A model generated the notes under the pieces. The model saw nothing but the letters and a program-made list of their open reading frames with translations, was not told the DNA's origin and made no database searches. Source: Adineta ricciae (taxonomy: Eukaryota > Rotifera > Eurotatoria > Adinetida > Adinetidae). From it: a stretch of DNA of 64,000 nt. Of this stretch, positions 1 through 64,000 are shown one piece after another. Where the stretch lies: NCBI GenBank assembly GCA_905250025.1, contig CAJNOJ010000268.1, positions 1 to 64,000 of the forward strand. Reading direction: 5' to 3'. How positions within the stretch are numbered: the first letter of the stretch is position 1; the number at the start of each line of letters is the position of its first letter. Position numbers and translations under genes: made by a program.

Positions 1-1075
1 CTGAGAAGCGAAGAGAAGAAAAGGAATCTCAAAGACGGAACACTACACTACACATTCGTTTTCTCGTTCTTTTTCTTTACTTGGCGAGCGAAAACGAAGA
101 GTAAGAACACACATATAAATACGAAGAGTAAAGAGAGAAATGTTACGGTGAAACACTTTTAGCCATCATCACTCTACCAACAAATGGCTGTGCGTTGGCG
201 AGAAAAAAGCTGAAATAAGAGAGAAGGGTGAAATTGACGACGAAATAGTTGCTGACGGACGTGCCTATTTACCCAGAGCGAATACTATCAAGGTGTTTTC
301 TTTTTCCTTGCTCCTCCTTCCACATACACATACACAAAAGCTAAGTAGAAAGACTATTTGCTTTATATTTCGTTCGTGCTCTCATTCGCCTTTTCCTCTT
401 CATCTCTCCTCTACTTTTTCGCTTATAGACGACGTCGATTCATCATCATTACGAATGCGAGACGTTCGTTCGTGTTGTATACTCTGTCGTTCTCTCTCTC
501 TCTCATTCGTCTTCATGATTTTATTTGAGTAAATGTTAGCAATTTCGTTTTATATACACATACATATATGTCTTGTCCTCAGTCAATGATGATGGTGATG
601 ATGATGATCAAATTAGCCCTCCGGAAAACATAAAAGAAAGGAAGGACGAAAAGATTGACATATTCGTGTGATAATCAATTTTTCAGCTAATACATATTGC
701 GTGATCGTGAATATATGTCGAAATAATAGATGCACTTTTTCGCTTTCTGCTTAGCGAATATTGTAAAAACAATAATCATATCGTACGGTATACATTAGAG
801 TGAAAGAGAACGAGATGAAGAAGAACAGAAATGCAAACATCACTCAAGTGGATATGTGTGTGTGTATATGTACCCAAAGGGTACACGAAAGCGACAGAAC
901 AAACGCAAAGAAACTATTGTTTTCCCGAAAATTGATGCTATTGAATAGGAGTGTACACAGAGTGAACGGTTGGATCAAATATCCATTTCGCTTTCGCACT
1001 GAATCGATCACATTTGATAAAAAATAATGATTTATTAAGAGAAGGAGAAAGAAAGCAACGGTAAAAGCATAACAA
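1..1075. other. Intergenic, no gene seen
   Basis: This is the 3' flank of the formin gene. Only short open frames rich in low-complexity Ser/Phe/Leu or Lys/Arg are present, with no recognisable domain. A short TGATGA-type simple repeat lies around 584-610. The first kilobase may carry the end of another transcript, but I see nothing to support one. Confidence 0.6.
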
Positions 1076-4000
1076 TCATTTGACTTCACGATCATCATTA
1101 TCAAAGAGACCTCGACGTGGCCGACGTACTCGAGGTGCGGTGGCGAATTTTTTTTGTTTAAGTTCTGTCATAAGTGAATCCATAAAATTATTCTCAACTA
1201 ATTTATTTGTATTGCCAGTGGCGAGAGAAGTTCGTTGAGTTGGCAGAGTTTTTGTTGAATTTAATAATACTTTACTCATGGCGAGACTTTTCTGTTTCTC
1301 CTAAAGAAAAAACAACAATCGGTTTCTCTCATTTGTCATCAGACTTGCACGAAACTCACTTTGTTCTCTTTCTCGACTTGTTCGATCAATTGTCGAAATA
1401 TCGTACAACATGTATCGTAATTGAACTCAGTGATATTGGTTTCACCAAATTGATTCATAAGTTCTTTCTCCTGTTGATCACATTCGTTTACTAATGGATC
1501 AAGTATCTGATTGAGTTTGGAACTTGATTGCTAAATGAGTAAAGAAAACAATTCGATAGCGATTTTGTTTTTCTTCTTCTTACTTCATAGAATGGTTTAT
1601 ATTGTTTTATGATTTGTTCATCGTTGAAGGAATTTATTTGTTTAAGACCATCATCAATCTTTTTCTTCCATTCGACGTATTCGATTTTCGCCAATTTCAA
1701 TCTAAAGAAAACAGATATATTCATTCGAAAAGTTGCTTCTTCTCTCGTACTGAACATCATCGGCAAGCATAGGTTTGAGATCATCGATGAATTTGAAATT
1801 TTGTGGTGAATGTTCGAGTAGAACGCCGAGTAGATTTCGATTTTCACTTGATCGAATGTCATGAAGTTGATTAAGAATTTCCAATCGAAAACCAAATGCA
1901 TTGCCAGCATACGAACCCTAAGATATCGAGTAGTCAGATGTTTTCTTTTCTCGAAAGAGAAACACTTACATAGTTGAGGAAATCGCCAACGGACAAAAGT
2001 GAGCGTGCTAATTGTTTAAGTGACGGTTCAACTTGGAGAAAAGTTGTTATTTTAACAATCAATTGGAATTTTCGCTTGAAATCATCGAATGTATCATCGA
2101 ATTCTGCCATTAGGATACGTGTACGAATACGGAATTCGCAGTGAGATATACAAGTTATTTCGTGAATAAACTCTTCCGGTAATGCCCATTGCTCACGTGG
2201 ATGATCATGTACAAGACTGATCTGTTTTGGAAAAATCGAAGAGGATGAATTAAGTCATTCGGAACAAACTTACTTCATCGTCGTTTGGTAAAATTTTTAA
2301 TAACATGCGAAGACATTCGCTATTTAGATCGGATTGAAAATCTCGTAGTGATTCACTGAACGATTGCGCATTGGTAAAATTGAATTTTTTCAAGAAAACA
2401 TTTATTCCAATCGAACGATTATGAGGTAAAATTTGTACCTTTAATTAAAAGATATCTCAACTCTGCGCGAATATTATACAAGTCCTACCGCCGTCGGTTT
2501 GGCTTTGGTCGATAGCGTACCATTATTACTCTTTTCCTTTTTGACTTGGAAGAAATCTTCTAATTGTGTAAAATCGATGTTATTGTCCAATGTCTTATTC
2601 ACATCCTTCCAAAACTGACTAGTAGCTGAAAGAAAGTACATTGAGAACTTCTCAATGACAAGTGCTCCTCGAATTGAGAAGTAAATACATACTCAGGATA
2701 GTGGTTGGTAATTTCTTCCACTGCAATCGTCGCAGTTGATTTTTGGGTTTGGGTATATTATCGACTAGAGCAGATAGACCAGCTAAACTCATCTCAAAAT
2801 TGAGTCCTCCTGGCGCTGGAGGCACTGGTGCGCCACCAACACCAGGTGGCGGTGGAGGTGTACCTCCCAGACCACTTGGTAGTGGTGGCGGTGGTGGTGG
2901 TGCACCTCCTAGACCACTTGGTAGTGGTGGCGGTGGTGGTGGTACACCTCCTAGACCACTTGGTAGCGGTGGCGGTGGTGGTGGTGGTGTACCTCCCAGG
3001 CCACTTGGTAGTGGTGGTGGAGGTGGAATAGCTGAAGGCGGAGGTTGTAGGTATGCAGGCAACGGTGGAGGTGGTGAAGCCGAAGTGTTTTGTAGATTAG
3101 AAGAGACTTCTCGTCGAGTGTCTTCAGGAACGGCTGATTGCACAAGGGAAGATGAAATATCTGAATGTTTTGTACTATTGACTAACACAGAAGTTGTTTC
3201 AGTATTTGTAAGTAGTGGAGCTAATTTTGGCACAGTAGGTACTTCTTGTTGAGTGGAAGAAAGTTCATTCTTTAATTGAGGAACGATATCTGTTTGTATC
3301 GCTTTCTCAATTGTTTTCTTTTGTGGTTTCTTTTCTGTTATATGCGAAACAAAATGAAGAAGATCTTGAAGAAATCTGTCGCTAAATAGTAAATAACCTC
3401 AATATAAACGCCTGCCATGTTTTATTCCTAACTTACCGATCCTGTGACGTTGCATCTGTCAGAACAGAATAGAGCACTTGCATGGCCGTGAGAAAAAGAG
3501 CGGATTCGTTGGAATTTGATGCTAACTAGTAGAAAAGCACAGATGTTCAGAAAAAGAATCTTTTTCCATAACAAACTTGTAATTGAATAGCTTGACAAAC
3601 AGCTTGATTATCATTCTGATCGAAGTGGTCAAGAAACTCTCCTTCATCCCGCTTTTGTTCTTCGAGAAATCGATCTAACTGATGATCGAGATCTTCATTT
3701 TCATCCGCGCGTGCTTGTTCCAAAGTTAAAGCAAATCCGTTTGCTAAAAGGGGACTTGTTCAATAAACAATCAACTTAGATGTAAACTGAAAACTTACCA
3801 TAGAGAATATTGCGGTAAGACAATCGCTTCTCAATCGATTCTGTTGACGAGAGAATACTATTCAGCAAGGCAATAGCTGACCATTTGTGTTTGGCAACAA
3901 CAGAATATTTCAATTGTTCAAGAATAACAACGAATAGATTCGATAATTTGTTATTTGCCTAAGAAAACAAAAGAAGAAATATTTAGATTTTGTTAGTCCT

Positions 4001-4860
4001 CTCCCATTCTAGAAATGTTATATGAGTTTACTAATTTATACCTCATCACAAGTTCGTATTTTCTGAAATATGCCCCGGTCGCTTATTTTCTAGCTTTTGT
4101 CAATCAGTATATTTACCTGAAAATCTTCTAATGATTTGAGAACTAATTCATAACCATCTTGTGAGTAAACACACAGTGCAGTTAACAATTCGAACACACG
4201 CATTCGAATGTCAGTTGATGGAACCGTTAAAACTACAACACATCATTCCATTTTTACAAAAACAATCTAAAATCTCCTTTACAAACCTTTAGCAATCGAA
4301 TCAATATATTGAGGATTTGATGCGATATGTTCGAATAATTCACTGATATTCATCATCGCTCGTAAACATTGTAAAGTTTCATTGACCAAAATGGCATCGA
4401 CCAGTGATAAGCCCCTTGTTGTGATCTGTTCCAAATACGACAGCAATGCATGTAAACCTCCCTCGCGTGCGAATTCAATTGTCCATGCTCGATTGTTTCC
4501 ATCTAATAACTTCTTCTTTAACGAAACGCATTTCATAAATGTCATATCACTAAAAATCGCAAGTGCTTCGTCATACGTCGCAATCAATTGTTCCTCTTCA
4601 ATCAGACGTTGCTTTTTAGCATGAATTTGTTCAATAATTCGACGAATAGCACGTTTGAATAATTCACGTCCTCGAATGGCTTTTTGTACCGCCTGTCGAC
4701 TAATATACTGACGAAAAGAATCGGTTCGAAAGATCGATGATTGTGTTGGCGGTGCTAGACTAGTTTTCTGCATCGGCATGGGTGACGAGTTTAGGAGATT
4801 TCCTGCTGGAACAGGCGACATCCGAGGGGTAAGCACAGGTGGAGTGTAGACTCGTCTCAT
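1076..4860 (-). CDS. DIAPH: Diaphanous-related formin
   Basis: Rho-regulated actin nucleator of the cell cortex. Fourteen exons splice in frame to about 1016 aa: 4287-4860, 4117-4232, 4042-4062, 3799-3958, 3577-3743, 3437-3525, 2693-3381, 2489-2625, 2274-2438, 1970-2221, 1751-1917, 1584-1701, 1360-1530 and 1076-1300. The N-terminal half has the GBD/FH3 armadillo region (AWTIEF, GGLHALLSYL, NETLQCLRAMMN). A proline-rich FH1 made of PPPPPPLPSGLGG units follows in the 689-nt exon, then FH2 (WKDVNKTLDNNIDFTQLEDF through AFGFRLEILNQLHDIRS). The last exon ends in an autoinhibitory DAD, MDSLMTELKQ followed by basic RVRRPRRG, so Rho release is probably retained. The ATG at 4860 lies 6 nt after a splice acceptor, so a 5' UTR exon probably lies upstream. 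The 21-nt exon encodes KIRTCDE. Confidence 0.93.
2826..3030 (-). repeat. FH1 coding tandem repeat (about 42-48 bp, four units)
   Basis: On the minus strand four near-copies of a unit encode a polyproline run followed by LPSGLGG. Each polyproline block is a potential profilin-binding site. Units differ mainly in the residue after GG (T, V or A) and in the number of prolines, as expected for slippage and unequal exchange. Confidence 0.85.
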
Positions 4861-5796
4861 TTTTGATCTAAACAAGACACAGTAGAAGAAGGGAATTCAA
4901 AGAAAAAGTATTCGTTGTAGTTCCTACATTTTCTTGAAGAAGAATCCAATGAAAAAATAGAATATAAATAAACAAATTTGGATAAAAAGTTTCACGACAG
5001 TCAAAAAGATAAGCTTCATGTGATCTTATCTCGATTGATAAGAAATAAAAAGAAAGATTTTCACGCGGACTAGATAACTGAAAGAAACATTTCACGATTC
5101 TGGTTAATCTTATTCGATTGGTTAACGTAGATCAATATTAGTATATGGAAAACATAGTTAAATAACAAAAAAGGAAAGAAATGAGCTTAAAACTACATGT
5201 CAGACAGATTTTACTTGTTCTGTTGATCGTATTTATTCGATAGAGGCTCGTTTTCTTCTTCTTCCTTTTCATATATTTATATGCGTGCATATGCACACGA
5301 GACAAAATGTATTAGGTGATAGTACTGATAAGAAACAATTTTTCGTTTCTTACCCTCGAAGTAGTCATTCAATTCACACATTATTCAAAGGAGAAAAAAA
5401 AACGTTGGCGTATGTTTTTTTGCTTTCGTAACTCGTCAGTGATTGAATCATATTTAACTATATACAGGATTTGTTTGTGAATAGAAATTCAAAATAGTTC
5501 TAGTCATGCGCATTGTTGTTTCTACTGCAAATGTTTGACAGTAATAAAAAGGTGAAAGAAATCGACTTAGAATTGTCGAAGAAATAACAGTTACTTCTTT
5601 CGAGTAGTTGACTCATTCGTGAAAAATACAATGTAATGATTCAGTTCCAATTAGATTATTCATTTTTTCATAATGAAATATTTGAATATGAATAAATGCT
5701 AATCATTATTCAAGATCTTAGTAGAATGATTCATGTAGAGACTGATGATTGTTTGTTTTATACAATAATGGAAGTGAAGTTTACGTTTGTGGTGAA
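4861..5796. other. Intergenic/5' region of formin
   Basis: AT-rich sequence with no convincing coding region. It should hold the formin promoter and a non-coding first exon, because a TTTAG acceptor sits just before the start codon at 4860. I could not identify the matching donor. Confidence 0.5.
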
Positions 5797-7098
5797 TTAC
5801 AGCTGATGAAACTGGATTCCTGTCCTAGTTATAACAACCAATAGATTTGGCTCAAACAGAATGGCACGGCGTGGTGTCGAGTGATAAGCGATCGTATTTT
5901 TGATTTTCCCATCAGCAGTGACATGTACCAGATGATTATTCTTGTGATCGACTACTATCCATTCGTTGCACGTGATTGCACAGCAACGAAAAATACTTTC
6001 GTTGATTGAAAAAATACCAAGTGCAAGTGACCAAACACAAGTCAGTGTTTCAACAGATCTTAATTCTATTCGTACATCTGTATTTTGTGTATTCTGCACC
6101 ATCATGGCAAGCATTCCGTGTCTGTACACAATATCATCAACAATATCAGTTGATGATTTTTCAAACACTTGCCATTTTTGGATCAGCTCCATCGAAGATG
6201 AAATACTATAACATCCGATCCAAGGAGGACTTGTATCGACTAGCAAAAATAGACAAGTGTCAGAGCATGTGCATGCTAACCATTTATATTTCTCGATCAT
6301 TTGGCCAACTTCTATCGATGATATATCTTTTTCAACAATGTAAATGTTGTATTTTTCGATCAAAATAAACTTGTCTAATGTTGCTGACCAACACATATCG
6401 TAAATTTTATCATAAGTCCACAGAATTTGTTTGACTACTTTCATATCACGATTTACTAAACATAAATTTGGATTAGTGTGTATCAGCAAATACTGTTCAT
6501 TGCAAGCTAACACACTGTAGCTACCATTAGCAGAGTTAAACGTCTTACAGTTATTGAAAACCTTGGAAATATCAATTTCCGACGAGTTTTTCTCACTGAT
6601 ATTGATAGATTCCTCATCCAATTCGAATCCACGAAAATTTATTTGCAGCGTTGTTTGTTCAATCTTGTTTATTGCTGCTTCTAAATAACGTACAGTTGAC
6701 ACTAATGAATCGAGATCTTTCTGGGTAATTTCTTGTTCACGAACGATCTCGGCAACTTTCGTACGTACACGATCAATCTCTTCTTTTTGTAATCGAACTT
6801 TCGTATCGATGAGATCATTAACTTGTCGACATTGCCGTTCGAAGAAGCGATCAATTTTCTGATGGCATTCCACACGCCAATGTTCAAGTTTTAGACAACA
6901 ATTCGCAGTGATGCCTTCAGTATACAAGATTTGAAGACGTTCACCTAGTGTGTTGATTGTATCCGTTAACGGACTTATTTGTGAGAGGAGTGCAACGTTG
7001 TGCTCTGTTAGATGTTGAAGACACAGATTTTGTTTGCAACAATCGCACAGACCACGCGATGTTCGATTACATTTTGCTAGATTACATAGTTGCGACAT
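5797..7098 (-). CDS. B-box-like zinc finger / coiled-coil / propeller-like protein
   Basis: Single uninterrupted 433-aa frame from an ATG at 7098. Residues 5-33 carry Cys/His pairs in B-box style (CNLAKC, CDCCKQNLC, HLTEHN). Residues 60-170 are charged and heptad-like, consistent with a coiled coil (VRLQKEEIDRVRTKVAEIV). The C-terminal 240 residues have short repeating beta-strand-like stretches with Trp/Tyr (SVLACNEQYLLIH, DMCWSATLDKFILIE) that resemble a degenerate WD-like propeller. The architecture parallels the B-box/NHL genes at 24.7-28 kb, though the sequence differs and no NHL motif is visible. By analogy with TRIM-like proteins it may be a scaffold or RNA/protein-binding factor. The function is unproven. 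Confidence 0.75.
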   Translation of the reverse strand: MSQLCNLAKCNRTSRGLCDCCKQNLCLQHLTEHNVALLSQISPLTDTINTLGERLQILYTEGITANCCLKLEHWRVECHQKIDRFFERQCRQVNDLIDTKVRLQKEEIDRVRTKVAEIVREQEITQKDLDSLVSTVRYLEAAINKIEQTTLQINFRGFELDEESINISEKNSSEIDISKVFNNCKTFNSANGSYSVLACNEQYLLIHTNPNLCLVNRDMKVVKQILWTYDKIYDMCWSATLDKFILIEKYNIYIVEKDISSIEVGQMIEKYKWLACTCSDTCLFLLVDTSPPWIGCYSISSSMELIQKWQVFEKSSTDIVDDIVYRHGMLAMMVQNTQNTDVRIELRSVETLTCVWSLALGIFSINESIFRCCAITCNEWIVVDHKNNHLVHVTADGKIKNTIAYHSTPRRAILFEPNLLVVITRTGIQFHQL

Positions 7099-7975
7099 TT
7101 TGTATTGGAATTCACTTTTCTAAAACAACTAAACGGAATCTCAATTTCATCTAAATACCGACATGATTCTTACCAAAATACATAAGATGTACTTTTCTTC
7201 CTCGCGTCGTCCATTAAAAGCACGTTTTTTTGTAATTTCAAAATCGTCATCACCACCTTTACTTGCACGAGACCTCTATTCATTCATCCCTGCATACTTC
7301 AGCAAGAAACAATCAACAACTGAATCTGTCCAAAGCACAGCGATCAATAATTTAATGCAACTGTAACACATCGTTGCCTTTTCTACCAAGGACAACCATC
7401 ACCTGGTGTCATACCTTCGTCTAAGTCTATCAATATAGTTTTTCAACATACGCAAGCAACATTTTTTTCGTTATACAAATAGTTTGTGTCAAGATAAATA
7501 CACACTAACAGAAGCAAATCATTTATCCATTCAATTCTTCTCAAATCAATGCAATGGATATCTTATCGCATTGTATATTTATCCACATAAAAACACAATC
7601 CAACATTGTCGTACGTTTTTAATTGATTGTTCCTTCAGCTAATATTGACGTTCCTCACCATTTACACATTACATAAGCGAATGCTGTACGCTATGCGTAC
7701 AGAGCCTCTCAATAGAATAAGTCAACAAGCGATTTTTTTCCTCGACAATTTATATATTTGTTCGGAACATTATCATTGAAAAACTAAAACACCTCGGGTA
7801 TCATGACTTTGTCTTTTGATCATAAAAAGTAAAAAAAAATAACAATAAAAAAGTAACAGAAAAAGAAAATCACTTTACAAACATATATAAAGCTGATTAA
7901 TATAAGAGAAAAAAAGAGAAATATTCTTCTTCTGTTGTTTGGTTGAAATGTAAATTATGTATAAAAATATAGAAT
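7099..7975. other. Intergenic, no gene supported
   Basis: Upstream of the B-box-like gene. A 67-aa plus-strand frame beginning 65 bp from that gene's start has no recognisable feature. A homopolymer-rich AT stretch (7830-7970) follows and probably contains the 3' end of the gene at 7976. Confidence 0.5.
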
Positions 7976-8665
7976 TCATTGATAATCTTCATTAAGTGCA
8001 TCGTAAAAGACCTCGTCATCGGTAACATTATTAATAGCGATGATCTGGCCTTTTCTCCGTTTCATTCTTAGTCGGTTAAAAAGATGATATGTTCGAGCTT
8101 TCAACGTGTAACATGCTCCATTCGACGAATAATATTTATAGAAAAAATGTGAAAACGAACGAAACATTTTTTCAAATGTTCGATTAGTGAACGGCTCGAG
8201 AAGAATTGATAGTAAATAGAAGATTTGGTAGATTTTGAATATTAAGTCCATTAGACGTGCAATGATAAGATGAAGGGCGGAAAAGATTGAGCGAACCATT
8301 CGTATCCATCCGTGAACAGTTTCGATAATTCGAACTATGGTTTCAATAAACGAGATGATTCGTCGTATTATACGATCGATTATCAGAAAGAAACGTACGA
8401 TCAGTGTGACACTTAAACATAAAGAATGATATGTTCGATGAATATTAGAGAACAACGAGCGACGACGACGACGTTTGTATTCACTACTATCTCCGGGAAA
8501 GTGGTCAGATTTGAGACGATATTTTCTACGAAAGATAAAAATCATACAGCTTGATGAGAAAAAAACAAGACAACAACAAGCAGCATACGATTTGAAACGG
8601 GCGAGTAATGATTGACGTTGGAATGGTTTATACTGATACTGCTTTTTGGATTTGAATAAAATCAT
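7976..8665 (-). CDS. Basic membrane-associated protein of unknown function
   Basis: Uninterrupted 229-aa frame from an ATG at 8665. The protein is strongly basic. Residues 25-45 form a Cys-rich hydrophobic segment (YAACCCLVFFSSSCMIFIF) that could span a membrane. Two further Ile/Val/Phe-rich stretches, around residues 78-150, alternate hydrophobic and Arg residues (RIIRRIISFIETIVRIIETV), which suggests amphipathic helices. The C-terminus is acidic (TDDEVFYDALNEDYQ). I do not recognise the family. A real gene is likely from the length and the non-random composition, but no splice context or homologue supports it here. Confidence 0.5.
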   Translation of the reverse strand: MILFKSKKQYQYKPFQRQSLLARFKSYAACCCLVFFSSSCMIFIFRRKYRLKSDHFPGDSSEYKRRRRRSLFSNIHRTYHSLCLSVTLIVRFFLIIDRIIRRIISFIETIVRIIETVHGWIRMVRSIFSALHLIIARLMDLIFKIYQIFYLLSILLEPFTNRTFEKMFRSFSHFFYKYYSSNGACYTLKARTYHLFNRLRMKRRKGQIIAINNVTDDEVFYDALNEDYQ

Positions 8666-9991
8666 ATTTAAAGGCGGTGATGTTCTTCTTCACGAAGTCA
8701 TGTTGCGAAAAGAACGGGAGAAAATATGTTGGAATGATGAGAAACAGCCTGTAAACATCAACGTATATCATCATTTTTTTCGTCGTAGTCACACTATTTA
8801 TGATAGTAAGGACGAAGAATAAAACGAACGTGTAGCTGTGATGATAAACAAATTACAGGTATTGTATTGAAGAGAGAAAATATCTATATTCTTATCTAAG
8901 AAGATACATTCGGTAAGAGGAATCGAAATGAACTACTTTGAGAAAACATTTCAATTCGGAAAAAACAGAGAAAATGTCGAACAATAGCAGGTGACATGTT
9001 AGCTGAATTCGTCCTCAATCATGAATGTATGCGATAGAGTCGCTAAACAGAAAAGAAAGTGTCCATACAAACCAATTGAATTCTTGTTCTTTGTCTGTTG
9101 GAACCAAATGAGTGCCACCGGCATATGTGCATGCAATTGGCACGTTGAAAGAAGAAGAGGAGGAGAACACTTCATACTTTTAATTACATGTTAAACTACA
9201 AGGTCTTATGACTTACCATATTATCTAACATTCATTTCATTGTTTTATTCGATTGAAAATGTAACCGTACAGCGACAAAGATAAAAATGAAAGCGATGTC
9301 GATGAGATTTTTTATGTATGTCTACTCGAGTTAACAACGTACGCGCTAAAGAATACATTCTGATGAATGAAAAAGGCCCATATGTATGTTATATGTACAG
9401 CAAACAACAAGGATTAAATAGATAAGAAAAATAGAGAATAATAGAATTGATGTCACTGTCACAATGCTAAAGGCTATAACGTAGGGCGAAAGCTATTTGT
9501 TTGCTTTGCGACCGTTGATTCTTGTTATTGTTGTTGCCGCCAATGACACGTCCTACTTTCGAAGTATCTAGAATCTCTGGGGTAAGAAAGAATATACAAA
9601 GGAAGATCTCTGAAGATCACACGGTTTTGTGCATTTTGTCAGATACAAAATATATTCTCTGATCAAATTTTTGTATAGCGTAATTTCTCTTCTATTCTTC
9701 GTTAATTACGAAATTGGCTACAGCATCAATGATAATGACGTCAATTTTGAAAACAATTTTAGACATAGGATGGGAAAAAGAAGTATCTCTGACCTATTTC
9801 GAATCGTTTCTCATTCCACAGTTCCACGAAACTTGATTAGCACGCACTTCAAGTTTTGTTTGTTTGTTTTTTTAATTTTCTTTATTGATAATGTTTTCTT
9901 ATTGATCTTTTCTCATAATTCTTGTTAACAAAAACAACCGATAGAAATCTTGCAACGACAAAAAAAGAAAACAACCACACCATAGTCATGT
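8666..9991. other. Intergenic, one weak peptide-precursor-like frame
   Basis: Mostly AT-rich spacer. On the plus strand, 9643-9928 is an open stretch after a possible CAG acceptor (9641-9643). It encodes a hydrophobic leader-like segment and then RHRMGKRS, which has an amidation Gly plus a dibasic site. No ATG precedes it in frame, so I do not annotate it as a gene. Confidence 0.3.
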
Positions 9992-10470
9992 TTATGCTGT
10001 TGCAATGGCGGTCGATTGTTCGCCTGGTACTGTTCGGATAATGTCAGAATCACCTGGGTCAGTTATAGCAAGAATACCTACACGGAAATATTTGCCACAA
10101 GCTGTGCCCAATTCGATATTGTTTCCTCCGTAGTGGTGCACACCAGTTTTAGCTAACATAGCGTAATATTCGATTTCACTTTTTCTGTGCAAATGGAAAA
10201 ATGAAAGTCAATGCACGGAATGAAATGAAACAAAGGACAAACCGGATTTGTGGTGTGTTTCCTGAGACAAGAATTAATTTAGCTTGTCCGTTGCGGAGTG
10301 CCTTGAGTGTTTGACGGTAGCCGAGAACGTATTTGCCAGATTTCATAACAAGTTGGAGACGTTGATTGATGGTCTCAGCTTGTTTTTTCTAGATTGAAAA
10401 AAGCTTTCCTTAGCCATGGAATTCAAGAAAGTTTTTCACATACTCCGGCGACTTTTTTTGGTTGTGGCAT
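9992..10470 (-). CDS. RPL30: 60S ribosomal protein eL30
   Basis: Large-subunit ribosomal protein. Three exons (10444-10470, 10243-10388, 9992-10184) join in frame to 121 aa starting MPQPKKVAG. Family signatures are clear: [18 protein letters not shown] near the N-terminus, then [34 protein letters not shown] and [11 protein letters not shown]. The length is close to the usual 115 aa, with a slightly longer, Ala/Thr-rich tail. The gene is compact, with two introns of 54-58 nt, as expected for a highly expressed gene. Nothing looks damaged. Confidence 0.97.
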
Positions 10471-11111
10471 GGTGTTAAAACAGAAATCTAGAAAATTCAA
10501 TTGAAAAAAGATCTTCTCTATCAAATAAAAAGCATGAAATGATAAACAGAATCCAATTTAAATGGTATTCTCATGGCGATATTTTCATTGGTCGAAAATC
10601 TCGAATAGCTCTCGACCTCCTTCATAATTTCTTCGCTTCTATTCACTCGGCGCTACTATCGTTAATCAATTATTTGTTATTTTTTTTCGACATATACATC
10701 GTACATATATAGAATTTGAAATGATCGTTACTAACAAACGTAAAGTATACTCTATTGATGAATATCCTTTCACGCGGGATACGTACGAACTCAGATATGG
10801 GATAGTTCGATACAACATTGTCTTGTTCTTCGACTTTTAATAGTCGGATTCGAAATATTATCAGTATTAATTGTCAAAATATTTTCCGAACTGGATAATT
10901 TTTACACCAGGATGAACAGAGAGTAAATCGATACATCTGGCTCAAGAAGTAAATTTCAGTTGTTTCCTTTGAATAAAGTGCAACTCTTAAATATAATTAA
11001 TTCTGTTCGATAGAAACGGTCTTCCGTTATAAACGCAAATCGTGTAAAATAAAATAGTCAGAACACTCGCGTTTCGGGTACTTCTTCAGATTGACGACAT
11101 CTTCGTCGGAT
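10471..11111. other. Promoter side of eL30; no gene seen
   Basis: Contains the upstream region of eL30 and then AT-rich sequence without coding signals. Short tracts such as 10681-10710 are simple AT sequence. Confidence 0.5.
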
Positions 11112-11507
11112 TCATGAAGGTTCTGATAGGAAAGAGAATTTATTGGCTTGCCCATTCGTATAGAGTATACATACTTTAATGGATCTATGTGAATCTAAAC
11201 CCTGGTACCAATACATTATAAGATCTAGTATTTCTTGTAATTTAAGTGTTCTATGTTCAACAAAAGTATTTTTGTGTATAGAACGAAACGACTTACAAAC
11301 TCGGCATTGCCATTTACATTTATCAATCGACTTCGAACACGATTCTAAATACCAATTATGTTGTAATTTCGGACAGAATTCAGTTGGATAAGTGTGTAGC
11401 AAGCTAACACGTTGGCAAAAATGAATACTTTTTTCTAAATCATCAGTTAAACTATTACATTCACGAACCGAGAGATCATCAAGAGCTGGAATTGGAGAGT
11501 AAGCCAC
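11112..11507 (-). pseudogene. Merlin/ISXO2-type transposase remnant (N-terminal zinc-ribbon part)
   Basis: The reading frame gives about 130 aa. A Cys-rich ribbon is visible: FCPKLQHNW, then CKWQCRVCKSFRS. It is followed by the segment that leads into the transposase core in ISXO2-like proteins (TLKLQEILDLIMYWYQG). The frame ends soon after, so the whole DDE catalytic domain is missing (full proteins are about 300 aa or longer). No ATG opens the frame; instead a TTTACAG acceptor at about 11508 precedes it, so it may have been an exon. No flanking inverted repeats were found. It is either a dead DNA-transposon fragment or an exapted zinc-ribbon exon. The assignment rests on remembered family features. 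Confidence 0.6.
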
Positions 11508-12008
11508 TGTAAATGAAATCAGTTACTGTTAGAGAGTACTACTTATAGAACATCAATAATTAATTGATCTTTCTGTAAATCAATATTTGTTTAGACTCTA
11601 AACGAGGGCCCTGTCTCTATCGATACGAGTCGATAAGCTAATAAATTTTCTATTCTTTCCTATCATAATATTCACGAATCAGACGATGGCGTCGTCAATC
11701 TCAAGGCGTACCCATCAAGGTGTATTAAAATACATCTCTGAAAGAAAAAAAAGTCGTTTGACGGAAAACACTTTTCCCATCATTGGTTATGCACAGTTTC
11801 ATCTATGAATTTTAAAAGAGAAAAAAAAGAATTTCCTGAAGTAATATTCTGAAGTGCTGTTTTGTTAGCATTCTCTTTTTCTCGAAGTATACTTTGCTAA
11901 ACATCAAACATCAACGATTAGGCATTTAGTAAGTAAAGATCTGTTACCGCTCATACCCTCAAAATATGTTTATGCATAACGGGGCATATTTTGAATAATC
12001 TCTTTGTC
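11508..12008. other. Intergenic/promoter region
   Basis: About 500 bp upstream of the methyltransferase. No coding region or clear element is seen. Confidence 0.5.
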
Positions 12009-12887
12009 ATGTTGTCGCCGAAATCTCTGATCATTTTATTAATATTCATTATCATAATTCTTGGTATCTACATATACCGAACTCCAACCATTGTACCATC
12101 GTATCGCTCGTCGTCGTCGCCATCCTCCAAGACTTGTTTGGAGTCATATGATCCTCATATATTTCACAAAATTTCCTTTCATTCTTCAATGGTTCATGTA
12201 ACCGGTCCTGTGATGATTAATTACTGGATCCAGAATAAAACTGGTTTTGAACTCGGTGGTCCTTCGCATTTTACATGGGCACCTTTGGGCGTCTACGAGT
12301 CTGCATTAAGATTAGACGTGACCAATTTCGCAGCGAATACTCTCTGGGAATCAAATTTGAAAGACAATTCAGATTTCGTTTGGAAAAATCACTCGAAAGG
12401 CAAACAATATGTACGAGATGCTGTCGATCTAAAAGGTATTCCTAGTGAATTCTACGATTTTGTTTTAGCTTCTCATGTTCTCGAACATATCGCTAATCCG
12501 TTCAAAGCATTACTCGAATGGATAAGAATTTTGAAACCGAATGGTGTGCTCTTGATTATTTTGCCATTGAAAACGGTGACATTCGATCATAAGCGTGACG
12601 TCGTTCGATTGGAACATTTGATTGAGGATTATCAAAAACAGACTACAGAAGCTGATCTGTCGCATTTGGATGAAATACTTCGTCTGCATGATTTAGGAAT
12701 AGATCAAGCTGCTGGTAATCTCGAAGCGTTCAAAGCTCGCTCAATGAAAAACTTGGAAAACCGTGGATTACATCAACATGTTTATGATCAAGAACTTTTG
12801 TATTACATGTTTATGTGCTTAAATTTAGATGTAAAACTGCAGAAAATATGGGATAATAACAATCTAATCATTGGACAAAAACGGTAA
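12009..12887 (+). CDS. Membrane-anchored SAM-dependent methyltransferase (copy 1)
   Basis: Intronless gene of 292 aa. The first ATG is at 12009; the open frame extends 18 nt further upstream but without an ATG. Residues 4-22 are a single hydrophobic segment (IILLIFIIIILGIYIY), making a type II or signal-anchored protein. The methyltransferase fold follows: GGPSHFTWAPLGVYE, DAVDLKGIP, then the motif around YDFVLASHVLEHIANPFKA and LKPNGVLLIILP (post-motif strand). The C-terminal half (FDHKRDVVRLEHLIEDY, LHQHVYDQELLYYMF) matches a class-11-type family I associate with bacteria, algae and fungi rather than animals. A close paralogue sits at 44867-45739 on the other strand. The substrate is unknown; a Golgi or ER lumenal small-molecule or glycan substrate is an inference. 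Confidence 0.85.
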   Translation: MLSPKSLIILLIFIIIILGIYIYRTPTIVPSYRSSSSPSSKTCLESYDPHIFHKISFHSSMVHVTGPVMINYWIQNKTGFELGGPSHFTWAPLGVYESALRLDVTNFAANTLWESNLKDNSDFVWKNHSKGKQYVRDAVDLKGIPSEFYDFVLASHVLEHIANPFKALLEWIRILKPNGVLLIILPLKTVTFDHKRDVVRLEHLIEDYQKQTTEADLSHLDEILRLHDLGIDQAAGNLEAFKARSMKNLENRGLHQHVYDQELLYYMFMCLNLDVKLQKIWDNNNLIIGQKR

Positions 12888-13016
12888 TCTCTCCGCTAGG
12901 TCTACTTTGCTCTCACGATTGACAGTTAAAAGTCTTTTATTAATTACACTTGTTTTTCTTTTGTATCGTTCGATCTTGTTACTATAACATCGCTTGAACA
13001 TCGGATTTACAATACA

Positions 13017-14157
13017 CTAGCTGTTTGATAATCTTCGCAGTGCAAGATTCACGTCTTTTACAACATTTACTGTTTTCGAAGGTATATTTCTTCTCGATTC
13101 GGTTAACTCTTGCGATTCTTGATGAATTGAACGCTTTTTGCGAAGCAGCCCACAGATTGTGTCATCGAGAAGTTGAAAGAATTCTCTTCTGTATAAACTT
13201 CCTGATAAAGTGAATCTATGTTTAAAAGAGCAAGATGACACATCATTTGAAAGTATTCCTAGCAAAAAAAACTAGAATTACTTACAAGTAGAAACTAATA
13301 CTGTTATTTGTAAATGCCAGCAATCGAACCACTTGAGTAACTAAGGTTTCCACTGCTTGCTGATAAGTACTTTTGACAAAATTTTGTGTGAATGTGGAGT
13401 AAAGCTTTTGAATTGCTAATGGTAATGTCAATGAAATCGTAAAAGTCACTTGAACAAGTAACATTTTAATCAATTGACGATCTCGTTTTTTCAATTGGTC
13501 AACTTTTCGTGCATTCGTATCGGTAGGATTCACACGCGTGTGAGATTGATGAACATTGTAGAATGTTCCTAATCCAACTATCGTCATCATCACCGGTGGC
13601 GTAAAACTAAATGTTGCAAAGTAAAAGAAGTCGTAGAAGACTCGATAAAAACCAGCTTCTGCATAGCACGATGGTCCAGTTTTCAATTGTTCAATTGTGA
13701 ACAGACCCCAAACATGCGAATACAAGATTAAGACAATTACGGTTGTCGAACAGACGAGAAAGCGTGATGTTTTCAGACTGCTCAATTGCCGACGACGCGC
13801 TGATTTTGAACTGACACAATAACGATCTACGCTGGCAAGGATAGTAAACCAAGACGAAAGAACCATTGACGAATGAAGAATAAAATATCGAAATCGACAA
13901 TATCCTAAATTGTAAGAGCTGGGATCTATACCAAACCCATCGGAAAGAATTCGTGAGAGTAAACCGAGGAATATGACATTTAAATTAGCGATTGACGAGT
14001 AAAAGAAATAAGTTGAACAGGGGTTCTTTTTCAATTGAGAACGAATAAAAATCAAGAGATTGAGAACGTTTCCAACACAACCAAAGACTAATAATGGAAT
14101 TCCATAGTATTGATAAAGAGCAGTGACAGCATTTTTGATAAGACTAGTGCTAGACAT
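13017..14157 (-). CDS. Rhodopsin-class 7TM receptor, DRYC type (copy 1)
   Basis: Two exons (13286-14157, 13017-13215) with a 70-nt GTAAGT/CATAG intron join in frame to 356 aa. TM1 contains FGCVGNVLNLLIF and TM2 TYFFYSSIANLNVIFLG. TM3 ends in SVDRYC, replacing the usual DRY followed by V/I. ECL2 has CYAEAGFYRVFYDFFYF. TM6 and TM7 follow TFTISLTLPLAIQKLY. The intron falls directly after the last helix (ISFYL), at the same codon as in the paralogue at 30447-31580, with which most helices align. The intracellular tail is basic (RRKKRSIHQESQE region). This is an orphan receptor; a peptide ligand is a guess from the general resemblance to peptide GPCRs. Confidence 0.88.
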
Positions 14158-16014
14158 TCTCGAATGATCTTACTTGATGCTCTGAAATGCAAGAAAAACA
14201 AGAAAATACTTTCTTATATGTCTTCTACACTCTAAGAATATGACTCGTCTTGTGTTTTCAATGGAAAAGAAAGAATATGATATTTTATTTAACACGTTTT
14301 TTTCACTCTGACTCAATTTCACATTGCTTCTTAAAGATAAAGAGGTATTTCCATACATTTTCTTAGTACGCCTCGAAGTAAAAGTAAAATTCATGTTTTC
14401 AGGATATCACGGTGACATATTTACCTTTAATGTTCTTTTACGAAGAAAATATCGAAATTTTAGCAGAAAAAAAACATTTCTTTCACTGTTTCATTGATTT
14501 GCTTTCAATGTGAAACTAACTGTTTGCATCTGAATGATTTCTTTCATGGAAATCAGCGCAAAAGACCTGAAATGTTCTTATCCCTGACATATCTGTAGGA
14601 AATAAGGATATCAACAGGGGTAATTTACATCGACATTCATACAATCTCATAGGGAGAAACTAAAATGTAATTATTTGGTATAGATATTAAGACGTCGGAA
14701 ATGAACAGGATACATTGGCTCTAGTCATGTCAGTAATAGACATAGAAAAATGAAGACTCTTTCCAGGAGATGATATTTTTTTTGAATATTACAATCAAAT
14801 GCATTCACAATTGTAAATAACCGTGATATGTTCGTTTAGTTTCCGCTCCGTGGGATACAAAACCATTTGTGTTGGTTTTTATTGAAATAAAGATGGTAAA
14901 TCTTGGCATTTTTCTTTTGGTACACACTTTTTCTGATCGTTTCTTTGAGGATTAAGCAAAGATACCATAGTTGTTCTTATTAAAAATAGGAATGTAAACC
15001 ATTTCGAGATATAAATCTATCTTCAAGCTAATTAAACGCAAAAGTTCTCATCGTTTGAATAGAGATCTAGCAATTATTAATCAATATGTGTGTTTGATTC
15101 TACCTCATATGATAGCAGCTATTCGAGCTTTCCTATTACGATTAGCTATGTTTATGTCTAATTAAACCGACAAATGAATAGACAAAAAAAATCAGTCAAT
15201 CGTAAATGTATGCGATCTGTAGGTATCTAAGAATCACATGAGAATATATGTACTGCTTCAACTGAAGATTAATAGGTTTGTTTACGTTCATATTGAAGTG
15301 TTATATTGTGACCTAGGAATACTAAATATATTTGCTTAGTTGTTTGTTTGAGACAACTTGTCGAAGTACAATCTTCGGACAGAAAAACTGAAAACACTTT
15401 CAACTAACTCGAATGTTAATAAAGAACACAAGAAGAGACGAGCGTCACAAGATCTTTGGTTTCAAGTACGAATGCTTAACTGTGACCTGTCAGTATATCA
15501 TCGCCGCCATTTCACGTTACAAAAATATCTACAGTCGACACGTTTTCATCAAAGTATTTTCATCGGAAAACAAAATCCTTCATCAGGTTTTAAAAAAGGT
15601 GTGAGGGACAATAACACTTTTATCACACCGACACCCACGTCTCTTCTTTTTACTACGTAGATACAGTTATGTCGAACTATTTTCTATAATTAGTAAAACA
15701 TCATTCTTCAATATATAGAACGAGTTTGATCAAAGAAATTGTTCAAATCGTCAATGACCATCTTGTCTTGTGAGGTTTTTTTAATTTCTAGGTAAATGTA
15801 ATTATGTCTGGCATTATAACGATTTCCAAAAATGTCACACGAAAATAGATATTTTGTATATTCTCTATCCTAGAATATATTTCAAGTACACCCGCCTTGA
15901 AGTTCATCTGAAACAATACGCCAAGTCGTTCATCTTCTGCTGTAATTAGATTCTGATTATTGTGGATTGATATTGAATAATCATGCAATAATGCTTTTAC
16001 AGTCGTGATTTTCA
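14158..16014. other. Intergenic, no gene supported
   Basis: About 1.85 kb of AT-rich sequence. A minus-strand 74-aa frame just upstream of the receptor and overlapping plus-strand frames around 15358-15660 have no ATG-initiated, domain-bearing content. The 3' portion may include decayed upstream exons of the pseudogene that follows. Confidence 0.45.
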
Positions 16015-16029
16015 TTGATCTTTTTCTTC

Positions 16030-18250
16030 AGCGTCAACAGAAGACATTTTAACGGTGGTACCATTCGATGGACTACAATTGACCCGTCCACAAATTCCAT
16101 CTCGGCCGGTGTAACTCTAATACAGTCGTGCGCATGGGCCTACCGAACAATGACCTGCGCAACTGATGTAACCATCTCGACGAGTGGACGAACTTATAAG
16201 AATCGAAATCTAATGCGTGCCGTTGACAGTGCTGGTGAGGGTAGATATTCGACTGCATATCAATCGATCCATCTCTGAGAATTAGGAATAGTGAACGGTC
16301 ATGTGATAGGCTTTCGGCTGATGTACATTCCTCTCTGGCATACGAAGGGAGCGCACGAGTAGCATTGAGTTATCCTACACAGAGTGTTCTTCATCTGTCA
16401 ATGGTGACGTTTATTGATTTACGCAAACGGTCAAATGATTTCTTGAATGTTTCACCATTTGCCAGTGTTGTTTCGCCGTAGTATGCTGTCGCTCGTCAGT
16501 ATATGTTCCGAGAACTGGTAGACGAAAACGATCAGACAGACGACAACCGGACCATGATTTATCTCCTGATAGTTTCTATGAAGAGACGACTGCAGATGAA
16601 CTGAGTATTTATCAATGGAAGATGCAGGCTTATTCTAATGGATGTACAAAGATACTTCATGTGTTACTTCGATACGCAATGGAGCCACTTGTTCAGGAAA
16701 GAAGTATAAGAAGCAATGTTGTTGCTATAAGCTGACTAGCACCCCTACCAATATAGCAACTATTATTGACACTCCTGGTACATTGCCATCAATTTCGTCA
16801 TATCCTATCTGGAAAGCGATTGACGAATATGACGGTATTTGCTTTCCTGAAAGTGTACCCAACGGCACAAGCCTGTCAAATTGCATCATTGCGTTCACTG
16901 AATTGAAAGCTAACACTTAGTACGCGATAGCTATGCAGGTAAGAATATAAGAATTTATCAGCCATGTTGTAAGAAAGATTTGTTTACCTTCTTTATGATA
17001 GGTCGAAGATTTTATTAACAACACGAGTACTATCTCATTGACTTCTGCATCCGTTCAATTTCTGATCTATGTATTATCACTACCAACATGTCCAGGCCCA
17101 TCTGTTATATTTCATAACATGAGCTGCTGAGAGATGCAAGTCCGAGTATCCATGAGCTTTCAACTCTACATCATACAACAATGCACTCCAAATGTGGAGA
17201 AAATAACAGATAATATTGTTACCGATGAAATTACCGGCATGGATGACAATGGTTTTAACAAGTTAACTTCAAATTCGTCCGTGTACAATGACACATTCAC
17301 TTTTAAAAATCGAACTGATGTTTGCGTAACAACTACAACGACTGCAACGACGGTGACAACAGTCGCTTCGGCAACTACAACTATGACACACACGTCGTCC
17401 ATATCCGCAACTACTACAACAGTGTCAGAAATCGCGCACTATTAGCATTACGTCATAGTACTTATTGAAAAAACTTCTTATACATACGAATGAAACATCA
17501 ATTTGTGATAATCTTATGTGTTTTGAACTACGATTACAAAAGTGACAACAGAAGCCTCATGTATAATCTGAACTTGCAGAAAATGTTCACAATATCGATT
17601 TACATATTCGTATAGAAAATGAAATCAATTGTGCTCTCCTAGTCGGTTTGTCCTTGCTAAGCCTCCTATTGCTCTGTACTGTTGTTGCTGTTGGTTGTTT
17701 GGGTTGTTATGTTAAATTTGGTTATTTTCTTTTTCATATTATCATACGAACAAACCCATAGGAGTCCTCTTGTATGGTGTCGCCTGGGAAAACAAAGACA
17801 GGAACCTGCTAGACGAGAAGCCTTATAACGACAGAATCCAGTTATCGAACGTGTATTGCGAAGAAACAAACTAAGCCAGGACTATCTTGTAGAAAGTCCA
17901 ACGTCCATGAAATCCTCAAGCATGCTGAATAGCAACTCAATCAACACTTGTTTTTCCGAACAAGCGAACGGTTCAGGAATCAAAAAAGTATTGGTGAAAA
18001 AGTTTCCTCATAACACGATTGTGCATACGAATAATACCGTAACTGCAAATGAAAATTTGCCACTTGCGAATCATTATGATAACAGCAAGAATACTCTAAA
18101 GATCCATCGTTTATCGATAACGGTTAAACCACTAAACAAAGTGCCGTCAACATAAAGAAATCCACAGAAAACGTCTAAAGTTGACTCAATTTTCGTAGAT
18201 AAAGTACGACGAAACTACACATCAACGAATGTAATATCAAAACATCGTAG
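16030..18250 (+). pseudogene. Decayed large cell-surface (mucin/adhesin-like) protein gene
   Basis: Coding blocks appear in order in different frames. They are an NGGTIRW-type ectodomain segment (16030-16280), a Cys-rich SGKKYKKQCCCYK stretch, a Thr/Pro linker, WKAIDEYDGICFPESVPNG...LSNC (16770-16915), an intron-like GTAAGA...TAG gap (about 16936-17002), VEDFINNTST...QFLIYV, and PNVEKITDNIV...TSNSSVYNDTF (17170-17310). A Thr-rich stalk (17320-17440) follows, then a hydrophobic helix LLSLLLLCTVVAVGCLGCY (about 17650-17710) and a Ser/Asn-rich cytoplasmic tail to about 18150. In-frame stops interrupt it, for example at 16918-16920 and near 17126, together with several frame changes. The block order matches a large extracellular family I recall from bdelloid proteomes. 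It is a host gene, now broken. Confidence 0.65.
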
Positions 18251-18784
18251 TTCTACTCTTAGCAAAAGAAATGGTATTCATGTTCATCTACGAGCAAATT
18301 CTATGGGAATACGATCTGCCGTTTGACAAAAAGTTTGATGGCGTTAGCTATGAAGAGGACATAATCTGTTTTGAACAGAAATATAAGTACTCTTGTCTGT
18401 CTATATACAAGTTAACATTGAAAAAAGTGAAAGTACAAATATACCTACAAGCATTTCGGCAAATTTTAGAGCATTATAGAAGAAGTGGAGATAGAATAAT
18501 CATTGTTGATACAATTTTGTAACTTTTATAAGAGAGAAAATTTGAGAAGACTAACTTCTTTTCAAGTTTTTCGTTCAAATACAATCTGCATGCGCTTAAT
18601 GTGTAAAAGTTTTCAGATTGAACAATGTTCAGTTTGGTTTTGACTTTCTGACTTATTTCACATGCACACCATTAAAAATAAATCTACAGCTTTTTTAATT
18701 CATATAGTTTGCAAATAGTTTTGATAGTTTGATTTCGTTTCTTTATAGTTTATTTGTACGAGCATTTCATCAAATCGATCGTGT

Positions 18785-19015
18785 TTAAGATTTAAAAAAA
18801 ACTCTTGGAGAGCGTGCGAAAATGTAAGCTATGGTTACCCGACGACACTTGCAATTGAACATGTTGTTTCTCCTGACCTTTCGTTCGATGGGCAAGGAAG
18901 TGGGTCTGATTGAGTTGTAGGACACCATGATCCAGCTGGACACAGTATGCAATAAGCAAGACCAGGCTTGTTTGCATATGTACCATCGTTGCACGCGGCC
19001 TCGACGTCTATGCAT
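18785..19015 (-). pseudogene. GCC2/GCC3-type cysteine-rich fragment
   Basis: One minus-strand frame reads CNDGTYANKPGLAYCILCPAG followed by SWCP and PLPCPSNERSGETTCS. The CPAGxxC...PCP spacing is typical of ephrin-receptor-like GCC2/GCC3 repeats. It is only about 50 residues and is not bounded by convincing exons. It is probably a shard of the same kind of gene as the fragment at 22700-23333, 3.7 kb away on the same strand. Confidence 0.5.
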
Positions 19016-19118
19016 ATATTGTATATATGTATGCGTTTGCGTGTCTGTTTCTATAAATTATCTGCTTGGATACTTCAGTAGTGTAGACGGAGAAACAACA
19101 AGAGATATTTTTTAAAGC

Positions 19119-19455
19119 ATGTCTGAAAACGAGCTGATTCAAAAATATTATCACGGTTCATACAAAACAAGTGAGTTTGGAAGCTTTCAGAAGATTGTAT
19201 CTATCATTGTGTTGTATTTATTTTCATTCAGATTCGCATGGTTCTGTCATATGTCCGCTCTACAATGAAAAGAAAAATGAAGATGATCAGATCTGCAAAT
19301 TTTTCGTTGAAAATGACGGTGATAGTCTCACTCCCGAACAATTCGAGTATTTATGGACACATGTGAAATCACGTCATGAAGACACGTATAGAGACATTTT
19401 GAAAATGTGTCGATCAAAGATTGTCGATGTCTCCAAGACGAATCAGGTAAAGTGA
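19119..19455 (+). CDS. Small spliced protein of unknown function
   Basis: Two exons (19119-19170, 19232-19455) with a 61-nt GTGAGT/TTCAG intron encode 91 aa beginning MSENELIQKYYHGSYKTN. The second exon has VICPLYNEKKNEDDQICKFF and then WTHVKSRHEDTYRDILKMC. The spaced Cys and His residues could form a single zinc-binding knuckle. The final codons NQVK overlap a potential CAG|GTAAAG donor, so the true protein may continue in a downstream exon that I could not find. I do not recognise the family. Confidence 0.6.
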
Positions 19456-19865
19456 CTACGTTTGAAAATATGTATCAAAGACAAGGGAAGGGAGTGGATA
19501 AAAATGCATCTTTCGTTCAGAAACAGTTCTATCCTTCGCTCATTAAATAGATCGGACGGAGAGGAAATGATTTGTATTCTTGCTCTCAGTGGCTAACGTT
19601 TTTTCTCCGTCAAATTTTTCTTCCTTCTCTTTTCGACCTTTTTCGTTGACGGCGTGAATCGTTTTTCTCTATTCTTCGGACAAACAACGCATATTTTGAT
19701 ATTTTCTCATTGAACCCAACTGACATTCTCCCTATGGCTATAAAGAAAAACAAAGTAGTCGTTTCATTTTTCAGTATCCACGAAATATTTACTATTTTTC
19801 ATTGGACTTTATAGTATGACAATCTTATGGATACAATTACATTGTCGTCATCGAATTTGAACAAA

Positions 19866-20357
19866 CCCAGGTGAAAAAATCCGATCGGATTCCTGGAAAC
19901 GGAATTGCATTGGAATCCGACTAGAAAAAACCCGTCAGTTGTTGCAAATTTTATGAGCGATCTTTTTAGCTATTGTTAGCGTATGACATCACCACATCGC
20001 TCTTTCTACCTTTTTCTCTCTCAGATGATCTTTGTTGTCTTCTTTGGTCTTTCTCTTGTTCTACACTATATATACATGTGCTATAGCGTGAAAAGGGGTG
20101 ACTTTTTCGCGTTGGTATTTATATTCTTTTGGAAATAAATAAAGCATCAGCTCGTATTCGAGCTAACAGCTATGTTCTATGATGACCCTTAGAAAATCCA
20201 GGAAATCCATGCTTCGGATCCGACGGGATCTGAGACCGTCGGAAGCCAATGCGATTCCGTCACCCGGATTTCATCGGATCCGTCGAATTCCTGTAGGATC
20301 TGATAAAATCCTATATTGGATCCGATGAGATCCGAGTATGGGATTGTTCGACCTGGG
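19866..20357. mobile_element. Candidate MITE with imperfect terminal inverted repeats
   Basis: A non-coding block of about 490 bp. It starts CCCAGGTG and ends with the inverse ACCTGGG. Inside both ends, sequences of the form GGATTCC/GGATCCGA recur in opposite orientation, and many internal ATCCGA/TCGGAT motifs let each half pair with the other. No target-site duplication is obvious and no open frame is present. A short non-autonomous DNA transposon or a palindrome-rich satellite derivative would both fit. Confidence 0.45.
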
Positions 20358-22699
20358 AATTAGTGAACTCGTGGAGTCGTACTAGCATCAACGAAGTTGA
20401 ATTTATCAATTTATTCAAATTAGAACTAGTGTCGTTAGAGAAAAAATGATGGAAATAGTGAAACCGCCGAACGTCCATATCGATTCGAGCGCCACAACAT
20501 TACCAAATTTATGAGTCAATCTGACCTGTTGACAATTTCGCAATGCCATCAAAACTTTTTCACGTTGTCTTTGTCATCAAATGACTCATAGCTATGTTGT
20601 TGTTTTTCTTTCTTCAGCAAACATCGAGCATTCGATTGGTTTTTATTTGTTTGTTTCAAAATAAACGAAACGAAAAAAACCATGACTAGATATTAGAGAT
20701 CGGCGGGACAAACGATTTGTTCAGTACCGTCTCGCGACATACTGTCCAGTAAGAATTATTTTCAGGAATTTTTTTTCCAAGCTTCTCGACTCTGTTTTCT
20801 TTCATATGTAGATCTTAATTGTGCAGGATGTTGTCAAGTGTACAGAAACGTAGAAGCACATGGATAAAAAGAAATTCAAGAGTATCGTATCAGTGATTGA
20901 TACACAACTTTAGGGAAATTATCATTCTAGGAGCACCAATCCTATACTCGGATCTAAAGTCGGATTGTGTAGTTTCCATCAGACGGATTTTCACAGATCT
21001 GATAGGTGACCATAAGACCATTGCGAAGATAACGTACGATAATATTTCGACTAAACGAACCACAACTATTGTTGTCGCGAGATATGGTATTGTTTGGTAT
21101 TTATGCATACGTTGTAAAACAATTCTCAAATGAAACAGATTTTAGAGTATTTTCCGAGAAATTATAGATATCATGCTTATAGAATGCACATCAGGGGATC
21201 ACTGTTGACAGTCGAGATTTATCCTGATAAAAGATTTTAATTTAGCAGTAGTCCTAAAAGTTCTCCACGATTATAAAGTGCAGTTTATCAACTAGATCAA
21301 AATTTATAAATCGAGTCAAAATTGATAATTTTACAAGCTTCGAAATGCTGTAAATTGAGTGAGAGCAAAGTGAATCAAATATGAAATAGAAAGTTTATCT
21401 TATTTTCACAGCTATCAGGCGCATTGTCGTTAACTGTCATCGATAATCTATTAACGAATGTGGATTTGTAGAAATAAAAATATTTAACTTAATGATATAA
21501 AAGGGAGAGAGTTTACTATCTGCTTGTCTCAAATTTTTCTTGCTTACGACTCATCGATCGGATGAAAATTATGTGATCGGGTAGATTCGAGTATAGATGT
21601 AGTTTACCGCTTACTCTGAAATTCTAAAATTTTCTAGATTTTTATATAATATATTCGATTGTCTCAATTAATTATTCAATTATAAATAAAATGGATTTAT
21701 AAATCAAATAAATATTTGTACACTACTTCATCAAAGACATGTATATCCATGACGATGAACAGCACATGTTAATCCAGTCTGCTAGGATTCGGATTCAGTT
21801 AATTTCAATCCATTTAAATTACGAGAACGAGTCATGTTTTATTCTCTATTCTTGATCTTCGATGTACAGTCTTCTCATTTATTCTTTATGCCTATAGAAA
21901 ACCTCTCTATTGTTACTTTGCCATTGTTTTTCGAAAAAAGGAAGCAGTTTTCTTTGCTTTAAAATCAATGGACACTTATTATATAAAAGAAAGAGTGTTC
22001 GAGAATCATTTTCTATATTCGTGTATATCTTTTGTTTTTGACCACTAAATAACAAAGATTTTATAACCAATACTGTTATCATTCTTCGACTCTTGGAAAT
22101 GATGATCACTTAAGTTTGTGGAAACTTTACAACTAATTTGGTCTATGTTTTTAATACGTTGCGCTTATTATTCATTTTTTCTCGACAAAGCGATTCCAAG
22201 TCCATTTTTTGTGTCGCAATGATCTAGAGAACGGAACATCACTAGAGTATCGAACAAATGTGCATGCGAAGCTAGACACTTTAAGATGCCAGATTTTCAC
22301 CAACATCATCCGTTCGCCCAAAATAAAACACAGCATTTTCGACAAACTATGGAAGTTCTATTTTTCATCGTCGAAATAATGAACATGAAAGTAGGCGCGA
22401 AAAGGATATCTGATAGTTTGTTGTGGCTAGATGAAAGGATAATGAATAGAAGTAGTGTTCTCGAATTGACTTCACGTTCTATCAACTATATAGGTTTAGA
22501 ATACCACGAGATTTGAAATATTCGTCGTTGATTACATCAAGGAACAAGCGCATAAGAAAATTTGCTGCACCGTATTTTGTATTCGTGCAAAACATTTGAT
22601 GATGAAAATAGGTCGTAAAGTATTATTTTAATAGCAGTAATGCTCAAAAGTAAATATTATTCATGTGATTGCTATTTCAAAACAAAGTATTGGAAAATT
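20358..22699. other. Gene-poor decayed region
   Basis: About 2.3 kb with only overlapping frames of about 75 codons on both strands (20890-21133, 21879-22109, 22286-22516). None shows a domain, a splice context or biased composition. AT-rich tracts occur at 21600-21720. It is best treated as non-coding or decayed sequence. Confidence 0.45.
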
Positions 22700-23333
22700 T
22701 TTATAGCAGACGAGGCGGGACGGGCCAGAAAAAATCATCGTCCTGCCAATCTCTGCACTGTACGAGCCTATAATATTAAACTATCGCACATCCAACTACA
22801 ATTCAAGTATATGGATACGAACCCGGTGGGCATGGTTTTGGAAACTATTTGGGATTGTCACAGAAGTAACCAGGAAGACACAATGTACATACTACACTAC
22901 CTATAGCCTCTGTATAAGTTCCAAAAGGACACAGCTTGCATGCCGACTGACGACGATCCGGATTATATCGACCGACCACGCATGAAACAGGTGGTTTTGA
23001 TGGATCGACACAGAATGCACCTATATAGAATAAGCGTTAGAGTGGCTGCTTCAAAAAGATGGAAGTATGTGCGTGACATCATTTCGATGCATATTTACCA
23101 GGAGGGCACTCTTCGCAGTAGCTTTTTCCTGACGACGTTTGATAGTATCCACTTAGACATTTTAGGCACTGAGTTGCAGTAGCTAAGCTGAAAGTTCTTT
23201 CAGAGCACGGCACAGGATTGTAATTTTTAGTCGAATTACACTGAAGCCCGGGAGGACATATTGATTCAGCATTCTGCACAATACCGTGCAAGAACAATAT
23301 ATGTGCGACGATTATTAGATACGACTGTATTCT
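22700..23333 (-). pseudogene. Broken gene for a secreted GCC2/GCC3 cysteine-rich protein (N-terminal part)
   Basis: After a TTTAG acceptor at about 23334, the frame reads a hydrophobic leader (YLIIVAHILFLHGIVQNA). Cysteine repeats follow: CPPGLQC, PVPCSERTFSLATATQCLKC, CEECPPG. A GTAAAT donor follows CPPG, and an ATAG acceptor at about 23020 resumes with AFCVDPSKPPVSCVVG, then CKLCPFGTY, CTLCLPGYFCDNPK. There an in-frame TAG interrupts before PKPCPPGSYPYT, and a second stop follows. The rest of the expected protein is missing. A secreted or ectodomain role fits the leader. It is a host gene, now decayed. Confidence 0.6.
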
Positions 23334-23800
23334 AAAGTTTCAATAAAAATAATATTAAATGAAAACAAAATGAGTTTATATACAGAAGGTATTACTGTTT
23401 ATCTTTATTTTTATCGCTGTTTTATTCCAACTTCCAAAAAAAATGGCATTACTGATATTCATTGTAAATATTGACATTTTTTCATTATGATTTCGGCTGT
23501 TTCTAAGCTGCAGTCAGTATCTGTTTACTGAAGGAATATTATCTTTGCGTTATATAACTTCACAAACTACATTTCTATGCCGCTTATCAATTATATTAGA
23601 AACAAATAAATATGAGTGCCGCAACGTAAGTGTTAACGAATTGAATTTCTCCCACTTATGAAGCTACGACTGTTTATAAATACTGATCGAAACAATCGCC
23701 AGCATGAATAATCAATTCAGGGTGATCTGACTTAGTACAGAAGATATTCATTCACTAAAGGCTTGATATTTTCACATCAAATTGAATCTTAGCTTTTTAG

Positions 23801-24602
23801 AGGAATTGGCTTCGGCGTTGGTTTTATATTCAGTCCTATAATATCGACGATAGTAGTACTTATGTTGTGTTTCACTGGTGTGTTCAACCGTACCAATTCA
23901 TGTCCTGTGTGCCAACCTTGTCGGGCGATGTCAACTACTACTAGAAAACTGACAAGTAAGCCACTACACCTGGTCCAGTTATCATTCATTCAAATAGATT
24001 ATGCATGCTTGAAAAGCATACCTTTCGAGTGTTTCTTTTAACCAAAACGGATGTAGTCAACATAATACAATTTCACTTCACTTATTTCTAGATGGCCCAG
24101 ATTACACTTCTGCTACATTTACTTCAACCAGACCTACAACAGGAAAACCAGCAACTCCGCCTCCTCCCCCAACTTGTCCACGTGATCTTTCGCCGATAAG
24201 TCAATCCCATTTTCTTCAGAAAATCACAGGATCATCATCTTCGAACATCTATCGCCAGTATAAATGTGAAATCGAAACACAGTTTTCAACAAGTGTTGCT
24301 ATGATCAAGTTCGAATTTTTGACGGAAACAAGTGTATGGTATCTTGATAACGTTTCAATTCGAGAAAAGTATGCCACTAGTATACAGCTAGTTAGCAACG
24401 CCGATTTTGTGCTGTTTATGTAACACAGTTGAAATCTTATGAAGATACATATAGTTTTGCCTCGTCCGACTTTGGTTCTCCGTCACATGATTACTTGACA
24501 CAGATCATGAACGTCAAGGGTACAACTTCATATGTGATAGAATTCTATCTCGCATTTGTCGGCAATGCCGGTTCTACAACAGTTACTTTGGACACGCGTT
24601 AG
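23801..24602 (+). pseudogene. Decayed membrane/ectodomain protein gene (carbohydrate-binding-like fold)
   Basis: Two exon-like blocks are joined by a 136-nt intron: 23801-23955 after a TTTTAG acceptor, and 24092 onwards. The first encodes a transmembrane segment (IISTIVVLMLCFTGVF) and CPVCQPC. The second has a TSTRPTTGKPATPPPPP linker, then CPRDLSPIS, IYRQYKCEIETQFSTSVAM, TSVWYLDNVSIREK and QLVSNADF. There the frame is lost; the next frame resumes with YEDTYSFASSDFGS and ends SYVIEFYLAFVGNAGST...DTR with a stop at 24600-24602. Compared with the layout I expect (N-G-D-F-E-S-G...G-W...), about 15 residues appear deleted at the frame change. The beta-sandwich fold resembles CBM-type lectin modules; this is inference. 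Confidence 0.55.
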
Positions 24603-24688
24603 ACGCAGACTCGTAACTTTTTATTACTATACAGATAAATGTAAAGTGTGAAAGACTTCCGATTTATATGTTCAACTGTAAAGACAAT

Positions 24689-26205
24689 CTAGACAGATTT
24701 TTGAATAAAACTCAACAAGGAATTGTCGACTTTTCTCTCACGAATGAAGTCTGACACCAAATCGTATCTTTGAATTCGATTGTTCTTCCAATCAGCGACA
24801 TAAAGATTTCCATCGAAATCAAATGCTATATCATTGGGACAATGTAACTGGTCGGATCCTTTTCCACATCCGTTTCCACCAAGGATAATTTCCCCTTCCT
24901 TTTGTCCCTCACACCAACGCATAACTCGATGGTTTCCACAATCTGCGATGTAAATTCTATTCCAATCATCCACAAATATGCCTGCAGGAAGAGATAACTG
25001 GTCGAGTCTATTACCATTACCATTGCCACCAGCAACGATAGTGCCTTCTGTCGCGTGTTTTTGCCACTTCATCACACGATGATTTTGTCCATCGGAGATG
25101 TACAAACAATCCTGTTTATCAAGGAATATAAAACTGGGAAAATGAAGTTGATTGAGTTGGTCACCACATCCATTCCCACCGGCAACTAACATTCCTTGTT
25201 CATCTCCAATAGTCCATCGCCTCACTTCATTTTTCTCACAATCAGAGATGTAGAAAGAACCATGATTATCCATAATCAGACTGGCACAATCAATATTTTC
25301 AAAGAGAACTTTATAGTTTTGATCTAATAATTCGACGATGCGTCGATTTCCTCGATCCGCAATAATGACCGAATGATTTTCTTCATTCACACTAACATCC
25401 GTTGGACAGTTCAATTGTTTCGTTTCATTTCCGTCTTCGGATCCATTCGTGACAATTTCTCCTTCTATTGCATTGGGTTTCCAACGAACAATCCGATGAT
25501 TCCAATAATCAACGACATAAATGTTCTTATCTACGTCGAGCACAATTTTATACGGACCAGCGAATTGGTTTAAATGATTCCCTTGTTTATTCCCTCCCGC
25601 AACAGAATAACCATATCGTTTCCATTTGCTATGTTTCGTTTCTAAACAAGAGAACAGACGTGTACTCAGAATGCGTTCTCTCTTTCGCGTATAAACTTAC
25701 TTTGTAACGTTTCGACTGAAATTTTATTCACAAATGATGATGAATCTTGTTCCCGAAAGACCTTGGCTAAATTGTAGAACTCTTCTGTCATTTTTCGCAA
25801 TTCATCTCTCAAATAGTTTAAATTCATCTCATTGAATTCATTTTCTTCACGAACTTGTGTCAACTCGTTGGTTAATTGATGAAAATTCCTGCGAAGATGA
25901 TGCATAAATATATCTGTTTCTTCAATCACTTTCCGACACTCTTCCGCCATTTGTTGAATCTTTTCAATAGAACTTACTTCCCACAGATCGATTTCTTGTA
26001 GACTGGATTGATTTTGATTTTGTTGAGTCATTATCTCATTCAAGCGGTTGCAATTATCAATAATTCCATTTAGTTCTTCATTCAATGTTTCTTGATGTGC
26101 TGATAGATGAGTTGAACAAAATTCTTGTAGGCAGCCTTTGCACGAATATGTAATCTTAGGCTTGTTGCAGGTGCAGCAGAGTGTTTTGTTGTTTGGCATC
26201 GACAT
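24689..26205 (-). CDS. B-box / coiled-coil / NHL-repeat protein (tandem copy 1)
   Basis: Two exons (25701-26205, 24689-25641; 59-nt intron) give 485 aa. The N-terminus has a B-box-like finger (LCCTCNKPKITYSC, CLQEFCSTHLSAH). A coiled coil (about residues 35-160) precedes the splice after VETLQ. The second exon is a six-bladed NHL propeller. Repeated blades read GGNGxGxxLDQLxxPxxIFxD, then xRIYIADCGNHRVMRW. This is the layout of TRIM2/3/LIN-41-type proteins without the RING, so ligase activity is not expected; NHL surfaces bind RNA or protein. The second copy follows head-to-tail at 26492-27941. Both first exons are exactly 505 nt with the same phase. Confidence 0.9.
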
Positions 26206-26345
26206 TGCAGCGAACGTGACTTTGTGGAAAAAGAAGTGACTATCGATCGTAGTGATGAAATATGTACGAATGAGTCAACGAATAAGCAATAGACAGGTCG
26301 TTTGAGGGGGAAAAGCCAACTATGACGGATGAATGATTCTGTATT
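26071..26345 (-). repeat. Near-identical 5' tract shared by tandem NHL genes (copy 1)
   Basis: This stretch covers the first 40 or so codons plus 140 bp upstream of the ATG. It matches 27807-28081 at a constant 1736-bp offset, with only about three mismatches in the coding part and none that I can see in the 140 bp upstream. Flanking sequence on both sides diverges abruptly. Confidence 0.85.
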
Positions 26346-26491
26346 CGTTTGACGCAAAAGCACGTATCACACGTTAAACTTTCCCAGTTACCAACTATAC
26401 GAGAAAATATGTCAACGAATTTATTCAAATATCAAAATTGCTCCAGTAGAACAAAAAAAACGTGGATTTCTAATCATCGACTCAAAATAGA

Positions 26492-27941
26492 TTATTCGCC
26501 ACCGATCGGCAAGAACTTTAGCACTCGACTATTTCCCCAGTTTACAACAAATAGATTTCCATCGGAATCAAACGCTAAGCTCCTAGGGCAGCACAATTCT
26601 TTAGAATTCTCACTAATAACGATTTCGCCTTCTTTTGATCCTTCACACCAACGAACAATTCGATTGTTTCCAAAATCTGCCACATAGATCCGACCCAGTG
26701 AATCAACAGTCAACCCCGCAGGATGATTTAGTTGATTCAGATTCTTTCCTTTATGATTTCCTCCAGCTACAATGGTACCTTGTGAAGCACCTTTCCTCCA
26801 TTTCATAACGCGATGATTTCCTACATCTGATACGTAAATCGACTGCTCATCATCTACAAAGATACGCGCTGGTTGACTAAGCTGATTCAGTGCACTTCCT
26901 TGTCCATTGCCACCAGATACAATGGTTCGTGAATCTTCATTGCCAATTTCCCACCGCATGACTTCATTCTTGGCTCGATTACAAGCGTATAAGAGTCCAG
27001 ATCTATCCTGTGCTAAACAATGACAATCAACTTGGGTCATGAGAATTTCGATTGTCTTATGGAACCACCGAACGATGCGTCTATTGTCGCAATCAGCGAT
27101 GATCAACGATCCATCGCGTCCATCAACAATCACATCTGTGGGAGTAGACAATTTACACATAAAATTTTCCTTTTCATACCCATTTGTGACAACTTTTCCT
27201 TCTTTTTCGTTGAGCTTCCACTGAACAATACGATGATTCCAAGAATCAGCAATGTAAGCAGTGCTGTCTTTGTCTATGCAGATACTGCAAGGAAAATTGA
27301 GTTGAGTTAATCCCCGTCCTGGTTTCTCACCTCCGGCTATGATCTCACCATTTTGCTTCCATTTACTGAACTTTGTCTCTGGAGAAGAGATTTCAATGAG
27401 TAGTCTGCTGTCGTATGAGACTGACATGCAACTTACCTGTGGAAGACTTTGCTGATTTCCTCGTGAGATACGAGCATGAATATTGTTCGAGCGGACGGTT
27501 GACTGAATTGTTACATTCTTCTGTCATTTTCCTTAATTCATCTTTCAAATAGTTTAAGTTCATTTCATTGAATTCGTCTTCTTCACGAATTTCTTCAATT
27601 TGCTTGATTAAGCAATTTGACTTCTCTTGGAAATAATTTAGAAATATCTGTTGATCTTCCAGAAAACTCGCGTAGTTTCCAGCTATTTTGGGAGCTGTTG
27701 CAGTAGAATTCATTTCACACTGATCAATCAGCTTTAGAATTGAATACTTCCGAACTTGTTCGGAGAGCATTTGTTTGAATTGATTATAGTCATCGATGAT
27801 CAGATTTAATTCTTCATTCAATGTTTCTCGATGTGCTGATAGATGAGTTGAACAGAATTCTTGTAGGCAGCCTTTGCACGAATATGTAATCTTAGGCTTG
27901 TTGCAGGTGCAGCAGAGTGTTTTGTTGTTTGGCATTGACAT
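26492..27941 (-). CDS. B-box / coiled-coil / NHL-repeat protein (tandem copy 2)
   Basis: Two exons (27437-27941, 26492-27378; 58-nt intron) give 463 aa. The first 37 residues match copy 1, including the B-box cysteines. The coiled coil and the NHL blades are clearly diverged (for example NQLSQPARIFVDDEQSIYVS versus the corresponding copy 1 blade). Blades end with characteristic NHRIVQW, NRRIVRW, NHRVMKW and NNRIVRW motifs. The C-terminus is FLPIGGE. The pair is a tandem duplication whose 5' end has been homogenised. Regulation is probably shared, because the upstream 140 bp are identical. Confidence 0.9.
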
Positions 27942-28081
27942 TGCAGCGAACGTGACTTTGTGGAAAAAGAAGTGACTATCGATCGTAGTGATGAAATATG
28001 TACGAATGAGTCAACGAATAAGCAATAGACAGGTCGTTTGAGGGGGAAAAGCCAACTATGACGGATGAATGATTCTGTATT
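27807..28081 (-). repeat. Near-identical 5' tract shared by tandem NHL genes (copy 2)
   Basis: Partner of 26071-26345. Identity stops at about 28081, where GTATTTG replaces GTATTCG and the sequences then differ completely. That places the boundary roughly 140 bp upstream of the start codon. Confidence 0.85.
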
Positions 28082-28391
28082 TGTTTACATCGCAGAACAG
28101 GATTCTCAGTATCTGCGTATTCATGATGGTTAGAGCGTTCGAAATTGAATCGAATGCAGATGAAGCTTTGTTGGTATCGATATTTTTGTATTGAAAGAAT
28201 GTTTTAGAGAACACAACATTTATCATTGGAAAAAGAACGTTCTCTCCGATTCTTTAATGCGTTTTAATAAGAAAAAAAAACAGAAGCAGAAGGAAAGAGG
28301 AAAAATGCAACATGTAGTTCGAAGGCACGCCTCACTAAGCACTGAAAAATTGAAAAGGTATGTTGACGAATGACAAAATATCATTTATTGA

Positions 28392-29051
28392 ATGATGAAT
28401 TTTTCTAACCTTGGTATTTCATATCAATCGTTAACAAGTGGTCATATCGACGGGCAAATACGAGTGCAACGTCGCAATAAAGTGGTTCTGCTTACTGGTA
28501 TCTTTATTATAGTTGCACTGCTAGTTTCCATGTTGGTTATAGTCATTTTCTATGTAGCAACGAGAAAACAACAAACATCCATATTCGTTAGTTCTTCGAC
28601 AGCAAAGACGCCATCAGATACAAGCACTTATAATGTTATCAGTATTTTGGCGAACGTATGCATGCAACGGTCTGTGGAATATATAGCATCAGGAAAACCG
28701 CTACAGAACTTTACTCGGTATCCAATTGATGCAAGTTTACTCATTCCAGAAGCGGTCATATATCTTAATATAACAATGTACCCACCAAATGTAGGTTGTA
28801 CTTGGTCATTAGATATATTTCCAATGGATGGCCGAGCTCTTCCAACAAGTGGAGAGAAAACTAATTCTGTATTTGGTCGTTACGATTTAGATCAAGACTC
28901 AACTGTGGAATATCGAAGCGCAGGAAAATTGAAAGACTGGGGTGCTGGAACTGGAAAGTTTATTGTCGGTTTTACTGGTGCTTGGTATGGAACAGCTGGT
29001 ATTGGATGTAAAGGAAATGGAACAATGACATTATGTTTTTCTCATTCATGA
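28392..29051 (+). CDS. Type II single-pass membrane protein, unknown ectodomain
   Basis: Intronless 219-aa frame from ATG at 28392 (MMNFSNLG; tandem ATG at 28395). A basic stretch (QRRNKVV) precedes a helix of about 25 residues (LLTGIFIIVALLVSMLVIVI), giving N-in topology. The ectodomain has two Cys-containing blocks (NVCMQRSVEYIASGK and VGCTWSLDIFPMDGR) and a Gly-rich end (FTGAWYGTAGIGCKGNGTM, CFSHS). Strand-rich segments suggest a small beta-sandwich. Several N-glycosylation sequons are present. An AATAAA lies about 30 nt after the stop. I recognise no named family. Confidence 0.7.
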   Translation: MMNFSNLGISYQSLTSGHIDGQIRVQRRNKVVLLTGIFIIVALLVSMLVIVIFYVATRKQQTSIFVSSSTAKTPSDTSTYNVISILANVCMQRSVEYIASGKPLQNFTRYPIDASLLIPEAVIYLNITMYPPNVGCTWSLDIFPMDGRALPTSGEKTNSVFGRYDLDQDSTVEYRSAGKLKDWGAGTGKFIVGFTGAWYGTAGIGCKGNGTMTLCFSHS

Positions 29052-29302
29052 AGAACCACAAAAAAATTTTCCCTTGTAATAAAATTTTAAAAAGTATCAT
29101 TTATCTCTCCCACGTATGAACAAGACGCTGATTGAAAATATTTTGAGATTCATTTTATAAATTGAACTGCGTTTTATTAAAATAGAAGATGATTATTAAA
29201 TCCACATTCGAATTTTAAACCGATTACAAACATATAGTTAAGTATTCAAGAAACACTGTTAATGATCGTAGAATTTAGCACCATTGTTAAGCCAGCCATC
29301 CC

Positions 29303-29827
29303 TTATCCTCGACGTCCACCACCGCCGCCTCCATGATGAAAGCCACCACCTCCATGATGCCAACCACCGCCTCCATGATGCCAACCACCGCCTCCATGAT
29401 GCCAACCACCGCCTCCATGATGCCAACCACCACCTCCATGATGCCAACCACCCTAAACAAGCCGTTCCATTTCAGTGTCATTCATTTGATACATTCGTGT
29501 TGTTCGTAAAATGACGATATAAGACACAACTTACTCCTCTCCATCCGCCAGCAGGATAATAACCACCTACACCGTAGAAGTTGTTAACTGAATAATAGTC
29601 GACATATGGAGCAGCATCTACACAGCATTGAAAGAAGCTATTCATGCAGCAACTACCATCGCCACTCCACGTAACACAGCATCCATCACCAGGATAGGAT
29701 GACTGAACGAAATCTGTTTAACAAAAAAAGAATAGAGAACGTTCGATGTAAATTAATTCTTGTTCGTGAAAGACATACTCGATAGGATAACAGCGAGAAA
29801 AACTGAATAAATGAGAACCGAAGTCAT
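29303..29827 (-). CDS. Secreted Gly/His/Trp repeat protein
   Basis: Three exons (29779-29827, 29535-29713, 29303-29452) encode 125 aa. The N-terminus is a signal peptide (MTSVLIYSVFLAVILS). The mature protein starts with a Cys-rich domain (DGCCVTWSGDGSCCMNS, FQCCVDAAPYVDYYS) and a Gly/Tyr segment. The last exon repeats GWHHGGG about five times and ends FHHGGGGGGRRG. Six or more cysteines in the first domain suggest disulphides. The HH pairs could bind copper or zinc. Such proteins resemble glycine-rich cuticle, adhesive or antimicrobial peptides; the role here is inferred only. It is read convergently with the gene at 28392. Confidence 0.8.
29339..29452 (-). repeat. 21-bp coding tandem repeat (GWHHGGG units)
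   Basis: Five to six near-perfect copies of a 21-bp unit, each encoding GWHHGGG. The copies differ only at third positions, indicating recent expansion by slippage. Confidence 0.9.
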
Positions 29828-30446
29828 TTCTTCGAACGCGTAGAAATAACTATGAATTTAGTTTGACTATGTCACTCGTTTATATAACATTAACATGTAA
29901 CGAATACAAAGAACCATTCAGTCTAGAACGGTTCACACCATTTTCTCCTTTGTTACAAGTACGAAGTTACAGACAGAATGGACGAAGACTATGATCAGTG
30001 ACAAAACAGTGTAAATTCTATAATGACGACCTAGCCCCTGCTGACAATATGTTTCTCTACTCGCAAAGTATCACAGAAAGGGGGTGTGAATTAGTGAGCA
30101 TAGTAGTAGAAGCAGCTATTTTTTTTCTCGACGGGAAACGGAATGACATGCAAAAGAAGAAAACGGTATTATCTCTGTGAGAAACTTTAACATCTTTCAC
30201 TTCAACTATTTTTCATAGAAATAAGCAACGGAAATATGACGCGTACGACTAATTCATATTTGTCTTCAAAGTAAATAAACAGGATCATATTATATGAGAA
30301 TTCTCGCAGCATCGTACATAAGCCGAATTTTTCGTCAGTATATTTGTACAATATACAGGGAGAATAATTTTAATTTTGTCTAAACATTGACTAATACAAA
30401 ACAATCGTTAAAGAGGGTTTCGTCATCAAGGTAAGACTTTTTGATA
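29828..30446. other. Intergenic, no gene seen
   Basis: Contains the promoter of the secreted repeat protein and spacer sequence. A 60-aa plus-strand frame at 29998 does not start with a clear gene context. Confidence 0.5.
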
Positions 30447-31580
30447 TTAGGCTAAGTTTGATTGAGGATGAAGTACAGTTGCTGTTTGATTGAATTGATC
30501 TACTTGAACTACAGAAGACGCTGCAAACCGATTTTGTGCTAGGCGATAAATTCCACTGTTTTCACCGAATACAACTTTGACAAAATTAGCAATAAGTTGC
30601 CCTGTTTCTTGACGAAATCCCGCTCCCGAAAAAACAAATCTAAAGTATAGCTAAACTCTTCCAGGCTTCCAATAGATCAACTTTACTCACATATAAAAAC
30701 CCATGCTCGAGTTAATAAACACAAGCAATCTCATCAATTGAGCAATGAAGTTTTCAACTGCTACTTGATATGTATCTTTGTTAGCATTTTGTGTAAAAGT
30801 GGCGTAGAGTTTTTGAACAGCGATTGGTAAAGTCAAAATCACTGCACATATGAATTGAAGTAGAGTCATCTTGAGCAATTGTCGATCGCGTTTTCTTAAA
30901 TAACTATGATTTTTTTCATTATTAGACATTGGTGCGATGTGTGATCGCAGCTGATGAATGTTGTAATATGTTGCCAAGCCAACACCGATCATAACAATCG
31001 GTGGCGTAAAACTGTAAGTAGCGAAATAAAAGAAATCATAGAAGACTCTATAAGTGCCCGCTTGTGCGTAACACGATGGACCAGTTCGCAGTTGTTCAAT
31101 TGTGAACAATCCCAATGCGTGTGAATATCCCGCCAGAATAATGAATGCCGTCACAGCAACAAGATAACGCGAATTCTTTAAATTACTCTGTTGTCGTCGA
31201 TGAGCACTTCTCGAACTGATGCAATACCGATCAATGCCAGCAAGAATAGTAAGCCAAGACGAGAGAACCATCGAGGAGTGAAGCACATAATATCGAAATC
31301 GACAAAAGCCCAAATTGTTGGAGACAGGATCAATGCCGAAACCGTCCGATAAGAAACGGGAAACTAACCCGAAGAGTAGTACACTGATGTTGGCAATCGA
31401 TGACCAGAAGAAATAGGTCGAACATGGATTATTGAAGAGTCGTGGGCGTGTGAAAACGACGATATTTAACGTATTTCCAATGACACCCGAGATGAAGATG
31501 ACAATTGATGCATACCGATTGAATTGGATGGAAAAAGCGTTTACTGAATTGGCACTCATGAGTGACAGTAGGCTCAACAA
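30447..31580 (-). CDS. Rhodopsin-class 7TM receptor, DRYC type (copy 2)
   Basis: Two exons (30691-31580, 30447-30639; 51-nt intron) give 360 aa. TM1 (VIFISGVIGNTLNIVVF), TM2 with SSIANISVLLFG, TM3 ending in GIDRYC, ECL2 CYAQAGTYRVFYDF and TM6 ILTLPIAVQKLYATF match the receptor at 13017-14157 closely. The single intron interrupts the same codon after FY in TM7. The C-terminal tails differ: this one is uncharged and ends in TATVLHPQSNLA, whereas copy 1 is basic. The two are dispersed paralogues 17 kb apart on the same strand. Ligand unknown. Confidence 0.88.
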
Positions 31581-32226
31581 ATACTGATTTATGTCACCAT
31601 CTTATGGGCATATATATATATGTATATACACGTGAGTGGTGAAAATTTTCACGCTGTTGATTAACTATTTCAGATAATCAAGTTAGCTTTCACATAATTT
31701 CTACTATTCAACTGCAAAAGCCTTGTTATTACAATAAAGCTTAATACACCGTATACACAGATCCATCCCATAGTCAATACAATATAATGACGTGTTTATG
31801 AAAATTGTTATATTTGTTTTTGAATATAACATATTCAATTCAATGCAAACCTTCGATGTTTGTATAATGGACGGTTATATTGAGAAATTAACCCTGCAGG
31901 ATGAATGCACTGTGAGTTTACCTTCCTGTAAGAGAAACATAGCACAGCAAAATCTTTAGTATACTGATAGGCACTACAGTAAAAAGTGAAAACCTCTAGT
32001 GATGAAAAACACGACCCGCACACGTCTCTTCTCTCGACACTGTAACTTTCACTTTTTTCCTTGTACCTCATGCAGTCTCGTTGTTCTTCAACTCCATGTG
32101 CACAAACACGAAAGAAAAGTATATTCACACTATGTTGGAAAAAAGTAAAATAATGTACGGAAGTTCGTCGATATTTCAAAAATTTCGCAAATAAGAAGCT
32201 CTCAACAGTTCGAACTGATATCGACT
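31581..32226. other. Intergenic, no gene seen
   Basis: Includes a short TA/TATG simple-sequence tract at 31607-31630. A 114-codon minus-strand frame at 31835-32179 shows no domain and is probably chance. Confidence 0.45.
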
Positions 32227-33997
32227 ATGAATTTGACCACCTCAGGCAGTGGCACATTAAATATTTCTGAACGAAAAGATTCTTTCGTATGGTTTCATGC
32301 TGGTATTGATGAAAACGACCTGAATTTCCAAGAGAATTTAAAACAACTGCAAACTATCCACCACATCGTTCACACGTTCAACGATATCGACCAGTGCATC
32401 GATTTTCTCACAGATCTTTCACGTGATACCGTATCTCTTATCATTCCTGACACATCAAATCGACAATTGATCATTCTGATCAATGAAATTCCTCAACTTC
32501 ATGCCGTCTTTATCCTATACAAAAAAATCACGTCACACATGAACTATGGAATAACACCTGGTCGAAAGTCAAAGGTTTCTTTGTAGATATAAACTCAATT
32601 TGTGAAGCCGTTAAACAACCTACAAAAAATTTTCACCATAGTGGCTTTAATAATCTCGATGGTTCGTTCGTGTACCTCAAGATTCCGATACAGATTTTAT
32701 CGAACATCGATTTTGGGCAAGAACATGTGCGACGGTTTAGCAACTACTTTCGTTCAATACTCGTTGACACCAGCGATAATCACCAAACTGGTAGATTGGA
32801 ACAATTCGGACGAGAATATTATACTAAGACATCTATTACGTGGTTCACATATAATTCTCCTTTCGTTATCAGACTAAATCATGCATTTAGAACCATGGAT
32901 ACCAATTTTATCCTCCTGATGGTTTTCTACATTCACAGCAATTCTGTAAACATCAATCCAATGAAATATTGACTGTCTATCGTGGACAAAGTATATCTCA
33001 AAGTGAATTTGTTGGAATAAAGAACAAAAAGGGTGAATTGATCTACTGCAATCACTTTTTTATCTGTGACTAAAGATTCTGATATATCTTTACTCTATGC
33101 TAGAGTCAATGATAACAATCCTAACCTGACAAATATTCTTTTTGTGATAAAAATTGATCCTTCTCAATCGACGGCACCATTTGCTTCAATTACTGAATAT
33201 TGTTACTATCACACCGAAGACTAAGTACTACTTTCAGTGTGCAGCGTTTTTCGTATTCACGATGTTCAGCAATTCGAGACAAATGAACATCCCAATCAAA
33301 TTCATTTATTGCTTACGAATGACAATAGCGAAAGTCATCGTCGGCTGAACGACAGTATACGACAAAAAATCAAAGGACTTACACCACAGCATTCTTTAGA
33401 TTTGCTTCTATGGAAAATCCATGCACCGGATACACGGGAAGAAATACAATCGGAGGAGCAAGAAGGATCCGCCGTTCCTGATCCCATCGAACCAGTTAAA
33501 TATAGCTTCGAGAATCACGAAGATGCCAAACAGTTGTATGAACAAGACCTGAAAAACTTCGATGAAACTATATTTTCATGTCGTTACAGTTTATCTACTA
33601 TATATTCAAACATCGACGAAATACATAACAGGCTAAACGCGTTTTCAGAAGTGCTATTGAATTACGAGAAATGTGTCCCGGATTACTCTGGTTTAGATCA
33701 GTCATACAGCAAACTCGCTACTGTATATTATATGATAAAGAAAACTATTTAGAAGCACTAAGATTCTTCGAAAAAGCTCTGGCGATCAAAGAGCAACATC
33801 TATTCGGCCGTGATCATCCAAATTTGGTGCTCAACTATGATTTTATCGGTACGATTTACGAGCTGAGAATGGGTGACTACAAAACAGCACGTTTCTATTA
33901 CAAACGCGTTTTAAATCTCGTTCATCGGCATTCACTACCTCTAAGTGATTCTGACATTCAGCGATGCAAAAACCATCTTCGACAAATCAAAAATAAA
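32227..33997 (+). pseudogene. Fossil ART-TPR gene (mono-ADP-ribosyltransferase-like domain plus tetratricopeptides)
   Basis: The parts, in order, are an N-terminal regulatory region of the bdelloid ART-TPR type (IDQCIDFLTDLSRDTVSLI, NEIPQLHAVFILYKK), an ART-like core between about 32.6 and 33.3 kb, and a TPR region (33.5-33.99 kb; ALAIKEQHLFGRDHPNLV, DYKTARFYYKRVL). The gene is clearly broken, with roughly half a dozen interruptions, mostly in the ART core, while the TPR end is better preserved. The layout matches an intact family that is expanded in bdelloids. The decay looks moderate, since motifs are still easy to recognise. It should be non-functional. Confidence 0.75.
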
Positions 33998-34000
33998 TAA

Positions 34001-34478
34001 TTAACATGTACATCATAATCACTATGTACCTTTCTGAACTATTGAAACAGTAGTGAAAGATATCACACAATTCATCGACGTGGTGATATTCTGCGTATAA
34101 TTATCTAGTGACATCTTTTATCACATTCTTCTGATTATTGGTTGTTATTTCCAAACTAAACTCGGACACAAAGATAGACGATTGACATATGAGTCATTTA
34201 TCCAATGAGATAGCAAAGAACAATAAAGAATAAATAGGAGGTTAAATGCAATACAATAAACAAACAATTATCGAAAGAAGAGAATAGAAGAAAGAACGAA
34301 CGAAAGAAAGAAGAAGACGTTCGAACATTTCAATTTACCTTTTTTTTTTATTAATATCGTTCTCATATCTGTCAATTTTTTTACATGATGTACATATGCA
34401 TTATTGAACAAACGTCTATTTACATGTAACATTCTTTTTTTTCAATTAATCGATGCTTTCAACAAAATATCCTAAACG
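34001..34478. other. Promoter region of the ASH1L-like gene
   Basis: AT-rich spacer with A/G-rich tracts (34270-34320). No gene is seen. Confidence 0.5.
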
Positions 34479-37400
34479 ATGACAAGTGAAAATCAGCATA
34501 TGGTAAGAGAATTTAACCGTATTTTTGAGAGTTCTCTCTCCATTGACAGTTTCTAGGATAAAACAAAGTTTTCATCAACAAATGTCGATTCGCCTGGTCA
34601 AATGCGTGGTTGGTTCAAATTAATTGAAACGATTCGACAGACAGATCCACCATCAAACAGTAGTACAACACCAACAATGATTACTACAAGTACAAATGGA
34701 CATGGTTCATCACATTCATTAGATACTATGCAATTTGTCGATGATCTCCCGCCAGAATCGCCACCAACCGAAGCGCTAGAGGATATTCCTATGAACACCA
34801 CGCAGAAATCGTCTGGTTCAAAACGTTCATCCAGTCGTCATAAGAGAATTACTATACGGAAATCAGTGCGTTCTAAAGAATTTTCCTTAGCCAATAACGC
34901 ATCAACTGAAGATATTCTCTCTCCACGGAAACGTCAATCAATCGATTCATCGTTGAATATTTCCATCATTCCAATTGCGACGGATCTGCAGTCTCTACCT
35001 GGACATGCTGAAGATGAACTACGCGACCAACGCTACCGTGATTACGCCGATGTTAACACATTATCCGTACATCTAAATTCATGTTTACATATCGACAGGA
35101 AGTTCGCTTCATCAAATAAGCAACAATTTTTCAAAACACGTCATAATATTTTGAATAAAATCTTTAAAATGAATTATTTCAAAATATCGCCGGATACGTT
35201 TGATATGAAAAAGGAAGAACTAGACAAGACTGATATTCCATCAGTGTCATCATCATTCAAATTGGATTGGTCAGTCAATCGGCGAAGTTCCTCGTCACAC
35301 CGACACGAACCAAGAAATCTCTTTCATATCCTTCAATCAAATCCTAAAAAACATATTCTGAAAAGACCAAAGCATGAATACAAAAAAGAATTATCTACCG
35401 AAGAACAAATCCAGCTTCATTATGAACATATCCAAAAGCTTCTAGTGCGTACATATTATCCACATTTTCATATTGCTGTAGAACGTGGCCATACCTTTGG
35501 TTCGAAATCAAAACTCTTCGCAAAGCAAAGTCATTTACCAATCGTTATCGATCCCCCATCACCGGCAGATGTTGATGATTCCATGACGATCAAGTTAAAC
35601 TCACCGATCTCCACATTTGAACACGATTCGAGAAAACGGCGACAACGATCGAAAGAGAAACATAACAAGGAACGACCTCGGCCAATAGCGTCAACTGACC
35701 GTCGTGTAAGCGAAGAAATTCCAGCCGTTGTTATTTTACAATCTCCACCGCCATCAAGAGAAGTAAATAACAATACAATTGACAGTCGAAAACGAAAAAT
35801 ATCAGTGACAGTTCATCCAGTTGTTCCCGAAAGAAAAAGGAAGAAGTTAATAATATTACCATTATCACCAGAACTTATCAGCAATGAGTCGCAAGATCTT
35901 TCATGTTCAGATAGGTAAGGTACAAATCTTTATGATTATCATAGAGTCCTATTGATCTTTTAGTGACAATGATATTCTGCCAGATGAGCTACCCAAACAG
36001 AATATTATTAAGAATGGTCTTCGTTCGAACTTCTACAAGACCGCGAATGAACTTGATTCCAAATCAGCGAAGTATATTATTGTCATGATTATTCACTTTT
36101 CAATAAAACCAACGAATATTCCTTTGTTGTAGTACCAAAAATCGCTCCACACGTCGACAACCAATCTCTTCAGGCTCATTGCCACCATTTTATACCGCTA
36201 TATTCCAATCTGATGAGAACAAGCTCTCCTACATAGATTACAAACTTCCCTACGATATATATTGGCATAGTCAAAAACGAACCAATGTCACTATTACTTC
36301 ACCTTTGAAAGCTGTCGCTCAACCAAAGAAGAAATCTAGTGAATCTAAACAAAAGCAAGAATTACCAAATAAACGCCCTATTCCTCCACCAATTCAGCAC
36401 GATTTTCCATCTCCAACTAGAAAGCATCTTCACAAAGTTTCAGTGAAAATAGAAGAATTAACTGAAGAAGAAAAACGAATTGTTTCCCAATCATCGATAT
36501 TTCTCAAACGGAACTTTCGACGAATCAAAGAAAAAAAAGAGTGCACAGATAAAAACAACAATCAACATAAACAACAAGCTGATGAATTATCCGTGCCACT
36601 TCTCTTCCCGCAAAATTATTATCATCCATACTCGCCACAACAACTATCTCATTCCAAATCTATTTCGCATAGAGGTAAAACACATCTCCTCAGTCTGTTC
36701 TTTGCAACCTGAGAAAATTTGTTTCAGATTTCTTATATTTGTTCGCTAATCATATTCGTCGATCTCATTTCGGTAAAACTGGTCAATACTACCTCGAATT
36801 AGTTAATCAAACTTGCTATTATGCTCAATTAGCACAACTGACACTCGTGCTCAAGGACATGTTCGAACTCTTACTGAATTACAAATGCCATAATAGTGAT
36901 GTTTATCCATCGAATGCTCTAAAAAAATGCCCATTAAAGCGATTATTTCCCATGTATTATGAGATTATTTCCAAACCAATAGATTTATCAATCATACATA
37001 GTAAATTAGACAATGGAGAGTATCTGACGTATGCATCCTTCGAACAGGATTTCTTCTTGCTATTCTCCAATGCCATCGTATGTTGAGTCATTATTTTCTT
37101 ATTCTTAAGATAACGCTTTTGCTTTTTAGACTTACTGCGGCGAGGATTCCGATGTCGGACGAGCTGTGAAAGAACTACAAAAGTATTTTACCGATATTTT
37201 AAAAGTTCATTATGGACTCACGTTTGACTTATTCAATGAATTAAATGATACCAATCAAAACGAGAAAAATCTCGCGATTTTTCAAGATTTTGTCACACAT
37301 TTTCATGAAAAAGAAGTGATTGATGGGCAAGTCAGAGAAGCTATCTACGATATCGTATTCAACATAGATCGTACTTCACCTATCGTATATAAAACAGTCA

Positions 37401-38661
37401 ATCCTAATTCAACCAATACGAATCGAACAACAAAAACCACTCTTTTCAACGATTATATCATCCATTGCCGATGTGAATCTGTTTTTGATGAGACTTCAGT
37501 GGTACGATGCTATGCTTGTCAAGTAAGATACATCTACCGACAAATTCACCCATGATTTTCCTTCTATTTAGTTATGGCAACACACCGCATGTGTTAAAAT
37601 CACCGATACATCTCGTCCATACTTTTGTTTTGAATGTCATCCACTTTGTCAAACAAATCCATTGAATTGTCTCAAAACAAATGTACGTATAACAGAAGCA
37701 ACCAATCCAGCATTCTATTCGACTATAACACGTTCCGATGGTTTGATGATTCGCGTTAACGACTCTTATTTTGTTGCCAAACAAGGAGAAGAAAGCAAAG
37801 ATTCAACATCGTATGAGATTCTTTGTATCGAACGTCTTTGGTTTGATGAGAAGAACGTTGCACGTGCATCGGGCTTTTACTATTTACGTCCGTATGAAAC
37901 ATTTCACGAAGTAAATCGTAAATTTTTCCCCAATGAAGTATTTCGTTTTCCATCAACGACTGATTCCATCGAACTTACATCGATCATTCGTCCGTGTTAT
38001 GTATTAGATCCGGGAACGTTCTGTAAAGGAAAACCTTTCTGTGAATATGGTAGTCGAATTTTGTCTACAGATCTATTTATTTGTGAATATCGTGTGGATA
38101 AACTAGCACGGGCATTTACACGCCTACCGAAATCGAAACATATTGGGATTAATACCAAACCTTATTGTTTCGATAGTCACATTGAAAAACTATCGATTAA
38201 ACGAGATTATCAGGTAGAATCTCATTGAAATCTTAATCTATTCTATTGGAATATTTTAGCCGCATCAGAAGGAATACTATGAACAACAACAAACACCTCA
38301 ACGACGTTCAACTACGCACCCGTTGAAACTCACTAGTAAACAATTCGATGAAAAATCTTCCCATATCGATGGGATTATCGAACGAGTCTATTGCCATTAT
38401 CATCATCCAAATTTGATACCGACTGAAACTAAAATCGCTCCCGACCAGTTCTTTCAACAACCGGTAACCGACGAACAAAGTCTAAGTCGTGGCAGTAAAC
38501 GTCTACGTACTAAAAATTCTACTCCATCAGTGACAGTCAACAAAAAACGTCGAACACATTCTTTCTCGTCGAACGACAATCCAATTGAATCGACATTCGA
38601 TTCTACAATCTCAGCATTACTTAACGAGTTAATTCAGACAATTTCATCTCGCTTTGACTAG
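34479..38661 (+). CDS. ASH1L: ASH1L-like chromatin protein lacking the SET domain
   Basis: Eight exons (34479-34502, 34557-35914, 35964-36071, 36133-36674, 36728-37077, 37130-37522, 37572-38213, 38260-38661) splice in frame to about 1272 aa. The N-terminal half is Ser/Arg/Lys-rich and disordered. Then come ASH1L landmarks: KQNIIKNGLRSNFYKT, IDYKLPYDIYW (the strand before AWS), EKRIVSQSSIFLKRNFRRIK (just after post-SET in ASH1L), a bromodomain (KRLFPMYYEIISKPIDLSII), a PHD finger (CRCESVFDETSVVRCYACQLWQH and CFECHP) and a BAH domain (CIERLWFDE, FYYLRPYETFHEVNRKFFP, YVLDPGTFCKG, KPYCFD). AWS, SET and post-SET, about 200 residues, are absent with no intron large enough to hide them. H3K36 methylation by this protein is therefore not possible. 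Confidence 0.9.
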
Positions 38662-38819
38662 TCAAAACAAAGAAAAAAACAGAACTCATGGAATCTCTTC
38701 TTTCATTTGTATTTTAGTTCTATTGAAATATGTCGAAATAAATCAATTTATGTAGATTTTATTATTCGTAATTTTGACAATAATTTGTAAATAAATATAT
38801 AAAATTTTAGATAGAAAAC
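38662..38819 (+). promoter_or_regulatory. Short intercistronic spacer with poly(A) signal and splice acceptor
   Basis: Between the ASH1L-like stop and the MBD2/3-like ATG there are only 158 bp. They contain AATAAA at about 38737 and a T-rich AAATTTTAG acceptor about 9 nt before the ATG at 38820. No promoter-like feature is visible. The arrangement is what a polycistronic unit resolved by spliced-leader trans-splicing would show. Confidence 0.5.
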
Positions 38820-39903
38820 ATGCATGAATCAGCAGGTCGAACAAGCAATTCATCCTCATCATTGTTATTATCGTCGAATTCCAATCGTTCATTGAACATC
38901 CATCCACCAAAACTGACTCGAACATTACAACAAGATAATGCGTCGAAAAAGCTCAAGATTAGCCATACGAACGGTGTCAAACCAGCCGTCGATGGTAATT
39001 CTGTTGCTCGAGGTAAGTCCATTCTTTCTCATTTTTCCATAAAGAAAGTTTCACGCTCTCTTCAGGCTCCAAAGGTGATAATTCTCTACGATGTCCCTTA
39101 CGACAAACTTTACCAATCTTTAAACAACCTGTTACGCACTATCCAATCGAGCGCGATGAAGTCAAAGCGCAAGTTATCAATCCAAATAACCCAACAGCGT
39201 CGGCTAACGGTGGCAAACCGAGTGAGAAAACCAAACCACGGCAATTATTCTGGGAAAAACGCTTTCAAAACATTCGGCCCATCGATATCGATGAAAAACC
39301 CTTCGAACACGTGAAATTGCCAGAACCTATAAAAAGTATTTGTAGACCTGGATGAAACTAAAGAGAACCTATGACAGTTAGGACATCTGGATAAAGCGAT
39401 GATCTGCTTCTTCTTCTAATCAGAATACTGAAAAGTCTTGTACCTGACATTTAATACTCTACAAATGAAAGTATGATTTTTCCTGCTCGCTATTAATTAA
39501 TCATTTCAAAGATTTCTGCCAGAGATCATTAATCTCATCGAGACCTTCTTAGCACTCAAGTAATGTCAATATATGTTTTTACCTACTTTTTTTGCGCAGG
39601 TGTTGGTTTAAATATGTCGCCAGAAACTGTGGTTATAAGTTTAGCAACATCACTTCATCTCTATTGCAATTCGCGTGCATTATTCGGCCAAAATAAACAA
39701 TTCCAAAAGAATCCTACGATTTATATTCAACGTGATCAACCATTAATTGACGTTCGTTAAATGAAATTCCAATCTGCATCTTGTATTTTTCACTTTCTTT
39801 CTAGTATGTGAACATCACCGATGAACATATCCGTGCTCAAGAAGCCAAGGTCAATGAATTACGCAAACGTATTCAACAAACAATGTGCAAAAACGAAGTT
39901 TGA
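38820..39903 (+). CDS. MBD2/3: MBD2/3-like NuRD subunit lacking the methyl-CpG-binding domain
   Basis: Four exons (38820-39012, 39066-39335, 39600-39751, 39805-39903) encode 237 aa. The N-terminal 60 residues are Ser/Asn-rich and carry no MBD fold. From about residue 70 the protein follows MBD2/3: LRQTLPIFKQPVT, PRQLFWEKRFQNI, VGLNMSPETVVISLATSLHL, and the C-terminal helix YVNITDEHIRAQEAKVNELRKRI, which in MBD2/3 pairs with p66/GATAD2 in NuRD. The ATG is at 38820, and the preceding 158 bp cannot hold an MBD exon. So it should act as a NuRD scaffold without 5mC binding, as in C. elegans MBD-2. It follows the ASH1L-like gene on the same strand. A 264-nt intron is the longest in the pair. Confidence 0.9.
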
Positions 39904-40504
39904 CAAGCACAAACATTGACATTTTGTTAGATAGTTAAAAAAATTTTCTTTGTATATATATGCAATGTTTTGGATGAATTCGTAAAATGTATTGAAATAA
40001 ATAGAGAACATGGTTCGAATCCACTTCACAGCACTCGTTGTTGTTGTCTATGATGATGTTTCATATCAATGGGAATCTCTCTGAACAAAAAACACTCCAT
40101 GTTGATTTTGATATCCTGAGGCACAACATCTCGAATAAGGCTATTCTCCGAAGGTAATCGATTGCGAACATCATATTAATTAAGTTCCTTTTCTTTTTTT
40201 TTTGCTTCTCTCACGAATGACGACAATATCGGAATTAATGAAGAGAGCTGTTGGAAATTGACAATGACGGAAATTTCGTGATGCTGCGTCGCTTTTATTA
40301 TCGAGAGCAATTATTCAAGTCGGGATCTATGCACAAGTGAATTGATCGCTTTTGTTGACAGAGAAGCACGTTCATCAACATTGAACATTGTTAAGCACGC
40401 GCATGAACAAAAAATATCGCTTTAACGTCACTTTAGTGCATTTTAAGGTCCTTTTTTTTGGTAGCTAAGTCAGCCAATAGGAAACAAAAAACTTCGAAGT
40501 TTCT
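39904..40504. other. 3' flank/intergenic between convergent genes
   Basis: Holds the poly(A) signal of the MBD2/3-like gene (AATAAA at about 39995) and the 3' region of the receptor at 40505. A GGTTCGAATCC string at about 40013 resembles a tRNA T-loop, but no tRNA arms fit. Confidence 0.5.
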
Positions 40505-41853
40505 TTATAAATCTGTTTCGAGTTTGTCGTGAATGACAACTGAATCACTCGGGCCATCGTCTACATGCTCGGGCTGTTCAGGACGTTGTTCTTGTTTCTT
40601 TGGTTGAGTTTTAATGTATTGTATACGAAAGGATCGTTTAAATAGAAATAAACCATAAAAGTCATTGCGAAAGTCGATCGAACAAGCAAAGTAGATGAAA
40701 AATCGTATTGCATGTGTTGTAGTAGATAAATTCGTGAACAAGAGTGAAATAGTTCGTCGTAGTCGAGGTGGTTCGATATATGAACGAAAGAAAGAGAAAA
40801 TAACTGTAGAGGGAAATGTCAGTATAAAATAAGATAATGTGATAAATATTAATGATAAAGTTAATTTTCTACTATGTCGGTTCATTGAACGTCCTGCTCC
40901 TTGTTTGTTTAATTTACTCGTCAATGGATTAGTGAAGTGTTTGAAAAGATGATTTCCTCGTCGACTATCCGTCGTTTCATTTTCAGGAAGCAGAACTGCA
41001 CGCTGATGATTGTTCAAACGTTTCTTACTTGCAAAGATTATTCGCATGAGTAAAGTATTCAAAATAAACAGAACCACACTTGGCAACGCCGAATAAACGC
41101 AAAGATGCACGCGCTGATACCATAACATATATATTGGATACGATGGATTTTGATAACAAATCACTTGTCCGGTATTCGAATAATAACCATTCAGCCAAAG
41201 GATGTGCATATTGGCAAGAAAGAATGTACAGGTGATACTTAGACAGATAATTATGGTATAACATCGTTTGCATACGAATTCAAATAAAGTTAATTTTGAT
41301 ATTAGTAAATAGCGGTTTAATGAGCCAAATGCCAACACCCAAGAGGAAGTTTGTAAGATAGAGAAAGCTAGAAGGAAAAAAGAATGTTTCTAAAAGCGTG
41401 TCAATTTGAAATTATTTGATTGCACTTGACAGATTTGTCAAGTTATTTCTTCTTACCTAGATATGAAAGAAATCGACACATGAATAATGAATATTCTTCC
41501 AGATTCTTTTTTTTAATTACAATATTAATGCTTTCATTTCGTATATATTCAATTGTATGATTTGTGTAATTCAATTTTGGAGTATGTACTATATCATAAT
41601 CGATATTGAATTCTCGGACGACGTAATTCAAATTAAACGTATATAAAACAAAAGTGTCAAGTACAGCTAGATAACCGAAGATGGTCTTGATAGAATTTCC
41701 ACGATTTCCCTTCTGAAAGTAGATTAAACAGCACAAGAAGTTGCACGGTGTGCCGATCAATATAAGAACCAAGGAGTACACCGAAAGTAAGCGATCAGCT
41801 AGCTGAGTATTGATAGTCGATTGAGCAGATGTGATATTGAGTATGTCCTTCAT
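40505..41853 (-). CDS. Rhodopsin-class 7TM receptor, divergent
   Basis: Two exons (41457-41853, 40505-41367; 89-nt intron) give 419 aa. TM1 is LVLILIGTPCNFLCCLIYF and TM2 TIFGYLAVLDTFVLYTFNL. A long first extracellular loop with several N-glycosylation sequons follows (NYTNHT, NES), then CRFLSYL at the start of TM3. The DRY position reads SLNRYL. ECL2 has QVICYQNPSY, supplying the disulphide partner. TM6 is in LTLSLIFITLSYFILTFPST, and TM7 ends FFIYFACSIDFRNDFY (a divergent NPxxY). The layout recalls the FMRFamide/neuropeptide-receptor-like group widespread in lophotrochozoans and rotifers. It is not close to the two DRYC receptors in this window. Ligand unknown. Confidence 0.85.
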
Positions 41854-44800
41854 CGTCAGCGTTCAAGAAACTAAAAAGAAATTCTAAATGAATCTCCTTG
41901 TAGAGTCTAACTGCTTCTCTTCCTTTTTTTTCTCGTTTTCTCTCCCTCTCTCTCTCTTCATTTTTCTCCTTCTCTCTTAGCTTAAAGGCTCACTCTGATG
42001 CTGCTGTCTCTGTTTTTTCTCTCATAAAAACGACAAGAGAAAAACTAATGTAGGTGCATGATACTTACATTAGTACTAAATCAAACTTGTAATCAAAAAC
42101 GTATATTTCCTAGCTCAACATTCTACACATTTGTGACGAAGGAGATTGTGTTAGAGAAACCTTAACGATGTTATCAGTAGTTATCGATGTGTCAATGTTG
42201 AATGCTCACAGCAGTCGATCCATCTTCATTTGACGTACAATACAAGAGAGAGAGAGAGAAAACGAGATTCTGGAAGTTATTATTATTCGGACTCTAATCG
42301 CGATTTTATTGACTTAAGGTTACATCGTTTGCCTCTTTGTTTATACGAATGAAAAAAACATATCTGATATGTGCTATCAGGAACAAAATGGCTCTACTCA
42401 ACCGACATTGTCTCGTCATCCCGTCATATTTTTATCGAAATGATATATAGTTCGTATTACTATGAATTGATTGGCAAGACGTAGTAGCGATCGCTCTCGT
42501 CAATGTAGGAATAGAAAATTTGCACTGCTAGTCAACAGCAAGCACGCATTTCAGTGGAAATTAAGTGGAAAAAGCTATTTTTGTTATCTAATGATGTCTA
42601 CAATTGAATGTCGGTCAAGTCATGTATCAAATCTCGAACAAATTGCAGAATCAATCATCATCGAAATTTGTTCATTGTCAAGTATCATCTATTCTTTCGC
42701 TTGCCCTTTTATCTTGTAACTATAGTGAAAGGAAATTTTTTTCAACCAAACGTAGCGATTGCTGTTCGTCAGTATATTTGTCTGTCAAGAACGTTAACAA
42801 ACGAAGAGTAGTAGTGACAAAGATTAATAAATAAAAGCATATTTTCTTTGAATATCTATGATTTTATGGTCGGACAGAGAAAAAATCATGAGTATCTCTA
42901 TCGTGTGAGAAGAAAAAGAGACAAACAATCTAAATAACTGGCACTTGTTAATCATACAGAATGTGGACATTCTTATGAGGCCAATACTAGTTTTCGTACG
43001 TTTGACTAAGTAAACATAGGGATTACTAATTTGATAATTCAATCAGTTTTGACTATTATCATAATCTGGAATAACTGTATCGACGGAAAGTGTCTCAAAC
43101 GGAAAGAACTAAATAATCAAACAAAGAGAATATTTTCGAATTCACTTTGTTGAATCTATTCACATTAGTGAACCACGTCTTTAAATTTATTATCTTAGTT
43201 TGCTTGTTGTTCACCCTAGCGTCTAATAAATCATTTACTTCTTGCAATAAAGATATCTAATGCTTTTCTAGAAAAGCTGTGTCGTGTTCAAATTAATAGT
43301 CTTCGTCAGAGAATTTAAGAAGCTTTCATTTCCATATCAATAAACTAGCTTCTGACGATTTCCAATTGAGAATGAAATCTTCCTCCCTGATGACGAAGAA
43401 ATCTGACGACGCAGATGGTATGTCATGAAAGCATTGGAGCTAATCGATGCAAGATGAAGAAAATATTTTGACTTACTATGCTTGGCACTATAAAACTATC
43501 TACGCAAAACAGAGAATAGACTATTAAAAAAATGCGTGACTTGTTCGAAATTGATCAGGTGAGGAGAAAGTTTTATTTTGGTGATAGAAAGTGTCTAATT
43601 TGCAAACAAACAGCGTTTCCCGACGGAAATAGAGAGAACTCTTTCGATACATCTTTACCAAAGACACAGTAACCTGAACGACAAAATGAATTTGTGTTGA
43701 ATACTTAAATACGATAGAAAAACAAGACTACACTTGTAGTAAAGCGACTAATCTTGATGTTAGAACTTGTACTCTTTGAAAATATGACTTTTTCCAGATA
43801 TAGATGAGATATTCAAGATGACTCGCTGGGAATGCAGGAAGAAGAAATATCATGAAACTAGAGTTCTCAAATGCTTTTTTCGAGACTTACTGGTGGAAGA
43901 GCTCGACCAAAATACATCGCATCAGAATTAATGTGAACAAAGAAGTGCGCGCTTCAATTAAGATACGCCGTTTGCATTAAATTTTCCGGTCTAAAAAGTC
44001 CAATTATCTACCGGAAAACTTGATTTGCCGCATCAAACGCTGGACACGCATTAAAACAATCCGTTTGAGCCAGAATCTTTGAAAAATTTCAAAAAATGAA
44101 TAAACTTATCAAATGACATTTAGGCTAACAGATCAATATCATCAAATAAAGTCCTGGAAATTCTCGCGCATATTTTTTGACACCGTATACACTAGAGATA
44201 CTATTTTCATTTTCATATACACCTTACATAGTTTTGTTTCAATATGAAAACTCTTGGTTTAGTGAAGTTAGCGCAACCATTTGCGATCCTAAACCTGTCA
44301 CACCAAATATGGCCCAATTATGTTTTGCTCTACCTAACAGCTCTATTGGTAGTCATCCAGGCGACGATTAGTGTGCGAGCGGTTGTTATGTCTAGGCTTC
44401 GTAATGGCAATGCTGGTTCCGATTATACAGAGCTTGCTAATGATTTCGTATTATGATGTTTGTGACAGCTCTAATTAATCAATCAGCGCGTAAAGCGCAG
44501 ACGACGTGTATCAGTATTCAACATTCGTCTGCTTTTCTGGCTAGTTTAGTGAGCATTTTATTGAGTACCTTTCTCATTGTCAATGTGCTTCTTATCCGTT
44601 CCTTTTTTAATACAGTTGTCGAATAGTAAACTATACTTTTTCTTTTCTGAGCATATAGGACGATATACATTCTAGTGATGAATTACTTACGGCCATGTTT
44701 AATTCTTTACAAGGTTACATTTCCTAAGAAAACAGAGTAATATACACTATTTCGATTCACAACGCCGTATATAAGTGAAATTTTATTAGGAGATGAGCGT

Positions 44801-44866
44801 TAACTAATATCACAGAGAAGAATGATGCATACAAGAAGCTGTAGAACAAAAAAAACCTGCAAAAAG
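41854..44866. other. Gene-poor 3-kb region
   Basis: Mostly AT-rich. It contains pyrimidine runs (41920-41990) and a short GA repeat (42246-42260). One ATG frame at 44244-44456 encodes 70 aa with a possible helix (YVLLYLTALLVVIQATISV), but an overlapping frame is equally open (44177-44371), so it is not annotated as a gene. The proximal end should carry the receptor promoter. Confidence 0.45.
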
Positions 44867-45739
44867 TTATCGTTTTTGACCGATTATTAATTGGTGATAA
44901 TCCCAAATATATTGAGATTTAACTTCGACGTTTAAACAACGATAAATGTAGTAGAGTAATCTTTGATCATAGACATGTTGATGCAATCCGCGGATTTCGA
45001 AATTTTTCTCCGATCGTGCTTTGAAAGCGTCGAAACCACCAGCTGCTGCATCTCTTCCAAGATCATGCAAACGAAGAATCTCATCTAGATGTGTCAGATC
45101 TTTCTCTGTGACCTTCTTCTGATAATCATCAATCAAGTGTTCAATTTTAGCCACATTACGCTTATGGTCGAATGTAACATTTTGATAAGGTACAATAACA
45201 ATCAGTAAACCATTTGGCTTCATTATTCTCAACCACTCAAGTAATGCTTTGAATGGATTCGCGACATGTTCTAAAATATCAGTTCCACATACAAAATCGT
45301 ACGATTCATCAGGTATGCCGTGCAAGTCGACTGCATCACGTATGAAATGCTTTCCCAGAGTTCTATTCTTCCAAAGAAATGGTCCGCCTTCTTTAATACC
45401 CGATTCCCATAGAGTTTGTGCGGCGAAATTTGTCGCATCGACTTTCGCTGCAGCATCATATAAACCCAAATGTCCCCAAGTGGACACCGATGGTGCACCG
45501 ATTTCAAAGCCTGATTTGTTTTCCACCCAATGGCTTAACGTTTTTGGAACCATGAACTGTACCATTGACATGTGAAAAACTGATTTGTACAATCCATTGG
45601 CATCAAATGAATCGAGACACATTGTTGAATCAGTTGGTGTTGCCACTGGTAAAAATTTTCTTGTTCGTAGATACTTCAGAATGGCCAAAACGACAAGGAC
45701 AAGAAAAAATAGCATAAATAGAGGTTTTGGTTTGACCAT
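44867..45739 (-). CDS. Membrane-anchored SAM-dependent methyltransferase (copy 2)
   Basis: Intronless 290-aa gene with an ATG at 45739. Residues 6-22 form the N-terminal anchor (PLFMLFFLVLVVLAIL). The catalytic region parallels the copy at 12009: FEIGAPSVSTWGHLGLYDAA, DAVDLHGIPDESYDFV, DILEHVANPFKALLEW, MKPNGLLIVIVPYQNVTFDH. The C-terminal HQHVYDQRLLYYIYRC block and the terminal IIGQKR are shared. The two copies are on opposite strands 32 kb apart, with different neighbours, so this was a dispersed rather than tandem duplication. The family resembles non-metazoan enzymes. The substrate is unknown. Confidence 0.86.
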   Translation of the reverse strand: MVKPKPLFMLFFLVLVVLAILKYLRTRKFLPVATPTDSTMCLDSFDANGLYKSVFHMSMVQFMVPKTLSHWVENKSGFEIGAPSVSTWGHLGLYDAAAKVDATNFAAQTLWESGIKEGGPFLWKNRTLGKHFIRDAVDLHGIPDESYDFVCGTDILEHVANPFKALLEWLRIMKPNGLLIVIVPYQNVTFDHKRNVAKIEHLIDDYQKKVTEKDLTHLDEILRLHDLGRDAAAGGFDAFKARSEKNFEIRGLHQHVYDQRLLYYIYRCLNVEVKSQYIWDYHQLIIGQKR

Positions 45740-46245
45740 TACGGGAAATCACTAATCTTTGTTCTTCAAGTGTGCTGATTTGAGTTTGTCACTAAGGAAG
45801 AATCGAGTATTGTAAGTAATTAGAAAAGGCTTTCTATATTTAAAACGTTCATCGGAAATGTCTCCGCAACTCTTGGTTGGAACGTGCGAGAAAGAGTTTC
45901 CATTTTTTTCATCAAAGAACAAACAAGAAGTTACTCTTTCTTCAAGGGACAGCAAACACGACATATGGCGCGAAGAAAAACTTTCTCTGCCTAAAAGAGG
46001 AAAATGTGTTTAATAAATGCTTATTGTATGACGTGTGTTTCCAAGCAATTCATTTACGGTTGAGACGGTGAGCGTTGTCCTTTTGATAACACGCTCGTTC
46101 GTTGTTTAATATTTTACATTTAAAACTAAATCTAAACATCGTTTGCTTATTCACATGATTAGAATAATAGATAAGAGATTAATCGGAATGTACAAATAGT
46201 AAGAAAGAGAGAGAGATTATTTGGAATGTAGTAGATGATTTTGAT
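45740..46245. other. Intergenic, no gene seen
   Basis: Spacer between the promoter side of the methyltransferase and the 3' end of the claudin-like gene. A GA-rich tract lies at 46203-46218. Confidence 0.5.
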
Positions 46246-47140
46246 CTAGACTTCATATTGAGAAAAACGGTTGCGAGATTGAGTCAGTTGAAGATGTGAA
46301 CCATTGGATGGTGAATAGGGAAATTGGTCGTGATAGTGCTTTTCGTCGATATAGGTTTCGAACGGTTCACGAAGAAATTGAATTTCAGCGCCAAACAATA
46401 AACCTATGCAAACAAACAAAATTCTATTGGCGAATGTGTGCTTCTGTTAAACGTACAGGCAGTTAAAGCTAAAACAAGTGCACCAGCTTCAATCCAATAA
46501 CTGTACGAAAGATAATTAAACTCGGGCCGCGGCATCCAAAGCCGATCTTGACTATAAACACCGTAGATACACAAAGCTACCAATTCACATGCAACTAGAA
46601 CAAAATATAAAAAGTGATTGTTTCACATAAGAAAAGACAAGGAATTTTTCGGCTATTACCAATTACAAACGACATGATACACCAAATTAGTTGATATCTC
46701 CATTGCCAGCGAAATGCCGAAAATACTGCTACAGCCAAACTGGAGATAGTTGCAATAGTAAAAATAAACGCCAGCGTCGCAAATGCTTGTACCCATTTGA
46801 ACCACGCTAAACGTATCTTTCCTTAAACATTCTGTTGTTTGGCTTTCTTCAAAAACTTACGTGGAATAATCCAATCTCGAAAACGATACATTTCGTTTGT
46901 CCAGAACCAAAAACAGCCTGTATATGGTATTTGCAGATCATCTTTATAATGACGATATTTGTATAAACATAATTCCCACAGGCCAATGTTTTGAAAATCT
47001 TGCGGTGTATCAAGGTAGCGTTTTGTCCAATAAGGCGAAGCAAACGCAGATATACAGCATAAGGTACTTAGAAACATGCAGATCGATGCGACGAAAAAGT
47101 TAGTCGAGTATTCAGCATTTCCGAAACGGAATATACCCAT
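46246..47140 (-). CDS. Claudin/PMP22-like tetraspan membrane protein
   Basis: Four exons (46861-47140, 46660-46806, 46457-46594, 46246-46403) splice to 240 aa. TM1 is NFFVASICMFLSTLCCISAF. The first extracellular loop has the claudin-family signature W-(x)n-GLW-x2-C-...-C (PYWTKRY, NIGLWELCLYKY, PYTGCFWFW). TM2 to TM4 follow (FATLAFIFTIATISSLAVAV, RYQLIWCIMSFVIVACELV, YWIEAGALVLALTACLLF), then a cytoplasmic tail ending NRFSQYEV, a possible PDZ-binding C-terminus. Such proteins form septate or tight-junction barriers or act as channel partners. The ATG follows a TTTTCTAG acceptor directly, and the TSR2 stop lies only 75 bp upstream. Confidence 0.87.
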
Positions 47141-47215
47141 CTAGAAAACAAGGAAGATCTGTCTTCGAGTTCAACTAAAAAATGATCACGGAAGTTTTAA
47201 CAAAAACAGAAAATT
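47141..47215 (-). promoter_or_regulatory. 75-bp intercistronic gap with trans-splice-like acceptor
   Basis: On the minus strand the gap ends in a pyrimidine-rich CTTGTTTTCTAG that abuts the ATG of the claudin-like gene. There is no room for an independent promoter plus a 5' UTR intron, so spliced-leader addition on a TSR2/claudin-like polycistron is the simplest reading. Confidence 0.5.
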
Positions 47216-47773
47216 TCATTTTTTTCCTGGATGCTTTCGGTGTACTGTTGTCCATCCATCTTCATCAACATCCATTGATTGTGGTTTCGCTCTTCCTTCA
47301 CCGACTTCTTCTTCTTCCTCTTCGTCGATTCTATCATCATCGTCATCCTCATCCGATGTTGAACTCTCAGCATCATTCTCATTCCGAATCGACTTTTGAA
47401 CTGCTGGCGTCATTGCTTGCTGTAATTGTAACTCTTGCTGAACATCATTTAGTCTTCCTTGTAAGATTAAATGAATGTATCTTACAAATAATTGAGCTAA
47501 TTCTTGACTTGAACCATCGTCTAATTCAGTGTTGAACTCTTCGTCGAGAACTTCGTCCAGATATACTTGAATCTCGCTTTCCACAGCTGACACAGGTAGT
47601 GATGGTCGTAAATTTCGTGTTAAAAACTCTGCAAATGTACTAATGAACGCTTCGTACTTTGCTTCACTCTCTGAACCTCCCATGGAATGAGCGACTGCTA
47701 ATTGCAAAGCTGTCCATCGGGAAAATACCGAACGAATAATTGGATCGAGCGTTGATAGTAAGGACATGTTCAT
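47216..47773 (-). CDS. TSR2: Pre-rRNA-processing protein TSR2
   Basis: Intronless 185-aa protein with an ATG at 47773 (MNMSLL; a second ATG two codons on is possible). TSR2 chaperones eS26 to pre-ribosomes. The conserved N-terminal domain has VFSRWTALQLAVAHSMGG, a helix pair, then VYLDEVLDEEFNTELDDGS and QLFVRYIHLILQGR. The tail is strongly acidic (DEDDDDDRIDEEEEEE) and closes with the family's DGWTTVHRKH. The length is typical. It is transcribed divergently from TMEM50 (178 bp away) and lies just upstream of the claudin-like gene on its own strand. Confidence 0.95.
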   Translation of the reverse strand: MNMSLLSTLDPIIRSVFSRWTALQLAVAHSMGGSESEAKYEAFISTFAEFLTRNLRPSLPVSAVESEIQVYLDEVLDEEFNTELDDGSSQELAQLFVRYIHLILQGRLNDVQQELQLQQAMTPAVQKSIRNENDAESSTSDEDDDDDRIDEEEEEEVGEGRAKPQSMDVDEDGWTTVHRKHPGKK

Positions 47774-47950
47774 TGAGTAGAAAATTTCTCTTTCTTTATC
47801 TCCATTATTGACCGTCGGTTCGTTGACCTCTCTCGAAAAGCATGCTACGTATATCTACATTTGATTGGATTAAATCGAATCATTCCGCAAAGAATGAAAG
47901 TGCACTAAGATTAGATATCTCTTTATTACAGCCAAAAAAAAGCATAGGAA

Positions 47951-48648
<698 letters not shown>

Positions 48649-51600
48649 TGGTAATGAAATGTGAACTGCTGTTATTGTAGATATATCATCTAAGACATGT
48701 TTGTACATAAATAAAATGAATGACTAATTGATTTTGTTTAATAAAAGGTTATCATGTTGATGTCTATCATTAACTCTTTGTTTTCATATCGCATGGGAAA
48801 TCAAAACCTGTGTATACTTATGTATACAAGTTCGATAAAAGAAAAGTCGAATATACTCTTGAGTAAAAACAATTGCACAGAACATGTCTCTGACTATTGC
48901 TTGCATATAACAATAACATATTTCCTAACTTGTCACGATAGAAGATCGGTTTTCTCTCTTTTTTCCCTTTTTTGTATCATCCTCTCTCGTTTTGCTTGTG
49001 TTATGTATGCTACGGATGTGCGGACGCAAAACGACAGTGCGGAAAAGCCGAACCAAAATCGATTATTTCATGCACTCTCCGGCTTTTTCTTCTCCTAGCA
49101 TCATTCATCCTACTCGTGCGTTTTTTTTTCTTGACTTTCTCTCGCTTGTCTTTAGTAAAAGAAAAAAGCCCAAATGAATCTCTCAAATTGCAGTCTGTTA
49201 CATGTCGACCGCCCCTCAATTAGCGTGTTAACGAGAATAAAGCAGAAAAGACTGATTGATAAAGTGTACGCAATTTAATACAGTCAGGCGAACAACTCGC
49301 TAGCGGCGACAACGGACATCAGATTCTTTCGGTGTCCTATTTAGTTTCCATGTCATTTCATGTATATATGTATGTCAATGCAATATCGTGATCGTTATCA
49401 TCATTATGATCAATGTAAGGCGGCTGATGCACATAGTGAAGCCGTTGCCATCAACTTGTTCAATGCTCTCTTTTCCCATCTTTCCTTTTTTGTCATTTCT
49501 CTTCTTATTTGTTGTATGCGTTCACTCACAAAAGAAAACAGACAGACAGTAAGGAAACAGAAGACTCGTACTAGACGACAAAATAATTTTGATCGATTCT
49601 TGTCGTTGTCGACCAACTATTCGTAATGTTGATGTTTTTCTTCGATGAGTTACATCGTAAAAAAAAGAATTGCTTGACAAATCAAGGTTCTTTGTTCTCA
49701 TTTTAAGACTGCGTATACAGAAATAAAATGCAAGCTTTTATAGATTTCTTGTTTCCGTCAAATTATTATTGATATCAGAGGGGAAAGAAACTCGTCGAGT
49801 GAGCTAAAGCATCGAAAAAAAAAATTTCTCCTTTAGCACGTACTAAGAAATGAACGGACATTCTTTTCTCAGGAGATTTCGGTCATAAAGAAAAGGAAGT
49901 ATTTCTTTGACAATGTCGATCAGTTTTTTTTTTAAAAAGAAAGCGTTTTAGTCGAAGAAATCTTTTCTTCTGATTGAAGAGAATTATTATGTTCTAACTG
50001 TAACAGTTGCTTCTAGTTAGATCCTTCCCTTTCGCTCCCTCTCTCTCTCGTGCGCGCACGCTTAGATTGTCGAGTTCGATTTTGCATCGAGTACCATCCT
50101 TCCGCTCTCATTCTTCCTTGTTTCTTCTATTTTAGGTGTTCCAATAAGGAGAAATTTTGATCTTAATTGGACTTTGTGTACGTATTTACTCCTTTTCTTC
50201 TTTCTCTTTGAACTCATAGTCATCGTCTAACTAAATCTTCTCTCATATATACATCTCATCAAGAATAATCATAAATTTGCATGATTGAGTTTTTTTCTTC
50301 TCTTCTCGTCTTCTATTTCGTCGTCATCGTCATCTTTACACTATTATCATTCTCAAAGCAAAAAATAGATCTGTAATGTGTTCTGATTAGTCTTCAACGG
50401 AACTACATATATCAGTCTACCTATATAGCCAGCGAATATAAAGATATTTCAATGCTGATGAACATAATTCCTGTGCTTTCTATTCTTCAGTATCTTTTTT
50501 TCTCGCAGAGAATCGACACATTCATTTTACATTCTATTCTACGTTCTATTAACATTGCGCTCGTCGTTCTTCCGGGAATGAAAACCAGAAGAAAGAATGA
50601 ATTCTCTCTAGCCTTCGTTTTTTCTTTCTCTTCTTACATCCTGCTAGCTTTTTTCACTCTAGTTTAGTAGTAACCGCGTATGCACAGCTCGACAAGATCG
50701 TTCCATCTAATAGTCTAATACAATTGCCAGATAACAGTTTTCTTTTTCAATCATAGCACTCATCGTTCGAATGGACTAAGTACGTCGTGAGCTGTCAAAG
50801 TTCGTATTCGTATGTGTTTCTTACACGTGGAAGAGATTAATTGTCAACTGTCGTTCTATTTATACATATTATGATGATAAAGTACAGAGGGGAAAGTAGT
50901 TTGCATATAAACACACGTTTTTCTTTGTTGACATTGACATCTGCATTTGTGAGAGAGGAAAATTCGAACACAAATCACATCGATCTTCTTCAAATTTGAA
51001 TTTCTAATTTATACTGTCAGAAACTCATTGAGAGTGATCTTCCTATCATCATCAGTCAATTATTCTCTGCTGTTCACGCGTGCGATGTCAAATTATATCG
51101 CTTAGTCTACAACATGTAAAAAACAATTTTTTGCGCGTGTGTAAGCAAATCAATTGATCCCTGATTTATTTTTATTTGAGTATTCAACAAATAGAAAAGA
51201 CACCGAAAGAGAGAGAGCGGGAGCGAGAGGAGAAAAAGGATATTCTAATGTAATTCTTTCATCAGTCTTCTTTGTCTCGTTTTCTTTTGACTAATGGACA
51301 GACAGACAATGATAATGACGACTAGGAATCGAATGCATTGAGAGGATTCCGCGTTTTCATCATCTGATGAATATACCGCCTAAAGTAACCCGTAGTCTAT
51401 AATCAAAACAACTCTCATCGACTCATTATGTCGATTGCTTTTAAGACGCTTTGTATACGACGAGAAGATAGACATCAGAGAACGTACGTGAGAGAATGTG
51501 TATAGAACGGTTCGAAGATGACAAGCAAGAACAACGATCTCTTTGTATGTTATCATAACAAAACGCGAGATCTGTAAATGATTTGCTTTCCGAATGATAT

Positions 51601-51882
51601 ACAATCCAATGGACATCGAACAGAATAACACACGCAGATCTTGTTATCATCTATTTGCTAAAACACGAGCAATAATTATGTAAGTTGATAAATAAAACAT
51701 CTTTTCATCCATTAGTAAAAACAACTTGTTGTCGATTATCGATCGTATTTTCTTTTCTCATTTGAAGTCTTTACATATGTAAAACATTCTTGTGTAGTAG
51801 CAAATATGAAAATTTTCATCGATTTCCCCAAGAGAATGTCTGTGATGGCAAATTTCTAATATTGAAATTGCTTTTGCTAATA
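48649..51882. other. Long gene-poor region (3.2 kb)
   Basis: No domain-bearing frame is seen on either strand. Pyrimidine-rich and purine-rich tracts are frequent (49040-49140, 50020-50050, 51200-51240), with a CGCGCACG island at about 50052. It lies upstream of the lectin/CUB receptor and could hold its promoter, a first exon with the signal peptide, and a long first intron. A 71-codon frame at 50452 (MLMNIIPVLSILQYLFF) is leader-like but has no matching donor. Confidence 0.45.
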
Positions 51883-54800
51883 ATGATTAATATTAACTTA
51901 TTCTATTTCATGTTTTCAGATCGCATTTTCTCATACAATGATCCCGTCGTTGTTACCAATGATGAGAAATCTTCTCGAACATTGAATTATACATACATCC
52001 GATGTAGGATGGTCGTATGGCTTCGGCCTGAGTACATCCTGGCCTTTGTTACCAGTTTGTACTATTGTTCACAATTAGGTATGTATCTCTCATTGCTTTA
52101 GCTTCACAATGATCACTGTCAACTTGATATATATATCTAACATTGCTTCATGACGAGTGAGCGATTCGAGAATTATGTTAGAGTATCGACATCCTCTGGA
52201 TAATTCGATCGTATGTATTGCGAGATTGTTGTCATAGAATCTGTTAGTCATTTGTATCCAATGAAAAAATAGTGGAAGTTCGAAGGAAAGTAATATATCA
52301 TATATGAGAAAAACTAATAAAATACACTTGGATATATCTTAGAGCGATGAAAATTCATAAAAGAAGCAAGTAACATGACAAGGAATATCTAACTAGTTTA
52401 TTGCGATGTTCATGTCTGCAATCGAGTTCACCTATATAAGTGTATAAAACTCGGAGCTTCTTTTTTTTGCGCGTGTACATCCGCGTTAGTCTTGACGATG
52501 ATGTTGCACTTATTTAATTATGATCGGCTTATACTTGAAAATGAACGAGACGTTGTCGAAGTGAACTTAGTCGAATCTATCAGATCTAATTTTATTTAGT
52601 GCAATCAAAAACCTATGATAAATTCTGGTGTGCAACTGAAGAAGGTCATCATCAAATATCTTGTTCCGATGAGCGTGCATTGCTAACTGATATAACAATT
52701 CGCAAAGTCTATCGGCGTACACAAATGTGTGCACCTGATGATCATTCCGAGTATCTTGTTCACTGTCAAGCATTCGTTGATGGATCATCATGTGAAGGAA
52801 ACAAAAGTTGTTCAATAGATGTCTCCAGTCGAGACTATCTGCAATGCGGAGATAAATCTTATGCGCCGACGTATTTCTTTGTTAAATATACTTGTATACA
52901 AAGTAAATATAGGCCTTTTTCAATCGAGATTTCAAATGATTATTTCTTCTTTGATTAGTTCATACAATGTGCACAGACACAACGCCTATACGAAACACAT
53001 TGTATGGATATATCATCTCCCCAGCTTATCCGCATCCGATGGCTGATAATTTGACCTGTTCAATAACGATTGGTAGGACTGATACGGTTTTTCATTGCAA
53101 TCGATTCTTTTTTTTCGTTTTGTAGAAGCTGATCCTTCGATGTATATTGAATTATCTCCGATTCAAATACGTTTACAAGAGGCAATTAAGTGTCGCACAG
53201 AATTTATTGAAATTCTCGGCTACGATTCATCATTTGATGAAACAAATCAAGATAAAAATCTCAATTGGAAGGCATATTACACATGGTGTGGTGCTGATCG
53301 ATCATTAAACAATCCATTACCAAACTCACGATATTTAATTACATCGAATTCTTTATACATTTCTCTGCGAACAAGTATTTCGAAGAAACCACGCTACTTC
53401 AAAATACGATATAAAAGTAAACACTTTCTTCTGAGTAAATATCTTTAGTTCAATTTCGATTTCGATTAGTTGTTCCATCTACAACTCGTTCACAATACAA
53501 TTTCGACGGACTTGCAATCGATTCAGCATCTAAGGGACATGATTCATCAGCGGTAACAATTCAGTCATCGACGACTAGTTTATCGACAACTTCCATCATT
53601 CCATTGTTGAATGACACAGATATGAAGCTTATAAACGCAACAACAGCAAAACGATTTTTCAAGAAAGGTTCGAAGAAAAAATGTCGATTCTGCTTTGATC
53701 AAACTGCCTTTGTTTTCATCTGATTAGAAGTTGTCATCGGAATTATTGCGGGCGTGATCATTCTTCTCAGCGCTATCGTAGCTGGCATTATCGTTTTGGT
53801 TTTGATTAAAAGGTAAATCTTTGTTCAATACGCTGATTAAATAGTTCTCTGGGCTTTTAATGAGTAAAGTGAAAAGAAAAACTGACTATTGTGTTCTATA
53901 TAAATTAGTTTTATTCCTATTTTTGACGGAAGGAAGGAAGGAAGGAAGGAAGGATAAGATAATCTGACATTCTCAATGAAAATCTTCGAGTTTGCTTTGT
54001 TTCTTCTTGGTTATTTTCATTAGAATGACGTTTAAATAGAAATTGAATTTGTCGTTTTCCATCGTCGATTTTCAGATCGCATTCTTGTCTTTCGTTCAAA
54101 AACAATCAAATTGACATGTCTTTAGAGAAATAAAAGTGCTGCTATCCACTAGGGAGCTTCCTTGAGTGACTCAGACCTTTTACATAACTATTATTGCTTC
54201 AACTGAAACATATCTTGATTGGAAAAAACCTCGACAAGAAATGTATCCGGTTTACCCATGACATTCGCTCCAATTCCCAGAGTACCGGAACTCGGTCGGA
54301 AATGGTTGTATGCTTACAGATTTTATAGTCAGTTTAATCTTTCAATCGCATTTACTTCGATCTATATCTATTGACACGCGATTGCTTTGCCCACAGAAAA
54401 ATAATCTAGTTCCAAGTTTGATCATTTTCTCTGACGTGTATTTATCATTATCGATTGTAATCATTCTTTCGGAAGTCAGGCTTATGAGAGGCAGTAATCT
54501 CTGCGAAGCTTGATTGTCTGGCATGATTTTTTCAAATCCTCGATCAATGTGATTGATGACATTTCAATGTATATTTAATTTTAGACGTCGATCAGCCGGT
54601 GCATCCAGTGCGGGAAAGAAAAATGTTGCTTCGACGAGCAGCAGTACGACGGCAGCTAAGCCAGTGGGAAAATCATCTGACAAAGCACCATTACTTGAAC
54701 AAAAAGCTGATACATCGAAACCAGGTGCAAAACCGAAACTAGTCCCAGAACGAACAGTACAAATTGGGGAAGCTAATACTACTCGGTTTAAACCGAATGT

Positions 54801-55521
54801 TGCTACAGATTCTAAGCCAGGGCCATCAAAATCAGATGCTGGTCCACCCAAGCCTGCCTTAACTGCAGCCGATAGTGGTATCTATGGTGCTGATCTATCT
54901 GAAGATTCAAAGACTCCGTTAAAACCCGTGGTACCACCACCCACGTCAATACCTGACCCGCCGGAACTGCCATCATCTTCCATACCAGCGGCATCGGTGG
55001 AAATATCGCCAGTAACCGAATCGGTCGCACCAGCTACTACTACTACTGCATCTGATCCGGAGCCAGCGGCGTCGATCGTCGCTAAGACTGAGCCAGAAGC
55101 AGAACCATCTACGACATTACCTGCTGAATCAGTGCCAGAACCGGTCACAACTGTTGTCGTCAATCCACTTAGTGAAAATACAACGCTATCTGCTATTGTT
55201 GTACCCAATCACGTGGAATTAAATCCACTATTAACTCATGAAAAGGGATATACTCTAGATAATACAATCCATAGCGCATATCCAAATTTAATCGACGCAA
55301 CTACCAGCGAAAACGAAGGAACAACTTGTGGTAGTGCCATACAATCACGACGAACATCGCATTTAAAACAGCCCGTGCCAATTCCAGAAAGCAATAATCT
55401 CGAAACAGTTGTTATATCCGAATGCGCCGATACGTCATCACACAATACAATCCCATTTAACCCATTACACGTGATATTGAAAAAGGATGCCAATAAATAT
55501 TATACAACAGAATATATTTAG
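51883..55521 (+). CDS. SUEL-lectin / CUB single-pass receptor
   Basis: Exons are about 51883 (or 51920)-52078, 52600-52902, 52959-53072, 53126-53416, 53449-53667, 53728-53812 and 54585-55521, and phases join cleanly. The 303-nt exon carries a galactose/rhamnose-binding (SUEL) lectin domain: ISCSDERALLTDITI, CAPDDHSEYLVHCQAFVD, CEGNKSCSIDVSSRDYLQCG, YFFVKYTC. Next comes a CUB domain (LYGYIISPAYPHPMADNLTC, CRTEFIEILGYDSS, ITSNSLYISLRTS), a Ser/Thr stalk, a helix (VVIGIIAGVIILLSAIVAGI) and a cytoplasmic tail of about 310 aa, Ser/Pro/Ala-rich with little structure. The 5' end is uncertain: a TTTTCAG acceptor at 51919 suggests an upstream signal-peptide exon. The lectin type recalls EVA-1. An adhesion or guidance role is inferred. 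Confidence 0.82.
53927..53953. repeat. GGAA microsatellite inside the receptor's last intron
   Basis: About six tandem GGAA units in the 772-nt intron of the lectin/CUB gene. No other function is visible. Confidence 0.8.
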
Positions 55522-55705
55522 ATTTACTTTTTTTGACAGATGAGAAAAAGAAAAAGAAATGGATAGAATTTTATTGTTTGTTTTGTTTTTTGTAAAAGAA
55601 ACAGAAAAAATAGATGTCAATTGTAGGATCGTTTTTTCTTCTCTCTTTATTTAATAAAACTTTATTTAACAAAAGAACTTCGTTTCGATCAATAGCGAGA
55701 AAATT

Positions 55706-57073
55706 TTAGTAGCCTTCGAATGTATTTTTAAAAACGTCGAGATCGCCATAAGATACAAACCAAATCTTATCAAATGCGTATCGTATAGGCCCATCTGAAT
55801 TCATCAGTGAATTATTTAACACTTCCGCGAATAAACTTGCAATCATTTCCATAGAATTATTAAACGCACCTGTTCCAATTGGTCCCAATAGTAAATATGT
55901 ATCACTGCCATCTTTTTCGCTATTAGCAACTGCTGATGCAATTATCGCTCGAAATTTTCTCAAAGTACGTGACCGTATGTCCGCTTCGTCACGTGGTGAA
56001 GGCAGCCTGTAGAGTCCTCTATCACCTGTTAAATCATAGCCTGTATGTAGAAAACAAATCATACAAGATTTGTGTGCTATCATAGATGTTTAAACACTTA
56101 CACGCAGCCACAATTAAATCTGCGCAGCGTGTTAACAAACCGGATGCACGAAAAAACTGTACATTCTTTACATAAAGCACACCAAATTCTGGTATGAAGT
56201 AACCGCCACCCATCATCCTATATTTCAAATCTAGTAGTGCACGATATCCAGTAGAATGGTAAAGAATATGCTAAATAAAGAATTATTAGTGTTTAAATGA
56301 AATTCGTCTGTGTGAACATTCACTCATACTTGTTCTTGCATGTAGACACCTTCAAGAAAATCTCCACCGGGTATACGTTCATCAGCAAAGTCCAAGACAA
56401 TTGCTTGTTTTCCTTTTGGTACGTCAATTAGGGCATGGTGAATTAACGTTGTGATATAATCAATTGTGCCCTGATTTTTCCGCTTGTTTACCGGCCAAGT
56501 TAGTAGAGTATGTCTTGCATGAGTATCTGATATGGTATTGTAAAACTTACAAGTTGTAAGTGATTCAATTTGATGATAATTCCAATATATTTTCAGTTCG
56601 CTTGGTAGAAAACCTTCTGGGCGATTTTTAATGATTTGATCACGCGCCCAGGCCAGTACACTGAGCTCCATCGGTACTTTAAATTCCCAATATATACCAA
56701 TGTGTCTAGGTGAATATTGTCGTTGATACGGTTCAGTTTGATTTCTTAGATAAATGATAGTTTTCTCCACATTTGACCATTGGATGTTGGGATGACAATC
56801 ATTGATAAGTTTGATTAAGCGTTTATATCTTGGTGTTTGAATGAATCCCTTTAGGAGAAAAAGCATTGTTCGACGACTATTATGTCGATCTAGGTAGATT
56901 TTCCTTTTTTCTCCGCCGTCTTGTGGTAATGCAATGCTCACCACTGAGCAAATATCCGATTCAGTCAGTGAATGTATCGGAACGTATATGTTTCGCGGGA
57001 ATGTGTGTTGTAAAGAGAATTGAATGTAAATTGCCAGAAAGTTTATTATATTCAACATAGGTAATTGATGCAT
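55706..57073 (-). CDS. Microbial-type PARG-like macrodomain protein (DUF2263) with signal peptide
   Basis: Three exons (56330-57073, 56102-56270, 55706-56040) give 415 aa. The first 22 residues look like a signal peptide (MLNIINFLAIYIQFSL after MHQLP). The central and C-terminal regions follow microbial poly(ADP-ribose) glycohydrolases: QAIVLDFADERIPGGDFLEG, then YMQEQ at the catalytic loop, GGGYFIPEFGVLYVKNVQFFR, CADLIVAACYDLTGDRG, and a final LLLGPIGTGAFNN with IASLFAEVL. The usual loop is GGG...QEE; here the first motif is GGD and the last Glu is Gln, so activity is uncertain. The GABA-receptor-like gene ends 83 bp upstream on the same strand. Bacterial origin is plausible but untested. 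Confidence 0.78.
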
Positions 57074-57156
57074 AATATATTATTTCAAACAAAAGAATGT
57101 GAAAATTTATGTAAGACGCAACCATAAAGTGATGAAAGCGCTAAATTATATTTTTT

Positions 57157-58823
57157 TTAACTTTGGAAGTAGAGAAAATACAACCAATATAGGATATTGA
57201 ATACAATAAAACTAAGCGGGAATACAATACGAGCATAGACATCTAAATCACTTCGACTGTTGACGCCGAAACGGGATGTACGTTTACGTATGGAACGTTT
57301 ATAGTCTGTGTTACCTGATAAACAAAACCAAAATCGATAGAAGTAACGATGGCTACTACTCAAGAACAGTGTCTTCGATTTTCCATGAATATTTGCCACA
57401 TCGGAATAGATTATTGAAGATCGAGCATTCAACATGCTATCATTCGTGAGAATTTCGTTATCGAATGAATCTTGCAAACGTATCAATGGTTCACCGTATC
57501 CAAACTAAATGAAGACAAGAGAACGTTGGGGAAAAAAATCGTCAGAATATTGCGTTTCCATCCGAACCTTGGTAAAATAATGGACAAAAGCGAATTGAAT
57601 CAATGACGCAAAAAGAAAGACATGAGACATAATGACGAACCAATCCAATGCTGTTAGATATGACACAGTCGCTGTATGATTTCGAATATCAAAACTCAAT
57701 GTAGTTAAACTCAGAACACTCATAGCAGCGATGTTGACACGATCAGCCGTGGCTTCACGATGAATGAAAAATGAAACCCAAGATAGCATGACTAGCATGG
57801 AACTGGGAATGTACACTTGGATAATGTAATAACCCATATGACGTTTGAGAACGAAATCAACGCGAAGAACAGAAAAATTTCCTGGAATAAATTAGCAAAT
57901 TCAGATGATTTTCATGTGTTGTCACATACGTCCATCTATAGAAATTATTTCATTATATTGCGGATACTGGATGAGATCGAACTGAGATAACAAAACTTCT
58001 CCATCAAAATTGACACTTTTGTTATTGCCTAAGCGCCAGCTGTAGTGAATATCCGATGCGGAATTTGCAACTATAGACAAGTCTTTTCGTTGAGTTCTTT
58101 TCGTTTGTCGTTTACTCACAACTACCAATGAATAACTGACAAATTTGTGTATCAACAGGAAAATTCTTCAAATTCATACTACACTTTGCTTTGACAGTTA
58201 TTCTAAAAAAAAACAAATGTAATAATCATAAATCCGAAACGATTCGATTCTTCCCACCGTGATGAGTACCAAATTGTTCCATCAGGAAACAATCGCCACA
58301 GCCGATTACTAGTTGGAATTGAATGCAGAAACGAATGTTTGGAATTGTAGAAAACTGTATCTGGTTTCCAAAGACGTTCAAGCATACGGGTGGACAATGA
58401 AAGAACACCGACATGCTCAGCAAATTGTAAACGCTCATCTCTCCATCGTTGTCGGAAATAACAATTAATTGTATATGACTAAATCATCAGATATCATCGA
58501 ATCTTTCCTAGGTAATTCCATACAAACCATGTCTATCTCTTGAATCGGACCAAATGAGTTGACTAGAATGTCAGCATAGACTCTCGTCGGGCCATCTATT
58601 TACCGATGAGAATGAGATCAGTCAAGGTTGATGAAAGATTTCGATTACCGCCGAATCTCGGTCGAATGTGTGCTTGATAATCTTGCACAAGTTCATTGAG
58701 AATTGCTGTTACTTCATGTGTAGTTTTCGATGCAATCGTCAAGTTCATTTCATTTTTAAACAATCGAACGTTCTTGATCAAACACAGAAAGACAATCCAC
58801 GTAACGAATTCGATTCTCTCCAT
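57157..58823 (-). CDS. Cys-loop ligand-gated channel subunit, GABA/glycine-receptor-like
   Basis: Seven exons (58649-58823, 58528-58595, 58258-58478, 58120-58202, 57930-58070, 57568-57881, 57157-57504) splice to 449 aa. The signal peptide is MERIEFVTWIVFLCLIKNV. The ligand-binding domain has RVYADILVNSFGPIQEIDM, CYFRQRWRDERL, LWKPDTVFYNSKHS, FPDGTIWYSSR and the canonical Cys-loop CSMNLKNFPVDTQIC. M1 is in YYIIQVYIPSSMLVMLSW. M2 contains DRVNIAAMSVLSLTTLSF, whose preceding ADRV resembles the PARV of anion channels. M3 (TALDWFVIMSHVFLFASLIQ) and M4 near the C-terminus (RIVFPLSFIVFNILYWLYF) complete it. It is probably a chloride channel at neuronal or muscle membranes; ligand specificity cannot be read from the sequence. 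Confidence 0.93.
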
Positions 58824-59172
58824 TAATTTTGTTGCTAAATGAGTATTTACCAGCAATGTTTCTTATATTCAGCGAGAGAAGAGAAGAACTAGATGTAGAG
58901 AATGACTGTTAATTGCATGAAATTACATGTCTGAAGGGCCCTCGAGCACGTTTTTATGAGAAAAATCTTGTATGAAGATTAATCAGCAGATATTTTGCGT
59001 TACATTCGAACAATTAAACAAGATGCCAATTATATCATGCGTCACCTTATTGTTACTTTTATTTGTTTTTCTTTAAATATTCATAAAACAACTTGGTTTG
59101 ACATTCGCAAGGAAACGACGTGTATATATGTTTTTTTTTCACCGGTGACAACGATGCTCTTGAGAGAAAACT
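58824..59172. other. Spacer between channel gene and elongase gene
   Basis: About 350 bp with no coding signal. It contains the 3' end of the elongase and the promoter or trans-splice region of the channel gene. Confidence 0.5.
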
Positions 59173-60317
59173 CTACTCAACCTTCTTTCTGACTTCTTCG
59201 CTTGATGTTTTGCTTCGTGCTCTTTTGAATACGTATGTACCAAGGAAGAAATGAGCAAATAAGATAAAATACGTTCCATACATCACTAGTGAAACCTTGA
59301 GATTTTCGTCGGTCACTTGACAAATTTCGCCGTTCTTTTTGTATTGCCAAGCTTTTAAGTTGATCCAACATCCGACCACCATTTGAGTTAATTGAAGCAT
59401 TGTGATTATCATTGATATCCAACGTGGAATACGGAAACGAAGGGCACGAAAAGCGTAGTACTAAAAACGAATGAGAATCGGTGAGCACTTGCTCGATTAT
59501 GATTAGATTCGCTTTACCGAGTACATAACACCATGAACAACATAGTTTAATCCACAGAACCATCTAAAGTCAAGATTTTCATTTTCTTTTCAACTTCCTA
59601 GTTTAGGTCTACCTTCCGGTCGAACTATAATCTTGATAACTGAACCAACAGTAGACTAAAACGGATGCATGATGATACCAATGAAGAAAAATCAATGGTT
59701 GTTTGCGAAGAACAATAAACACAGTGTCGATCAATTCCGGTAGTTTGGAAAAGCAAAATGCCCATGTCCTACACTCGTAGATTCTTTTGTTTCATTTTTC
59801 AGCAATAGGAGAGTTTTCTCTTACCAAAATCCGACGACACCGAACGCATTCGAATTGTTACAGATCGAATCTTTGATTCCTTGGCGATAGATGACAAATA
59901 TCAATTCGGGTAGAACTCGAAGTGCGCCAAAGATTGAAAATATCGCCAGTAAACTACTCCACGCTGCTAGCCATAACCGTAATTCAAATCGTGGTTTGTT
60001 CTTCATATACATTTGACCAGCTAGAAACACAAAACTTTTCCGATATAGAAAAACAAAATCTCGCTTCCAAACTAACCATAGATTAATAGTAAATATGCGA
60101 TAGCATAGAAGAAACTATTATGCCAACGTTGAATCATGAATGTTCGAAGATCACTTAATGTTCCTATTTTATCACTATATCGTTCAAAATCAAATACATA
60201 ATATGTTCGAAGGTTGTTATCTGTTGATAAACCATTCGTGTTGGAATTGAAGTCATTCGTTAGTGAACTATTGAACTGTTCGAAGTAGTCAGAAATGTGC
60301 GATGCTAAAGTAACCAT
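59173..60317 (-). CDS. ELOVL6: Very-long-chain fatty-acid elongase, ELOVL3/6 type
   Basis: Five exons (60077-60317, 59825-60020, 59613-59768, 59518-59563, 59173-59460) give 308 aa from the ATG at 60317. An ATG 29 codons further upstream is also in frame. The enzyme performs the condensing step that elongates C16-C18 acyl-CoA in the ER. Signatures include [41 protein letters not shown], the catalytic histidine box [34 protein letters not shown] and [17 protein letters not shown]. The C-terminus is lysine-rich (EEVRKKVE), as expected for ER retrieval. The N-terminal extension is longer than in vertebrates (TFMIQRW before the first helix). A 46-nt exon encodes [15 protein letters not shown]. Confidence 0.95.
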
Positions 60318-60944
60318 TTCTTCTATCTTATTTGCACTCAACGTATCTACAAATGAAAAGGTGCAAAGATCAAAACGAGAAAGGCAACGACAACAGAATC
60401 GCGCCATACATGACAATATATGAATCAGAAATCAAGATTATACTTTGATCTTTTCATTCGAATCAACGTACACCTACTGTGTGCGCGAAATGGCTTGACT
60501 CGACGGACATTTCACACTAAAATATACAATAGAGAAAAGATCTATGGTAGAGGTCTTTCGTCCAAAGAAGAAAGAAAAGAAAGAGAAAGGAGAAAAGTAA
60601 GTAAGCACATGTGAATAAGGAAAAGAAAACAAATTAGATATCCTAAACCTTATAGGGATAGGGTCATGCGCATGATTCTAGGCCATTACTAATCCTTCCC
60701 ATCATAATTTCTATCGTATATTATATGAATTCTGTTTGTTATGTGAATACGCATCAACGTCAGAACTTTATTTATGGAAAAACGGATCTCGTTTTCCAAT
60801 TGATTTTCTTTTCCCTCTTCTTTATTTATATACATCGAACTTCGCTAGATAACATCAACAACAAAAAAAAGAGAAGCGTTCATGTTTATTCGTTGTAGTT
60901 CACTGTAGTACACATGACACAAAAGAATGAACTTCTTCTAAGTA
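60318..60944. other. Intergenic, no gene seen
   Basis: Promoter side of the elongase and 3' flank of UBE2D. Only short Lys/Arg/Glu-rich frames are present. Confidence 0.5.
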
Positions 60945-61673
<729 letters not shown>

Positions 61674-62517
61674 TTGAAATATATCTACGAAGTTGTCTTT
61701 ATCTAAATGAGATAAGCGTCGAAGTGATGAACACGAGTTGACAATGCATCTTTTTTATCTCATGTGGGAATTACGTTTAGTTATTAGCTGAAAACGACTT
61801 CGATAACGCGTCTTATCTTTTTACTGGTCTAGTATACAATAAATTCGTCACGAGTCTGTTCCTTTTAACATCAAAGACGAAATTTCGTAACGGATGAGTC
61901 ATGCATCCTCAAAAATCAATATGAGACAGCTATTGTCATGAATGATCATCTAAAAACACAAAAAAAAACATATGGAGTATTTATTTCGGAGAAAAAAACG
62001 AAACATCTCGCGTCGAAACAACGCTCGAGTACGAAATGAAATAATTGCGTCACTTTCTTTGCACCGTACAACATATCAAGAGAAACATGAAACAATCCGT
62101 TGGTAATTTCTTTCTTTCTTTTCGAATAGTTGGTAGAAAACAGACATTTCTTCGTTAAATTTGTTTTAGTCAAAAAAGAAAAGAACAGAACTTAAAGAAA
62201 TAGACGAAGACAGTGAACAAAGAGAAAAAAAACAGTAAAGGACATAGAGAATCGTCATCAATGTATCAAACGTTGAACATTTGGCTTATTCTATAAACCT
62301 TTTGTAGTTTTCTTCTTTCATAACATAGACACGAACACATCGTACATACATATAAATACACGCACACAGAAAAGTATATGTTGTTGATGATGATGTTATG
62401 AGAATCTGTTGAATATATATGTCTCTCTCTCGTTTTCACTCACTTCATGTTCATTCAAATACACGAACAAAGAAAAAGAAAGACGAATTTAAAAAGAAGG
62501 AAAAAAAAGTAAATGTG
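61674..62517. other. Intergenic spacer between UBE2D copies
   Basis: AT-rich, with simple CA/TA and TGATGA tracts (62330-62400) and a CTCTCTCTC run (62421-62432). No coding region is supported. The sequence directly left of base 62518 shows no E2 homology although the copy to its right is interrupted mid-exon there. Confidence 0.5.
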
Positions 62518-62993
<476 letters not shown>

Positions 62994-64000
62994 TCTCCGC
63001 GACACAATCTACAAATTGAGCCTGATGTAATGAGACGAGTATTTCAATTGTTGTTTAGGAAGTACGAGGAGAAAAGGGGGGAAAGATCTGGAAAGAAAAG
63101 AGAAAAGGTTTTGCTTTCTTTATCTTTACCAATGTGCGTTTTTTCCTTTTGTTATTCATGGAGGACAAGAAGACAACAATGTCGACGAAAAAGAAAGAGG
63201 TTGCGAGAAGCATTTGCTGCCGAACGCAAGTTCGCCTCTAATGGTAAAGAAGAAAAAGAATAAATAGGGGAGAAAAGAAGGCAATAGCGACGACGACGAC
63301 GTCGATGCTTAATGGGGCAGGAGGGGGAAAATCAAGAGAACGAAAGAAAAAAAAAAGAAATCAGGTTATCACGGGGCAATCGATGTCAGATGATTTAATA
63401 TGAAGGAAACAATTATTGCAAAGAAAGGTTTTTTGTTCGTTAATAAAGTGACTTAATTGCGTATGAGCCAGAAAATGAAACGAAGAAAAAAATCTTTATG
63501 AAGGAGAAAGAACAGTCAATTGAGAAAAAACAAAAATGTCAGGACGCCTAAAAACGAAAATGACTCAGGAGGATGTAGATGTTGATATTCAAAATGCGAA
63601 TGGGTATTTTTTCGATGAAACTATCTGGTAAAATGCGTAGGTTTCATATATTTCAAATAGTGTGTGTATTTTTGCTTTCACTTCTTTCTTCCTTCCTCCA
63701 CTAAACGTTTATGTTTGGACGACAACAACGCGCAATAAAGATGCGATGAATCAGATTGCACCTAGCGCTCCGGATAGAATTAGTAAGCAGATGAAAGACG
63801 AAAATATTCGACAATTATGAGTTATTCGAGAGAAAAATGCTGTTTAGAAGACGAATGCATGAATCAACACGAATTTCTCATGGAGGATAAAGGGAAGAAC
63901 TAATGAAGTTTTGGATTTATGACGCCGATCAGCTGGTTATGGTTTCCTTGGCAACAAAACAGTTTTTTGCGAAAAAAACAACAAAAGCAGGCTTGTTTAA
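62994..64000. other. Intergenic to window end, no gene supported
   Basis: Purine-rich tracts (63060-63110, 63240-63350) and AT-rich spacer. The 77-codon frame at 63030-63263 is Lys/Arg-rich low-complexity sequence without a domain. Confidence 0.5.

Follow-up and report, generated by a model that had tools for sequence, protein, structure and literature searches.

The locus described here raises the question of whether a gene of the ASH1 family can be without its methyltransferase and still be kept, and, if so, what the remaining protein would do. The role of ASH1 itself is unsettled, as it may act mainly as an H3K36 methyltransferase or as a chromatin-bound scaffold too (PMC8426247, PMC5963871). 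The gene lies in a stretch of 64,000 nucleotides of Adineta ricciae DNA, referred to below as the window, in which a first-pass annotation had placed an ASH1L orthologue of eight exons.

34479..38661, + strand: SET-less ASH1 gene, 8 exons, 1,272 aa, a splice model free of stops and with GT-AG introns
34479-34502, 34557-35914, 35964-36071, 36133-36674, 36728-37077, 37130-37522, 37572-38213 and 38260-38661, + strand: exons of the ASH1 gene

The coordinates of that eight-exon model proved exact. From the start at 34479 to the stop at 38661 the reading frame is uninterrupted by internal stops, and all seven introns (54, 49, 61, 53, 52, 49 and 46 nt) begin with GT and end with AG. The frame used is open in every exon, and at least one stop occurs in 15 of the 16 alternative exon frames, the only other open one being a frame of exon 3 (108 nt). 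Least certain in the model are the start codon and the first exon of 24 nt. A bdelloid spliced-leader sequence, looked for on both strands of the window, had no copy there, which speaks neither for nor against a bdelloid. Because the introns measure 46-61 nt, a SET exon cannot be hidden inside the gene, as had been argued from the start.

The assignment to ASH1L had to be weighed against polybromo-1, which heads the list when the whole protein is compared with the PDB by phmmer (1.5e-41). It does so because its several bromodomains and BAH domains add up, and its best BAH stretch reaches only about 33 bits. The human ASH1L PHD-BAH structure (8vlh), in contrast, matches aa 904-1142 in one stretch with 108 bits (E 1.9e-30), and the human ASH1L bromodomain-PHD structure (8zxc) matches at 7.7e-16, its bromodomain aligning over aa 710-814. 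Polybromo-1 (PBRM1) shares bromodomains and a BAH with the window gene but carries several bromodomains where Pfam finds a single bromodomain, a single BAH and a PHD here, and it is not known to have a PHD. On the score per stretch, the number of domains and the presence of the PHD, polybromo-1 was rejected, and the original identification as ASH1L stands. A search for PHD-BAH relatives gave 5 pattern matches in viral contigs and 47 in prokaryote genomes with none confirmed, a result of little information as these collections hold no eukaryotes.

36925..37168, + strand: bromodomain, aa 744-807, Pfam 1.2e-17, crossing the intron at 37078-37129
37466..37637, + strand: PHD finger, aa 907-947, Pfam 0.0042 and below the gathering score, crossing the intron at 37523-37571
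37746..38126, + strand: BAH domain, aa 984-1110, Pfam 1.2e-11, part of the match to 8vlh

These positions confirm the canonical order of bromodomain, PHD and BAH, and it is the part that should precede them that is absent. No SET or AWS domain was found by Pfam in the 1,272-aa protein at E<=1, and no Pfam family at all at E<=10 in the 181-aa region around the two landmarks described below or in the 496-aa N-terminal part, a search limited by HMMER filters, which discard most weak matches. The same Pfam library recovers both domains from human ASH1L (SET at 1.5e-27, AWS at 6.8e-18). With human ASH1L AWS-SET-postSET as a tblastn query against the whole window, the best match (E 0.54) lies about 9 kb upstream of the ASH1 gene, within an ORF judged NHL-like by eye; the human PHD-BAH query, used in the same way as a positive control, finds the ASH1 gene in the right place at 6e-32. 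A phmmer search of the human ASH1L SET sequence against 2,116 stop-to-stop ORFs of the window (at least 20 aa long) likewise gave nothing better than E 0.43, and SET was found by Pfam neither in 19 other window ORFs nor in the neighbouring MBD2/3 model. With Pfam, tblastn and phmmer in agreement and their controls working, the proposal that AWS-SET-postSET is cleanly absent, with both flanking landmarks kept, holds.

36230..36268, + strand: putative MRG15-docking segment, aa 530-542, YIDYKLPYDIYWH, aligned with human ASH1L 6ine and 6ago
36239-36250, + strand: YxLP within this segment
36266..36469, + strand: K-, P- and S-rich linker, occupying the place of AWS-SET-postSET in human ASH1L
36443..36547, + strand: candidate counterpart of the Caf1-binding motif, aa 601-635, with 6 of 7 invariant residues
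36470-36523, + strand: 18-aa core carrying the invariant residues of the Caf1 motif, aa 610-627

What the two landmarks are bears directly on how the loss is to be read. In fly and vertebrate Ash1 a single FxLP lies about 40 residues before AWS, and its change to RxRP in fly Ash1 abolishes MRG15 binding (PMC5963871); the docking signature has since been refined to FxLP(x)2-3-hydrophobic (PMC8701324). The first landmark corresponds to the segment of human ASH1L with this FxLP, and YKLP-YD-I in the window protein fits the refined signature but for its Y, where the signature has F, which would make YxLP the putative docking site for MRG15. In the alignment with 6ine (human ASH1L) KRIDFQLPYDILWQ is aligned with SYIDYKLPYDIYWH, and 6ago aligns likewise from R, the query in both cases being a fusion of the window segment and human SET. 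Eight of the 13 residues are identical to human, the F of FxLP being Y. The human motif emerged only with this joined query, which lets the alignment extend, and the region between the landmarks, searched alone by phmmer against the PDB, gave no match at E<=10. The support for the segment is thus its position and a shuffle test, not an independent database match: its score against the human segment is 50, whereas 5,000 shuffles never exceeded 36 and the runner-up among the six-frame ORFs reached 34.

The second landmark matches the motif through which Ash1 binds Caf1 (Nurf55); in the fly protein this motif spans 1582-1616 and has E1591, V1595, F1601, L1602, R1604, N1605 and K1608 as its absolutely or highly conserved residues (PMC10148413). 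In the window protein E610, V614, F620, L621, R623 and N624 are kept in register and R627 replaces the lysine at K1608. Both residues kept at E1591 and R1604 are ones whose replacement in the fly (E1591A or R1604A) abolishes Caf1 binding (PMC10148413), and docking of Caf1 can be predicted on this basis. Shuffling the whole protein reached six of the seven residues 2 times in 5,000, and shuffling the surrounding 168-aa region 6 times in 50,000; no other six-frame ORF of the window reached six, the next best having 5 of 7. The motif is expected between post-SET and the bromodomain, and the candidate lies in the corresponding place. In a weak single-sequence AlphaFold model of exon 4 (pLDDT 53) the sole helix, aa 608-648, spans the motif, and in the published model the motif on Caf1 is helical as well (PMC10148413); a model of exon 7 alone (pLDDT 38) was too weak for use.

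Between the tryptophan of the MRG15 segment and the valine of the Caf1 motif lie 72 residues, a count that replaces the first-pass figure of about 60. In human ASH1L 6ine the tryptophan of the motif stands at residue 32 and post-SET closes the chain at residue 267, before the Caf1 region, so that 235 residues stand there against the 72 found here, and the size of the gap therefore fits removal of the catalytic module. Judged from the sequence, the two putative partner-docking motifs are kept and the ASH1 catalytic module that should lie between them is gone. The window gene shares with Ash1/ASH1L, the catalytic subunit of the Ash1-MRG15-Caf1 (AMC) complex, the putative MRG15-docking segment, the Caf1-binding motif, the bromodomain, the PHD and the BAH in the same order, but differs in having no AWS-SET-postSET (and so no H3K36 methyltransferase), YxLP for FxLP, and no GRP-core AT hook that could be found. 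If the landmarks are the docking motifs for MRG15 and Caf1, the meaning of the gene shifts from a remnant bearing chromatin readers to a scaffold that would dock partners without an enzyme.

How well the readers themselves are preserved was judged against human ASH1L, with human residue numbers assigned to the PDB sequences from the residue letters that PMC11883000 names. Each of the eight PHD zinc ligands has its counterpart in the alignment with human ASH1L. Of the residues that form the human H3K4me2/3 site (I2586, M2599, W2608, D2584 and D2595; PMC11883000), I2586, W2608 and D2595 are kept, and M2599 of the methyl-lysine cage and D2584 are changed to V and Y respectively, which we count against the reading proposed below; further changes in this PHD are Q2601 to R and S2618 to D. 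K2807 and Y2809, which join the BAH to the PHD in human ASH1L (PMC11883000), are kept, and the other named contacts around R2635-R2642 are not evidently so. The human BAH binds linker DNA, and the human bromodomain has no acetyl-lysine asparagine and binds DNA through two basic patches, K2477-K2479 and K2524/R2528/K2529 (PMC11883000). In the window protein the first patch keeps two of its three residues (K, R) and the second none (T, E, D). The window bromodomain is also without the acetyl-lysine asparagine, as in human; at what we take to be this position C stands in the window protein and Y in human. Scanning the 1,272-aa model for AT-hook patterns found no GRP core, only KRPK and ERPRP.

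The reading that we consider rather probable is that the gene encodes a catalytically empty Ash1-MRG15-Caf1 scaffold that would still read chromatin, a proposal drawn from a single sequence. Such an enzyme-free ASH1 would still assemble MRG15 and Caf1, its PHD-BAH would bind H3K4-methylated nucleosomes and linker DNA as in human ASH1L, and the MRG15-Caf1 complex would thereby be kept on chromatin without methylation of H3K36. A different enzyme would then be needed for H3K36me2, or the enzyme-free protein might be a competitor of a SET-bearing ASH1 for binding to MRG15 and Caf1. MRG15 is known to act on ASH1 by releasing the autoinhibitory loop of the SET module (PMC8106495), and as this is its known job, an MRG15 motif kept without SET suggests another role for the docking. 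Perhaps this second, SET-independent role lies in bringing the chromo barrel of MRG15, which binds H3K36me2/3.

That a reader or scaffold role is workable follows from the fly, where an ASH1 stripped of SET binds chromatin, in metaphase as well as interphase, and gives partial rescue of the null mutant (PMC8426247). The engineered deltaSET protein resembles the window gene in that SET is missing and BAH kept, but it is a laboratory construct in a protein with AT hooks, whereas the loss in the window is a natural one that takes in AWS and post-SET as well. Disrupting BAH together with the AT hooks is lethal in the fly (PMC8426247), and that no GRP-core AT hook was found here counts against the scaffold. 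Fly catalytic mutants lose HOX expression nearly as severely as nulls, and MRG15 mutants lose HOX control too (PMC5963871); loss of SET should for this reason be costly, barring another copy, H3K36me2 from elsewhere or an altered requirement.

Another copy is the core of an alternative that we regard as a real possibility, if a little short of an even chance, namely a division of labour in which a SET-bearing homeolog elsewhere provides the methyltransferase and the copy in the window is a specialised reader or scaffold, or a natural dominant-negative that would compete for MRG15 and Caf1. The kept docking motifs would make such competition possible. In Adineta vaga, SET proteins of the Trx-G/Ash1/Set1/MLL type come as a pair or quartet, as do those of SETD2 and SETD8 architecture (PMC8885841), and a SET-bearing copy is possible because the group containing Ash1 does so, but the text of that survey lumps Ash1 with Set1/MLL, which weakens the argument. 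Alternatively, the gene could be a decaying copy that is no longer needed, which has lost SET and whose remainder is not yet degraded. The altered reader positions (M2599 to V, D2584 to Y), the loss of one basic patch of the bromodomain and the Y for F in FxLP would all agree with decay, but 1,272 codons in eight exons without a stop or frameshift, seven of seven GT-AG introns, and kept zinc ligands and docking motifs make it improbable. More improbable again is an assembly error or a recent haplotype-specific deletion that dropped a SET segment between 36240 and 36470, as the gap holds 72 in-frame linker residues that bear no sign of AWS, SET or post-SET, and a collapse would have had to join the ends in frame and yet leave unrelated coding sequence between them.

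Beyond the single gene, the enzyme-free scaffold could be the form of ASH1 throughout the lineage, with the methyltransferase excised precisely between the docking motifs, the AMC converted from a writer to a pure reader and scaffold, and MRG15 docking selected beyond SET activation. This extension appears rather doubtful to us; if true, it would show that selection keeps ASH1-MRG15 docking for some use besides SET activation. Among the matches listed in the open-licence PMC literature, none was seen to report a SET-less ASH1 in nature. A natural SET-less ASH1 with counterparts of both docking motifs would be an evolutionary case of separation of function, a natural likeness of the mutant that fly geneticists engineered, and could reveal roles of ASH1 beyond its enzyme activity. 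It leads to the predictions that the protein still binds MRG15 and Caf1, and that docking of MRG15 has a use even with no SET to activate.

The next gene downstream begins 158 nt after the ASH1 stop.

38820-39760, + strand: MBD2/3-like gene, 207 aa, 3 exons

Its model matches MBDa, the p55-binding region, at 1.2e-10 and MBD_C at 2.9e-07, p55 being a name of Caf1 (PMC10148413); no methyl-CpG-binding domain was found in it by Pfam, which fits a lineage without 5mC. MBD domains in A. vaga are described in SETDB1 variants and BAZ2A/TIP5-like proteins, and the words MBD2, MBD3 and NuRD do not occur in the main text of that survey (PMC8885841). The ASH1 and MBD2/3-like genes are thus neighbours that are each without the hallmark domain of their family and that each keep the region for the same partner (Caf1/p55), a shared pattern that may be a coincidence.

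Elsewhere in the window, Pfam found no match in three ORFs upstream of ASH1 (33225-33749, 32149-32583 and 32487-32969); the ORFs at 32149-34000 (+) presumably resemble ADP-ribosyltransferase plus TPR genes. A weak match to a microbial-type PARG catalytic domain (E 0.0026, below the cutoff) lies at 56327-57079 (-). Two Methyltransf_11 ORFs at 11937-12884 (+) and 44870-45748 (-) look related by eye and each have a hydrophobic N-terminal stretch. Two similar tandem genes occupy 24692-28010 (-), with a 300-nt repeat whose copies are 1,736 nt apart and 64% alike; the ORF at 26495-27523 (-) encodes an NHL-repeat protein (Pfam) and that at 24692-25696 looks the same by eye. Finally, two related ORFs for rhodopsin-type GPCRs (7tm_1) at 13285-14169 (-) and 30690-31601 (-), about 17 kb apart, share a 176-nt segment that is 76% alike.
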